The notes beneath the pieces were generated by a model. It ran no database searches. It saw nothing but the letters and a program-made list of their open reading frames with translations, and was not told the DNA's origin. Positions 1 to 64,000 of a DNA stretch of 64,000 bases are shown in pieces. Position 1 is the stretch's first letter. Every line of letters begins with the position of its first letter. The position numbers and the translations under genes were made by a program. This stretch comes from Lepraria neglecta (lineage: Eukaryota; Ascomycota; Lecanoromycetes; Lecanorales; Stereocaulaceae). The stretch spans positions 2,542,001-2,606,000 of the forward strand of contig CM065652.1 of NCBI GenBank assembly GCA_033220425.1, given 5' to 3'.

Positions 1-544
1 GTTCTTTGCGTTTGGAGCTTCTGTTGCTCTGTTATTTTGTGAAGTCGGGCGTTCTACGCTCTCCTCTTCTGCTCTGCTTCGTCTTCGCCGCTCCCAGCGT
101 TCCCGGTACAGGTGCTTTATTGCTCAACGCGTTCTCGAGCAGCCTATTCCTACCGCCGGCAGCGCCGGGTCATGGTCTGATATTCATGCTCTAAGGCCCT
201 GTCAGCAGCACACCCCACTCAGATATCAAACGCAACTGGTGGACTGATCAATCAAATTTTGAGAAGGCAACTGGAAAAGATATTCTACAAATGAAATTCG
301 TCAAATTGAGCTCAAATTATCCTTTGTCCATGAACCTGAATCGCGCCAGATATCCTCCCTAGTCGTAAAATGGTAGAATAGTATGTTATAGAGACCGACC
401 CAAGCGCTCGTTTGTCTGCCTCAGCTCTTACTCCATCATGGGTATCAAACGCAGGCCTGAGAACACTTCCCGTGTGCTCGCCTGCTAGATGCGAAGCATA
501 TCAAAAATCGTAACGCTATTCAGCACTCTCGATATAGCTGCCAC
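1..544. other. left edge; possible 3' end of a gene, otherwise nothing clear
   Basis: One forward frame is open from base 2 to a stop at 245-247 (about 81 codons) with no start inside the window, so it could be the tail of a gene that begins further left. Its composition (Ser, Leu and Arg rich) matches no family I know. From about 250 to 544 the DNA is more AT-rich and probably holds the 3' flank of the convergent UPF0658 gene. I see no RNA gene or repeat here. Confidence 0.2.
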
Positions 545-1805
545 TCAATCTATCTCCATACGATTCGACTGTGGTGCCCCGCCTGCTAGGTTGGGCATCT
601 CCATCATAGTCGACTTTTCGTCCTCGCTCTCCACTTTGCGCTTCTGGATGTACGGCTTGAGCCCTTGCTTGAAGTTGGCGGCACACATGATGGCGTTGGT
701 GATGGTGATAACAATGAGGATGATGGTCATGACGGCAAATGTGGTAAGAGATTTTCTCGCGGGTATGTAGTGTAGGGCTCGTGTCGTGTGTTGATACATT
801 CGGACGAGCTTGAAGAGGAAGTAGGCAAGGCCTCCAAAGTAGAGTGTCTGCAGTGTAGCATAGTCAGCCAGTGTAGTTCACATAATGCAATAAAAATCAG
901 GGCCACGTACGATGATAACGATCATGCCCGCCAGGCTCTCCTTCCGGGTAATGTAACCGGCCAAGATGAGAATCAAAATGGTGACAGGAATTGCGGCGAT
1001 TGTGAGTGCAAACTCCACGTCTTTCGTGTTGACGACAATAACCACGAATTGGATGGTGAAGCCGAGGAAGAGGAAGAAATCGAACTTGAGGAGTGCGATG
1101 TAAATCTGATGGGATACTTTTAATACTTGGATCGAGTAACGCAGGCTCAAGTATTTACCTGATATGTCAGATACCGTCTCTTCATTCTCAAGTCGGCACT
1201 GATATGCTTGTAAATCGTCCAAGAAAATTCGTCGTAAAGCTTCCTCGCAACGAAGGACATGGCAAATGTACCCACTGCTATCACGCAGGGAATTGCGACC
1301 AGGAATGGTTTGACTGCAGTCCATGTATTTGGATCAATGTTCCCACCGAGGCCATCGATGGCATCATGGATCTGACTCATTTGAACAGCCGCATAAATCA
1401 ATAATCCAAGATTATACATGCAAATGCCAATGATCTGAATTGTATTCTTCAATCGAAGGGCATCGTAGACCAGGACCACTTGGTAGACCAATCCAAATAT
1501 GTAGAGAGTGAGAAAGGTCGGAATAGTATGTTCGTACGTTTGGTATGGCGTAATAAGACTCCCCGTCGGCTGTGGACCTTGGGGTGGATTGAGATGTGTC
1601 TGGAAGTAGGCAAACACGTATCTGCACAAACGCATTAGCTCCTGTTACATATAGAAGCGTTTGTGGCGTGATGAAAGTCTCGACAGAAGGATCCGGTCAC
1701 GACCTGGGCAGGGCGTGCTTACGCTTCAAATGCTAACACTATAGCGGCCTGGACCACGGTCACCCCGACAAAGGCCCATGTCCACATCGAACTGGGCATG
1801 TACAT
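545..1805 (-). CDS. UPF0658 family Golgi apparatus membrane protein
   Basis: This is a multi-pass membrane protein of the fungal UPF0658 family, which is placed in the Golgi in fission yeast; its biochemical role is unknown. Four exons fit in phase: 1805-1724 (last base near 1723), 1621-1159, 1105-911 and 847-545. The splice 1723/1621 restores the family signature FEAYVFAYFQ. The second exon carries the conserved VLVYDALRLKNTIQIIG and the later exons carry further hydrophobic segments (for example FDFFLFLGFTIQFVVIVV) and a charged cytosolic tail ending SNRMEID. The Met used here (MYMPSSMW) directly precedes the first membrane segment, but the same frame stays open upstream with a Tyr/Gly/Pro-rich stretch (YEYQPYAGGYRHRQG), so the true start may lie in an additional upstream exon between about 1810 and 2420. 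The family call is from remembered signatures; the N-terminus is the weak point. Confidence 0.8.
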
Positions 1806-2910
1806 CTGGGGGGATGCTACTGGACCTCCGCCAGCGGAGTATGGGGCAATCCCTTGCCGATGGCGATAGCCACCAGCGTAAGGCTGGTATTCGTATGTAC
1901 TGTCTGCGAGCTGACCCCCTAGAAGGGAAGCTCTCGCCTCGTGGCCACGAATTTTGGCGGCTATTCGATGAAGCCTAGATAGCGAATGCTCTTGGTAGAT
2001 GATTGGGATACCCTCGATGGAGTCGGCGCCGAAATGTAGGGGTCAGGCTCGTTTGCCGTTCGTGTAGTCCGGCTGGTGACTGGAGGTGATGCGATGTTCG
2101 TAGTTCTTGTAAACGGATTCCCTATCTTAAGCTCGCTTTGCTTGGCTGTATTACTGAAATTTTTTCGCAATCTGCGAGCAGCCGTATATCGTAGCGAAGG
2201 ACGTAGTACCGGCTAAATCCTACGGACTCGGGTCCGAGGGAAGAGAACAGTTAGCGGTTGGTAGGATTGTTGATGATACGTAACGAGGGAATAGGATGTG
2301 AGAGCAGTGTATAGGAATGGGCGTCGTCATAGGATGAGTAGCGATAGGGGTGGTCGAGATCCTGGGCGTCTTCGGTGTTCCGTGGTTGCTCTTCTCCTCA
2401 AAAGTCATTGTTTGCACGTGTTGACGGCTAAAAGCAAAGGACCTGACTAGCGCTCGATGTGGAATAGCTCTTCAGAGTCAGCTTGTTTCACTTCTGACTG
2501 AAGTGCCACAAATAAGACGGTTAAATCAGTTATTCTTTTGCCGTTGAGCAGTTAAACAGTGTGAAATAGATTGGCGGTTCTTCACAAATTTCTCGGGATG
2601 GTCACGGTTCACGCATGTCTGTAAGCAGCCTGGGCAGTGAGCAAGGGGTTGGCTTAGATGTCGTGCGATTATCATGCAATGCCAGCCTCAATTTTAGCAA
2701 CCCTGCGCCACTGCTTTGATACAAAGAGCCTGTGTCCTCTGTCTATCATAATGCTTCATTTCGAGTGTCTTCGTTGTAATGATGTTAGGTATCTCATAGC
2801 ACATGCAAATATCGTATGCCAAAGCCATGCATGCAACGCTGCCGGCTGGACCAAAAGTGTCCTGGCTCCATCTAAAATGATTCCCGTAACACCATGCTAG
2901 CTGAAATGTG
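1806..2910. other. intergenic; possible 5' exons of the UPF0658 gene
   Basis: The reverse strand holds open stretches rich in Tyr, Ser, His and Pro (roughly 2040-1810 and 2400-2250) that would suit the low-complexity cytosolic N-terminus of UPF0658 proteins, but no start and splice combination is convincing. The rest (2430-2910) has no recognisable gene and is presumably the 3' flank of the kelch/BTB gene and the upstream region of UPF0658. Confidence 0.3.
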
Positions 2911-5270
2911 TCAGTTGATTTCCATACCCTCGTCATCTTGAACCTCATTCTCGTCCATCTCGTCGCCCACATGACCTCCTTGTGCCGTAGCTCTCCTTCT
3001 TGCCGCCTCACTCCCGGACCCTCCCACACCGAACTTGCCACCGCCAAAACCACCTACAACCTCTAACTCCTCACCCCCGATGACCCTTCCATCTACATCG
3101 ATGACCTCCATGAGCTCGATCATGCTGCGGCGACTCAGAGTCTTGAAACCCTCTGTCCTGACCACTCGTCCCCAGTGGGTGAGGCAATAAGTGGCAGCAC
3201 GTCTCCGGAGCCATTCTTCGTTGGCCGTGCCTGCTCGTTCCCACACTACGGCGGCATGCTCGACATCAAGCTCTCTGCTGAGTCTATGAACACACTGGAG
3301 ACGAAGTTCCGGCATATCATAAACGTCGGACATCACAAGAAGTCCCGCAACCTCTGCAAGTCCTGGGCAGTATTCAGGATGTCTTTCAATACTGTCCGTG
3401 TAAAGATAGTACAAGAAGGCTCTGACGACGGTGTAAGGCTCTTGGATGTGCAGCTTCTTCGTATGGAACTCTGACATCTGTGAATTATACATTCGGTTGA
3501 AATGCGGCCAACGGGCTTGCAAGATCAACTTGTGGACATGGATCGGTGCCGAGGTCCTTGCCGAAGCACTCAGAAACTGCGGTGTTTGCGGTGCATCGAT
3601 GGTTGTAAAAGAGGACGCTGCTGGCACATCATCGTCCTCGATTTGATCTTCTTTGTTAGCTGTGATTATAAAGTCGCTGCTGCTCGCTTCGGGCGACTGG
3701 TCGAACATTGCTGCAAGGTTCGAGCCGAGACTACTCGATTTGGATGTGGCGTGATTGACAGGGGTTTTGGGCTTCTCGGTGCCTGGCTCCCATGTCAGAT
3801 CATTACCCAGCAGCCCAAACTCTTGTAGATCGAGTGAGATAACATCGCTGAGGTATTCTTCGAAGTTTGCAGCACCATTCTCGGAGGGTTCCATGGCACA
3901 GCCTAGAAGCCAAGCCTTTGTACCATCTTCATTGATTGCACAGTAGTGCCATCGGTATGAGGGATCGAAGATTTCAGGCCCTTCAGCCAATTTCTGCCAC
4001 TGCTGAGCTCCGAGCTCGAGCGCCGAGAGGTTGCATTCTGACGGGCGAATGGTGCCTGCAGGTGTGACAAAGTCAAGGAGAGCACCGGACGAGTAGCAAT
4101 GAAAGTGTGTCCCTTGAGCTGGTGAGGGCACATTTGGGCCTGATATAAACTTGGTACTAGCGATAGCTCCAGGAGCGACTGGCTTCGCGGTAAGTGAGGA
4201 ACCACGGACTTGCACACTGCTGGAGTTGGCAGCATATCCACTGGATCCGGCTGGAACGTGCTGCGTTTGGGGTTGTTGGCCAAAGTGCGAACGTGGGCTT
4301 GGTCCTGGTCTCTCCATTGTCGACTCAGAGACTCCGAAAGCAGGGACTGATCTAAAGGCGGGACTACTTTTGAGATCCAGTGACCATAGCTCTCCGGTAC
4401 GCTCCATGTCCGGTCCAAGACCACCAAAGACCCATATCCGGCCTCCCCATATCCATGTTGAGTGGTCGAATCGTGGTACAAAACTCCATGATCGAGACCA
4501 GGTCCAAGTTTTCAGATCAAGATAGCATATCTCGTCTAATGTATAAGTTTCTGTTCCTGCGAGACCTCCGACTACGAACAGCTTATCATCGTAGACTGCG
4601 GCAGCATGACGTGCTCGGCCCTTGGGTATAGAGCCTCGTATCTCGGGCTGAGTCCAATGGGAGGTTTTGAGGTCATAGATCACTAGATCTGAAAGGTATT
4701 CACGATGTTCGTTCTCGCCACCATAAACAAGGAGTTTGGAGCCCTGCCAGAGACAAGCAGTGTGGCCTAGGAGAGGTTTTAGCTGATGTTGTTCGAAGTA
4801 AGCGAGGGAATGGTTTCTGACCCATTCTCACGCCAGGAATGTCCCCATAGTTGTCAACAAGTGTCCATTGTAATATGTCAAGCTCTAACCTGAGGACGTG
4901 GTTGTAGACTAAGAATTCCGTTAGCATCAATCCAAGTCACAACTTTGTTTCAACAGGGAACCTAGAGCCATAAAATGAACTCACCTTCGTCAGTGTACTG
5001 GTCAAACCCTCCAAACGCATAAATCTGATTGTTGCCACAGTATGTGACAGACGCATTCACTAGGCATGCTGGTCTTTGTCCGCAAGTCCTGGCAATCTTT
5101 GGCTTATAGCTGTCTTTTGACATTTTTGCTCTCTTCGATGGGCTGGTTGGCATGAGGTAGGTATTGTTCGAGGACACTGATCCTGGTGTTCTGATTCCTT
5201 GCCCGAAGTTGAATTGGCCAGAGTTTGCTTGCTGAAGGCCGGAGCCAGTGCCAGTTTGTTGCGGATTCAT
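2911..5270 (-). CDS. kelch-repeat and BTB-domain protein (Ral2-like)
   Basis: Three exons, 5270-4985, 4908-4822 and 4766-2911, join in phase to about 742 residues. The N-terminal half carries kelch blades: IYAFGGFDQYTDE, then GHTACLWQGSKLLVYGGEN, KLFVVGGLAGTETYTLDEI and RIWVFGGLGPDMERTGEL. The second splice rebuilds GVRM-GHTACLW, a textbook kelch strand, which supports the boundary. The C-terminal half holds a BTB-like segment (APIHVHKLILQARWPHFNRM, later LHIQEPYTVVRAFLYYLYTD) with a Ser/Pro-rich linker between. Kelch plus BTB proteins usually act as scaffolds or Cullin-3 adaptors; the fission-yeast protein with this architecture is Ral2, an activator of Ras1. That functional link is an inference from architecture only. 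An upstream in-frame ATG at 5300 would add ten residues. The gene is divergent from CDC20. Confidence 0.85.
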
Positions 5271-5968
5271 ACTGGACGGGCTAGAACTGCAGGTGAACAA
5301 AGCAAATTGAGCACTGAGCTTGAAGTATTAAAAGAGTTTAGCAGGCCAAGCTCGGAGTTTCCGAGGAACCGATTATGGGCTTCTGAGACTGGGAGTCAAG
5401 CCATGAGCAGCATCTTGCTTGTATGAGTGGTCGAGGGCCGGAAGTTCGAAAAAGTGAAAGTGATGATGCCGGAGGATCTGCAGTCGCCTTACAAGGCTTA
5501 GCCAGGGGTCGCTGCAACTCCTAGCAACGGCCGGCGCTAACTCACGCTAAGGTAAACAAGCAGAGAAAACGGCTTCCAAGCTCTCTCCTCCAACTTCATC
5601 TTCACCCCGCACATCCACATCCACATCTCTACCCCTCTGCAATAATTGCAAGCATCTCTACCTTACGCAAGAGAAACCTTTCCAATCCATTAGACCACAG
5701 CAACATCAACGTTTGACTTGGTCGCCCCACCGATTGCGAGAGCTCTCTGCCAAGGGACTCAATTGACAGCATCTTTTCCGGCTATAAACCAACGACTACT
5801 AACTAACATACCCAGGATCCATTCAGTTGAGAATCTCGGGATCTCCAGAGTTCGGAAAACACACAGCGACCTTCGACAACATCTCTCGCTGGCCAATTGA
5901 CTATTACTAACCTAGCATAACGATCGATACATTAATTTGTCCATTCGATCACATATTCATACTGCACA
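5271..5968. promoter_or_regulatory. shared upstream region of the kelch/BTB gene and CDC20
   Basis: About 700 bases separate two divergent genes. The CDC20 side is pyrimidine-rich (CT and CCACAT runs at 5580-5650), typical of ascomycete promoters and 5' leaders. I could not assign any specific factor-binding site. Confidence 0.5.
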
Positions 5969-7881
5969 ATGGCAACCGCTTCGGTATCAACGCCTCTCAA
6001 GAGCCATCATGGCATCTTCTCCACACGGACTGCTGGTGGACGTATGCCACTCACACCGTCACCACGTACGAGAACAACGAGTCTAGCCACCAACACATCA
6101 AACCACTCTTCGCCATTCACACCACCTCGACAGACAACTGAGAGCAACCGGATAGTCTCTCAGTCAGCATACGGCAACGTCTCGTCCTACTTCTCAAGAT
6201 CTGTGTCAAGGACACTTGCCCACCGAGACTCACCAAAGTCGAACATTGTCAAAGTCAAAAAGTCTCCCAAGCATCTTGAGCTTGGGGTATCAGACTGGAC
6301 TCTGACTGGTACCGGAATTACAGTTGGCCAAACCCCCTCAAAGAGTGCAAGCCGAAAGAAGGGTCCACTTCGGACAAAATCAGGCAAGACTACAATACGC
6401 CTTGATGCTGGAGATCGCTTCATACCAAATAGGACTGCAAGCGAGGGCATAGCCGTAGCTGGCTCTGGTAAGGCTGATGGCGAGAATCAGCGACCCAAGA
6501 CCAGCAATGGTGAAGGCTCGACAGTCCTGGCGAGTGCTGTCAGTGCGTTCGATCTTGGCGGCCATGCTGCAGAGGATGATGCCACTGCTGCTCTCGAGGG
6601 TCTCAACCTAGATGACAATGATGAAACTACTTCCTACGCCAAGCCCCCTCCAGATACGCTCGCCTACGAATCCTCACTCGCGACTGCTTGCGGTGTCTCT
6701 CTGAACACTCGTATCCTTGCCTTCAAGCCGGCGCCACCTGAGTCGTCAAAGCCTATCGACCTTCGATCACAGTACAATCGTCCATTAAAGCCCGCGAACG
6801 CAGCTTCGGCTCAATTTCGACGACGGGTACTTACCGCACCTGAGCGAGTGCTTGACGCCCCTGGTCTTGTCGACGACTACTACCTCAACCTATTAGATTG
6901 GAGTTCTGGCAACCAAGTAGCCATCGGGCTTGAACGCAACGTCTATGTCTGGTCTGCTGAGTCTGGCACTGTCAGCTGCTTGCTAGAGACAGCGGCAGAT
7001 ACCTACGTCAGCAGCGTCAAATGGAGTGGAGATGGTGCCTACGTTGGGGTTGGTCTCGGCTCTGGCGAAATTCAAATTTGGGACGTCGAGGAAGGTACCA
7101 AGCTTCGAAGCATGCATGGACACGATACGCGCGTTGGTGTCATGGGATGGAACAAGCACATTCTCTCGAGTGGAGCACGAAGTGGTTTGGTCTACAACCA
7201 TGATGTTCGTGTCGCTCAGCACAAGGTGGCCGAGCTCGTCTCCCATACCTCAGAAGTCTGCGGCCTTGAATGGCGATCTGATGGCGCCCAGCTTGCCACA
7301 GGTGGCAACGACAACCTAGTCTCTATTTGGGATGCTCGTTCGCTAGAAGCGCCCAAGTTCCAAAAGACCAACCACAAGGCAGCAGTTAAGGCCTTGAGCT
7401 GGTGCCCATGGCAGCCAAACCTCCTTGCAACTGGGGGAGGCTCGTACGACAGACACATCCATTTCTGGAACACGACAACTGGCGCCCGGACGAACAGCAT
7501 TGACACTGGGTCCCAAGTGACAAGCCTTCGATGGAGCAACCACTACCGTGAGATTGTCAGCTCCAGCGGCTTCCCGGACAACTCGCTCAGTATCTGGAGC
7601 TATCCAACCCTAGTACGCAACGTTGAGATACCAGCGCACGAAACTAGAGTTCTTCACAGTTGCTTGAGCCCTGATGGCCAAATGCTCGCAACAGCAGGTA
7701 TGTAACAAGGATTTCTGATACATGTATAAGATCCAAGCTGACTGTTGTTCTAGCCGCGGACGAGAGTCTCAAATTCTGGAAGATCTTCGAGAAGAAGCCT
7801 GGTTCTGCATCGGCAATATCGAGGGAAGGAGGAGTGACTGGTAAGGGAGGTGACATGGTAAAGCAGATGACAATACGATAG
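5969..7881 (+). CDS. CDC20: CDC20, WD40 activator of the anaphase-promoting complex
   Basis: Two exons, 5969-7697 and 7754-7881, encode about 618 residues. The Ser/Thr/Pro-rich N-terminus contains the C-box DRFIPNR, the APC/C-binding element, at about residue 150. Seven WD40 repeats follow the start of the propeller at VDDYYLNLLDWSSGNQVAIGL, for example IWDVEEGTKL, SIWDARSLEA and HFWNTTTGAR. The short second exon supplies the last blade (AADESLKFWKIFEKK) and ends in Ile-Arg, the C-terminal IR tail that docks on APC/C TPR subunits. The DRFIPNR form of the C-box favours Cdc20 over Cdh1. In the family it activates the APC/C toward securin and mitotic cyclins and is the target of the spindle checkpoint. 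Nothing looks broken. Confidence 0.95.
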
Positions 7882-8498
7882 GCTTCGAGTGTTTCTGTCA
7901 AGGGGCTAGATGTCTCTCATGTACTGTCACGCAGCGTCATGACCTCTGTTCAAGGTTCGTAGGAAGCAAGTTTTGTTAGCATTCTGGAGGCGTCATTCTG
8001 GTGGGAGAGAGTAATTCGCCAAGGTGCCCGCACCATAGCATGCATTGTGTATATAATAAGCTCACTCACTCAATACACTCATTTGCTTCAATAAAACAAC
8101 ACAGGTGTCAATACGGCTTGTCTCTCACTGGAAACAACTTAAAACATTGAACGGCTTATATAAGCGGTCTTGGCGGGCCATCGCCCTTGAATAATGCCCA
8201 TCAAAACCCAACCTAACACTTACAACCTCCTGCAGTGAACACTGGGGTGATATCCACAACCACCTTTCTGATACCATAGAGAAGCCATATGAGATAGGAA
8301 ATAACACAGAAATGCTAGGAGAAGGAGACTGAATTCAAAAGAGGTGTCTGGAAGACACTGTCGCAGACCCAACCCACCTCACACATCCACCAACTCATCC
8401 ACCTCTTCACCCACAGCTCTCAACACGCATACCATAGCTTCCCTCGGCGTCCAAATCAGCCCGACCACACCCTGATATCGTGCTGCATCACCGGCAAG
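7882..8498. other. intergenic between CDC20 and TOA1
   Basis: About 600 bases holding the CDC20 3' flank and the TOA1 promoter. Small reverse-strand open frames here do not resemble known proteins. I see no RNA gene or repeat. Confidence 0.5.
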
Positions 8499-10260
8499 AT
8501 GACGAACCAGCATGTGGTCAGTCTGCTCTTGCCAGACTCTCCCAGCGCTTTTACATTCCTCTCTTCTCTTGACACACAAAATGCTGAAAGCAGTACTCAT
8601 AATAGGGTACCGTGTACTTGCGCATCATGGACGATGTCATCGAGAACTGCCAGACCACCTTCGAAGAGGACGGTGTGAACCAGCAGACTCTAGAGGATCT
8701 GAGAAGGGTTGGTCTCTCTTTCATCCTCCCAGCATTTTTCAAGCCATCGCGACGCTGTTCAGCTGCCATCATCGCGGAACATCTGATTTTCTTCCATTTT
8801 CCAAGTGTCGTTCACATCAAGGTGCCCGTATTGTTGTCGCTGTCCATTTGCGTTGAAAGGGCCGAGCGCTGGTACATTCGACTTTTGGGGGTGCGCAAGC
8901 GGGGCATGGGAATTTTACTGCTTTTTGGGGGGTCCCGAGCATTTGACTCATTTTTAAGCTGCGCCCGCTCAATTTTTGCTTAGTCGGCTGCCTAGTTTTT
9001 CCTAACAACTCTAACCGGGCCTCTGCCATTGGTTGTGCTCATCACATCACAATATCACGACGATTTCACAAAGGTCTCTCTGCTAACAATCTTTCCATTC
9101 ACAGACATGGCAGAAAAAGCTATCGGCTCTCAAGGTCGGAGTCTTCCCATGGGAGCCTACGCCACCGCCTCAGCCTATGGTAAATCCAACAGTACCCTCC
9201 AACGTTCCGCGTCCACAAATTCCATCCAGCGGGCCACCGTCCGCTTCGCCAGTCCCAAGCAACGGAGCCGGTGGAGTACGTATCAAGACTGAGCCGGGCT
9301 ATGACCATCCAGGTTATCCGCCCAATGGCCTGCCCGCGAATTATGGTAGTGACACGGTCGCACGACAGCGTGCTCTTGCGAACGTCCAACAGAAATTTGG
9401 CGCCGGTGCCACTCATCAGTTCAATCAGCATCATGCTCAAGCGGCCATGAGCGCTCCAGGTGGTCAACAACAGCGCGGGTCCATGACTATCCAGCTGCCC
9501 CCACCAATGACAGATCAGCAGAGGCAGGAGCAAGCCGAATTTAAGCGACGTCAGCAGGCAAAACAGTACCAGAATCTCCAGCAAGCCCAACAGAGACCCA
9601 TGGTCAATAACACTCAGACCGATGGCGCCGATGATTGGGAAGACTATGTTGCTCAGCGACGCCTTGATGCAGCTAAGAATCCTGGGGCGGTCGATGAAGC
9701 GGACCTGACCATACGACAGCGAGTTAAGCTGATGAATCGCTCCATGGAAGGTGGCGGCTTGATGATGCCCCTTGCTGAGCAGCCAAGGCTACCTCAAGTT
9801 AAAAAGTGCAAAGTCATTGACACCGAACCTGGGCCAAGCAGCCACCATTATGCTTTGGTTGCCGCTCAGACTTCAGACTCCAAGCATATGCCCAAAGTGC
9901 CACAGTTCGATGGTGGAGATGAAGACGATGACGAAGATGACAAGACAGGAATCAAGGACGAGCTCTTTGATGATGATGATGATGACGAGGACGCCATCAA
10001 CTCTGACCTGGATGATCCGGAAGACAATGTGATTGAAGAGGAGCAAGAGGAAGGTCGGCCTGCACAGATCATGCTTTGCACCTACGACAAAGTGGCACGC
10101 GTCAAGAATAAGTGGAAGTGCACGCTCAAGGATGGCGTTTTGACTACTGGTGGGAAAGAGTGAGTGCTCTGTCCTAAGCTTGCAAAAGGGACTGGAAGCT
10201 TGATACTAAATGATACTTAGATACGTCTTTCACCGAGCCCAGGGCGAGTTCGAATGGTAG
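8499..10260 (+). CDS. TOA1: TFIIA large subunit (alpha/beta precursor)
   Basis: Four exons fit in phase: 8499-8516, 8606-8707, 9105-10159 and 10221-10260. The 18-base first exon gives MTNQHV, which joins to GTVYLRIMDDVIENC, the N-terminal four-helix-bundle segment of TFIIA; the second junction restores LEDLRR-TWQKKLSALKV. A long Gln/Pro/Asp-rich linker follows, including a run of Asp/Glu near residues 280-320. The C-terminal beta-barrel segment is clear: QIMLCTYDKVARVKNKWKC, then LKDGVLTTGGKE-YVFHRAQGEFEW as the last residues, exactly how Toa1 ends. The protein pairs with Toa2 to stabilise TBP on TATA DNA. The second intron (8708-9104, 397 bases) is unusually long for this genome, but its donor and its TGCTAAC branch/CAG acceptor look normal. 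Confidence 0.95.
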
Positions 10261-10837
10261 AGATGCGGTTTCGCTCTGTAAACCCTCTCGTTCTTACAAC
10301 TATCCAATTTTACAACAGCTACGCTCAGGCTCTTCACGACTCTTGCATGCATTCTCAGAGTTACGGTACACGGAATAGGGCTTCTTCCCTGACTCCAAGG
10401 TTCCATGCAAGAAATTTTATCTTCGCCTAGAGACTCGAGATTGAGACAATGCTGTTGCTTGCGGGAGATTCAGGTGGACATGGCTTTTTCTTCCCATGAG
10501 ATGCTTCAGAGACAGTTCACAAAGTGGCAATGGTTCATGCGACGAGCAATGATTTACAGAAAGTGGACGACAATAGACTAGAAAATTGGATAGCTTTCAA
10601 TATCCTGAAACTACTGATAACGCCAAAGATCCCTGTAGTCCATTTCCTTGCATCACAAAATGCGCTTTGAAAGCTCCCTGTGCGAATAGAATGCCACGGT
10701 GTGAACTCTTATCTTAGACGGTTTAGCTGGTGCCGTACGCAATCAAGGCTGGGATTCCGCACTTTGCTACTCCACACTCCTCACATCTTCTCCACATCAA
10801 ACTTCAACTCGCCAAAGAACAGCCAACGGTGAACACC
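10261..10837. other. intergenic between TOA1 and the RidA-like gene
   Basis: TOA1 3' flank and the RidA-like promoter. No gene, RNA or repeat seen. Confidence 0.5.
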
Positions 10838-11500
10838 ATGCCTAATAGAACCGCAGTAAAGACCGATAAGGCACCTGCGCCTTTACCAGTCTACTCTCAG
10901 GCCATCGTTTGCAATGGCATGGTGTACGTATCTCTGGAGCGGGCCCCTTCCCCATGCCAGCCCGATCGGAGCTGGGACATCTTTTCCTTGAACTCCTCTA
11001 GCTTCCGAAATGTCTAACAAGCTCCAATTGAGATACGGCTGACATGGAACAGTTACTGCTCCGGCCAAATCGGCATGGACCCAGAGACCCATGCTCTAGT
11101 AGATGGAGGCATTTCTGATCGCACTGTAAGGCATCTCCTTCCCTCACCACCTTCCATCTCACATTCTCCGCCCAGTTCAGCAGCTAAACAAGTGGGTGAT
11201 GATCAGATGCAATGCATCCGCAATCTCTCAGCCGTGCTCGAAGAGGCCGGATCCAGCTTATACAACGTCGTCAAAGTCGGCGTCTTCCTCACGGACATGC
11301 AGAATTTTGCTGCGATGAATAAAGTCTATGAAACCATGTTTAAGGATCCGAAGCCTGTAGGTTTACGGATATGTACTCCTTTGTAGGTGTAAGGGAGGTT
11401 TGAGCTGAGGGATTTGTGTGTGTAGTGTCGTACTTGTGTTGCTGTTAAGGAGTTGCCTATGCGGACGGATGTTGAGATTGAGTGTATTGCTCATCTGTAG
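10838..11500 (+). CDS. RidA/YjgF/YER057c family protein
   Basis: Four short exons, 10838-10923, 11053-11125, 11207-11356 and 11426-11500, join in phase to 127 residues, the usual RidA size. The product shows the family's central block (VYCSGQIGMDP), MQCIRNLSAVLEEAGSSLYN, then VVKVGVFLTDMQNFAAMN and the C-terminal CRTCVAVKELPMRTDVEIEC, which holds the conserved active-site Arg (CRT) and the closing VEIE strand. RidA proteins hydrolyse reactive 2-aminoacrylate and related enamines made by PLP enzymes; yeast homologues are Hmf1 and mitochondrial Mmf1. There is no obvious mitochondrial presequence, so a cytosolic form is more likely. The third exon start at 11207 was chosen because nearer AG sites break the frame. 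Confidence 0.93.
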
Positions 11501-12183
11501 GTATGCACCTCCGTCACTGATCTTGTTAAAAGGTATGAATAGATAATTGTGATTGTGACGCACAGCTGATGAGAGTGTGATGGCGCTGTATCAGGCCTCG
11601 GGCTCAAGCCGCATCCCGTTTGTAGGTGATCTTTGAGGGGGGTGGGTTTGCATTCCTTGGATGTGAGACATTGGTATCTAGGTATCTACCTACTTCTTTA
11701 TGATTTTGTGGGTATGGATATGATGTGACATGATTAGCAGAAAATTTGACGTTCTTTCTTATCATGTTTCTCTATATGGTGAATGTTTACTTGATTACGA
11801 TCTTAGTTTCGAAGCAAAATATACGGCATGTCTATTTCTGGTGTTGTGAGATGAAGCTATCAAACCAATGCTGCGACCTGGCCGCATGCGGACGGGAGGT
11901 CTACTTGTGAGAACAAAGAGCCATATCCGGCATTCTATGCTAAAAATACTTGCTTTCATTATCTGCGGCTTCATACCTAGCTTGAAAGGCGTTGCTTGTG
12001 CTGAATGTTTGTACCGTTATGATGTTATAATCTTCCTGATCCAAGGACACTTATCCGAGCCTCTATCGCAGCACCGTAGCGACATTTACCACTAATAAAG
12101 CGTTTTCTGCGCCTTTGATCATGAGACTCGGATCCAACATCGAGCCTGAAGACCAAGAAGTACTAACGGACCACGGACTCTCG
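11501..12183. other. intergenic
   Basis: AT-rich 3' flank of the RidA-like gene followed by the region upstream of the interrupted gene. I see no supported gene. Confidence 0.5.
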
Positions 12184-13419
12184 GAAACGGCGTGCGTCAA
12201 CTCAAGTTGTCTCGCCGATCGTCCTGGTGCCTCCGCCGAAGAAGCAGAAGTCAAGCGCCAAGGAATCTACGCCCCCTAAAACAACTTGGAAATGCCGTGC
12301 ATCAACTCGAGATGCGTCGCCGGATATCCAGGCACCAGCACGAAAGAAGCAGATCCAGATCCAGGTGTCAATGTCCAAGGAAGATGCACGCCGTCGGGAG
12401 ATTTTCTTCAATGCGATGGCAACCATCGACCGCACCAGGAGCTTGAAAGGCTCAAAGCAGAGCGTAATACCACAATCCATGGATACGTACCCTATGGTAG
12501 GCAGCGTGCATCAAATACGAAGAGGAGCAATGGTAAAGCTGTACGCTTCGAAAATGGAGAACTCACTCCTTATGAACAATTCGAGGGAGATACGGAGCGA
12601 CGTATGAGTGAACTAGACGGAAATCTTCTGAAGGAAATTTCTGATGAGGTCGATCGCGAACTAGCTGAGCTCTCTGAAGAGGAGAATGATGGACAGACAA
12701 CTTGTGAATATGGCCATGAGAGAGAGCAGGGCGATAAAGAAGAGGGAGACTCGAGCTCTGTGGTAAAGAGGTCTTCCGAAGGTATTATCGTCTCTCAGAA
12801 AGACGTTGTCAAAAGCACAACAAATTCCTCCAGAACTTCCGAGCCCCAGTCTGCCCTCCCTCAAGAAGCTCTCGAAATCAAGAAACGCTATGGCGCCCTC
12901 AAAGCCTCAGCCTGGAAATGGGCCGTCAAGCACTTCCCCAAGGTCCCTAATTCAACCAAACCATCGCTCAACCTGCCGAGGCTAGCTGAAACATCCCCTG
13001 AGCTGGTGGAGTTCGTCAACTACATCTCCGCTTGCACTGATAACCCTTGGGAATACATCTTCAACGAGCAGCGACCAAAACTTGTGTATGGCATCCTAGG
13101 CAAAATGCTTGAAGTGATGTGTTTGGACATGAGATGTTTGGCGCAACAGACGAACAGCTGCAAATACTGAAAGAGCGAGATTTAAATGAGGTCCACGCAG
13201 ATGGTATGTCTCCTCACCTACACCCAACCGCATTTCTCACCTACCCCAGCAATGAGTATACTAACACATCCCAGCCCTGCACCGAAACACCTCCCGCTTC
13301 AACCTCATCCCTACCTTCACCACACCACCTGCGGATCTCATTTCTTCACTCAGCACCCTCCAAGCCTCCTTCCTCCACATGCTCCACCCTCTCTTAACCT
13401 CCCCCTCCTCCACCTCCGC

Positions 13420-13954
13420 CAACGCTCTTGATGGTCCAAACGGTCCAGTTTGAAAGGCAAACCGTCCAAAGTGACGGTTTTTAGTGGTTGGTGGTCCGGT
13501 TTGAAAATCAAACCGTTTGAACTCCGTTTAAACCGTCGGTTTAAACGGTTTTAAACGGTTTGAGTGCGAGGGTACTGGGAAGGAGCCGCAAAGCACCTAG
13601 ATTTGGTGTAAATCTCACCAAAATTAGGTAACCGCAAGCTCAAGTTGAATGTGAGTTTCCTTGAAGCTTTGGAGTTTCTGCGGGCAAGCCCCAGGTATAG
13701 GGCTAGGGCTACTAACCCTAAGAATTTGGTAATACGCTAACTCTTATAAGTAAGACGCTAACCTAATTAAAAAAATTTGCCACACCTCCGCAAAACCGGC
13801 GGTTTAAACCGTTTAAACCGTCAACCACATAAGTCAGACGGTTTAAACTGGACCAATAAGATCTCAAACTGGACCAACTACGAAGCAAAAAAAAGCAAAC
13901 CAACCGTTTAAACCGCCAAGCCCTTAAGTAGTCGGTCGACCATCAAGAGCGTTG
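13420..13954 (+). mobile_element. non-autonomous hAT-type MITE, 535 bp
   Basis: The ends are a perfect 17-bp inverted repeat: CAACGCTCTTGATGGTC at 13420-13436 and its reverse complement at 13938-13954. It is flanked by an exact 8-bp target-site duplication ACCTCCGC (13412-13419 and 13955-13962). An 8-bp duplication and the terminal CAACG, which fits the hAT end consensus YARNG, place it in the hAT superfamily. It has no coding capacity, so it must be mobilised by a transposase elsewhere. Subterminal regions carry six copies of GTTTAAAC plus variants. The intact duplication and perfect ends point to a recent insertion. Deleting the element and one duplication copy leaves the host reading frame continuous. 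Confidence 0.9.
13526..13913 (+). repeat. subterminal GTTTAAAC motif array inside the MITE
   Basis: The palindrome GTTTAAAC occurs at 13526-13533, 13539-13546, 13802-13809, 13811-13818, 13841-13848 and 13906-13913, with near variants such as GTTTTAAAC between. The copies cluster toward both ends and are absent from the middle, as expected for transposase-binding subterminal repeats of hAT elements. That role is inferred. Confidence 0.7.
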
Positions 13955-14488
13955 ACCTCCGCCCTACCCTCCCTCTCAAACTCCCTCTCCCGCATCCTCC
14001 AAAACGCAGCAACTCTCTCACTCCTCGCCCGCCGCCAGCAAAAGACCCTCTACCATTTCTCCCCGCATCCAGCTATCGGCTCCCATTTCTCAAGTGAAAC
14101 GATGCATGCTCTCAACCCCATGGAAGTAAGGAAGGGGAACATCACACGCCTCAGCTCCGACATCAAAATCGTAACAATGACAGGCTGGCCAGCTTGCATC
14201 GCCTACGCTTCTTCAAGAAGCAAGAAGAAACGAAAAGTCGAAGAAACTGTCCTGGACAAAGCAGAAGTCCTCCTCCAATGGGGCGCAATGATAAAACCCC
14301 TCTCCATCGAACCCGAAAATTGGCTAGGTCCAAGTCTGAGAGAGGAGATAGAGAGTAGGCAGAAATGGGTGATAAGGCAGCGGGCGGAGAGGAAGGCTGT
14401 TGTGGGGGCGGGGTTGGCGACTGGGATGGGGTTGGTGGGGCTGTGGGCTGTGCAGAGGGCGGGGGTTATGGAGGGGTTGAGGGGGTAG

Positions 14489-15219
14489 TTGGGGGTTAGA
14501 AAGGCGGAATGATTGATTGAGGTGGGGGTTTGTGTGCTATTGGTGTGGTTTGTGTAGTTTTGGAGGCTCGAAGCGTTATATCCATTGCCATCAGCTGCGT
14601 GAGGAACGCGAATTCCTTTCCATTTGTTAAGCCAGATGCTGGTCGGTGCTGTAGCGGCTTTATCTTCTGAAGCGCTGGAGCAGTGTGCCTACTGAATTTC
14701 GAGTTTCCTGGGATGAATGCTGCTTCTTGTGCACTCTCGAAACTTTCCGATTTGATTGAGTTGGCCCGGACAAGGGCGCCAAAAGTCAACTTTTGCAGTC
14801 CATTCGAGCAGACGTGGTACAGCAGCCGGCAGCTGATGCAGTCTATATTGACACTATCCCTGTAAGCAGCGCCCAAAGGCGCTATAAAGAATCTGAAGGA
14901 TCAATCAATCAATCAATCAGGCTTGAACTGTCCTTCGTCTCTGCAGAATTTCTGTCTCTCTTGTGTCCCGTTTGCTTCTCAATCTCAGCTCCCTGCTTGT
15001 GTGAACCTCACGGTTTCTGCACTGTCCGCCACGCTTTGTTCAAGGACATCTTCAAATGCTGACGAATATCATACATCATGCAGCGCGAATTTCGGGATGG
15101 CAAACCGTAGCACGGATTGGTTGGTGCCTTGCTTGGTATCTTGGGTCTTCGCGTATCGCATCAAAACTTGTATGCTCTTGAATTTCTAGGCTTACTATGA
15201 TCTCCATCAGTGAAACCGG
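14489..15219. other. intergenic between the interrupted gene and WDR89
   Basis: Convergent 3' flanks. It includes a short run of ATCA tetranucleotides near 14900-14918. Open frames on both strands look random in composition. Confidence 0.5.
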
Positions 15220-16664
15220 CTAGTACGGCTTGAATCTGCCCTTTGCTTCGTCGCCAGCTGCATGGTCCTTTTTCTTCTTCTTCTTCTTCTTCGGCTTCTC
15301 AGTCTCCGTGGGGGTTTCGGCTTCCTGCATATGCTCTTGAGCATTTTCGGCGCTTGTCCGCCAAGCTCTGATCAAACCGCCTTCCCCTGCCGTGAAAATT
15401 GTCTGTGCCTAGCACATCGGCGTTAGGTAGGCTTTACTGCTTTGTACATCTGCTTGTATGTGCGGCGCTTAAGGGGAAGGGCGAGCGCGACTTACATCGT
15501 GGTTGATGAGCATCGAGCGAACTATTTCCTCTCCATGTGCACCTGGTAGACGTATCGTAATGTTCTGGTCGAAGGACCAATTATCCGCATATTGAAGAGG
15601 TACAAGATCAAGGTGATGCTTGCTAACGAGGGGATAGTATCAGACTTGTGCCGGGTATAGAGGTTTGGGACCGAAGTCGGACGTACCTATGCGAGCCAGC
15701 GCCAAGGATTGCTTCACCACTGCCAATATGTGGGATAATATCGACTATATACTCGCACTCCAACTTGGGTCGAAGATCGCCGAAAACATGCGGAGCCACG
15801 TCTGGTGCTAGGTTGTCCTGGCTTTCGAGCTGGTAGATCGAAAAGGTTTCATCGTGGCTCAGGGCGAAGAATTGAGAGTTTGATAGAAAGCCGGCGTGGT
15901 GGATTGAGCTGCCGTGGTTGGCTACTTGGGAGAGCGCGTCGTCTTCGTCGGAGTGATCTATGTTGTAAATGTTGACCAGACCGTCTGTGCTGCCTGAGAG
16001 GAGGGTGCCGCGTGAGTGAGGGTGGAATTGTAGCTAACAGGCACTTCAGCTCAATGTCGGCATATTTTCATGAATCCACCATACCTCTGTAACATCATCG
16101 CTGTGGCTCTCAATGTATTGCCGTACTGGCTTGCTGGGAGATCTGTTGTCCCTATGTCAGGGATCAGCTTCAGCATCCCGAATCTGTCCAGGCATTATGG
16201 TCTCAGTACCACAGTATCACAGAGGCTTGGGAATGGCTGAGCTCCGTGCCAACAACGACGAAGTGGTCGTCGTTGCATAGTGATAAGTATGGTGTATTGC
16301 TGTCTTTCACCATCTGTAAGTGGGCAAATTTGGATGAGTCTTTAGTTTCCTTACCATCACTAAGTTCCAGAGTGCTTCTGCCCGACCGCAAGTCCCAGCT
16401 TCGAACCACAGCATCTCTGCCGGCTGTTAAGAAAACATTTTTATCGTTCTCTGGTGCCTCTAAGCAGGTGACGCCAGCATGTACGTTCTTCAGAATCCCA
16501 CCCGCGATCTCTTTAAGCGAGGTCGAATCGATAATGCGGAGAGAATCATCCGACGAGATTGCAGCAAGGTTCGAATCGATTTGCAAAATCTTGTATATGT
16601 AAGAGTCCGCCGGTAGCGATAGCGATGAGGTTTTCGTTAGGGTAGCAACTTCCATCTTGCCCAA
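15220..16664 (-). CDS. WDR89: WDR89-like WD40 repeat protein
   Basis: Five exons, 16664-16210, 16151-16085, 16033-15687, 15622-15496 and 15408-15220, fit in phase for 394 residues, close to the size of human WDR89. The diagnostic block is YIESHSDDVTE-LQFHPHSRG followed by TLLSGSTDGLVNIYNIDHSD and EDDAL, which closely follows the human WDR89 core. WD40 repeats precede it (NVFLTAGRDAVVRSWDLRSG) and follow it (TIFTAGEGGLIRAWR). The C-terminus is a Lys-rich tail (EKPKKKKKKKKDH) ending GRFKPY; its codons form a CTT/TTC microsatellite on the plus strand near 15270. The molecular role of WDR89 is poorly defined, so none is claimed. Confidence 0.92.
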
Positions 16665-18576
16665 TTTGTTATCCTGCAGGGTGTGGGGGGCCGTTGGGTT
16701 GTTTTGCGGGCTGGCGGGTACCTACTCTTCGGTGTAGGGCACCAGACCTAATTGATCATAGGTTAGATAAGTCCAAGTACAAAGTACCAAGTACCTGACC
16801 ACGAGTCAATGGGCTCGCTTATTCATTTTTAAGGTATGGTTGCGTAAGTGACCCTATTCGCAGATCCTTGCTAGATTCTCGCTAGGACTCGCTACCAATG
16901 TGTTCAAGGTACCTTACCGAGAGCGCGGCAGTGTCAAGGCCAGAACGGTGTACTGGGAAATAAGAGAAATTGATGCATGCAGGCAAGGAAACCCCCGATT
17001 GTCGGACACGGCCTATGACGCAAGTTTCTGACAATGAGTGGACCGGATATTATTATCATTTCGCATGTGCCCGCTAGACGTACTGCGCGCTGCATTGCTG
17101 CAGGAGACCTACGTCTGGATCGCAGCACTGTTTCTTTCGACCTCAACGGATAGAATAGAACTCAATTGTTAATCCATTGGAGAAGTCTGGCCATGAATCG
17201 GATCATGCAGATGCTGTAACTCATGTTAATCATCCGGCAAATGTACGCCTGAGGCTAACTGAATCTTCAAGGATTATGGTCCCTGGCGTGTCTTTGTGTG
17301 CCGGGGTGGTTGGTCGCTTGACGTCAGTGATGCATGACCCAAGGGAGTGGTTCACTGGTGAGGGGGTGATGAAAAAAATGGACCCGGCCATTCGGACCAC
17401 TAGACTGCTCCCCCTCCTTCCCTTCTCGCCTACGCTAGTGTCTTCGATACAAGGGCACGCTTCAAGAATCGTGGGCGGTGCATACCTCGAACACTCGGCT
17501 TAGCAATCTACGACCGTGGTGGCTGAGCCTGAAAGGTCACCGAGGCGCACGCACTCGTGCTCGCAGAAGCAGTGCTTGGTGCATACAACCTCTGGTATAG
17601 GACTGGCCATAGAGTAAGCTGCATATTGCCAGACTTTAGCATTAAGGCCAATTGGTTGCGATCAGCACTACGAAGGCTTCCGAGTCCCGACATACCCCAT
17701 CACGTCCCATGCTTGGGTTCGTGCGCGAATTAGATCTACCATACCCAAATTCTAGGTGGGACACCCATCAGGTGTCCTAATTTTAAAAGCTGAGAGAACC
17801 CGTGAGCGACGCATGTCCAACGTTTCCCGCCCATTCGCACCGTTGCTTTTGCTTTTCCTGAACGCCACCCTGGTGGACGGTGACCGTTAACTACCTAAGG
17901 TATTCTCGATGGTCATTGACAAAGCGTTTCCGCGGGGGCGGGTTCCGCCTTGGTGGACGGTGAACCATCGAGCAAACTTTTTAAGCCAAAGATATGATTC
18001 TGGAGGAAGCTTGCGCTGGCATCCCGAACCATGATTTGCCCCCGAAGCCACGACCTCACTAGCAGCCCCTAGCTGGGGAGGACCCTGGAAAAGAGGCCAG
18101 ACCATTAGACCAACCTTCCCAAATGGACTAATCACACTAACCTTTCTAACTGGATTGCAAGCCAACCGGGACCCGAGGGAGTGGGTCAGCTATAGGACGG
18201 CCGTGCTCATTGCGTATCATGAAATACTTCTCTCCCACAACTCGCTCCTCAAATAATCAAATTCACTACGCATTTCCAAGGTGCTCATGCATGCTCCGCC
18301 TTTGACACGATTAGAATTTGTCCTATTTTGTTAGTTACCCAACCGCAGCTCCATCTTGACTTTGTCTGGATGCTTCTACCAATCTACTACTGCACCCCTC
18401 TCAACAAACATCTGTTCTATTTCCGATGCGAGGATCGTAGAAAGACTTTAAATCGGTTTGGGAGGGAAGGGTTAAGCTCACAATAACGTTTACGCACCAG
18501 GCAATTGTTGTCCGTCTTCGAACGCTCGTTATTGGCACTTGTCTCAGCCATTGCTCAGATATCTGCAACGACCGTG
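16665..18576. other. 1.9-kb gene-poor stretch
   Basis: No supported gene. The 13-mer TGGTGGACGGTGA occurs twice in direct orientation at 17871-17883 and 17951-17963. A short hairpin (GGACACC...GGTGTCC) lies near 17760. Similar 'GACCC-A/G-AGGGAGTGG' strings occur near 17337 and 18171. A 92-codon reverse frame at 17887-18165 is open but matches nothing I know. This could be a worn mobile-element remnant, but I cannot define its ends. Confidence 0.4.
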
Positions 18577-20011
18577 ATGACTGCGTAAGGCATCTTACAC
18601 CTCCAATCTTTTCTCAATTCTGACACTATCTCCACAGGGCGATCCCCCCACCAGACTACCTCGAAAATGGCAGGAAATACCATGGCTATCGCAGAGGCAT
18701 CTACATGTACCCGTGTGACGAAGTAAGACAACCAAAACGGCATTTCTCTACCTTTTGGACGGTACTGATTACGATCACGCTACAGACAGAGATGGAGCGC
18801 TTGGATATCTACAACCACATCATCTACACCGTTGCGCGCAAAGGAGAACTACACAAGGTGCCTCTTATACCAACGGGGGAGACGCTACCTCGATTGCGAA
18901 TATTAGACGTGGGGTGTGGTACTGGCATATGGGCAATTGAGATGGCCGAGTACGTATGGTTCTCTGCAGGCTTCATGGCGCGGCTGACTAGCCGGACCCA
19001 ACAGCAAATTCAGAGAGGCAGAAGTATGCACGCATGTACAAGGATGATCATAGGTCAAAACATGCTAATTGGTCTCCCAGGTCATTGGCACAGACCTTGC
19101 ACTTATACAACCTGCTCTGTTCGTTTACCCATGCATCACTCTCGCCTAGATTGACGCTGAATTATAACCCAGGATCCCAAGTAACCTACGATTTCGACAA
19201 CGAGACTTTGACAGCCCGTGGGTCATGGGTGAAGATTCCTGGGATCTCATACACTTAGGCATGCTATGCGGTAGCGTCCAAAGTTGGCGCGAGATGTACG
19301 GGAACGTAATGCGGTAGGCAAGTTCAGGCAATACACCATATGCGGCCAGACTGATAGGCAACTAGGCATCTAAAACCAGGGACTGGTCATCTCGAACAGG
19401 TCGAAATCGATCTGGAACCTCGCTGCGACGACGGAACGCTCGAATCAGATTCATCGTACAGGGCTTGGTACCACAGGTATTTGACAGACGCCACGGATCG
19501 AGCCCACCGCCCAATTGCATATCTTCACCAGACTCCTGACCTCTTGAAGGATATGGGATTTGTTGATGTTGAAGTAGAAAGGATACAGCTGCCCATCGGC
19601 GAGTGGTCAAGAGACAATGTTGACCTCGGAAGGTGGTATAGGCTCGGTATCTGCGAGGCACTGGAAGCGCTGAGCCTCGCCCCCTTTACAAGACCCCAAT
19701 TTAGTTGGCCAGTTAATGATGCGAAAAGATATGTCAAAGAAGTCCAGGAGATCCTGCGCAGAGCAGACATCCACGCGTACAATTTCTTGTAAGTCCTGAA
19801 TTTTCGTTCTTGTGTGCATTTGCGCTTCCCCCTTCGCCCCTCCTATACTTCTCCTTTGTTGCTCCATTAAAGGGTCTAGTGATAGCGACGACTAAACGTG
19901 ATTAGGTACATAATCACCGCAAGAAAACCTGGAAAACGTGAACCTCGTGTAAGCACGGTCCCACCGTTTGAAATCGTAGCTAATGAACTAACCGCTTGCC
20001 TAGTGATTTGA
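18577..20011 (+). CDS. LaeA-like S-adenosylmethionine-dependent methyltransferase
   Basis: Eight exons fit exactly in phase: 18577-18584, 18638-18722, 18786-18949, 19005-19023, 19081-19118, 19173-19313, 19366-19788 and 19906-20011, giving 327 residues. The SAM-binding motif I is [17 protein letters not shown]; the 19-base exon 4 bridges it to the acidic-loop strand as [19 protein letters not shown]. Further family blocks are [20 protein letters not shown] and [20 protein letters not shown], then the C-terminal [18 protein letters not shown]. This is the fold of LaeA/TAM-type methyltransferases of secondary-metabolism regulation and biosynthesis. The family is very large in Pezizomycotina, so it should not be called LaeA itself. 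There is no biosynthetic core gene nearby. The coding capacity appears intact despite the heavily fragmented exon structure. Confidence 0.88.
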
Positions 20012-20970
20012 ACCGATTCTTTTTATCTTCCCGACCGGCGGCCCCTAATGACACAAGAATACCAAAGCAAGGACGCCGTCCTTGCCTGGCTGGCTGAAGC
20101 GTGGTGCGGTGGCATATCTTATTTTGCACAGCTGACGGTTTCCCGGCTGCCGCGGAATCCACCAAGTATCGCTTGGTTCTTAACGTTTCATGGAGTGGAT
20201 AGGTCAAAGGAAGTCCACTCAGAGGATCCGTCTCGCCACGTGTCCACCGGGCTCACCGCCGTTTGGAACCCAGTGACCTTGACATATTCAACGTTCTGGC
20301 TGCCATAAACGATCCACAACTCCTCCTGAACATAGTGAGGGATGGCTTCTCCCCTAGTGTCTGAATTACCGCCCTTCTATCTACGGACTCCCTATTCCTC
20401 ATTCTAGCGCCGTCTTTCCAGTAGCGCCTTTTGCATTCAGGGTCTAATAACTTTCAATGGCGTTCTGGCGTTGAAAGAGGAGGATGGACATAGCTTGGAG
20501 GGAAGAGGATATATATATGTTTCTCAATGACAAAAGTTATGCACTGGCGACGGGATATGGGTAGATAGCTATACCATATAGGGATGAATGAGATGCCGAT
20601 AATCATCGATTCCTGTCCATAGATATGTTTCTTGGCCTAGATCTCCATCTCAATGTCAAGAAGAAACAAGGAAATGCGACTTGAAGGTTGCTGCCCTTGG
20701 TGCCCTTTACCGGCTGCTGCCTTCTGAAGCGAAGGCTTGGCGTTTCAGCCCTAATTCCCTCATTCCCTGCAGGGCATTTGATTTCTAGGCTTGTTCGGTA
20801 TCGGACACACTTTTGGACGTTATGTGTTGGGATAGAAGCATGCTACAGCTTCTGCTGCGATCTAATCACCATCCGAAGATATAAAGTTGCTTTCTTTCCA
20901 ACTGCTTCTGGAGGTATTCTGCGTTATCAAGTTCAAACATTTCTTTGGTAAAAAGGGCAGCCAAGTGACC
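20012..20970. other. intergenic upstream of TRK
   Basis: About 960 bases with no supported gene; presumably the methyltransferase 3' flank and a long TRK promoter. No repeat or RNA recognised. Confidence 0.5.
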
Positions 20971-23412
20971 ATGGGTAAGTGTCCCAGAGTGCGACTAACG
21001 CCCTTCATAGACATCTAGCTAATGCTTGCAGTGTCACGTCCGAGCCTTCGTCTTACCCCTCCCATTTCCCGAATCTCACGATCAATCGCCCTTCATCTCC
21101 CGCCACTCAATTTCATTACCCTCCACTATGCCTACTTCATTGGAGTATCCCTTCTCTCGAGCCTCATATTCTGGGGCTCCTCAACGCCTCCCAGAAGCGT
21201 CAGCTACACGGACTCTCTTTTCCTCACCGTCTCCGCTATGACCTTGGCAGGACTTAATACTATCAACCTATCGCAACTGAATACATTTCAACAATTTATT
21301 CTCTTTCTACTCATCCTATTAGGGTCTGCAATATGGGTGTCCATTGCCGTCGTGCATGTCAGGAGAAAATCATTTGAGCGCAGGTTTAAAAGCATTGTGG
21401 AAGAGGAGCGTCATAAACGGAGGAGCAGAAGCGGGAGCATGTCAAGGCGGCCATTCTCGTTTCCGAAGTCTTTCAGCCGCTCTCACCCTGAAGTTGACGG
21501 AGTGGTGGTTCGGGGGAGTGTTATTGAACCCGAAACTGGGCCCGCGGAGGACGCAAATGGAAACGTGCATGTTCCGAGCAGGCAAATCAAGTCAGAGAAA
21601 TCGCCCGCGGAGGATGTCGATGGACATGCGCATGTTCCAAGCAGGCAAACATCAACAGATGGGATGCATGCACCTGCTGCAGAAGACCTTGTCGAGCAGG
21701 CAGAGATGAGGAATGGATTTGAGACAGGCGCAGGACCCAGCAAATCCAGAGCCCCCAGCGACCCATTGACAATCAACACTGGGTTTTCGAGACGGATTAC
21801 GTTTGCAGCTCCCACTTCGCCGACCCAACATAGGGAACATGGGCGCATTTTCGCAATGCAGGGCGTTGGAGCCCGACAAAATATTCTAAATCACCCTCAG
21901 AGGACCCCTCCACCCATATACCCTGATGAACTACCAAAGATAAATGAGGGAGATGCGGATACGATACCGCCGCGACGCCATGGAGTCTACGGTTTCTTGT
22001 CTAATGGCTTCATCGGCAGAAATTCTCAGTTCAGCAGTCTTACTCTCGCAGAGCGCGAGCGCCTCGGTGGGGTCGAGTACAGAGCTGTCACAGTCCTCGC
22101 GGTCATCGTACCTTTATATTTCGTTCTATGGCAATTACTTGGATGTATTGGACTTGGTGCTTATGTGGCAAGGAATCGAAGCGCTGCCACAGAGGTGAAT
22201 GCTGAAAATCCTTGGTATGACAATTATCTCGTTGTTGTCTCTGATGGCTGATCCTCTCCAGGTGGGTTGGTGCATTTAATGGCGTTTCCGCATTCAATAA
22301 CAGTGGTATGAGTTTGCTAGACGCCAACATGGTACGAGTCAAAAGCTTGCGTTCGTATGGTGGCTTACACTCGCACAAAGGTCGCCTTTCAAACCGCGGA
22401 TTACATGCTTATCACGATGAGTCTTATGATATTAGCCGGCAATACCTGCTATCCAATCTTCCTAAGATTGATCATTTGGACCATATTCAAACTACTACCA
22501 GATGATGGCGAGAGATGTGGCGACTGGAAAGTCACTCTTCGCTTCCTCCTCGACCATCCGAGACGGTGCTACACTAATCTCTTCCCCGCGAGACACACCT
22601 GGTGGCTCCTAGCAACCCTCATCTGCCTTAACGGCACAGATTGGGCAGCCTTCGAAGTTCTAAACATAGGCAACTCAACAGTAACATCCCTCACCCGAGG
22701 CGCTAGAGCTCTAGATGGCCTCTTCCAAGCCTTCGCCGTCCGCAGTGGCGGTTTCTACGTTGTTCCCATCGCCAACCTCCGGATCGGGCTTTTAATCCTC
22801 TACGTAATCATGATGTACATCTCCGTCTACCCCGTCGTAATAACCATGCGCAACTCCAACGTCTACGAAGAACGCAGCCTAGGTATCTACGCTGATGATC
22901 CGCAAGCAAAGAAAAAAGAAGAGGAGCAGTCATCACTTAATAATAAAACCCTTTTCGGCCGCATCAAACGCACCATGACAAACAAACCAGGCTCCGGCAC
23001 TGAATCCCGAGGCTACTTCGTCCGTCAACAGCTCCGCGGCCAACTAGCCCACGATCTCTGGTGGATAGTCCTCGCCGTCCTCTTCATCACCATAACAGAA
23101 ACCAGCCAATTCGAGCGCGATCCAGTCGACTATTCCGTCTTCAACATCCTCTTCGAAGTCGTCTCCGGGTACGGATGCGTGGGCATCAGCGTCGGCTTGC
23201 CAAATGTCGCATACTCTTTCTGTGGCGGCTGGCATACGTTTAGCAAGCTTGTGCTATGCGCTGTTATGATTCGGGGACGGCATCGGGGCTTGCCGGTTGC
23301 GATTGATCGCGCGGTGCTGCTGCCTGGGGAGCATCTTGCTGCTGCTGAGGAGGAGGATGCGCAGATCAGATTGGATAGGAGTGTTACTACTTTGAATAGA
23401 GGGACTGTTTAG
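20971..23412 (+). CDS. TRK1: TRK-family potassium transporter
   Basis: Exons 20971-20974, 21032-22214, 22262-22331 and 22381-23412 fit in phase for 762 residues; an in-frame ATG at 21022 is an alternative start without the first intron. The protein has paired helices and four filter-type loops of the Trk/HKT fold: SAMTLAGLNTINLS, GAFNGVSAFNNSGMSLLD, LFQAFAVRSGGFYVVPIANL and VSGYGCVGISVGLPN. The long hydrophilic loop between the first and second membrane pairs, typical of fungal Trk, spans about residues 115-340 and contains a 21-residue tandem duplication. Fungal Trk proteins carry out high-affinity K+ uptake at the plasma membrane, driven by the membrane potential. The junction giving DANM-VAFQTADYMLITMS is well conserved and supports the third splice. 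Confidence 0.93.
21541..21666 (+). repeat. 63-bp tandem duplication within TRK
   Basis: Two units begin CCCGCGGAGGA at 21541 and 21604, a 63-bp period. They encode PAEDANGNVHVPSRQ and PAEDVDGHAHVPSRQ in the cytosolic loop. The frame is preserved. Confidence 0.85.
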
Positions 23413-24253
23413 ACTGGTAGGGTAAAAGTTGACGAATAGAAATATACTCCTTTACGAATAGTCTTCTACGCTGAGGCTACCTTGCTTACCAGGCGTGTTG
23501 TCGAAACAGACTATGCCTGCTGCTGCTGCTCAAACGCACGCCAACACTTTAGTCCTGGAGATTCTTTCGTCGCGACCAGCTCGGTCTGCTATGGGAGTGC
23601 ATGGGAAGCAACGTTCGGCTCAAAGTGCTTTCTATTTGATACGAATATTCATTGCTCGTTCTAGCGCTTCGGGAAATACAGCTGTTACTTTGCAGCACCG
23701 ACCAGCGTCTGACGGAAAGAATTCACGTACTGAGCACAGCTGGTGGCGCTGGGTGTGATGCTTAAAACCAGCACAGATTACGTGAACACTGACTCTAGGT
23801 GAGCAGCAAGGTGCCGAATTGACGGTCTTAATGAGCAGGAAACCTTCACTTTGAGAGTGTAGTTGAGCATAGATTTACCATCTCGATGATCGGGAAAAGC
23901 CAGAATGTTTCGCTTTGAGTACCTGGTTGAGAAGTCAACAGTCCTTTTGACATCTCGATGAGTGAGAAATAAGCACTTTGGTTATCCTGACGAGCAACAC
24001 TGAACTGAAAGAGGAGTTTTGGCTTTTCAACGTCTCTTTCGTGTACGTTCTCAGCGCTTAATGGGTCAAAAATCTGCCGGAACGGCTGCTCACGGAGCCT
24101 GTTTTCATATTGTATCATTGGAATTCTTCACACGAGATACCCAAATCACAAGCCCAAACCACCAACACCATGCTACCATGCTATTGGACGTCACTATGCC
24201 ATAACGCCATGCTTCATAGATACGATAATTTCATATTCCCACATCAAGATCAA
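23413..24253. other. intergenic between convergent TRK and RING genes
   Basis: 3' flanks of both genes. No supported gene or RNA. Confidence 0.5.
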
Positions 24254-25818
24254 TCATCTAAATCCAGGAAACATAGTCCCAACAGCCCTCCGCCACCTCG
24301 GCATCCTAGCCCACCTCTCCGCCTCCTCATCCTCAAGCGTCCTCTCAGGGCCCCGCATTCTACTCAATCTCCTCCTCATCCGCTCTCTCCTCGCATTGAC
24401 ATCCGCTGCTGGCGGCCTAACCTCGTCTGCCTCAGTCTGTGGCCCTGACATCTCGGCCGCTGTACGATTACTAGCTGCAGGCATTGGACTAGACACTGTC
24501 CTTCCACCAACGGCGTTCATCTCAATCTGACTCCTTGTCGGCTGAGTCGTACCACTCGTTGTATCAGGCGCACTGAAGACCCTTCTCCCCCTCTCAAGCT
24601 GTCGCCTAAAATTCGTGATCCACCACGTTCCGTCGATTCCATCGGCGCTTCCACCGTGCATGCGCTGTCTCTCTCTCAGACGCCGTTCAGCTCGCACCAT
24701 GGCGTTGGTTATGGGTTCGTTCTTGGTGGGGAGCACTTGAGCCATGCAGACTGGGCAGCGGGAGCTTCGAGAGGCGAGATGCGGGTCGATGCATTGGGGG
24801 TGGTAGATGTGGTGGCAGGGGAGGGAGCGGACTTCGGTGGCTTTGGGGATGAAATCTTCTAGGCAGATTGTGCATGAGGATTGGGAAAAGAAAGTGTGGT
24901 TTTCTGCGGCTGTTTCGGAGGAGAGTTCCGAGAATTGTGCTCGATTTACTTCGTTGGGTGTGTCGTTGGTCGGAATGTAGATGTATGTGGGCAGTTTTTC
25001 GATCTCTTCTGGCGGTATTCGGTGGCTGCGCTTTATGCCGAGAGTCTCGAGGTCGACTTCGCCGTTCTCCACACGACGTTGCAGAGCGCGACGGTGCCGG
25101 CGTTGGAAATAGTGCATCGAAACGGAGGTTGCGCCAATGAGGAGGAGCACTATGCCGAGAACGATCAGGAGGAAGGCCCACAGTGTTGGTAGATTATTTG
25201 AACCAGTAGTTCCGAAAGAGGTGTAGAGTCGGACGTAGTCGCTCTGGTCGAACTGCACCTCTGAAAGAATTGCACTGATCTCATCGTTTGACGAATTGCC
25301 GGAGTATTGCGCCAACTGTTGCATGGTAGCTGCTCCTTCAGTACCAGGTATAGCATAGACCGGGAATCTGTAATGTGCCTTCCATTGGCCCCCATCGTGC
25401 AAGTCCCAAGTTTCGTCATTGACTGGTGGAGGTATAGTGGTGCCGTTGTCGGGGACGTAGAACATGAAGGCCGTGATTCCCTGCGCGGCGGCTAGGTAGG
25501 ACTTCGTGCAAGCTGCAGATATCCATGGCGCAAAAGCAATATAGACGTACTCTGCTTGGGGAAGATTGGACAACCGAGTGACATTGTTCGGGACGTACTG
25601 CGCCGAGGCGTTCACGCAAGGATCGAATTGTTGGAGAGTGGGAACATAGAGCAGGCCCTCAATATCGCCTCCGCCATTGTTGCTCGAGAGGGTCCGGATA
25701 TGGCTATCGTCGAAGAGTTCGAAAGAGGAGTTAGCGTTGATTCGCGCTCGTTGAGGATTGGGTGAGTTCGAGGTAGGATCGCTGAATGCAAGAACGAAGG
25801 TGTCATATGATTGGGCGG
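24254..25818 (-). CDS. single-pass membrane RING-H2 E3 ubiquitin ligase with PA-like luminal domain
   Basis: The large exon 25818-24254 encodes about 520 residues. The luminal part (about residues 1-235) contains a protease-associated-like pattern with Cys pairs and many N-glycosylation sequons (NGT, NAS, NVT). One membrane segment follows: LWAFLLIVLGIVLLLIGATS. A RING-H2 finger lies about 110 residues later: CTICLEDFIP, then LPCHHIYHPQCIDPHL and CPVCMAQ, a full C3H2C3 ligand set. The tail is Arg-rich. This layout (signal, PA, TM, RING) is that of PA-TM-RING ligases acting in the endomembrane system. The acceptor at 25819 needs one leftover base from an upstream exon. Candidate signal-peptide sequence (FIAFLWLLTLVLL) lies near 26020-25980, but no start and donor there is convincing, so the N-terminus is missing from this call. 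Confidence 0.82.
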
Positions 25819-26456
25819 CTACTTGATGTCAGTATTGACGGTAGTAGATTCATAGAAAGATGGGACTGTACACATCGTGGCTCATGAAAGATCAAGCGGT
25901 GCGGATATGAAGATCCCAGTATCATTCGTCATATATACATCGCGAGGTTGAACAGGAGCAAATGATGCGATGCTATATAAATTTCGACCGAGAAATTGTT
26001 AAGACTCGAGCAACACAAGCGTCAAAAGCCATAAAAATGCGATGAAAGGGAGAATTTGGGGGGCGGGCGTCTACAAGGTGACGACTCGAGCTATTGGATA
26101 TCGCCCCCGAGACATTTATTCACGCTAAGATATTTCGGGCCGACGCGGCTTGTTGAACGAAGCTTGTTAGCCGCTATCCATCAGCCTCAATCCCGCCAAT
26201 CCTTAGGCATTCATTATCCTACAGCAGCCCATCTGCTCACCGCAATGACTGCAAATATAACTGGAGCGAGACGTGTCGCCACTCTTCCATAACCTGTTTG
26301 TCGACCTTTTGATGTACAAAAGGCTATATTGACGTTGCTATTCACCCCACCTACATGTGATTCACTTCTTACCCAACGTCGTACAACCTTCTTCCAACGA
26401 CACACCTACCACCTGCCTCCACGACCAATTCATGTGTGATTGATGAATTGCTCAAA
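25819..26456. promoter_or_regulatory. divergent upstream region of the RING gene and NGG1
   Basis: Holds the unresolved first exon(s) of the RING gene on its left side and the NGG1 promoter on its right. No specific sites assigned. Confidence 0.45.
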
Positions 26457-28973
26457 ATGCCCCCGGCAGTCATGAAAAGCAAACCCAAGGCCCGCGAAGG
26501 CCGGCAGTCGCGCAGTCGCAATACTACTCCAAGCTCTGCTGTCGAAATGCCTTTATCAAATACCACACCATCAAATACGGCATATACAGACATACTTATT
26601 TCAAATCTTATGGTACCTACAAACATAAGCTATGACGACATCCTAGAGCGCCACGGCGGCACTGGGGGCATTCCAGATCCTAGCCATCTGAACACGATGG
26701 CAAAAGACTTGAAGCAGTTGGGTGATTTGGCATCAGCGCGAAGCGAAACCTGTAATGCGGGGATGCGTGCATTGGCAGAGAGACGGAAAGGCGCTGTTCT
26801 GGAGGAGGAAAGAGAGCGAGAGCGAGAACGACGGGAACGAGAGCAAGCTACACGTGCACGTGAATCAGAGGAACGCCGAACATTGAAGAGAGAGGCTGAA
26901 GAGGAGGACGATGCTAGAGAACGAAAGGGCAGTAAGAATAAGAAGCGGAAGGAGCGTAGCGCTGTGAGGGAAGAGAGGCCTCTGAATCATGGTGCGCATG
27001 GTCTAGCTAGGCAAGATGGGTTGGACTTGCCACTTGAAGGTGAGCTACGAGATGTCTCTTTACTAGTTCACACCGGCACTTTTTGACACACAAAACCCTC
27101 CTAACACGCTCTGCAACACAACACCTTCTTGAGCTATAAACACCCAGCAGCGTTTTGTCATATTGCACAATCACTATACCTTCCTTTTGGTGCTTGTCTC
27201 GCGAAGAATATCTCCTCAAACGGTCAGCAATGCCTCTCTGCGTTCCTAAGCACATACCCAAGGGTTATGTTCTTGGAAATGCAAAACCAGAAGGTCAACT
27301 AGATCGCGAGAATGCGTCGCTAGAATTAGAGGTAGACCCTCCTTCACAGCCTGCTCTTTGGCGGAGATGACACTTCAATTCAGACCAGGCGAAGCACAAG
27401 AAGAATTAGAGCTAATTCAATTGCAGCTTCACCCTCCCAGGTAACCAAAGCTTCGGCTTCACCACCCAAGAGAAAGCTCGATGCCATCTCTGGTAGAAGC
27501 TCCTCATCGCTATCCGAGGCTTCCCCTGTTGCATCACCGTCCACAGCACCTCCTCTAGATCCTACCTCTCCTCGAGCAACACCGATATCAAGCACCTCCT
27601 CTGATGACGCACATCAACCTCCCCCTGCTGCAAACATAACCCAATGGAAGACGTTTGGGCCCAATCCCTTGACATTCGATGATCCCACTGTCTATGAAAT
27701 CCGCCCAATCTCGGACGACATGACAGATGATGAGAAAAAGGAAATATACTGTGTTGCCTCGTTTCCTCATGATGACCTCAAGGACTTTATTGCCGGAACG
27801 CCTCCAAACAAGGACTTTAGTAATGCGGTCAAGCCAAACAACCAGACTGCTGCTCATACTTTCTCGGCTTACCTTGACAATTACCTGAGGCCGCTGAAGG
27901 AAGAGGATATTGGATTCTTGAACGAGCGTGTAAGTTTTATGAGTCGCAAATCTCGTTCTATAGACTGACTTTGCTAGGGCGATCGAACAACGCCATTCGT
28001 CATGCCTCGAAGAGGAAAACGTTCATACAAGGAGATATGGGATGAGGAAGATGGATCTACATCTCGAGAGACACCCGAGCAAGACAGACTACCTCCCAAT
28101 CAATCCCGTGGTAATCTCGATCAAATGAACGACAAGATCGCTGAGACCGATCAGATCTCGAGCGGGCCTCTATTAAACCGCCTTCTCTCTACTATGCGCT
28201 TCGAGCATCGTGCTCCTCCCGAGGAAAATTCTCAGACAAACGGCCTTACAAATGGTACCGACGAACCATCTCTCACAAACGGTGACCTTCCCCACGGCAC
28301 ATCTCACGAGCCAAACTCCGACGACCCCAACAACAAAACCACCTCTCTTCCTCCAGCAACCGCACTGCCTTCCTCTGACCGGCCTCCTACCAACGCCCCA
28401 AATCTCACCCATCCCCAAATCGATGAGCGTCTCAAGGCGGAGCTCCGCCATATCGGCTTTCTCGCGCCAGACGACGAGCCTGACTACGATTCACATTACG
28501 ACGATGAAATCGCCGAGCGGCTCCGCTACCTGCAAGAAGAGCTAAGAAGAGTGAGCATACTGAATGGGGCGCGCAAGCAGCGAGTCTTGGACTTGGCGCA
28601 AGAGCAAATGGCGTATCAAGAGTATGCAACGATTCTCGAAGATCTAGACGGACAGGTCCAGCAAGCCTATCTCAAACGCAGCCGAACGATGAAGTCCAAG
28701 AAAAACAGCAAGCGCCCCGGCGGCGCCGGAGGCGGCAGCCATCCCGGCCACGGCGGCGTGTCGACTGATGGCGGTGTCAGCAAGCCAGGTATTGGCGATG
28801 TGGCGAGGCAGTTGATGACGAGGAGGGCGAAATGGGAGGAGAAGATTGGGCCGGTTTTTAGGAATGATATCCGCAGGGTTAGGGGGAAGGGGGAGGGGAT
28901 CTTTGGGGATGCGGTTATGGAACCGTTGGTTAGGCAGGAGAAGGAGAGGTGGGAGGAGGAGGCTGAGCTTTGA
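26457..28973 (+). CDS. NGG1: Ngg1/Ada3 subunit of the SAGA/ADA histone acetyltransferase complexes
   Basis: Four exons, 26457-27039, 27228-27331, 27384-27929 and 27978-28973, fit in phase for 742 residues. Early residues contain SYDDILERHGGTGGIPDPSH and a charged coiled-coil region rich in Glu/Arg (about 120-175). The third exon carries TFGPNPLTFDDPTVYEIRPI. The C-terminal Ada3 domain is clear: DDEIAERLRYLQEELRRVSI, ARKQRVLDLAQEQMAYQEY and DLDGQVQQAYLKRSRTMK. Ada3 links Gcn5 and Ada2 to the rest of the complex and is needed for nucleosomal H3 acetylation. The splice giving LPLEA-MPLCVPKHIPKGYV was chosen by phase and family fit. The gene appears intact. Confidence 0.92.
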
Positions 28974-29334
28974 ATTTATGTGTGGGATGTCTGGCTTTTG
29001 GGTTGGAACGGCGGTCCGCATTTATGATCTGCATGTATTTGGGGGTGGGGAATACCTTGCTGATACAGGCGTTTTTGCTTTGATGGCACGGCGAGCAGAC
29101 CTAGGGAGGCAGGGTGGCCCGAGAGATCGATGTCTCTTGATTGGAATGCTGGATTTATAGCCCGTACTCTATATTGTTGGTAGCGTTTAACAAGAGATCC
29201 AATCTTCAATAGCTACATGGCTTCTTATCAAGTCATATTACTCTTTTCATCATACGAAGCACACGCAGTCTTCTCAGTGTGATGCGCACATTTAGTGGCA
29301 AGCAAATGCGTCCGAAGTGGACATGTATTATTAG
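28974..29334. other. intergenic
   Basis: Convergent 3' flanks of NGG1 and the decayed kinase gene. Nothing recognised. Confidence 0.5.
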
Positions 29335-32150
29335 CTATTCAAAAGGCACTATATCCTTAAACGGCGTATACTTCCCCTTTTTCACACCACCTCCTCTCCC
29401 TGATCTCTGCCTTTTACTACTACTTCCCCCATCCCTGCTCGTCCCTTGAACCCCGTCTTGCTCTCCATCCCGTTTCCGCTTGCGCCTGTAATTCCCATTG
29501 TGGATTACATCGTCCTCGCTATCGTTGTCTCTTTCTGGTGCGTCTTCTTCCTCCCGGTTGGTTTCTTCGTTCTGCTCCTTGGTTTCCTTCGAGCTAGTGT
29601 CTTTACTTTTCTCTGCTGAATTGTCTCTGCCTAAGATGCCCAACGCCGCCTTAGCCGCATTACGAGCCCATTCGGGAGGGCTTTGAGGCTTCTTCTTCGT
29701 CCTTGTCCGCGTTTGGGCCATTTCCCGTTCCATCTTGGTCCGTTCCATCTAGATCTTCTGTGTCTTGGTCATCTCCACCCTGGTCTTCCGCGTCTGGGTC
29801 GTCTCCATCTTTGGTCGTCCCTATCTGGATCTCCTGTATCTTGGTGCTCTCTGTCTTGGTGGTCTCCATTTTGGTCGGCTCCATCTGGGTCCTCTCTATC
29901 CGAGTCCTCTGCGTCTTGCTTCTTACGGACCTGCTTCTTTCGGCCTCTTTTCTTTCCGGGTTTATAATCTGAATCATCCTCGTTTGTAGTGTAACAATCG
30001 TCTGTATCGCTATAACCAGCGTTTTCATCCTCCTCTCCAGGACCATCCTCAGCATCTGGTTCGCCATCTGGAGGTGCAGCTAGCTTAGGCCCTTTCTTAC
30101 CTCTCGTGGGATGCCCTCCATCGTTATCATCATCCGCATCGTCCTCCTCGTCATCGTCTTCCTCTTCGTCGTCGTCCTCCCCTTCAGGGCCGTCCTCAAC
30201 GTCTAGTTCATCATCTAGTACAATGGGATTGTTCAGTCTGCGACCAATCGAAGATGGAGATCTGCGCGAACCACGTCTTGCCGGTGGAACGATGTCCTGT
30301 TTTGCAGAAGAAGCACGTGGCACATTCCTATCGAAAAGCTGCTGGCCATTTAGATTTGCTCCAGGGGGAAGATCTCCATCATCATCGTCGTCGTCGTCCT
30401 CGCCATTATCGTCATTAGCACCCTCAGGTCCATCCATCCCATCATCAGAATCGTCGCCATAGACAGTCTTTGCGATGCTATCCCGTGGTGCTTTCGGATC
30501 CAGATCCGGCCTTGTGGGGAATTTGATCTTTACTGAAGTATTAGTAGGACCTGACTCTTTCTGACACTGAGGCTCCAATCTGCGCAAAGGCTTGAATGTT
30601 CCCGCGCCGAGCTCATTTATGTCGTCCCCTCTATAATAAGACACGGCCCTGCTGGTCTGGTAGGGGTCTAGTCCTGCCCGAATGTTCGGTGTATCTCTTG
30701 CTTACAACATCACGATACATCTTGAAATTTTTTGGAGTTCCTCGATGGTAGCAGGCGCTTCGGGCTGTGCGTGCAGACAAAGTTTAATCAGATCGCGCAG
30801 CTCTCTGCTGTACTTTACTAGTCTGCCGTTCTTGGGGACTTTCATCATAGTCTCATACACGTCATTCTCGACGCCTTTGTGTCCCTTCTTAAGGCAGTGG
30901 GTTATCCTCTCCAGGGTGAGCAAATCAAACATGATCGCGCCAATTGCCCAGACATTAGTATGAGCGAGTATTTTCTTTGGTATGCTCCTCCCTACAAGCA
31001 AACACTCTTTCTCGTACGTGTGTGGTCTGATCTTCGCTTGCTCCTGAAAGCTAGGTTAGTCGCGCAAAGATCAAGTAGACATCTTACTCACTGGCGCCTG
31101 ATAGTCCTCTGTCCCGTTACCTCGGTAGTGCCAGGGAGTTGCGAGATCTCCTGCATGAGTTTCGAAGGACATCCCAAAATCGCCAAATTTGGCGGTCGCC
31201 CCGAGTCAGTAGTTGTCTTGCAATACGGGAATGAAGCTGGAAGACAAGTATCCGAGTAGCAAAAATCATTGCCGAGAAAGATGTCTCTAACCCACATTCG
31301 CGGGGCGGTGCGTTCGCGAGAAGTTTCACAATGGAGATGACTTACGGTAGAATGGCACCCCAGTAGCTTTATCCTCGTATCCTAGGAAAACTATTGTCCA
31401 TGAGTAATGATCCTGGCAATGTGTGGCTCGAGGTTGCACGACTCACTATTGGCGGGCTTCAAGTCACAGTGAACGATCTCTTTATCCCACTGCTCTTCTA
31501 CCTTGCAATTCTTTGGCCCGTCCCGCATTGCGGCAGCTGCTTCCACTAGAACATTCCGGAATCAGCATCTCCTCATCAAGACATGGCGAATTGAGACTTG
31601 TTTCGTTGCACCAGGAATAGCACCGACCGGGAAAGGATTAAACAGAAATGTGCCTTACCAAGATAGTGGAATGTTTCCCATAAAAAGGCTTCTGGGAGGT
31701 AGTGCCTGGTTGAATCCGAGTTGAGTTATCGCCATATGATAATTATTCAAGCATAACATACCCAAATCTCTTATACCTATGAATAAATCTCTTAAGGTCA
31801 CCATAAGGACAATACTCCATGTAGATTCGGTGTACTCTGTATCAAGGGTATCGCCTGTGACTGCGATAGCGGACCAAAGACTTGCAATCGGCCTCGTTCA
31901 ACTTCCTCATTATTGTCGCCTCGTTTGGCATGCGTTTATCCCAGGTTCTTGGACCAACCTGCTTGACCACCATTTGCTAGCTCACTAATCAGCATCATTC
32001 AAGCCGAACCACCCTGGAAGCCTTACATCGAGAACCCTGCCATTAGTGCTGACCCTCTCTCAAAGACCTGCAATGCCAAAAGGACCTACGCCGAGAGGTT
32101 GTTTGCCAACCCATGAATGGTCGCCAATGCCGGACTGTGAGCTGATGAAT
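29335..32150 (-). pseudogene. decayed protein kinase gene with long acidic repetitive tail
   Basis: Kinase landmarks appear in order on the reverse strand: a glycine loop GVGPFG (about 32092-32075), KQVG and a helix-C-like NEATIMRKLNE segment (about 31970-31900), IYMEYCPYGDLKRFI, the catalytic loop HCDLKPAN (31470-31447, with Cys for the usual Arg of HRD), DFG (31181-31173), YQAP in place of APE, and NVWAIGAIMFDLLTL. A downstream segment (from SYYRGDDINELGAGTF at 30644) leads into a roughly 400-residue Asp/Glu-rich tail made of short repeats, ending GKYTPFKDIVPFE at 29335. The reading frame is interrupted: a TGA falls right after the glycine loop, another before YRVHRIYMEYC, and the acidic tail is split over different frames. 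Introns explain some but not all of this. The product was probably a fungal-specific Ser/Thr kinase; its role is unknown. Confidence 0.6.
29683..30460 (-). repeat. short tandem repeats coding for an Asp/Glu-rich tail
   Basis: Degenerate units such as GACCAAGATGGA and GATGAGGAC recur across the kinase tail, giving long Asp, Glu and Gln runs in one frame and Ser- or Leu-rich shadow frames on the other strand. Repeat slippage is a likely cause of the frame changes seen here. Confidence 0.6.
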
Positions 32151-33714
32151 CTGGCATGTGGGTAATGATCATGCTTCTTCGTCTTTGGTCGGGCGCCCTA
32201 CGATTGCTACCGATTTGATGTCGTCTTCATCTTCGGAAATAGAATCGGTGGAATACGATGTGATGGATTGTTCGCTCGCCAGTTCATCCCTTGAACCCCT
32301 TGGCCGAAGCCCAGCTTGATTGTCGGGTATTAGACCTGTGTCGTTATCCGGCGGTAAGGCCTTGAGGTTGGCCACGCCCTGCGGCGTGACGTGATATATG
32401 CCCTTAGTCGCGGTCTTCAATTTTGGCATTCTCTTGCCTAGGCGTAACAAACTACCCTGAAGTGTGTTCTGCCTTACTTTGATTTGATTGTAAGATCTCA
32501 AGGAAGACTGAAATGTTTGGAGTAGACCCCAGCCAGTTCGGTTGAGTGGTTGTGCGATGTAGTGATTGTTGCAGATTTCGTTCCTCTCTGCTGTTGATTG
32601 AAGTTCTGTTGAGCGATAAAGACACATGGGAGCTGAAAGAGAACAAAAACCAACGTTGTTTTTAAGGCGTCTAAATTCAGGAACGTCGAAGTAAACAAAG
32701 CATCGCATCAATGAACCGCAGGTTTGCGGAAATTTGAATGACCATGATCTGAAAGCACATCACATGTGCCGGACAAAGCTCTGAGCCCGCCATTTGAATT
32801 GATGGTATTCCCACTACATTGTCCCTTCAGAAAGAAGATGGACAACGTACCAACAGGACAAAGGCGCCCGGACATTGCGAAGACATACGGAATAGAGGAA
32901 ATCCAAACTCCTACCTTGGTTAGCGCCCATATCTATGGAAACAAAATTTTCTCGAGCTTTTGCTTCGATTCTTGGCAATCTGTCATGGCAATGACAAAGG
33001 CGATCCTCCCGACCTATGTGTGGATAGAGAGCGAGGGATTTCTTTGTTAACAAGTTCCAATGCCACTGATATTAGCAATGGAAAAGGAACCTCTAATGGG
33101 CTTAGAGAAGTGCATCTAAGTGGTGACGCGTCCAATAGGTTAAGCTACCTTGTAGGTCTGATACTTCGACAGTGCTGCAAGCTGTCGGAGATGTTAGGAA
33201 CAAACAAAGATTTTGAGCATGTCGAAACGAGATAGAAGTCGCTTCTCCTGACATGCATGATGATGATGATGATATTGAGTTGATACATCATGCAAATCAA
33301 TCCACGCGCTCCATGCAATCCCAAGATCTCGGGCTCCCTCGGTCCTGCAGATTAGGTGCTTTTTAGCGTGGGGCACTTGCCCACCCGTGGGCAAGTGCAA
33401 CCTAGTTCGCTTGGCAAGAACGATGATTAGCCAACCGTTAGCCACCATCGGTGATCAAGCGAAATTGGCAAGCTGAGCCCGCTCGACGGACCGCTTTCTT
33501 GTTAGAAAGGCAAACATTATTCGAAGCTTCAAGCCACATGCATGAGAAAGTGGAGCTGAGAGGTGGCGGCCTGTAATTTTGCCGACCTGATTCTGTCTGA
33601 AACATCACGCAGTCATCGTCAATGTCGATCCTGCTCAAAGGTATTACCAAGAAATACCGTCTTCCTTACCACCCTTAACCGTACCGGTGCCTCCAATGTT
33701 CCTTGTGGCTCACC
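32151..33714. other. 1.5-kb stretch without a supported gene
   Basis: A 180-codon reverse frame at 32169-32711 ends just upstream of the kinase remnant and could be its former N-terminus or chance; I cannot decide. A GATGATGATGATGAT run lies near 33258. The last few hundred bases are probably the promoter of the next gene. Confidence 0.4.
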
Positions 33715-34880
33715 ATGTCAATGGACTTTGTTGGGTCTCCCAACTTTAGTGACCGCTCTCTGCCTCGCCATTCCGCCAATGGTCGACGAAGTAGAGCTGG
33801 CTCCAGGGCCAGCTCGCTCGATCACAGATTGTCTATCATAGCTGAGGACGCCAATGCACCGCCGCCGATACCTGCGCAGACACACAATCGCCCTTTCAGC
33901 CGAAGGTTTCTTGGAGAGCCGCCGAGGTATATCAATGGACATAGGCCGCCTCAGTACACTTTGTGGGATGTTACGGGGCCGAAAGGGGAGAAGTTTCAGG
34001 ATCTGAGGGACAATGCATATGTTGCGAGAAGAGGAGGCTGGAAGAGAATATGCTTGATTGCTTTGATCATGATAATCTGCATCGTGGCTCTGATAGTAGG
34101 ACTGGTCGTTGGCCTGCACAAGAAATCCAGCAGGTACGCCTGATACACATCCTTGAGATCCCTCAAACTTGCAACTGACGCTGTACCTACAGCAACTCCG
34201 TTCCCGCATCAGCATCTTCAACCTCCTCACCCAGCACCGGCCCCTTCCCCGCCGGCTCCTGGACATTCACAACCTTCCTCGACAGCGAAAGCGCAGCCTG
34301 CACCTCTCAAAACTCAAGCTGGGAATGCGAACCCTCCGTAACCTACGCCTCCTCCCCCACAAACTCAGAAGCAACATTCAACTGGATAATCAACTCCACC
34401 GGCCCGAGCTTCACAATCTCCTCAACCAACAATCCTTTCGCCATCGACTTCGATAACGCCACCCTCTCCCTCATTGACGGCGGCTCAGATAATGAACGCT
34501 ATACTTTCACTACTACGGTCCAGAAAGCCGTATTCCCTTCTTTCAACGTAAAATGCTATTACAACACCACACAGTTCACTGGCGACCTCTATACCAAAAG
34601 GGCAAAATCGTACCCACCGAGTTCCGGCGCGGCGGCTACATCCTCCGCAGCCGTAGCCGCAGCTTCGAATGGTCCTGTGGGAATGGCTGCTGGAGGACAT
34701 TTCGCAAATTGGAACTTCGCGGTTGATGCTACGCAGTCAGTAGGCGGTGGCCAGGATGTGCCGGCGTGCTATAATTATAATGCGAATAATGGGCAGATTG
34801 GAAGTCTGATTACGACTGGATACTCAGTGATGCCAGCGGCGGATTTCTGCAGCTGTGCGTATAAGAATTACGATCCTTGA
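33715..34880 (+). CDS. type II membrane protein of unknown function
   Basis: Exons 33715-34133 and 34193-34880 join in phase to 368 residues. The N-terminal about 115 residues are cytosolic, Ser/Arg/Pro-rich (RPPQYTLWDVTGPKGEKFQD). One membrane segment follows: ICLIALIMIICIVALIVGLVV. After it comes a Ser/Thr/Pro linker and an outer domain with WTFTTFLDSESAACTSQNS, several sequons (NSS, NNT-like, NST) and conserved-looking Cys and Trp positions, ending FCSCAYKNYDP. It resembles a widespread ascomycete family of anchored extracellular proteins, but I know no function for it. The ATG at 33715 is the first in frame after the promoter. No breaks seen. Confidence 0.82.
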
Positions 34881-35814
34881 CGGACTTTCGCTTTTCGGTA
34901 CATCACTTTCATCGGATGGAATTTTAAGAGGTGGATCTTTTCACGATACGGCTGTGTCGCTAGCATGGCGTTCCGGACTGGACTGCGGGTCAGCGTTGTT
35001 ATGATATCCCAGGGATAATAAAGTCTCGAGTTGTTATGGGATATCTCTGAAGTGATGGAACATTGAGGGAGTTGGAGGAACATATCTTCCATGTATGGAA
35101 GTGCCTAGGGCGTTGAAGACATGGGTCAATACCTTACTAGTTGTGATACTTAATATGTGTGCCTAGCTTCTCTTCGTCTAACGCGGTAAATATCTCCTCA
35201 GAAATCGCTTCTAGCAGGCTCTGATCTCCAAGTCGTTACAAAAGAGTTGATGATGTGAGCATAGTGTGAAGGGATAAGTGCTCAGATATGCTATAGATTT
35301 CCCATCTTACTACTCTCTACTACATCTAATAGTCTAGCATCCCATGCAACTCTAAATAGAAAGAAAATACTCGTTGCTCAAGCATCTCTTCTATCTACTA
35401 AGTCCTCGCCCTCAATTCAGTCAGGTATCCCAAGCATCTGCTCAACATCCTAAAGAAATTATCCTCATCTTGCTCAACATTTCCGTGTTCATACTACACC
35501 CCTGCTTCACGCTACTTCATCACGTACACCACTGACATAGCTCGGAGCAAGAGCTGTGGCTAACCCTGGGCATGCCCGCACTTTTTTCTCGTCTTTGATA
35601 GGAGTAGTAGATTGCTGTCATTTCCCTCTATGCCTAATAGCCAGCTCTGAAACCCTTTAATACAGCAAAGGCACGGGAATAGGAACAGCCTTTCCCGCAA
35701 AGGAGTGGGCTTCTGTCAACTGTACTCGCTTGACAACCCTTCCATTATTGGCCTTTTTTGCAATGGCATTGCAATAGCCTTGGGAATGTTCATTCCAGAT
35801 GTTTGACAGCCGTG
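34881..35814. other. intergenic, boundary of core and accessory DNA
   Basis: About 930 bases, AT-rich, without supported genes. It separates the last conserved gene from the decayed NLR-like locus. Confidence 0.45.
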
Positions 35815-38800
35815 TCATTGGTCTTTTGTTTCCTGGTCGCCGTGGTCTTCTGATGAACTATTCAGCTCTGAGGAATCGCTTGCATCTTGGGGAACGGCCA
35901 AGAGCTGTGATCTGATTATCCGCGGCATCTCCAATCTTATGCGGCAGAGCTCGGTGATGTCCTCTCTCATCCTCCTTAGTAGATCTCTTTGGTCTGTCCA
36001 CTCATCCCCTAATGAGTCAATGCGATCCCCCATCCGTAGAATAGCCATTTGGATCGATTGCAGTTGGTGCTCCATGGGGTTGAAGCGTTCCTCGATCCCC
36101 GACGGAGCCGGGCCCGAGCGTGTTAGTTGGCTTGCCACCTAAGTCTGAACTCGTTCCTCCATCTCTGACTCCATTCGTATGAGTTGTTCCTCAGCAGCGG
36201 CCAGATTGGAACTTCGTATCGAAGCAACTTGCTCTTTGCAAGACTCATCAAGGTGTTTGATGGTCTCAAATTCTTGAAGATCCTTCATCCAATCCTTGCT
36301 GAGAACTCGGAGTATAAAGTCAACCCGAAGGAACCATGTTTGGTGAGCTGATTTGGCTAGTGCCATCAGAATGCTAGCACAGAGTCTAGTAACATTCGTT
36401 CTAAATCGCTCGTGGTCTGCGTCCTCTTTTTTGAAGGAGACCTTCTCGTAGTTCGCCACCGTGCTGCCACTCTTACGGTAAGTTCTAGGAGGATGGCGGT
36501 TTCTTCAACACGGATTCTGAACTCGGTAGTCTGATCCAATGTTTAGTAACTAGGACTTGCTTCCGCGTCAGGAAACAGTTTGACTTACCGGTGGCTCCGG
36601 CCCAAAAAGCCTATTATACATATAGCCAGCCTGCTCCACATCATCAGTGTCGGCTTCAAAGTCCGTGACTAGCGTGACAAGCCTCTCGGCTGATTCCCAA
36701 TAACTCCGGTTTTCATTTGCCACCGCGAGAAATGATCTGATCTTCAAAAGATATTCGGGTGCGACCTTTTTCGCCGATCTCACACAACAGCCGCCAGCAG
36801 CTGTTGGTCCGAGGTCAATTCTTGAGGAATCTTTCAATCTGACTTTAGCTTGTCCTCAAATTGACCGATAATTTGCTTGTTTTCGTTTCGTGGTCTCAAA
36901 TAAGCCTCCTTCCAGAGGCTTGCCGCCGCCGGGTTTGAACTTTGCGCCTTTGCTCAGCAGTTCGTCCACAATCTCGCCATGTTTACCAGATTGATCACCA
37001 ACTAGAGCTGCTTGTAACGGAGAACCTAGAATGCCGTCCTGACGGTTGGGATCAGCTCCCTTCCGAAGCAGTTGCACGACATGTTTGAGATGACCAGCGG
37101 CGCATGCAGCGCCAAGTGGACTCCCATATCTTCCACCTTCCGCATTCACATCGGCTCCGCTTTGAAACAGTAGATGGAGAATGTCATAGTGCGGAAATTA
37201 TTATACAACTTGCAATGCGTTTCCATATTCGCCTTCTTGCCTGTCGACGTCGGCACCCGCTTCGAACAATGCTTTGACAATATCCGATTTTCTCCAGCCA
37301 TAGAAGCGTACAGTGCTGAGCCATGGATTTTACCTTCGGCATTTACATGTGCCCTGCTCTTTAGGAGCGGTAAAATGACAGGAAGGTATCCCCGGTGTAC
37401 AGCGAATTGCAGTGCAGTCACCTCTATACCGCAATGTCCATTCACATCCACTCCATCGTCAATCAGCTCCTGCGAGACTTTATCGAGACCAAGCAACAGG
37501 GCATAGTACAATGGTTCAGGATATGAATCTGGGCTTCTATCGGACCTGGGTGTCCTGTCCGACTCATCTGGGTCGGCGAGCCTCAGCCAATTAGAGAAAC
37601 TTTGGGAGAATGAAGGCTTGAATAATTCGTAAGCTTCGCGTTCAATGGTCCTCTCCACTTCTTCATCGAAGTTGACATTCTCCGTGGACGATGTTATCAA
37701 AGTGCTAGTACAGATATGTCCAACATCTGACAGATCCAGAAGCCCAGCAGCCTTGGCGACTTCGATGTGAGTCAAGGGCGGCTTCGAGACGCAAAAAGAT
37801 ACGCTGCGTAAATTCTTCATCGTGTCTATCGATTTTCTCAAGAACCTGATTTTATTTGGCCTCAACGGTGTCTGGAATACGACGCAGAGCTCGCCGAGCC
37901 TTTTCGTCGATACCTCGGCACAGCTGCAGTTCATCCAGATTTAGCGCTGTCCAGTGCAATCGCCTGTGAGGTGTGTCAATAAGAGGCTTGAGACAGAAAT
38001 TCTGCTGGTTTACCTTTGCTTACCTGCCATAAGCCGGTCTCTGATCTCAGTCTTAGTTTCCCTGCCCAGGCGTTTGAGAGCCTGGGAATTATGCATCATG
38101 GTATCAAAGAACAACTCCAGGTCGACCAATAATGGCTTCTCAAAATCCAACTCACGTAGAATATTTGATGAGCGCCTCCAAAAAGAGAGAATATTCGCCT
38201 CGTTCCTGCTCGTCGCAAGCAAATGAAGGTTACCATGGCCCTTTTCCACGTTTCTTCAATCACGTTCAGCAGACCTGGACCCTGCACATATGTCGTCTTT
38301 CGGATACTCGTTAAGAGCATCTATAACAAGGAAGGCATCTTTTCTGAGACTGGTAATGACAAGACGAAGCGCTGAAAGAAGCTCCTTTGTACCTGGACGG
38401 GACCCTCGCTTTTGATGATCTTCTGACAGCTTCCGAACAGCATCAGGGAAGGTATCTGTGCCAGCGCTTAGATGACGTATTAAAGAAGACAGCATGTTGT
38501 CAACATTCTGTGTTTCAGAGTTGTAATAATCGAAGTACCAATAGGCCAAAGTCCTGGTTTTCTCCTGGTAACACCTATCTTAGTGCTTTTAGGATAGTTG
38601 AACTACGGAACAATTTAGTGAGGACCGGGTTTCAGTGAAAGGCTGCGCACCACAAACTAGATTTTCCACAACCCGCTGAATAGTGCTCATTTAGTAAAGT
38701 CGACTGGCATGGCAAAACACCCGTCAAGGTTCGCTCACATTGTCCATACAGCCAAAGAAAGCTCTGAGGAAAGAAGTCCCAAATCGCAAAGCTTTCAGAT

Positions 38801-40278
38801 TCCAGGAACCATTGCCCCGGTTGTTGCCCCGAATGTGGGTTTGTTCTCTGCACCTCTTCCCGTAAACTCTTGTGCTTGTCGAAGAACTTGAACGATTTGA
38901 ACGAAGAAAGCCACTCCAGCATCCCTTCGTCTTCGGCAGCTGCCCACAATGTTAGAGGTAAACGAGCAAATTATGACATGAAGGTAATTTATTTATTGTA
39001 GATTTTTCAAGGCCTTTAACTCGTCGATGGTTCGAGTAATTTCCAAGAGTAGGTCGTCCGCTTTTTGACTGATCTCTTGAGATTCCTTCAAGCGATCTGG
39101 AAACTTCTCAGCACAAGTTGACAGACTCTACAGTTGCGGATGCCCAACATTGATGCTCTACTAACTTCCTCCATATTTCAGTCTCATTGTCCTTGCTATT
39201 GATGACTTTTTTGAAACGCTGAAGAAGTTGCCCGGTCAATGAAGCCAGGCTTTCGAGGACACGTTCTGGAAACGTCAGCACTGCCCCTGAAATTTGGAAA
39301 TTGACCATACTAGTTTTTCCTACTCGCTCCGAAATCTTCACTTTCGCGAAATACTGTAGTACTGCAGCGTAGACAGCAACTATACCATCCTCGAAATGTT
39401 CCAAATTTGGTATTTTGTATCACGGCAATTTGCTTCTATGCTGGCGTATCTTGCAAGAACCTGAGCGAGGAACTCGGAAGCATCGAAGATAGTATCCATC
39501 CGGTCTTTGTAATTTTGAATCAACTGATTGGCTGGACATCAGCCCTTGCGCTACGTGGATGACGAAGTAGTGAAATCTTACTTTCAAGCCAAATGACACC
39601 ACCAAGCCGTAGCTCCGTACCCGGATGCATGAACTTCAAACCAGCGCCAATAAGATCTTCGAAGGTTAACACAGAGTACAGTAGCGGCTTTGCCTTTTTG
39701 CGAACGTTAATGTCTTCGCGGCCTTTTCGTTTGACGTGCCATCCTCCACCTTCTATTGAGCACAATTTTCTGTCGTCAAACTATCACTTCGCTAACAAGA
39801 CTAGCTGATGGCTTTCCGTGATCTGCGTCCTCGGTGGATATTTCGAGAGCATCTCTATCCTCCTGGGCGAGCGTCTCAAAGGCGGCTTGCCACAAATCTC
39901 GCCTTTCTGCATCGTGTTGCGAGCAAATATGGACAGTGTTGTCTACTATAATATTTATAGACGGTAAAGGTTGTGTCTCCTCGGTGGAAGGCACCGGCGG
40001 GCCTGGCGCTGACGGTGACTGGGATCTACTCCGGGTCTCCCTACGCCTAATGTCTGACCGAGCTTCTTAACTTTCCCATTGAAATCCCTAGAGAAGCTCG
40101 CGTTAGATGATTCGGCTCTTTCTGGCATCTTCAATGTTGATGATTGGGGAGGAGATTCGGGGCGGGGCATGGGCAGTCTCACTTCAGCTGAACCTGATAA
40201 GGCTGAAATTTCTCGAGCTTGTCCTAAGTGGGCGAAGCATACAGTGTCGTTATCAACCATCTTAGAGACATCATCCAT
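35815..40278 (-). pseudogene. broken NLR-like gene: NACHT NTPase with ankyrin repeats
   Basis: Reading down from MDDVSKMVDNDTVCFAHLGQ (ATG near 40278), the parts follow the order of fungal NACHT-ankyrin STAND proteins. First is a Ser-rich leader; then DLWQAAFETLAQEDRDAL, the opening of the NACHT N-terminal domain; then helical segments (TFEDLIGAGLKF; LEHFEDGIVAVYAAVLQYFA). Next is WFLESESFAIWDFFPQSFLW and a Walker A GQSGCGKSS, assembled across a good 63-bp intron (38738-38676); then TLAYWYFDYYNSETQNVDNM and Walker B FLVIDALNEYP. Ankyrin-type repeats follow (VTALQFAVHRGYLPVI; YGSPLGAACAAGHLKHVVQL; LGSPLQAAL). The 3' segments at 36459-35815 are charged and helix-prone. At least three frame changes that introns do not explain are present, so I call it broken. 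Such proteins act in non-self recognition and programmed cell death; that is family knowledge, not shown here. Confidence 0.7.
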
Positions 40279-40513
40279 GGGGGAGACGAAACACCCGGGG
40301 CCCAAATACGGGTTGAAAAGGAAGTTGAATTATTGTAGGAAGTTGCAGGTCTCAAGGCCATTGGCTGACTAAGCCAATATGAAGTCCTATTAGCCCCTAT
40401 ATCGGTTTCTGGTTTTAATATGACCCGATTAACGTATTCAACTTAAATATATACCATAACAGGCGTGTTGAAAAGACTATCGTAAGGACGTTGTCTAGAA
40501 CGTAGGTATATGG

Positions 40514-40896
40514 TTAGTGTTCTCACTCCTGAAGCTATACACACCGGCACAAGTGGATATGTAAATAGATGCTTGGGCGGTCTAACGCCAGGGCTAGCAG
40601 GCCTAGAAAGGCTACAACAGGTGCCCCAGCGCTAGAAAACTCCCATGCCTAGGCGGCATAGACCTGGAGTGTAGATAGGCTATATATAGGCTATGTATAA
40701 GGTGCGGGTGGGCGGGAAAGAACTGCTATGGCTCTGAAAGAGATGAACTCGACTGAAGAGCCAACTGCTGGTGGGATGCTCATACAAATAGTGCTCTCAG
40801 GAAGCACGGATCTCTCGCTATGGCCCATGGTCATGGCGCATGGCTGAAACCGCATCTGATCATGAGACACACTAACCCACAGTCCCACTGTAGCGA
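40514..40896 (+). repeat. 383-bp dispersed repeat, copy 1
   Basis: This segment (from TTAGTGTTCTCACTCC to CCCACTGTAGCGA) recurs at 63547-63929 in the same orientation; line-by-line reading showed no difference. It codes for nothing convincing. TTAGTG at the left edge and the reverse complement of CACTAA about 25 bases inside the right edge hint at loose inverted ends. No matching target duplication is visible. It may be a non-autonomous element or a solo terminal repeat of a larger family; its class is unknown. Confidence 0.9.
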
Positions 40897-40962
40897 TCTA
40901 GCTAGAATGGCTGAACAGTTGGACCAGAAAGGTCACCGAACGAGCCCTCAAGAAAGCACCAA

Positions 40963-42737
40963 TTACGCTCTCACAGCCAATCCTCTCACCCAACAAGGTA
41001 AGAACGCACCCGGCTCCCCCTTACCCACATGATACGCCCTTTCCTCATCAACAATTCTCACCTTTCCCGTCTTCATCTCCTTAGTATTCAGCTTCTCATA
41101 CGCCGTTCTCAACTCGAAACGCCTCGCTACTAAACACAGCACAATTTTCAATTCCAACATACTCAATTCCTTTCAAATGCAGGCTCTTGGTCCATGCTCA
41201 AACGGCCTCCACGCTCCTTGCTTAGTACACAATTCCTTGCCGTCCTTCGCCAGCCAGCGCTCAGGTAGAAACTCATCGCGCGAGGCCAGAAGGCGGGATC
41301 GTGGTGGCAGGCATGAGAGACAAGCCAGATTAATGTGCTTGGGTCGGCTGGGTAGTGCAAGCCGTTGCGGGGATCGGTGATTGTGAAAGAAGACTCGCCG
41401 CTACGGGTGGTGGATGCGGCGGGGAAGAAGCGCATGGATTTCTTGATGCCGGCTGTGGTGTAGTTTGTTTAGTACATGTGGATCCGAGCAGATTCGAATT
41501 GTAGCTTGAGAGAGGTCTGGACTGAGGATGTCGTTGTGTTCGGCGCGGAGATGAGAAAGGATAGCAGGGTATACGGAGAGAAGGTAGAGGATGTAACCGA
41601 CTGTGCTGCTGGTTGTGTCGTGGCCGGAGAGCAGGAAGAGTTTTATTTTATTGATGGCTGTTTCCTTGAAAAATGAATCAATACCCCTGAGCTGTTGATA
41701 TTGGGGTTGTCCTTGAGGTAAGCAGCCAGAGCGAGGTCAATGACGGATTTACTACGCGCAAATGAGGACGAGGTGTTTCCTGGCTTGGAAACGTTTCTGA
41801 GCTCGTCAAAGCGCGCGTCGACCTCGGGGAAATGTGTCGAATCATCTGGTATTTATTGTACCGATGGACGAAAAGGACGGAAGGGGTAGTATTATTGGAG
41901 TGGGTTGCCTTCGCTGCCAAAGGCCATCCAGCGCATTTGCCGGCGGAGAGCGTTGACCATAGGATTGCTTTTGCATTGGCAGTCAATATTTGAGTCTCTA
42001 CAAACAGCACATAAGCTTTAACTCGTAGCGATCGGTCATGATGTCCTTACAGAACGACTTTCCCGATAACGTCCATGGCTAGATTATCCGTCAAGGTCTT
42101 CATCGGGAATGTATCCTGCTTTCTCGCATGATCCTCCAACACCTCACAGAACACCGTCGTCTCCCTCACAATATCCGGCACTGAAGTCATTAGGTGACTG
42201 GCACTGAAGCCTAGATTGAAAATACTCCTCCAGAATTTCCATTCTCGGTTGTCCATGGACACGAGATCCCTCCCGTTCGCTAACGGATATAAGAAATCAT
42301 TGATCGCAGGGAACTTGGGTAGAACATGCTCGGTCGTGATTTGTGCCAAGGTGGCAGGGGATGCAACCACGAGAGTCAAAGTGATGAAAGGCCATGCGTC
42401 GAGGTAGAAGATGGGGCCCATGTCAGGGTAAGATTGCCGAAGCTGGTCTGCAAGATAATGCGGGTAGGCATCTTTAAGGAGCTTGGATAGTATACGGGCG
42501 AGGACGAACACATGGCCGAATATAGGATTGTGAGGTGGCATCGCCTGCCAGAAGGTTCAGGATTCTTGCCCCCCAAAAAAAGGGCTCCGATGCATTCACA
42601 AAACCTTGCCTACTCAATCTAATGGTTCTGATCCGCTCTTGGTAGCCCTTCAAAAAGAAGATCGCCATAGAAGCCACCAAAATAGACGTAAGAACGAAAG
42701 ACAACGACGCAAAGCGAATGCTAGCCATGTCGGCCAT
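40963..42737 (-). pseudogene. cytochrome P450 pseudogene 1
   Basis: The N-terminal membrane anchor is clear (ATG at 42737, then LSFVLTSILVASMAIFFLKG), followed by PPHNPIFGHVFVLARILSKL, the Pro-rich hinge region, then WKFWRSIFNLGFSASHLM and the AMDVIGKVVL stretch. Further on come RFFPAASTTRSGE (after the ExxR region), YPADPSTLIWLVSHACHHDP and the haem-ligand loop PFEHGPRACI with the cysteine present. The relevant pieces lie in several frames with in-frame stops, so the gene is not functional as it stands; I count at least three breaks. The sequence type is that of filamentous-ascomycete P450s of secondary metabolism. It lies between the NLR-like remnant and a second truncated copy of that gene's 5' end. 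Confidence 0.75.
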
Positions 42738-42789
42738 TGTTGATCATGTAATTTGAAGAAATCTTTACTTTTTTTAACAAAAAAATGTC

Positions 42790-43120
42790 GGTCGGGAGAC
42801 TCATGAGAGAAGTCCTCGTTGTTGAGTAGTTTCGAAAAGTACTTGGATCACTTACATCTGTTGACGTACTTGCGGATGGATCTGGAGGATTTGGGGGGAA
42901 GCCCTTTGAAACAAGTACATTTGAAGTTTCTCGAGCTTGACCTAAGTAGGGGAAGTAACTATACATAAAAACCTTACGATATCACCAGGACAATGTAGAC
43001 TCTAGATATAACATATGAATGGTAGGAGAGTGGTAGTTTTTGATTGAGTTCTGGAAGTTGGAGGCCTTAAATTACTGGCTGACTAAGCCAAGTGGAAGGA
43101 CGTTCTAGCTGACGGAAGTT
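42790..43120 (-). pseudogene. truncated second copy of the NLR 5' end
   Basis: The reverse-strand frame starting MYSYFPYLGQARETSNVLVS (ATG near 42966) aligns with VCFAHLGQAREISALSGS at the start of the NLR-like gene, and the match continues into the Ser/Pro leader. The DNA upstream also matches: GGCTGACTAAGCCAA occurs at both loci (near 40363 and 43078) at the same distance from the coding start. Nothing beyond the first exon of the NLR is present. It is a duplicate whose body has been lost or replaced by the adjacent P450 sequence. Confidence 0.65.
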
Positions 43121-43149
43121 GTAATAGATTCATAGCTATATATCAATAC

Positions 43150-45671
43150 TCAGCTGGGACCCCCACTTTCCTCTTCCTTTTCCGCATACTCTGGCGGTGG
43201 TAGTTCGGTCCCCTCCTCGTGCTGTCCAGAGACCCACACCTTCCCTAACTCTGCATCAATCTCCTCCCTCCGCTTCCGCCAGCCTTCCACTTTAGCAAGT
43301 CGTTCCCTTAGGCTTTCAAGCTCTCTCTCCACACCTTCCTTCTCCTGCTCTGTCCCAATCCTATCGAACGTCCACTCGTCACCCTCTTCACCTTGTCCAA
43401 GGTCAAGATTCCATTCATGATATCGCTTCAGACTCACTCTCGTGCTTATCGTCAATAGTGTGATGCCCCTCTCTTTACACCGTTCATAAAGCAATCCTTC
43501 GACATCAGAAGAGACAGCTGATGTCCCTTCATCGATCACAGCATAGCGCGGCTCGTGGTACAGTAACCTTGCGAGGGCCATTCGCTGCTTCTCGCCGCCG
43601 CTGAGAACGTCTTTCCACTCTTTCCGCACATCCCAGCCGCCTTCTCGTTCGGGCAGGTAGCCTAGTCGTACGTCTTCTAAGATTTGCAAGAGCTCGTAGT
43701 CTTTACGACCGGAGTCTCGCATGTCCATCTCAGAATGTGGGTAGATTACTTGGTCTCTCAATGTGCCGCTAGCGAGGTATGGTCGTTGGGGGAGGAACAT
43801 AATTCCATCTATGCCCGAATTGCGTGGGCGGGATACTAGACCACGGTATACTGGCCAGAGACCGCCCAGAACACGGGCTATAGATGATTTGCCTGCGCCG
43901 TTGGGGCCGGAGATAAGGACGTGGGCGCCTGGTGTGATGGTAAAGGAGAGGGAGGGGATGAGCAGGTTACCTGGGAGTGGATAGATCGCAGGTGCAACCA
44001 ATGGAACATTTTCGAGACGTACGCCATCGTAGCCGCGGTGAAGGGTGCCAAGAACGTCTGATAGGGAGTAAGGTTCTGGAGATGTGCCTCGCGGAGGGTA
44101 GTAGGCGGCAGCTTGAACACGGTGGAGGGTCGATATGAGGGTGTATACTCTTGACGTGTAGCCTGCTAGCTCGGACAGGTCTTTGATGCTGTACATCATT
44201 CTTCCACCGGCATCGGCAAGCGAAAGCATAAGGCGTTTGTTAGTGATAAATTGTTGCATACGGCCGTGAGAACGATTGGTTGTAGAGGAGGATTGAGTGG
44301 TATCAGAGGTAGGTAGTTCGGATCGTCCGCCTAGACCGCCCCATTCTGGAAGAAAGACAGGCAGAGAAGTGATGAGGTAGCCAAAAGCTGACCAGGAGTA
44401 CTTCAGGACGAAGTCTTCGAGCATATTATATCGGATCTTCAATCGATATATTCCCTCCATCCACACTTTGAGGTCTTTATACCCTTTGTCTAGGAATATT
44501 TTCTCCATATCTGCACCACCGTAGAATGCCACTTCTTCTGCATTAGCTATCAGCCGTGCATGTAGTGCCCGGAAATCGCCCTCTTTCCGGCCTTCTACTG
44601 CTTTTAGCTTCCCAAATGGAGGCGATAGTCGCCGCAACGCGGTTGCTGTTATAAAGTAGTTCGCGAGGAGGCCTGTCAGAGCAAGAGGCCCTAGGGACCG
44701 GAAAAGCTGGTAGTTGAATACGAACAGATCCACCAAGGGTTTTCCGATGGAGGAGTATAAGGATGCAGCAGACGCTGTGAATAAAGTCAGATCATTGGTG
44801 ATGAACTGATCCGCTCCTTGGCCAATGCCTCCATCGAGGTTAAGAAGCTTGTAGTAATTCAGGTTGTCGTTAAGGTAGAGGTCATGGATGTATCGAGTGA
44901 GCCTAGTGCGGAAAGCTATGGCGACTTTGCTCTGCAGGAACTTGATAGCGGCGTTGGTGTAGGACGCGAAACCTGCAACCATTAGATGGCAATGGTCGTC
45001 ACTGTTTGTAGAAACGTACCTCCGACGCCACACCACTTGACGATACCCCATAGAAAGCTCCTGCCATTGCCTGCAACCAGATCTCTCACTATTTCTCCAT
45101 CAAGCCTTGTGACTACCAGCGATAGGTAAGTACGGAGAAGGAGGAACAGCCCTTGACTGAAGAGAAGACCCGACTCTTTGCTATTCCAATGTGGTATCAT
45201 GATGCTCAGCAGGCTCAAAAACTGGTGTATAAAGGCAATATTGAGGCCGGGCTTCGTATTGGGGGGAGGAACCTGCCCCGTCATTTGCCCTTCTCCCAGT
45301 CTTGCCGCCCTCGGAGGATTGAGGAAAAGCCGTCTGTGTGCATCGAAGGTCATAGGTTTGGTGGGATGTATCTTGACTTCGGCCGTCGAAGACCGGTATG
45401 GTACAATAATCGTCCTGGACCCATCCTTTCCCCGTAAGCCTGAATTCCGCCGCAAGAGGCGTTGGCGTTGCGCTTTCTTCTTTGACCGTTGTCTGAGCCA
45501 TGATCGCCCTCCGTATGCTCCGGAGAGAATTGTAATGATGAAAGCGAGTGTAGCTGCAAGCCGTGCTGCCTTCGAGGTGTGCTTGACTTTTGAACGGAAG
45601 AGACGGGCCCATGGTCCTAGTATAGCTAATAAAGGGTCTCCAGAATGCCGGAGAGTCGACTGGGCGGCCAT
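43150..45671 (-). CDS. PXA1: peroxisomal ABC half-transporter, ABCD (PXA) family
   Basis: Exons 45671-45020 and 44972-43150 join in phase to 824 residues. The N-terminal half is a membrane domain beginning with a basic leader and carrying the ABCD signatures SGLLFSQGLFLLLRTYLSLV, RLTRYIHDLYLNDNLNYYKL and the EAA-like loop NAEEVAFYGGADMEK. The nucleotide-binding domain has Walker A GPNGAGKSS, the signature LSGGEKQRMALARL and Walker B YAVIDEGTSAVSSD. The switch position reads TISTRVSLKRYH, so Thr stands where many ABC proteins have the H-loop His. ABCD proteins import activated long-chain fatty acids into peroxisomes as Pxa1/Pxa2 heterodimers. Size and the acidic C-terminal extension favour Pxa1 over Pxa2, though I am less sure of that. 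The frame is intact, in contrast to its neighbours. Confidence 0.87.
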
Positions 45672-46344
45672 TGTGTACTGATTCCTGCTCTTGCATCCGT
45701 TCTATGGCCTTCGAGTGGGACAAAGTGAACAGGTACAAAAGGCAATCGGTATGGCAGACATGATGGGTTGGTAGGCTACATTTGGAGACAAAGACCTAGA
45801 TTCCGGCACGCCTCTCACTGGTTAATATGGCCATTGATAGGAAGCAAGTAGCTCAGGCTTCGAGACACTAACGCGCTGCCTCGGCTGGCGCAATGATCGA
45901 CAGCAGGGATGAGCCACTCGTGGCTGCAACAATTTGCTACTGAGAGGTAGACTCAATATTTGGCATCATGAGTATCATACGCGTAAAGATATCGAATACC
46001 TAGATTACGAATGCATTTGGCTCCACACCGGGACAAGAGCATATGGCGCTGCAATGCGGCAAAATGCCGGAAGTCTCCAACGCGCCATGCTTACGCCGTA
46101 CCTTTAAGTCGTCGTATATCTCTTCAGACATATAACTATCCTCATGCATTTGACCAGTATTTAGTCAAGAGCTGCACCGGGGACCAAGCCCTCGCGACAG
46201 AAGACTTATGAAGATTGGCTGACTCGCAGCTATTACTCTAATTCCCAAGACCTTGATACCACATATGTTGAAGGCTGCTTACCAGTAACCCTCTAAAGGT
46301 TTGTGACATCTTATTTCGTGCATCCCTGCGTTTAAATATTCTGT
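45672..46344. other. divergent upstream region of the ABC and HET genes
   Basis: About 670 bases without a supported gene; contains promoters of both neighbours. No sites assigned. Confidence 0.45.
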
Positions 46345-48893
46345 ATGGATCATCTACCTGTCCCCCAGGATCCTATTCTGCCACTCTCAGAGGTTCCCTA
46401 CCTTTGTATCGCACCTTACGATATCACCGTACCATTCCTTACATACCCTCGGAGCAAAGGGAAACCATGGATGGTACCAGATATGGGGCAAGTTCCGCAC
46501 GAGCAACATGAAAAGCTCTTTCCAAGTCCCGTCTCTGAACTTGAATGTTTCCTTCAGACATGGTTATTCTTCGGATTGCTGGCCGAGCTGTTGGGAACCC
46601 TTTACGATCACGATACCTTCGTGGTGAAATCTGCCCACGATGGAGACCCTATTCTCTCAACCAAGGAACTACAGGCCTTAATTGAGAAGCGTATCGCTTG
46701 GATTGTAATCCAAGAAAACACCACCCAGAAGCAATTCTACGAGCATACAGGGAAATGTATCGACATCACATGGAAGGCCCTCCGTGTGGACTTCAACTCC
46801 ACAGTCAAGTACTCGATTGCTTCCGTTGCCGAGTTCCTGGCGAGCGCCATCAGCAAAGCCCATCTTACTGCCTTCCCTGGAGTGGTTCGATGCCAGAAGC
46901 CATTTGCCAAAGGCTTCTACACCCAGGAGATTAAAGACAGGATGGTCGGAGCCCACTGATGCCCAAGTGACATCCTCAGGGTCGTTGACAAATTTGAAAG
47001 TATTCAGATGTTGCATTTCTTCAGCCGAATGAAGAAGCCGTTGGGCAAAGTCCACCATCGGGATTGCACTGCGAATCGTTGCGTCGCACATTCCAACAGT
47101 CTCTCCGAATACAAAACAAGGCATACCGAGGACTGTGTGAATATAGACCACTGCGAAGATGTTTCTATTGACAAGAAACCTATTTTGGATATTCTCCAAA
47201 CCGAAGCACTGCCTCTTTTGCAAATATCTAGAAAAGACGACGACCCTCACCCAATCTCCGTTCAGCTCTGCACATCAGCGGCAGAGCAGAATTCGTATGC
47301 CGCTGTATCCCATGTTTGGTCCGACGGAATGGGCAACCATGACGCAAACTCGCTGCCACAATGCCAACCAGCCCGTTTGAGTGACATAGTAGGTGGTATA
47401 ATTGAAGAAGGTCAGCGTCCTAGGATCTGGGTGGACACCTTCTGTTGCCCCGTGGATCCGGTAGCAAAGCACATAGCTCTTTCACGGATGCGGCGTACCC
47501 ATTTCGAGGTGAAGAAAGTCTTAGTTCTTGATTCCAGCCTGTACTGCTACAATAGCCAAGATTTGTTGCACCCTGCTGATGTAACTGCCAGGATCTTTAC
47601 CTCTCCGTGGATGCGAAGATTGTGGACGTTGCAAGAAGACGCTCTTTCTCAATGAGGGAGTCTCTGGATATACTTCAAGGATGGACCTATTCACATGATC
47701 CATTTTTGGAACCATGTCTTTCTTCTTTCCAAAGAAGATCTAAAATACAGGCGACTTCTGCATGACACGTTGAAGGACACCCTGCCACTGTCCATAGAAA
47801 ACTACTATTTTCCATATGGTACTCCGAACCTAGGCTTGCTTGATCGAGCTCTCTCGCATCGAAAAACAACAGTGCCCTCAGATGAAGCACTCTGCATTGC
47901 AACTTTAATGCACCTGGATATCGATAGGGTCCTTGGGATGTCTGGCGAAAATCGAATGGTTCAAATTTGGGACCTCATAACAGAAAAGAATAAAGGAGGA
48001 CTCCCATGCAAGGCTCAAAGGTACAAAAGAGGGGCTTTCGATGGGCCCCTTCCACTCTGCTTCCATCTACTGAGCGCTTCCACAATGTTTAGACCTGCAT
48101 TACTCGATGGCATGACACCCCGTGAGGCAACATTAACTTTGACGGCCTTTTCGCTGAATATCCAGGCTATCGACTCTTCCCACTCAAGCATACCAAGAGC
48201 ATGAATGTAGAGTCAAGTTCCATTGCCCCCAAAGAAAGCTCAGAAACATTGAGTAACAACCCCTGGTCCTCCCTCGTTCATCTCCGTGGAGTTCGACTTG
48301 TATTCAAAGACACATCCATCTGGTACCAGCTTTCACACAAATCCACATCCATGGCCTTAAAGGAGGGTCGATCACCCTCTTCAATGATTGCGCCTTCGCT
48401 TTCTGAGATGGTAGCCCACGGCAACGGAGCAATCATACTAACCCAAAAGCTTCCTGGTAGGGAAAGACCGCTTTCGATAGAGCACACCTACCAGGAGGGG
48501 CTGGCAGTCACAATTTCGAGCGAGGAGGATGGTTGTTTATATGCCTGTCTTGGCGAAGGCATCATCCTGGCTCCGCTCCATCAGTATGAAGTGGTAGTTT
48601 ATGAAGCCGCCGAGCGTTTGGTACGGCAAGTGCAAGAGTACGAAATGTCTGAAGCGTTCGGCGAGCTCCGGGTGGACCAGTCATCAGAGTCAAAGGATGG
48701 TGAAGCTGTGAAGGCGCTGAGAACGAAGGTGAAGGAGTTGGCAAACCATGCAGTGGCTGCAGACCCAGCTCTCGGAGAGGCAGCAGTGCAAACGATAGGG
48801 GAAGGTGGCAAGCCTGAGGATATGTGGGTCATAGTTGCTGCATGGTTTGGGCATGTTGCTAAAGGTGAAATGGTTCCACCGGGCCGGATGTGA
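46345..48893 (+). pseudogene. HET-domain (heterokaryon incompatibility) gene with two in-frame TGA codons
   Basis: One frame runs from ATG 46345 to 48893 (834 sense positions) with a single intron 48122-48165 (donor GTGAGG, CATTAAC branch, CAG) that keeps phase. The HET domain is clear: YAAVSHVWSDGMGNHDANSL, LPQCQPARLSDIVGG, IWVDTFCCPVDP, HFEVKKVLVLDSSLYC and IFTSPWMRRLWTLQEDALS. The N-terminal region (about 200 residues) and the C-terminal region (LSEMVAHGNGAIILTQKLPG onward) follow the layout of fungal HET proteins. TGA codons interrupt it at 46957-46959 (where GAHWCPSD would be expected) and 47653-47655. No frameshift is needed, so inactivation looks recent. HET proteins trigger cell death on fusion of unlike hyphae; the partner is unknown. 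Confidence 0.75.
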
Positions 48894-49638
48894 TGTGTGG
48901 ATTGACCTAGGAGAGAGCTGGCGTCCAGTCATTGCCACATACGTTATGTGTCTCGAAAGAGGATGAAAAGGTTTCCGAAGATCAAACCCTTATTGAGGGA
49001 GAGATCCTGGATCCCTCCAATGACAAAATCGATGTCTGAGACTCCGCTCCAATTCCTGTTGATCCGCGGTATTAGCTGCATGCGCTGTGCGCTGAGCGCT
49101 GACGGATCCACTTGCTGTGCTACCTTTCCGCTATTACTTAGATTTTTTCAGCTCGGCACTGCCTGCAGCCATTCTAGCCTTCTAGCGGCTCGCATCCAAC
49201 TCTGTGTATCGTCCGAAGGGCTCCACCAGGGCAGGCAATGATATATTATACCTAGATTTAGTAACCACGCAAGATGCCAAAAAGAAGAAGCATCATAGGT
49301 CCTCGGACCAACGCGAGGGGTCTCCGATTGACAAAGATCAAGTGTTGCTCTGATGACGTTTTGCACCCTAATAGAATACCGCTGGACCGAGTATACGTAC
49401 GTAAGTAAAAAAGTACCATAAACCACCACTGTGGTCTCGGAGCCGCTTACCCTTGTACACCCAGGGAAAATCATATATTCCTCAATGCAGAGGAGCTCCT
49501 TTCTTTCTGTCTCAACGCTTCCGAAGCAGAGGTACTTTAAAACTCTCGAGAAACTAACTTACCCCCGCCTCTACTTACTATTCTGAGTCAACATCTTTCG
49601 AAGCAACCATCCCTATCCATAAATCTTTTCACAAAAAG
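48894..49638. other. intergenic before the small Cys-rich family
   Basis: No supported gene. The last 140 bases are A/C-rich like the leaders of the other small Cys-rich copies. Confidence 0.45.
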
Positions 49639-49860
49639 ATGGACAACATCAACCACGACATCAACAGCCACCCCGAAGTTCCTAGTAGCACTAAGGACTC
49701 GAATAACCTTGAAGTCACATACAGCATCCCTAGTACCATCAACCACGCCCACTATTGGAGGTGTTGTCAGTGCGGCTTTCCCGGAAACGATTACCCTAGT
49801 GATTCCTACTGCATCAATACAGCGTGCAATCGTGATCGTTGCGGCGGCTGTACTGTCTAG
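49639..49860 (+). CDS. small cysteine-rich protein, family copy 1 (73 aa)
   Basis: An intact 73-codon frame with no intron. The N-terminal half is polar (Asn, Asp, Ser, Thr); the C-terminal half reads STINHAHYWRCCQCGFPG, then SYCINTACNRDRCGGC. The spacing CC-x-C ... C-x5-C-x4-C-x2-C suggests a compact zinc-knuckle or zinc-ribbon fold. There is no signal peptide, so it is probably not secreted. The A/C-rich 5' leader ends CACAAAAAG before the ATG. Related sequences follow at about 50.7, 51.2 and 52.6 kb. Function unknown; that it is a real gene is inferred from the shared motif and leaders. Confidence 0.5.
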   Translation: MDNINHDINSHPEVPSSTKDSNNLEVTYSIPSTINHAHYWRCCQCGFPGNDYPSDSYCINTACNRDRCGGCTV

Positions 49861-50729
49861 TGAGAATCTTTCTTTCCAAGAACTTAGAAGCTATGATACC
49901 GGTCTGCTGTCTAGTTGATGTGCGTTTTCGGGTCTGTGACAACGCGGGCTAGGATGGTTTGGCGGTGAGATTGGGAGAAGAGGTAGTGCTTACAGGGCGG
50001 GGAGCTAGCGACTAAGGATTTTGTTATAGCTACTGAGGGAGAGGTTTGCTTACATGTGATCTTGCTTGACTTGATCTTATGCAACGGGATCAGTCTGTTC
50101 TGTAGCTGCCAGGAGCTAAGGCTGGAGAGAACTTAAGTCGATCTTTTCATAGCCTATTCGATCTATTGATCGCTCACGAGAGTTTACTTTTGCATAAGCT
50201 CTACTCTAAAAAGCTTTTTTTCCCCGATGCTTTGCTCCCAAGGGCATATCCTTCTCCAAGCCCCCTCCACTTATGCAACCCCTTGCGCCTCTATCTTGCT
50301 ACCGAGACTCACATTCCGGCTAGAAGTTTGTTTCTCAAAGGCAATTCTGGCGCCAAGATCTACGAATGGGAGAACTATGTACGTGTTATAACGTAATACA
50401 GGTCAATGGTTAGAAGTTGAAGGCTGCAGTTGCGGACCTAAGGTAGATATCAATACTCATCATCGAGCCTCGTTTTTGGCTCTTCTTGTGCACATCGGAA
50501 CGAGGGGGGTCCCAATGTGTGACAATCGGATGTCCTGTTGATTGCTTAGGCATGAGCAATCCAGTCCCTGGGCTCACATCAACGTACCAGAACAGTGGTC
50601 TTTCCATTTTGTACCAGCCTTTGCTGAAATAATGGATGTGCCGTATACCCGTCGCTGTTGAGTTTACAGAATCGGGTTTCGAATAGATATATACATCACA
50701 TCACGTCACATCACATAGAGATACTCAAT

Positions 50730-50852
50730 CAGAGTACAGATAGTCCTCTTCGAGGCCACCACGAGGCTCCCTGTACCACTGAAGGCGTATACAACATTCC
50801 CGGAATCATCAATTTCTACAGTTATGCTTGGGGACATTACGCACGTGCATAG
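50730..50852 (+). pseudogene. remnant of the small Cys-rich family, copy 2
   Basis: The frame reads TEGVYNIPGIINFYSYAWGH, matching the linker NIPGII...Y-x-W before the first Cys cluster of the other copies, but the cysteines themselves are gone. It is a decayed fragment at most. Confidence 0.3.
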
Positions 50853-51228
50853 GGCAACATACATCAAGGCTAGTACTGCTGTGGCCCCCAGGTGTCGTCA
50901 CAAGTTGATGCAATTGTTGAAGAGGTTACTATTTTTAGTATGGGATTGCTCCAGAATCTCTACTTTGCGAGTAACTGCCATACGCCATCGTTGCGATCTC
51001 GGGTCTGCTGACCCTAGTGTACAACGAACAGAGTATTGATTCTCAAGTATAAAAGGGCATCTGTTCTTCGTTTTCTTTTTTCCTTCATCGTTTCAGATCA
51101 GCAGTTCTCCCTACAGCGGACTATCATTCAAGAATTCAAACACGTCTTGCATACTCGACTACATCCATAAGTAGATTCAAACCCACAATCCTTAGACAAA
51201 CACATTCACAAAACCATTTCAAATCGCA

Positions 51229-51445
51229 ATGAATCCCTTCAATTTCCAAAACACCGATGCTTCTACCCACGACGACCCCGACTCGAACGTCACTGGAGTC
51301 TCAGACAGCATCCCCGGCATCATCCACTGCGCTTATCAATGGGTCTGCTGCGTATGCAAATGGGAGAACTTGGTCGGGCAGAGCTTCTGCAAAGGTCCAG
51401 TGCACTAGTCATGGAAAATGCCCTTACTGTAGGGAACTTGGATAG
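51229..51445 (+). pseudogene. small cysteine-rich protein, family copy 3
   Basis: The ATG at 51229 opens a 59-codon frame ending 51408: MNPFNFQNTDASTHDD, then SIPGIIHCAYQWVCCVCKWE and SFCKG. The second Cys half of the family (CTSHGKCPYC) lies directly after in the next frame, ending 51445, so either the copy carries a single-base frame change near 51395 or the shorter product is used. Leader sequence and the IPGII-W-CC-x-C block tie it to copies 1 and 2. Confidence 0.4.
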
Positions 51446-52197
51446 AACTCTTCGGAGTGAGCTTCGTCCCAGCATCCCGGATTCTTTATATGAGGCTGAC
51501 GAACAAAATTCAAGCAGGCCAAACCCTCAGGTCGATATCTATAAATTGCATCCTTTTCTGCACACCAAAGAATCGGAACTTCTTCTTAACTCTGATCTGC
51601 GCAATCCCCTCGGAATGATTGTCGTGCTGCCTTCTTTGTGGTGGTACTTTCGGGGCAATTCGCCGGAACAGCATTGGAGCAAACATGGATGCCCCTTCAT
51701 GAGAAGCTGCGTGCTGAGCAAAGTCCTCCGCCTCTCAACCCATTGACGAAAAATGTATATGTTCTCAAATATAGAGCACCACAATTCGTCTTTCCTTAAT
51801 CAACAGCGCGAAGCAGCAATTCTTCATTGAGTAAATTATCCTTGCAACAAGCTTTGACTTTACAAATCCGGCATGACGGATATAAAGAACACCCATCGAC
51901 CCTTCTCACGCAAACGCGGAAATTTCATCCAGCTCCAGATCAGCTCCAAGATTGGGTCAGAACAATCCCGCGGGCATAAATCGAGTTGTGTCGCGATATA
52001 AGAGCATTGATGACGCGGAAGGAAGCAGACGTACATTTTCGGAAGTATTGGTCATGTTATCTGCGCTATGCAATATCCTTGGGCTTTTGTACGACTTTTC
52101 ATTCTAACTAGAAACATGCGTGTCACATGGATGGGTGGAGCCTCATGGCTATCTTCGCGATTAAGTACGTAAAAATAGTCGCAAAATGTCCAAGATC

Positions 52198-52370
52198 GGT
52201 AGCCTTATCATTCCCACCTCTGTAACAAGATCTGTGGCCGTTGTTAGAATCGCATCCTCGCCATCGCTTATGTACGAACGCTCGCAAAAGATTCGATCTC
52301 GGTAGCCCTGTCATCCCAACAGCTTCAGCAACATCTGTAATCTTTTTTAGAATCGCTACTCGCCATTGGC
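52198..52370 (+). repeat. imperfect direct duplication upstream of copy 4
   Basis: Two segments of about 70 bases, starting GGTAGCCTTATCATTCCCA at 52198 and GGTAGCCCTGTCATCCCAA at 52302, are diverged direct copies with a 104-base period. A third, weaker match with the following sequence occurs near 53140-53270, about 790 bases downstream. Confidence 0.55.
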
Positions 52371-52630
52371 AGAAGGGAGGAAGTCTCACAAGCTCATATA
52401 CATCCCAAATCACCGATGTTCTGATCGCTGGTCCTATACGGGACGATCATCTTTTCCATGGTATTCTGTCTATAGGATATGTGAAAATACTGAATATCTG
52501 TAAGAATGGAGGGTTCTTTCTGATCTTGTGGCCTTTCTCTTCTCATCATCACCAGCTCTCAACAACTCAAGAAATTCAAATACAAACAAAACATCAAACC
52601 AAACACCACTACAAAACAAACATCCATAAA

Positions 52631-52880
52631 ATGTCTCCAAGACTGACTTCCATGTCTCCTTCGAGAACGAATCAGCTGGAGGCCACTCTCCTCCAGAGTC
52701 TCCAACGTTCCTGATACCGAACATACCACGACCAAAGCACCAGACTCATACCATGACGGAGGCATCACCACTGATGGTGGGACCAGGCAATGTTGCGCGT
52801 ACAACTATGATAAAAACCCCAACTGCCAATATTGCTGCCGTCATTGTCAGCATCTTCCGTGCGCCAACTGTAAGACTTGA
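52631..52880 (+). pseudogene. small cysteine-rich family, copy 4
   Basis: The ATG at 52631 follows the A/C-rich leader typical of the family, but its own frame closes at 52714. Another frame, open to a stop at 52878-52880, reads GTRQCCAYNYDKNPNCQYCC, then HCQHLPCANCKT, with ten cysteines or histidines in about 35 residues. The two parts are not joined by a convincing intron, so this copy appears broken. Confidence 0.35.
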
Positions 52881-53129
52881 TAGCAGATTTCTTCAGAATA
52901 AGCAATGTCCTTCCGGTCTCAACAACTTCCAGCGACACTGACGGTAGTCTAGTCGGCGAGAATCCTGGATCGGGTCAAGGTCGCTGATGAGAATGTGGCG
53001 GTGGGTTTTCTAGTAGACGGGCGACAAGTGCATGATAGATTGTTTGATTTGAATTAGACTTAGCATGCGGGTTCAATGGAATTTCTGATAGACAGGGCTG
53101 GGGGCGACAATAGAAGGGATGCTGACGGT

Positions 53130-53530
53130 CATTCATTTACCTTAGCTAGATGTATTAATAATATTGTTGAAATTGTTGCTTGCCATTAGGAGAATGGGGG
53201 AAGACTGACAAGTTCATATATATTATATAAAATTGCCGGAACTCTGATCATAGGCCCAATATAGGACCATGAGGGTTTTCATGCCGTTCTATATACCCAG
53301 GGAGTGTGGAACCCAGAGAAATATAAAAGGCATCATCCTGTTTTTATATCCTTCCTCTTCTCGATATCGACGACCCGATCATTCAAACGACATCAAATTT
53401 TCGAAACATCCGACAGCAAACACAACTCCTCGTCAACCATACCCAAACAACCACGCGATGCCTTAAACAAACGTCTTCAACTGGATAGACTTCAAACCAT
53501 CCGAATGCCTTCATGGTGCAAGTAGCAGCG
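53130..53530 (+). repeat. downstream remnant of the small Cys-rich repeat unit
   Basis: The stretch matches the promoter and leader of copy 4 (for example ACAAGTTCATATATA against ACAAGCTCATATACA, and TCTGATCATAGGCCCAATAT against TCTGATCGCTGGTCCTATAC) but retains no Cys-rich frame. It marks an additional tandem unit. Confidence 0.45.
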
Positions 53531-53805
53531 TTTATGGAAGGGTAACTGCCAACGTGAGGAAAAGTCTTCCCAACTAACGCAGATCTTCATGGATGACGAC
53601 AAATAGTTTGCATGGCGCATACAGCAGTCGTTGCAAAGGAGGAAACCGGAATGAGTGTATCCATTGATAACTGTCAAGAAGCTTTCCTGGTCTCTTATCC
53701 TACAGACGCGGCAAGAACCACAGTGCAAGAAAGACTTAGCTCAGGACGACCTATCTCCAGCCCTTTCACGCATGCCTGAAGAACAGAGTGCTTGTTGGTA
53801 GTACT

Positions 53806-54942
53806 CTAGACGAATATTGGCAGAGGGAAGCCATACTGCAACACTCGTCAGAAAACAGTATCGCCGAGCTATGGTCAATACTCACGTTTACAAGATCATT
53901 GAACCTCAAATTCTTGTTCAACCCGCTCACAGCATCCAGCTCATCCTTCCCAAGGTCCCAACCCGTCACATCCAGATTCTGCGCTAATCGACCTTGGTTG
54001 TTGCTCTTCGGGATAACCGCTACGTCTCTCTGTGTTGCCCATCTTAGCAAGACCTGTGCGGGCGTCTTGCCGTGCTTCTCTGCGATCTTCTTGACCGTGT
54101 TATGCTCCATCAAGAGCGGTGTCTCTTTGGCTTGCTCCATGTCGAGCTCTAAGAAAGATTGAGGGCCGAAACTGCTGTAGGCTGTGATGGCGATGCCTTG
54201 GCCTTGGGCGTATTTGACAAGACCTTCTTGAGTGAGGTAGGGGTGGTGTTCGATCTGCAGAGTCGCTGGCTTGATCTTGGCGTAGCGAAGGAGATCCATG
54301 ATGAGTTGTGAATTGAAGTTGCTGATACCGATCGACTTGGCTAGACCCTTCTGTTGCACCTTTTCCATAGCTTGCCACGTTTCTTGAATGCTAGCATTCC
54401 CAGTGACAACGTTCTTGCCATCATAAGTGAAGCCAGGCGGGTAGCGCTCGGAGGGATCAACGTATTTGAGTGAGACCGGGAAATGAACGATGTATAGATC
54501 GAAGTAGTCGATGCCCCAGTCTTTGAGCTGCTTTTTGCAGATAGGCTCAACACGGTCATGGTCGTGGAAGGAGTTCCAGAGCTTAGAGACGAGGAAGAGA
54601 TCTTCGCGCTTGACGATGCCCTCTTTGATAGCACGGGCAACACCTTGGCCAGACTCGACTTCGTTACCGTAGTCTGCAGGATAATTCAAAATCAGATCCT
54701 GGGCTTGGTCCCAGAAATCTGGAACTGGCAGGGCTATGACATACCGCATGCGCCGTCAAAAAGGCGGTAGCCCGATTTGATGGCATTGTAGACAGTATCG
54801 GCACAGGTATCATTGTTTACTTTCCAGAGACTAACAAGTTTGATCAGTATTGATGGGCTGTAACCAATGTGACCAAGGCTTACCCAAACCCAACAAGGGG
54901 CATTTGGTGGCCGCTGTTAAGCTTGACCGTAGGTGAAGTCAT
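53806..54942 (-). CDS. XYL1: D-xylose reductase (aldo-keto reductase AKR2)
   Basis: Four exons, 54942-54884, 54830-54745, 54673-53886 and 53835-53806, fit in phase for 320 residues, the normal length of fungal xylose reductase. The N-terminus is [20 protein letters not shown]. The first and second splices rebuild GLWKVNND and [19 protein letters not shown] with catalytic Asp and Tyr. [15 protein letters not shown] holds the Lys, and [14 protein letters not shown] the His of the tetrad. NAD(P)-binding loops are [13 protein letters not shown] and [19 protein letters not shown] (IPKS-N-x-x-R type, as in dual or NADPH-using enzymes). The tail is YGFPLPIFV. It reduces xylose to xylitol in pentose catabolism. 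The gene is intact. Confidence 0.95.
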
Positions 54943-55484
54943 GCTTGCGTGGTATCTGAAGATTGGTCGTTGAATCTGGAGTGGAAAAGTTTTGGTGATT
55001 GAAATGGGTGGATTGAAGAGTGCGGTAGTACTGTTCGGTGGTTTAATTAGTCGAGTTGAGATCAGGACGGCAAGAGCAGGGGAAATTAGATACCGTTGGA
55101 AGGATCTTATAATGTTCATCGGAAAGAATGATTTGAAGGTCGAGGAGCACAAAATAACAAAGTGAATGAATTTACCCCGCGTCCCCCGCTATTACGTTGG
55201 CAGGGTTCAGGAACAGGCTAAACTCATGCAGCGGCTCGTTATTTCATGCGGCTAAATGGGTAAAAACCACGCGACATCTCCCATACAGGCAATTACCCGC
55301 GAGTGGTCCGAAAGAGCAATGGAAAGCGACCAAAAGGTTTCTGTGGTTCATTTGCTACCTGAGCACGGACAAGTATCATACAGACGTCTAACATGATCGT
55401 TATTGCATGCGGCATCATGCTGCCTGACGTAAAAGGCTGACCACCTACGGAATGCTGGTGATTGCAGAGAAACGAAATTTATCA
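54943..55484. other. intergenic between XYL1 and SDS22
   Basis: XYL1 promoter and SDS22 3' flank. No supported gene. Confidence 0.5.
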
Positions 55485-56915
55485 TCATGAAACGCGCACG
55501 TAGGCTGTATATGTCAATGAAAAGCGACTAGAATAGTGGGAATGGTTGGCACATACTTGCATCAATCTGCTGAATCTGGGGTAGCCCCAATCGAACCTTG
55601 TTTCTGTACAAAGCCGGACTCCTCAATTGCAGCGGATTCATTTCAAAGTAGACAGTATTCAATTCCTTCTTTTTGGCGAGCTCTCTCTCCACCTCCTCGA
55701 ATGACGATAACAGGTTGGACGAAGCCCACAACTCCTCTAGGTGCTCTAAGGGGCCAATATTCGCGAGATGCGTAATTTTGTTATTGGAGATATCGAGGAC
55801 ACGGAGGTTGACATTACTGTCGAGGCCGGAGATCTCGGTCAAGGCGTTGTGGGAGATGTATAGTTCTTCTAGATTCGGCAGGTTGGAGAGACCGGTGATT
55901 TGGGGGAGTCGGTTTGATTGTATTGAAAGGATCTTGAGGTTGCTGAGATGCGAAATGTTCTGTTTCCTAATAAGCCAAGACCCATACCAACCGAGTGATA
56001 CCATTCATACCTTCAGCTCCGTTATCTTGTTTTTGCCCAACCACAACTCCTCCAAACCTGTCAGGGTATCCAGATTCTCAATCTCCTGCACCTCAGTCAA
56101 CATCGATGATCGAGATTGATCATTTTCTACTGTCCTACTCTTATCCTATTCGCCGCTAGCTCTAGATTCCTTAGCTTTGTCAAGCCGTCAAGACCTTCAA
56201 TCTTTTGTATCTTATTTTGCACAAAGTACATATCCGTCAAATCCTTCAGGTGATCCACATTCTTGATGTGCTTGAGCTTGTTGAAGCTTAGGTCTAGGCT
56301 ATTCAGATGGATCAAGCTATCCAAGCCTTTGATGTGTGATATCAAGTTGTCGTAGAGGTCTAGTTCCTGCAGCGTAGGTCCGAGACTCGATGGGAGTTCG
56401 ATGTGGGAAATCTGGTTCTGGCGAAGACATAGTTTCTGTGTGAATATCGGGTCAGTGCCCTTTTAACGTGCAAATTGTGCTCCGAAAGGGAGCATACCTT
56501 GACCTTTGCGAAACGTTCAAGACGGAGAGCAGGTATGGAGGAGATGCGGCAGTGGACGAGGTCGATATCCTACGTGAAAGTAGGTTGTTAGTACACAGAA
56601 CCGGCGCCAGCTTAGCAATAGCAGTAGAGATAGCATACATCAATATCGAGCTCATAGTCTTCAAGCAAATCTGGCCCACCCCTAGGTCAGCAGAAACACA
56701 GAGAAAGCAGAGGCCAACTGACCTTCGTCTGCGCTGGTTTGCTCCACTGGTGGTGCGTCCTCATCTGAGTACTCCGGATCTGAAAGTATTTCTGCGTTCG
56801 TGACTACCGCTCTTCGGTCCACTCGTAGCTTGCCATCCCAGCCCTTGCTGTCTTGAAGTGTTCCGCCATTGGTGGGGGGTGCAGGATCTGGAGATACATT
56901 TGTTGGATTATCCAT
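55485..56915 (-). CDS. SDS22: Sds22, leucine-rich-repeat regulator of protein phosphatase 1
   Basis: Seven exons, 56915-56723, 56670-56639, 56569-56498, 56435-56139, 56085-56011, 55959-55557 and 55504-55485, fit in phase for 363 residues. After a polar N-terminus come tandem 22-residue SDS22-type LRRs: LIHLNSLDLSFNKLKHIKNV, LKDLTDMYFVQNKIQKIEGL, LTGLEELWLGKNKITEL, LSNLKILSIQSNRLPQITGL and others. The LRR cap LNTVYFEMNPLQ and the final IDATYVRVS match the conserved Sds22 C-terminus; the last seven residues sit in a 20-base exon. Sds22 chaperones and targets the PP1 catalytic subunit, mainly in mitosis. No breaks seen. Confidence 0.95.
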
Positions 56916-57357
56916 AATTGCAGAAGTGTCACGGTGATCTTGGTCTGGAGGAGGAGGAGTTGTTGAGAAGCGGTTTAAATGTTCGAGGTCCTGGCCCGTA
57001 GTTGCATGTTTGTGGGCGGAGAATGTTTCTACGACAAACGTCACATAACGCCAAGACAGTGAATAGGACTCTACTAAGCCAGATGGACGATACTCGAGAA
57101 GAAAACCATTCTTATCTAGACGATGGTATCAGGGTATAGTACTGAGTAGTATTACAGATGTCCGGCCCCCTTTGCCTCTATGCCCAGAACTTTTGTATAT
57201 GGTATCAAGCCCTTCCTGAAAATGCCTTCTGTCGTCATGTTCCTACGTCGACCAATCGTTCTGCTAGGTCCACCGATAACTGTCGCCGTCGATTGACAGC
57301 TTCCCAGCTTCCGACTGCCGAAAAGAAACCCCGAGTTCTACATGCCCATGGCTATCG
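56916..57357. other. intergenic between SDS22 and SEC61 beta
   Basis: SDS22 promoter and SEC61 beta 3' flank. Nothing else recognised. Confidence 0.5.
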
Positions 57358-58137
57358 CTATGAAGAGAACTTTCGAGTAACTTTCGCGATGACTACGTTT
57401 GCATGATTAGCAGAAAGTCCTCAGTCGAACAAAAAATTCCACAAGGCTTGTGCAGATTCGGCTTACCGTGTAAAGCAACGACACTGAATATGAATCCAAG
57501 AGAAAGTACCAGCACTACCACGGGGTCGACCTTCAGACCAGGGGATTCGTCGGTGTATAAACCTAAGACACAGCACTAAATGTCAGCGTATCCGATTAAA
57601 TCCACTCATGGCTCTCCTTTCACACAGTTCTCCCCTCTCCTTTAAGCGACCCTTTCCCCCGTCTATCACGTCCAAGGAGGCTCCAAGAGCTCCTTTTATC
57701 TTGGTTTCCCACTCCTCTTAGATCCACAATATGAAATGTAGACATACGTAACATAGTGCTCGAGCTTCCTCCTGCGCCTGCTGCTCTCGTGCTGGTTGGC
57801 CTTGCATTCGCAACTTTGTCTGCTCTATCCGCTGCGGCCTTCCTTCTTATCGCTGTCTTTGGTCCGCCTGGTGGTGACAGATTCCGTCCACTGCTTACGC
57901 CTGCAGAAGCTGGTGGTGAGATTGGGGAGGATGGGCGCGGGGAAGACTGGGGGTTTGAGTTGTCAGCTACCAAGGCCCCTTTTTGTAACAGTACAAGCGC
58001 TGGGAAAATCGCAATGGGAACCACAATTGCAGCCAGCGCTCAACATCGCCAGGCAGTTAGGGATAAGGAATGCAGAAAAGTCATCCTGAATTGGGGCTGC
58101 TTGGGAGTCCTGGAAAGTCGAGCTGGAGACGTACCAT
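57358..58137 (-). CDS. SBH1: Sec61 beta subunit of the ER protein translocon
   Basis: Four exons, 58137-58135, 57946-57748, 57562-57467 and 57392-57358, give 110 residues. The first coding exon is just the ATG, directly followed by the donor GTACGT, and joins to SSPRPSSPISPPASAG. The body has the family pattern: a basic, disordered cytosolic N-terminus with RAAGAGGSSSTMLR-LYTDES, then PGLKVDPVVVLVLSLGFIFS, the single tail-anchor helix, closing with VVALHVIAKVTRKFSS. Sec61 beta associates with Sec61 alpha and gamma and helps in co-translational import. Each junction keeps phase and restores a conserved segment, which supports the unusual 3-base first coding exon. Confidence 0.94.
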
Positions 58138-59081
58138 TGCGACAAGGGGATTAGGAGTGGGTTCCAGGAGAACCTGCCAGAAATTATAGACTGGTGCCTC
58201 GAATTAGGTCGTTGGACAGGATGTGATATATCGCTGGTATTGTGCTGTAATCCGATCTTTATCAAGCTGGTGCAGAAGTTGAAAAGGACAGCGGTTTCGT
58301 TAATTCAAGGAGACGCTAGTGCGGTCCGTAAAGGCTTGGCATCTCAAGGCGACAAAAATATGCCCCCAGCTCAGTCGAAGCTCGCTCGGCTGTCGCTTTA
58401 GCGAGGGAGCCGATGCAACACCCCGACTGGGTGATCAACGCTTCGCGCTCACCCTTCCTTCTACTTACTAAGACCCCATTATTCTTATATAGCCTACCTT
58501 AGGGATCTTAGAGATAGTTATTAAAGTAGAGTATAAAAGGGAGCGGTACGCCGCCTATCCTGGCTCTTTAATTCTTACTTTTATAATCTGAAGATTATAA
58601 CTACTATCTCCTCCATAGTTATCCTTGACTCTTCTCTCTATTTTATATAGTTATAGGCCGTAATAATATATCGCTAGTAGAGCTACTAGAGAGACGTCGG
58701 CAAAATCGAACCCGGCCCCAGCAGCCCCAGCAGCCCCAGGCCAAAGCGCGGCGCCCTCGGGCCAAGTCACGTGACTTTAGCCCTATATGATTTTTTTTTG
58801 ATGATCGACCGGCCCCACGTTTAGCGCACCTTTGCCTCCCAAATACCTTCGGTGTCAACCCCCTAGCGCCTTTTGTGTCCCTCACCTCAGTCACGTGATG
58901 CGGATTACTCTACGGGTACATATTTTACCCCTAATTGATCTAGCTGATTCTCTACAAATAGGCTTGGCCTTCAAGGGGTGTTTCGAAGGTCTGTTTCGCT
59001 CCAGATGCCTCATAGTAGGAGCGACAAGTGTTCTCAACACCAATTGGTGCAACCCGAAGCCGATCTTCAGCAATATCCAAG
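58138..59081. other. gene-free stretch with an AT-rich relic and paired CACGTGA sites
   Basis: From about 58470 to 58680 the DNA is strongly AT-rich with many TA steps, the look of an old repeat degraded by RIP. CACGTGA occurs at about 58768 and 58891, which could be E-box-like sites. A CAGCCC tandem run lies near 58720. I cannot name the source element. Confidence 0.4.
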
Positions 59082-60953
59082 TCACCTAATTGGGGTTCCC
59101 CATTTCCTTGGCGTCAGCTGGGCGGAGAGGTCATCCCCCTTCTTGCTTGACATGACACCCAAGACAGGATTGCCTACTTCAAACCTCGGAAACTTCTGTT
59201 GTCCCACGAGTACAATATCAAATCTTTGAACTAACATAGCTACGAACGCAATAACACTTTGTTTAGCAATGAAACGGCCTGGACACAACGTGGTGCTACC
59301 TCTAAAAGGTCGCCAGCTCAACGTGCGTGTTAAAGCGTCATTATCGAGGAAGCGAGCGGACTTGAACTCTTTGACTCTGTCACCAAAGACCTTCTCGTCA
59401 AAGTGAAGTTGGCAGTTAGGGATCATGATGCGATTGCCTTTTCGGAGCTTCTTTCCGCCAATGATTGTATCTTCGGTGCTGGACCGAACTGATGACGAGT
59501 AAGCCGAGAGCCGAAGTACCTCGTTCTAGACGCTATTCAGCCGAGGACAATTCTCCTCCAAGTACTTCACTTCAAGTTCTCCATTAGTGAAAGAATCCTT
59601 TGTCTCCTCTCGCACAATTCGTAACAATCCGGGCTCGAAGAGTATGTATGAAAGCATCCAAAAGCAGCTTCTTCGAGTGTTGGTATTGATCCTAAAACCC
59701 AGCAATTAGCAGCAACCGGTTTCTTTTGGATAGAACAACACTCGGCCCCAATAAATCGTCATCATCATGACCGCGATTTCATGCGTGTCGAATCCCACAT
59801 TCCTCATTTCTGCCTCCATAGCCGGCGTAAACTACGCCATTCCGCCTCTCGCTTCGACCGGTACTTCGAAATACCGTTCTAAGCCGGTGATTACTTCATC
59901 TTTGGCTCTGATCATCTTGCTAGCTAGAAACTTGGGATACTGGTAAAGTACCTGCCATGTGAGTTCGTCGAAAATGAGGAAATCCCAGCTGAGCTTGGGT
60001 TCCATCTCGGCCAAAAGTGGACCAAAGTACGCTTCCTGGCCCGCACAGATAAAAATGTCCGAGGTCCAAGCGTATAACGAGAGAACGACGGCCTGTTCGG
60101 AGACGCTCGAGTTGCAAGGGTATTGGGCCATGTGCTTGAGGCTCAAAGATTTTTGGAAGTACCTAATGAATGTGCTGCGGAGGCCATCGAGCCGTTTCCC
60201 GGGGAACAGCTGGTGAATATGTATCTCACGACCTAGTTTCGCCCAGCGGCTTCCGTTGTGGATTTGAGAATATCTCTTTCTCCCGATCGGGAACTTCGTA
60301 CATAGTTTGCACAGCGAATTCCGAGGAGCCAGAACTTCGCATCACTGCTTGGACAAATATCTCGTAGGACAATGTTGACGTGTTTTTGTAAACCATCGTA
60401 ATGTCTTTGGCATTCGTGAGTATATAGATTTTAGTGCCTGCCGCTGTTATCGTATAGGGCTCTCTCGAGTTGCCAAAGTAGGTTCTACATCACAGATGAG
60501 TAGGACTTGGATGTTTTGATCATGGCTTATTTTGCATAGTCCAGTAGCTGATTGGAGTTCCTAAAGAAGGGCAAGCGCATGTATTTGGTTGAGAATGGAC
60601 ATTTTTACCGAGGACTCCATGGCCTAGTAACCAGTGAGTCATGGCTCGTACTCCAAGTTGGAGGCACATGGGAGTCACCGAGAACTGTTGAAAGATGATC
60701 AGCAAAATTTATACTCAAACATTAGGAACAGCAGTGGATCGCCTGGTATCCAGTAGGGCAGCTCTTTCGGGTCACCTCGATAGAGCAAGGGCAACACTAT
60801 GAATTTCCCGAGTCTCCAAAGCAGAAGACTAATGATGAGTCCGCCGGCAAATGACAGACGCATGTTTGCTCTAATCACCACAGCTAGCGCCGCAGGTGGC
60901 AATAACTCTGCAATATACTGGAAAAACATAGTTAGGAAATCTGATATGCTCAA
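59082..60953 (-). pseudogene. cytochrome P450 pseudogene 2
   Basis: The N-terminal segment (ATG near 60953) has two hydrophobic stretches and ELPYWIPGDPLLFLMFEYKF. The middle part reads LYAWTSDIFICAGQEAYFGP and DELTWQVLYQYPKFLASKMI. The C-terminal part holds a helix-K-like NEVLRLSAYSSSVRSSTED, then SARFLDNDALTRTLSWRPFR and the haem loop GSTTLCPGRFIAKQSVIAFV with the Cys ligand. The architecture resembles fungal P450s related to sterol 7-alpha-hydroxylases. Several in-frame stops and frame changes separate these parts, more than introns can explain. It is unrelated in detail to P450 pseudogene 1. Confidence 0.75.
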
Positions 60954-61752
60954 TTATGGCAGATTAAACAGCCCTGAAATGGCGAACAATATGGAAAGCG
61001 AAAGCTGCCTTTTGGATGTACAGCTTTGCTGTGCAGAACGTCAATGACAGAGGAACGGAACTCGGCAAACGAATTTTCCTAGCCGCGTCTTTGGTCGCTA
61101 TTGCCAGTGGGCGGGGAAATATCTATCCGGAGTGACACAAACCTAATATGGGCCCTGCATATGCACATGCACATGCGCCCACGTCGATCAGTAAGTGGTG
61201 TCCGGATCCCGTGCCACAGCTTTGCATCGGATTAGCTAACTCGTGTGGTAGAGTTGTATTGTACTCGGCCTGTGCCATGCCAAATAGGACCTCACCGCTT
61301 CTTCAAATTCCGCTAGCTTTGGCGAACCACTGCCTACTATCTAACCTGACTAGGGACCGTAGCAACCAAGAGGGGTAAAATAACTTATGGTCAGCCTCGT
61401 TTTCGAGGAGACAGCAGGGCACTAGCTGTGCTCGGAAAGCTCAGATACACGTAAGATGATTAATTACAACTAAGATTGGAAAAGGTTGGCCCGCGAAAAC
61501 CGTAGCCCACCACAACTTCATCCAGATCGCCACTTACCTACACAGTGAAAGAAGAAGGTCATGGACTATCGAATGAGATGTGATTCCCGATTAGTGAGGC
61601 TTTCAAGCACGAGTTCTGACTTATGACCAAATAGACATTGAAGCATTGTGCAAGGCTAAAGCGACCTGCAGCTCATTTTTATTTTGTTCAAATACACAGG
61701 ACTCACTTCTCACGTGAACCTCGTCCTACTCGAGAGTCTAGTCTGGGTTGAG
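60954..61752. other. intergenic
   Basis: About 800 bases without a supported gene. No repeat or RNA recognised. Confidence 0.45.
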
Positions 61753-63393
61753 CTACTGCGCGAAAAGCTTGAACCCGCCCGGCACTCCTTTCTGGAAAAG
61801 GCCATCGGGATCATACTTCTTGCTGACCGCCTGCAACTTTGCTTTGCTAGCCGCACCATATCCATCAATCGGATTTTGTGTCTTGTTCGCATAATTGAAG
61901 TAAATGAACCTGTGAAAGACCCCTGCTTCTTGCGCAAGTGCGTTGATTCCATCAATGAATTCATCTGCCACACTATTGACTAGTGGATCATCACTTGAAA
62001 TTTCCCATGAAGCCGTGAGAAGTGAATTCACCAGTGGGCCTTCCGAGGGATCGAGGCCCTGAGAGTTGCCTCCCAGAGGGTCTGACTTGGAGGTGATTGC
62101 TGGGACAATGGGTTGGAAGGTCAGCGACCATATGATTCCTGTGACCTTTTCGATTTGTTTGATTGTGTCATTGAACTTCCCGTAGACGGTGTTGAGGAAC
62201 GAGAGGTCATTCTTGAATGTGTTTGTGATATAGAGTTCCCTGTTATTTGTTAGGATAGCCACCCAAAGCTCTTGAGGATCCCACAACATAGAAAAGAAAC
62301 ACGAGGGATAGGATTACTGACCGGAGACCGTCAGGGGAATTTGCGCCTCGTTCTACAGTGAAGTTCAAGAGGCTATCGACCCGCAAAGTACTTGCCAGCT
62401 GTGGCTGTATGGTGGTGAAAGGCTGGAGTTTAAGTGGATTTGCCTGTGGTTTAGTGTAGTATAGGCCATTGACCGCAGCACTCCCTTGGCTTCCACTAAA
62501 GCCAAAACTCTGAATGACCGCAGAATAATCATCATATTGTGGATCCTGGGCAAAATTGTAGAAGGCCGTGAGCTGTTGCGGTGCGGTCGTGATAGGATAG
62601 TAGACAACCCCACCCCAAAAGGAACCTTGTTGAAAGGTCTTCAAGTCAAAGCGAGTTACGATACCAAAGTTGTTTGAGCCACCCCGAAGCGCAATCCAGA
62701 GGTCGGCATTTGTATTCTCGTTAGCGTTAACAACACTGCCGTTAGCGAGTACGATCTCGTAATTCACGACATTGTCGCAAACAAAGCCTTTCCGAGCCGA
62801 AAAATATGAGAGGCCACCTGGAGTCCATTAGATATTTACACAGGTAGCAGGGTTCCATTGAACATGATTGACAGACCTCCGAGAGTAAGACCGCCAACCC
62901 CAACCTGTGCCGCACGTCCACCACTCAATGCTAGAGTTTTGGAGTCGAGATATGTGTATACATCAGTCCACTTTGCACCAGCTCCTACTGATGTAATAGT
63001 GTTATCTGCATTCACGGCCACTGCCTTGATGGACGTCATATCAATGACAGCGCCACCCTCAATGGAAGCGCTCCCAGCCCAAGGGGTATGCCCCCCTCCT
63101 TTCACAGCGAACTTAGCTGAGTAATAGCTAGATTCGTAGACGGAAGCCAAGGCATTGACAGCTGTCGCCACGTCATTGGTGTTTAGTGGTGTGACAATGC
63201 AACCGGGGATTATTTGCTCCTCTTGCTGGGAGAAGTATGATGCCTTGGACATCTGATAAGTGGCATCGGAAGGAACTGAGACCTTGCCGGGAAGTGCTTT
63301 TGCTAGAGCATCGTATTGAAATTTGGTGTACGAGCTTGATGGAACAGTTGCGTTTAGTTGATTCGTTCCGTTGGCTGGCGCTGGGTCTGTCAT
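61753..63393 (-). CDS. FAD-linked oxidoreductase (berberine-bridge-like, PCMH-type)
   Basis: Exons 63393-62877, 62817-62329 and 62270-61753 fit in phase for 507 residues. The FAD-binding half contains QIIPGCIVTPLNTNDVATAV, the flavin-binding KGGGHTPWAGSASIEGGAVI (His of GGH is the usual covalent flavin site), and TSVGAGAKWTDVYTYLDSKT. The splice restores VGGLTLGGGLSYFSARKGFV. The substrate half ends FIYFNYANKTQNPIDGYG and KKYDPDGLFQKGVPGGFKLF, the common C-terminus of fungal BBE-like oxidases. The last intron is less certain: a nearby GTCAGT donor at 62321 looks better but breaks frame, so I used GTCTCC at 62328. The frame is open upstream to 63519 with a hydrophobic stretch, so a longer secreted form is possible. 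Substrate unknown. Confidence 0.85.
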
Positions 63394-63546
63394 GTTTGAG
63401 GATGCTTTAATTGAACGGAAGATGAGGCTAGAAAAGAGGAAGGGTGCGAATGTGATGCAAGAAGTAAAGAAGTAGAAGATGTGCGGCAGCAGGAGGTGCA
63501 CGTGGCATACGCACGACAATATAATAGACTTTATAGTAAAACTACC

Positions 63547-63929
63547 TTAGTGTTCTCACTCCTGAAGCTATACACACCGGCACAAGTGGATATGTAAATA
63601 GATGCTTGGGCGGTCTAACGCCAGGGCTAGCAGGCCTAGAAAGGCTACAACAGGTGCCCCAGCGCTAGAAAACTCCCATGCCTAGGCGGCATAGACCTGG
63701 AGTGTAGATAGGCTATATATAGGCTATGTATAAGGTGCGGGTGGGCGGGAAAGAACTGCTATGGCTCTGAAAGAGATGAACTCGACTGAAGAGCCAACTG
63801 CTGGTGGGATGCTCATACAAATAGTGCTCTCAGGAAGCACGGATCTCTCGCTATGGCCCATGGTCATGGCGCATGGCTGAAACCGCATCTGATCATGAGA
63901 CACACTAACCCACAGTCCCACTGTAGCGA
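63547..63929 (+). repeat. 383-bp dispersed repeat, copy 2
   Basis: This is the second copy of the segment at 40514-40896, offset by exactly 23,033 bases with no insertion, deletion or substitution that I could see. It lies just upstream of the FAD oxidoreductase. The sequence beyond it, to the window end, is AT-rich and shows nothing else I recognise. Confidence 0.9.
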
Positions 63930-64000
63930 GAAATCGAAGGACCCAGCGATATAGGATTCGTTTAACTCTATTATAGTTATTATAGATAAATTAACGAAAT

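Follow-up and report, generated by a model that had tools for sequence, protein, structure and literature searches.

A non-autonomous hAT element in a coding exon of Lepraria neglecta and a full-length relative with an open transposase frame

Maize Ds elements are internal-deletion derivatives of varied length that depend on an autonomous hAT partner. The 535-bp insertion described here, which lies in a 64,000-nucleotide stretch of the Lepraria neglecta genome (the window), is like Ds in its deletion-derivative form, but it sits in another host and its mobility is judged from sequence. In fungi, the hAT elements Folyt, Hornet and Drifter occur in Fusarium oxysporum, and Drifter is reported to have landed within a coding sequence and broken its reading frame (PMC3599309, in part). 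The window element, also a hAT in a fungus, is likened to these three by description, and it differs from them in being non-autonomous. Families of hAT elements are also present in Pyrenophora (PMC3538342, in part). Among short fungal elements, the mimps of Fusarium are miniature Impalas, with Impala listed under Tc1 (PMC3599309, in part), and Mycosphaerella graminicola carries 13 MITE families, one of which has an 8-9-bp target duplication (PMC4522978, in part). The window element shares with fungal MITEs that it is short, non-coding, bounded by terminal inverted repeats (TIRs) and flanked by a target duplication (TSD), but no uniform set of 535-bp copies was found for it. Both hAT elements and insertion into fungal coding sequence are already in print, and we regard this as standard transposon biology and an ordinary case. 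What the locus offers is a gene-disrupting insertion together with an element of the same genome that is a candidate for having moved it, which makes activity directly testable. Fifteen bases of the element end and their reverse complement gave no match in the open-licence papers searched.

The element is bounded by perfect 17-bp TIRs, with an exact 8-bp duplication, ACCTCCGC, directly outside both (Table 1). A first-pass annotation of the window had placed the element at these coordinates with these repeats and this duplication, and all three were confirmed base for base. A scan of the 64-kb window that asked for perfect 12-nt inverted repeats, spaced by 60-3000 bp and flanked by an exact 8-nt duplication, returned a single pair, the one at 13420-13954. 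In uniform random sequence, with 900 possible spacings, about 5e-8 pairs of a 17-nt TIR and an 8-nt TSD are expected per 64 kb. No reading frame of at least 80 aa lies wholly within the 535 bp. The short palindromic repeat GTTTAAAC occurs six times in the element, twice in the full-length relative L009 described below, and nowhere else in the 64-kb window; these repeats are possible transposase-binding sites. Ac-like hATs show the TSD pattern nTnnnnAn, which the window TSD does not have, and base composition over 32 target duplications of the family revealed no strong preference. The 17-bp TIRs fall within the 5-27 bp published for hATs, which typically make 8-bp TSDs (PMC12506042, in part).

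Table 1. Features of the insertion and of the host coding sequence (window positions)
Feature	Positions	Strand	Basis
TSD, left copy (ACCTCCGC)	13412-13419		exact match to right copy
TSD, right copy (ACCTCCGC)	13955-13962		identical to left copy, 8/8
Non-autonomous hAT element, 535 bp	13420-13954		own-genome matches ending at its termini; outer ends 98-99% to L009
Left TIR, 17 bp	13420-13436	+	17/17 complementary to right TIR; identical to both L009 ends
Right TIR, 17 bp	13938-13954	-	complementary to left TIR, 17/17
Segment corresponding to 3' end of full-length element, downstream of transposase frame	13420-13675	-	alignment to L009
Segment corresponding to 5' end of full-length element	13675-13954	-	alignment to L009; terminal 89 bp close, inner part more diverged
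Subterminal palindromic repeats GTTTAAAC	13526-13913		starts at 13526, 13539, 13802, 13811, 13841, 13906
Host coding sequence left of insertion	13275-13419	+	open frame, codon score
Likely intron (GTATGT...CCCAG) before left host exon	13204-13274	+	boundaries inferred from sequence
Host coding sequence right of insertion, to stop 14486-14488	13963-14488	+	open frame, codon score

The element belongs to a sizeable family. We searched the 42.0 Mb of the same genome (11 contigs) with window positions 13400-13970 and obtained at least 71 matches, 40 of 81 candidates having been scored. By hand count, and leaving the query itself apart, 54 of the 71 listed matches come within 4 bases of either element end. 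A degenerate 17-nt end pattern, with at most one mismatch allowed, was found at 90 genome sites (49 forward, 41 reverse), against two for the reversed control pattern. The search of the genome for paired ends with duplications, which the first-pass annotation had suggested as a check, was carried out on 53 genome stretches, with acceptance of an 8/8 TSD offset by up to 3 bases on each side or a 7/8 TSD without offset. It returned 38 paired elements of 353-3,976 bp, 31 with an 8/8 TSD and seven with 7/8. Eighteen left-end rows stayed unpaired: two repeat another row, one (C1:6103357) finds its partner in a different stretch, several more are weak inner matches, and no fewer than four come from candidates that have both ends and no duplication, namely L014 (797 bp), L037 (2,250 bp), C2:5074421-5074883 in L012 and C7:1552136-1552613 in L066. 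Thus, 8/8 TSDs are present in 31 of at least 42 both-ended relatives; among the 38 paired elements, which were selected for a TSD of at least 7/8, the share of clean duplications is biased upward.

The most informative member of the family is L009 (C4:874677-877914), a 3,238-bp element whose 17-bp ends are identical to those of the window element and whose own duplication is offset by 2 bases. It contains a stop-free frame of 823 codons, and the predicted protein matches the Pfam domains Dimer_Tnp_hAT (E 1.6e-19) and zf-BED (E 4.8e-05). Four solved relatives were found at E values up to 1, all of them transposases and two named Hermes. The best PDB match is the Hermes transposase (E 2.8e-10), which rests on the C-terminal part of the protein (694-793), and within this significant stretch SSEPERVFSS aligns to the Hermes segment SAASERTFS. 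The protein also holds CDMWTS and MDNAHSND, the former aligned to Hermes only within a 0.6-bit stretch that is meaningless on its own. These three are putative counterparts of the motifs expected for the hAT catalytic D, D and E residues. Because L009 shares the 17-bp ends and encodes a hAT transposase with zf-BED and dimerisation domains, the 535-bp insertion is, judged by this relative, a hAT element, as the first-pass annotation had proposed.

Duplications of 8 bp do not by themselves point to hAT, as Mutator-like, P and Merlin transposons make them too. Zisupton is a further case (PMC12730594, in part), and one could suppose that the window element is mobilised by a transposase of one of these other superfamilies, Zisupton-like ones included. 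We give this explanation almost no weight, as the full-length relative that shares its 17-bp ends carries, in an unbroken frame, a hAT transposase.

Alignment of the window copy to L009 suggests how a hAT of this size arose. The left-hand 256 bp of the window copy match the 3' end of L009 and the right-hand 280 bp its 5' end, and about 2.8 kb of interior are absent. On the left side, identity to L009 is 98.8% over 85 bp and 99.2% over 120 bp; at the right end, the terminal 89 bp agree at 98.9%. The inner right part is a mosaic: it departs from L009 at 15 of 214 aligned bases and from L013 at 20 of 274. In addition, about 59 bp (13502-13560) and about 60 bp (13806-13865) of the window copy are absent from L009, and these two stretches hold four of the six GTTTAAAC repeats. 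The extra stretches and the diverged inner right part indicate that L009 is a close relative of the source and not the direct parent.

The nearest relatives, L013 (617 bp), L014 (797 bp) and L010 (576 bp), have different internal junctions, and none of the 38 paired elements has the same length of 535 bp. Thus, the window element seems to be one of several single deletion derivatives. A second instance of its length was not seen among these 38, so that a second movement of this junction was not observed. These findings bear on the term MITE, which the first-pass annotation had used. It is apt in so far as the element is short, non-coding and bounded by TIRs and a TSD; the many near-identical copies of uniform length that the term also implies were not found, and the family consists of singles of different lengths. 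A Ds-like description fits the ends, which are nearly identical to those of L009, and the missing interior, with the two indels and the mosaic inner segment as exceptions. From this comparison, we prefer to describe the element as a Ds-like, low-copy derivative formed by internal deletion.

Based on these comparisons, we propose, with high confidence, that the insertion is a hAT transposon of the cut-and-paste type, deprived of its transposase by internal deletion and moved in trans by an L009-type relative into a coding exon, where it produced the 8-bp duplication. The deletion would have removed the transposase gene of a full-length hAT, and a full-length relative of the L009 type would then supply transposase in trans. 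This enzyme would bind the 17-bp ends, and perhaps subterminal repeats of the GTTTAAAC type as well, cut the element out, and join it into a staggered 8-bp break in the exon. The open frame of L009 suggests that it is autonomous, and L009 or a close relative presumably moved the window copy. It had been predicted that an active hAT transposase should exist in this genome. A full-length, stop-free predicted transposase frame with the same 17-bp ends was indeed found in L009; that its protein is made and active is what we infer.

The claim that the insertion lies in a coding exon stands, since the host frame is open to the left and right of the element without a shift of phase (...LLTSPSSTS / TSALPSLSNSLSR...) and is supported by codon scores on either side. 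Codon usage, trained on ten window frames of at least 300 aa (4,251 codons), favours this frame at 13270-13390 and mostly at 13960-14260, with modest scores; from about 14290 another, stop-bearing frame scores higher. The same phase had been read as seamless continuity of the host frame across the insertion. The phase does agree, but the element plus one TSD measures 543 bp, or 3 x 181, so the host phase matches with or without the element. Within the element the host frame meets 14 in-frame stops, and the host protein would be truncated at the first of these, at 13451. None of the four host reading frames reaches the curated Pfam cut-off; a single match, to SKG6, falls below it (12.2 of 30 bits). 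Host sequence from the right side, searched as protein, and from the left side, searched as DNA, matches only itself in the same genome.

Truncation would be avoided if the 535 bp were spliced as an intron and the host protein still made. The element offers some material for this: CTAAC branch-like motifs lie at 13712, 13737 and 13758, there is a GTAAG at 13750, and the element plus TSD is divisible by three. The donor side argues otherwise. The host exon from 13275 up to the element holds no GT, and the only GTs between 13275 and the stop at 13451 are GTCCAA (13434), GTCCAG (13443) and GTTTGA (13448), all within the element and none of the form GTRNG. The first GTRNG from 13380 onwards is at 13564, past four stops. 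On the acceptor side, the last YAG before 13990 (at 13929) lies 171 nt past the last CTRAC motif. Judged from these splice motifs, the element is highly unlikely to act as an intron, and we retain the reading in which it interrupts the exon.

The age of the insertion is a separate question. It had been argued that such clean ends imply a very recent event, and we reject this argument: clean TSDs are common in the family, with 8/8 duplications in 31 other copies. These include L011, a degenerate 3,976-bp element in which every reading frame is shorter than 120 aa. Likewise, 21 elements are less than 80% identical to the window copy over their terminal 100 bp, and 18 of these have clean duplications, although distance from the window copy is not insertion age and other subfamilies may have moved recently. 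Given that only elements with a TSD of 7/8 or better were selected, and that distance is not age, a clean TSD is uninformative; the count does not prove those copies to be old. It would thus be wrong to take perfect TIRs and TSDs as a clock.

Other features of the window copy say more about its age. Across 529 alignment columns with at least three sequences, its private differences number five. In each of them the change is A>G or T>C, the window copy showing G/C against A/T in the other sequences; private changes from G:C to A:T are absent. Among the private changes of its relatives, G>A or C>T account for 11 of 17 in L010, 5 of 12 in L013, 11 of 42 in L014 (partly misaligned) and one of two in L009. 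The 98-99% identity of the outer ends to L009, whose transposase frame is unbroken, together with the lack of private changes of the type left by repeat-induced point mutation (RIP), supports a recent insertion, whereas the failure to find an identical second copy speaks against it. We regard this evidence as mixed and leaning, with moderate confidence, towards a recent insertion.

The opposite view is that the insertion is old and fixed in a gene that was already decaying, and that its ends are clean because 25 bp on each side seldom mutate. The 31 other copies with intact duplications, the degenerate one among them, fit this view, as does the host gene itself. Apart from the insertion, the host frame changes upstream, where two open frames overlap at 13113-13170, and host codon scores weaken again after 14290. 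Twelve GT-AG stretches of 40-120 nt would bridge this frame change, none of them with a branch-like YTRAY motif. A lesion or an assembly error may account for the frame change, and so may an intron with weak signals, for example at 13084-13157 (74 nt), which would count against this view. The downstream host frame is open for about 174 codons, and the near-identity of the outer ends to L009 and the direction of all five private differences also speak against it. An old, fixed insertion is unlikely in our judgement, and we lean towards a recent one.

Changes of the RIP type bear on the transposase copies as well. RIP consists of C-to-T and G-to-A changes (PMC12506042, in part). Of 32 protein matches in the genome, L009 alone spans the entire L009 protein without stops; the remaining rows contain 179 TAG, 140 TAA and 3 TGA (summed by hand). 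This excess of TAG and TAA over TGA in other hAT copies is RIP-like, the pattern expected from such changes. Other long hAT transposase copies, for example those at C3:4500529-4502289, C2:5907837-5910257 and C6:935357-937225, have dozens of TAG or TAA and almost no TGA. Short introns and this RIP-like decay are features that mark the source of the window as probably fungal.

It might be that a two-part system is still mobile in a genome that otherwise inactivates its transposons by RIP, in which one unmutated transposase gene of the lineage drives short, distinct, low-copy derivatives that escape RIP and now disrupt genes. We offer this only tentatively and doubt it more than we favour it, and it is weakened by stop-free hAT-domain stretches outside L009. 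A genome search that ignores introns gave 18 matches to Dimer_Tnp_hAT, eight of them stop-free: L009 (823 aa) and seven stretches of 102-153 aa, which could be exons of other transposases. On account of these stretches we do not claim L009 to be the sole intact transposase of the genome. One stop-free hAT-domain stretch lies in L064 (452-3205; C8:1080451-1083204), an element of 2,754 bp whose ends are similar and whose TSD is 8/8. The longest frames inside this element are 100-133 aa and may be exons, and its hAT-domain stretch is absent from the listed matches to the L009 protein; possibly L064 represents another lineage, either intron-bearing or decayed.

Two further observations concern the wider family. 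In five copies (L009, L020, L022, L034 and L039) an 8/8 TSD is separated from the TIR by 1-5 extra bases, which are possibly flanking DNA carried along by imprecise cutting. L059 and L060 are 98.7% identical. L056 (C4:2872230-2872938) and L057 (C6:4294932-4295452) have different 8/8 TSDs, and a stretch of 367 bp is 100% identical between them, which points to recent movement in the wider family.
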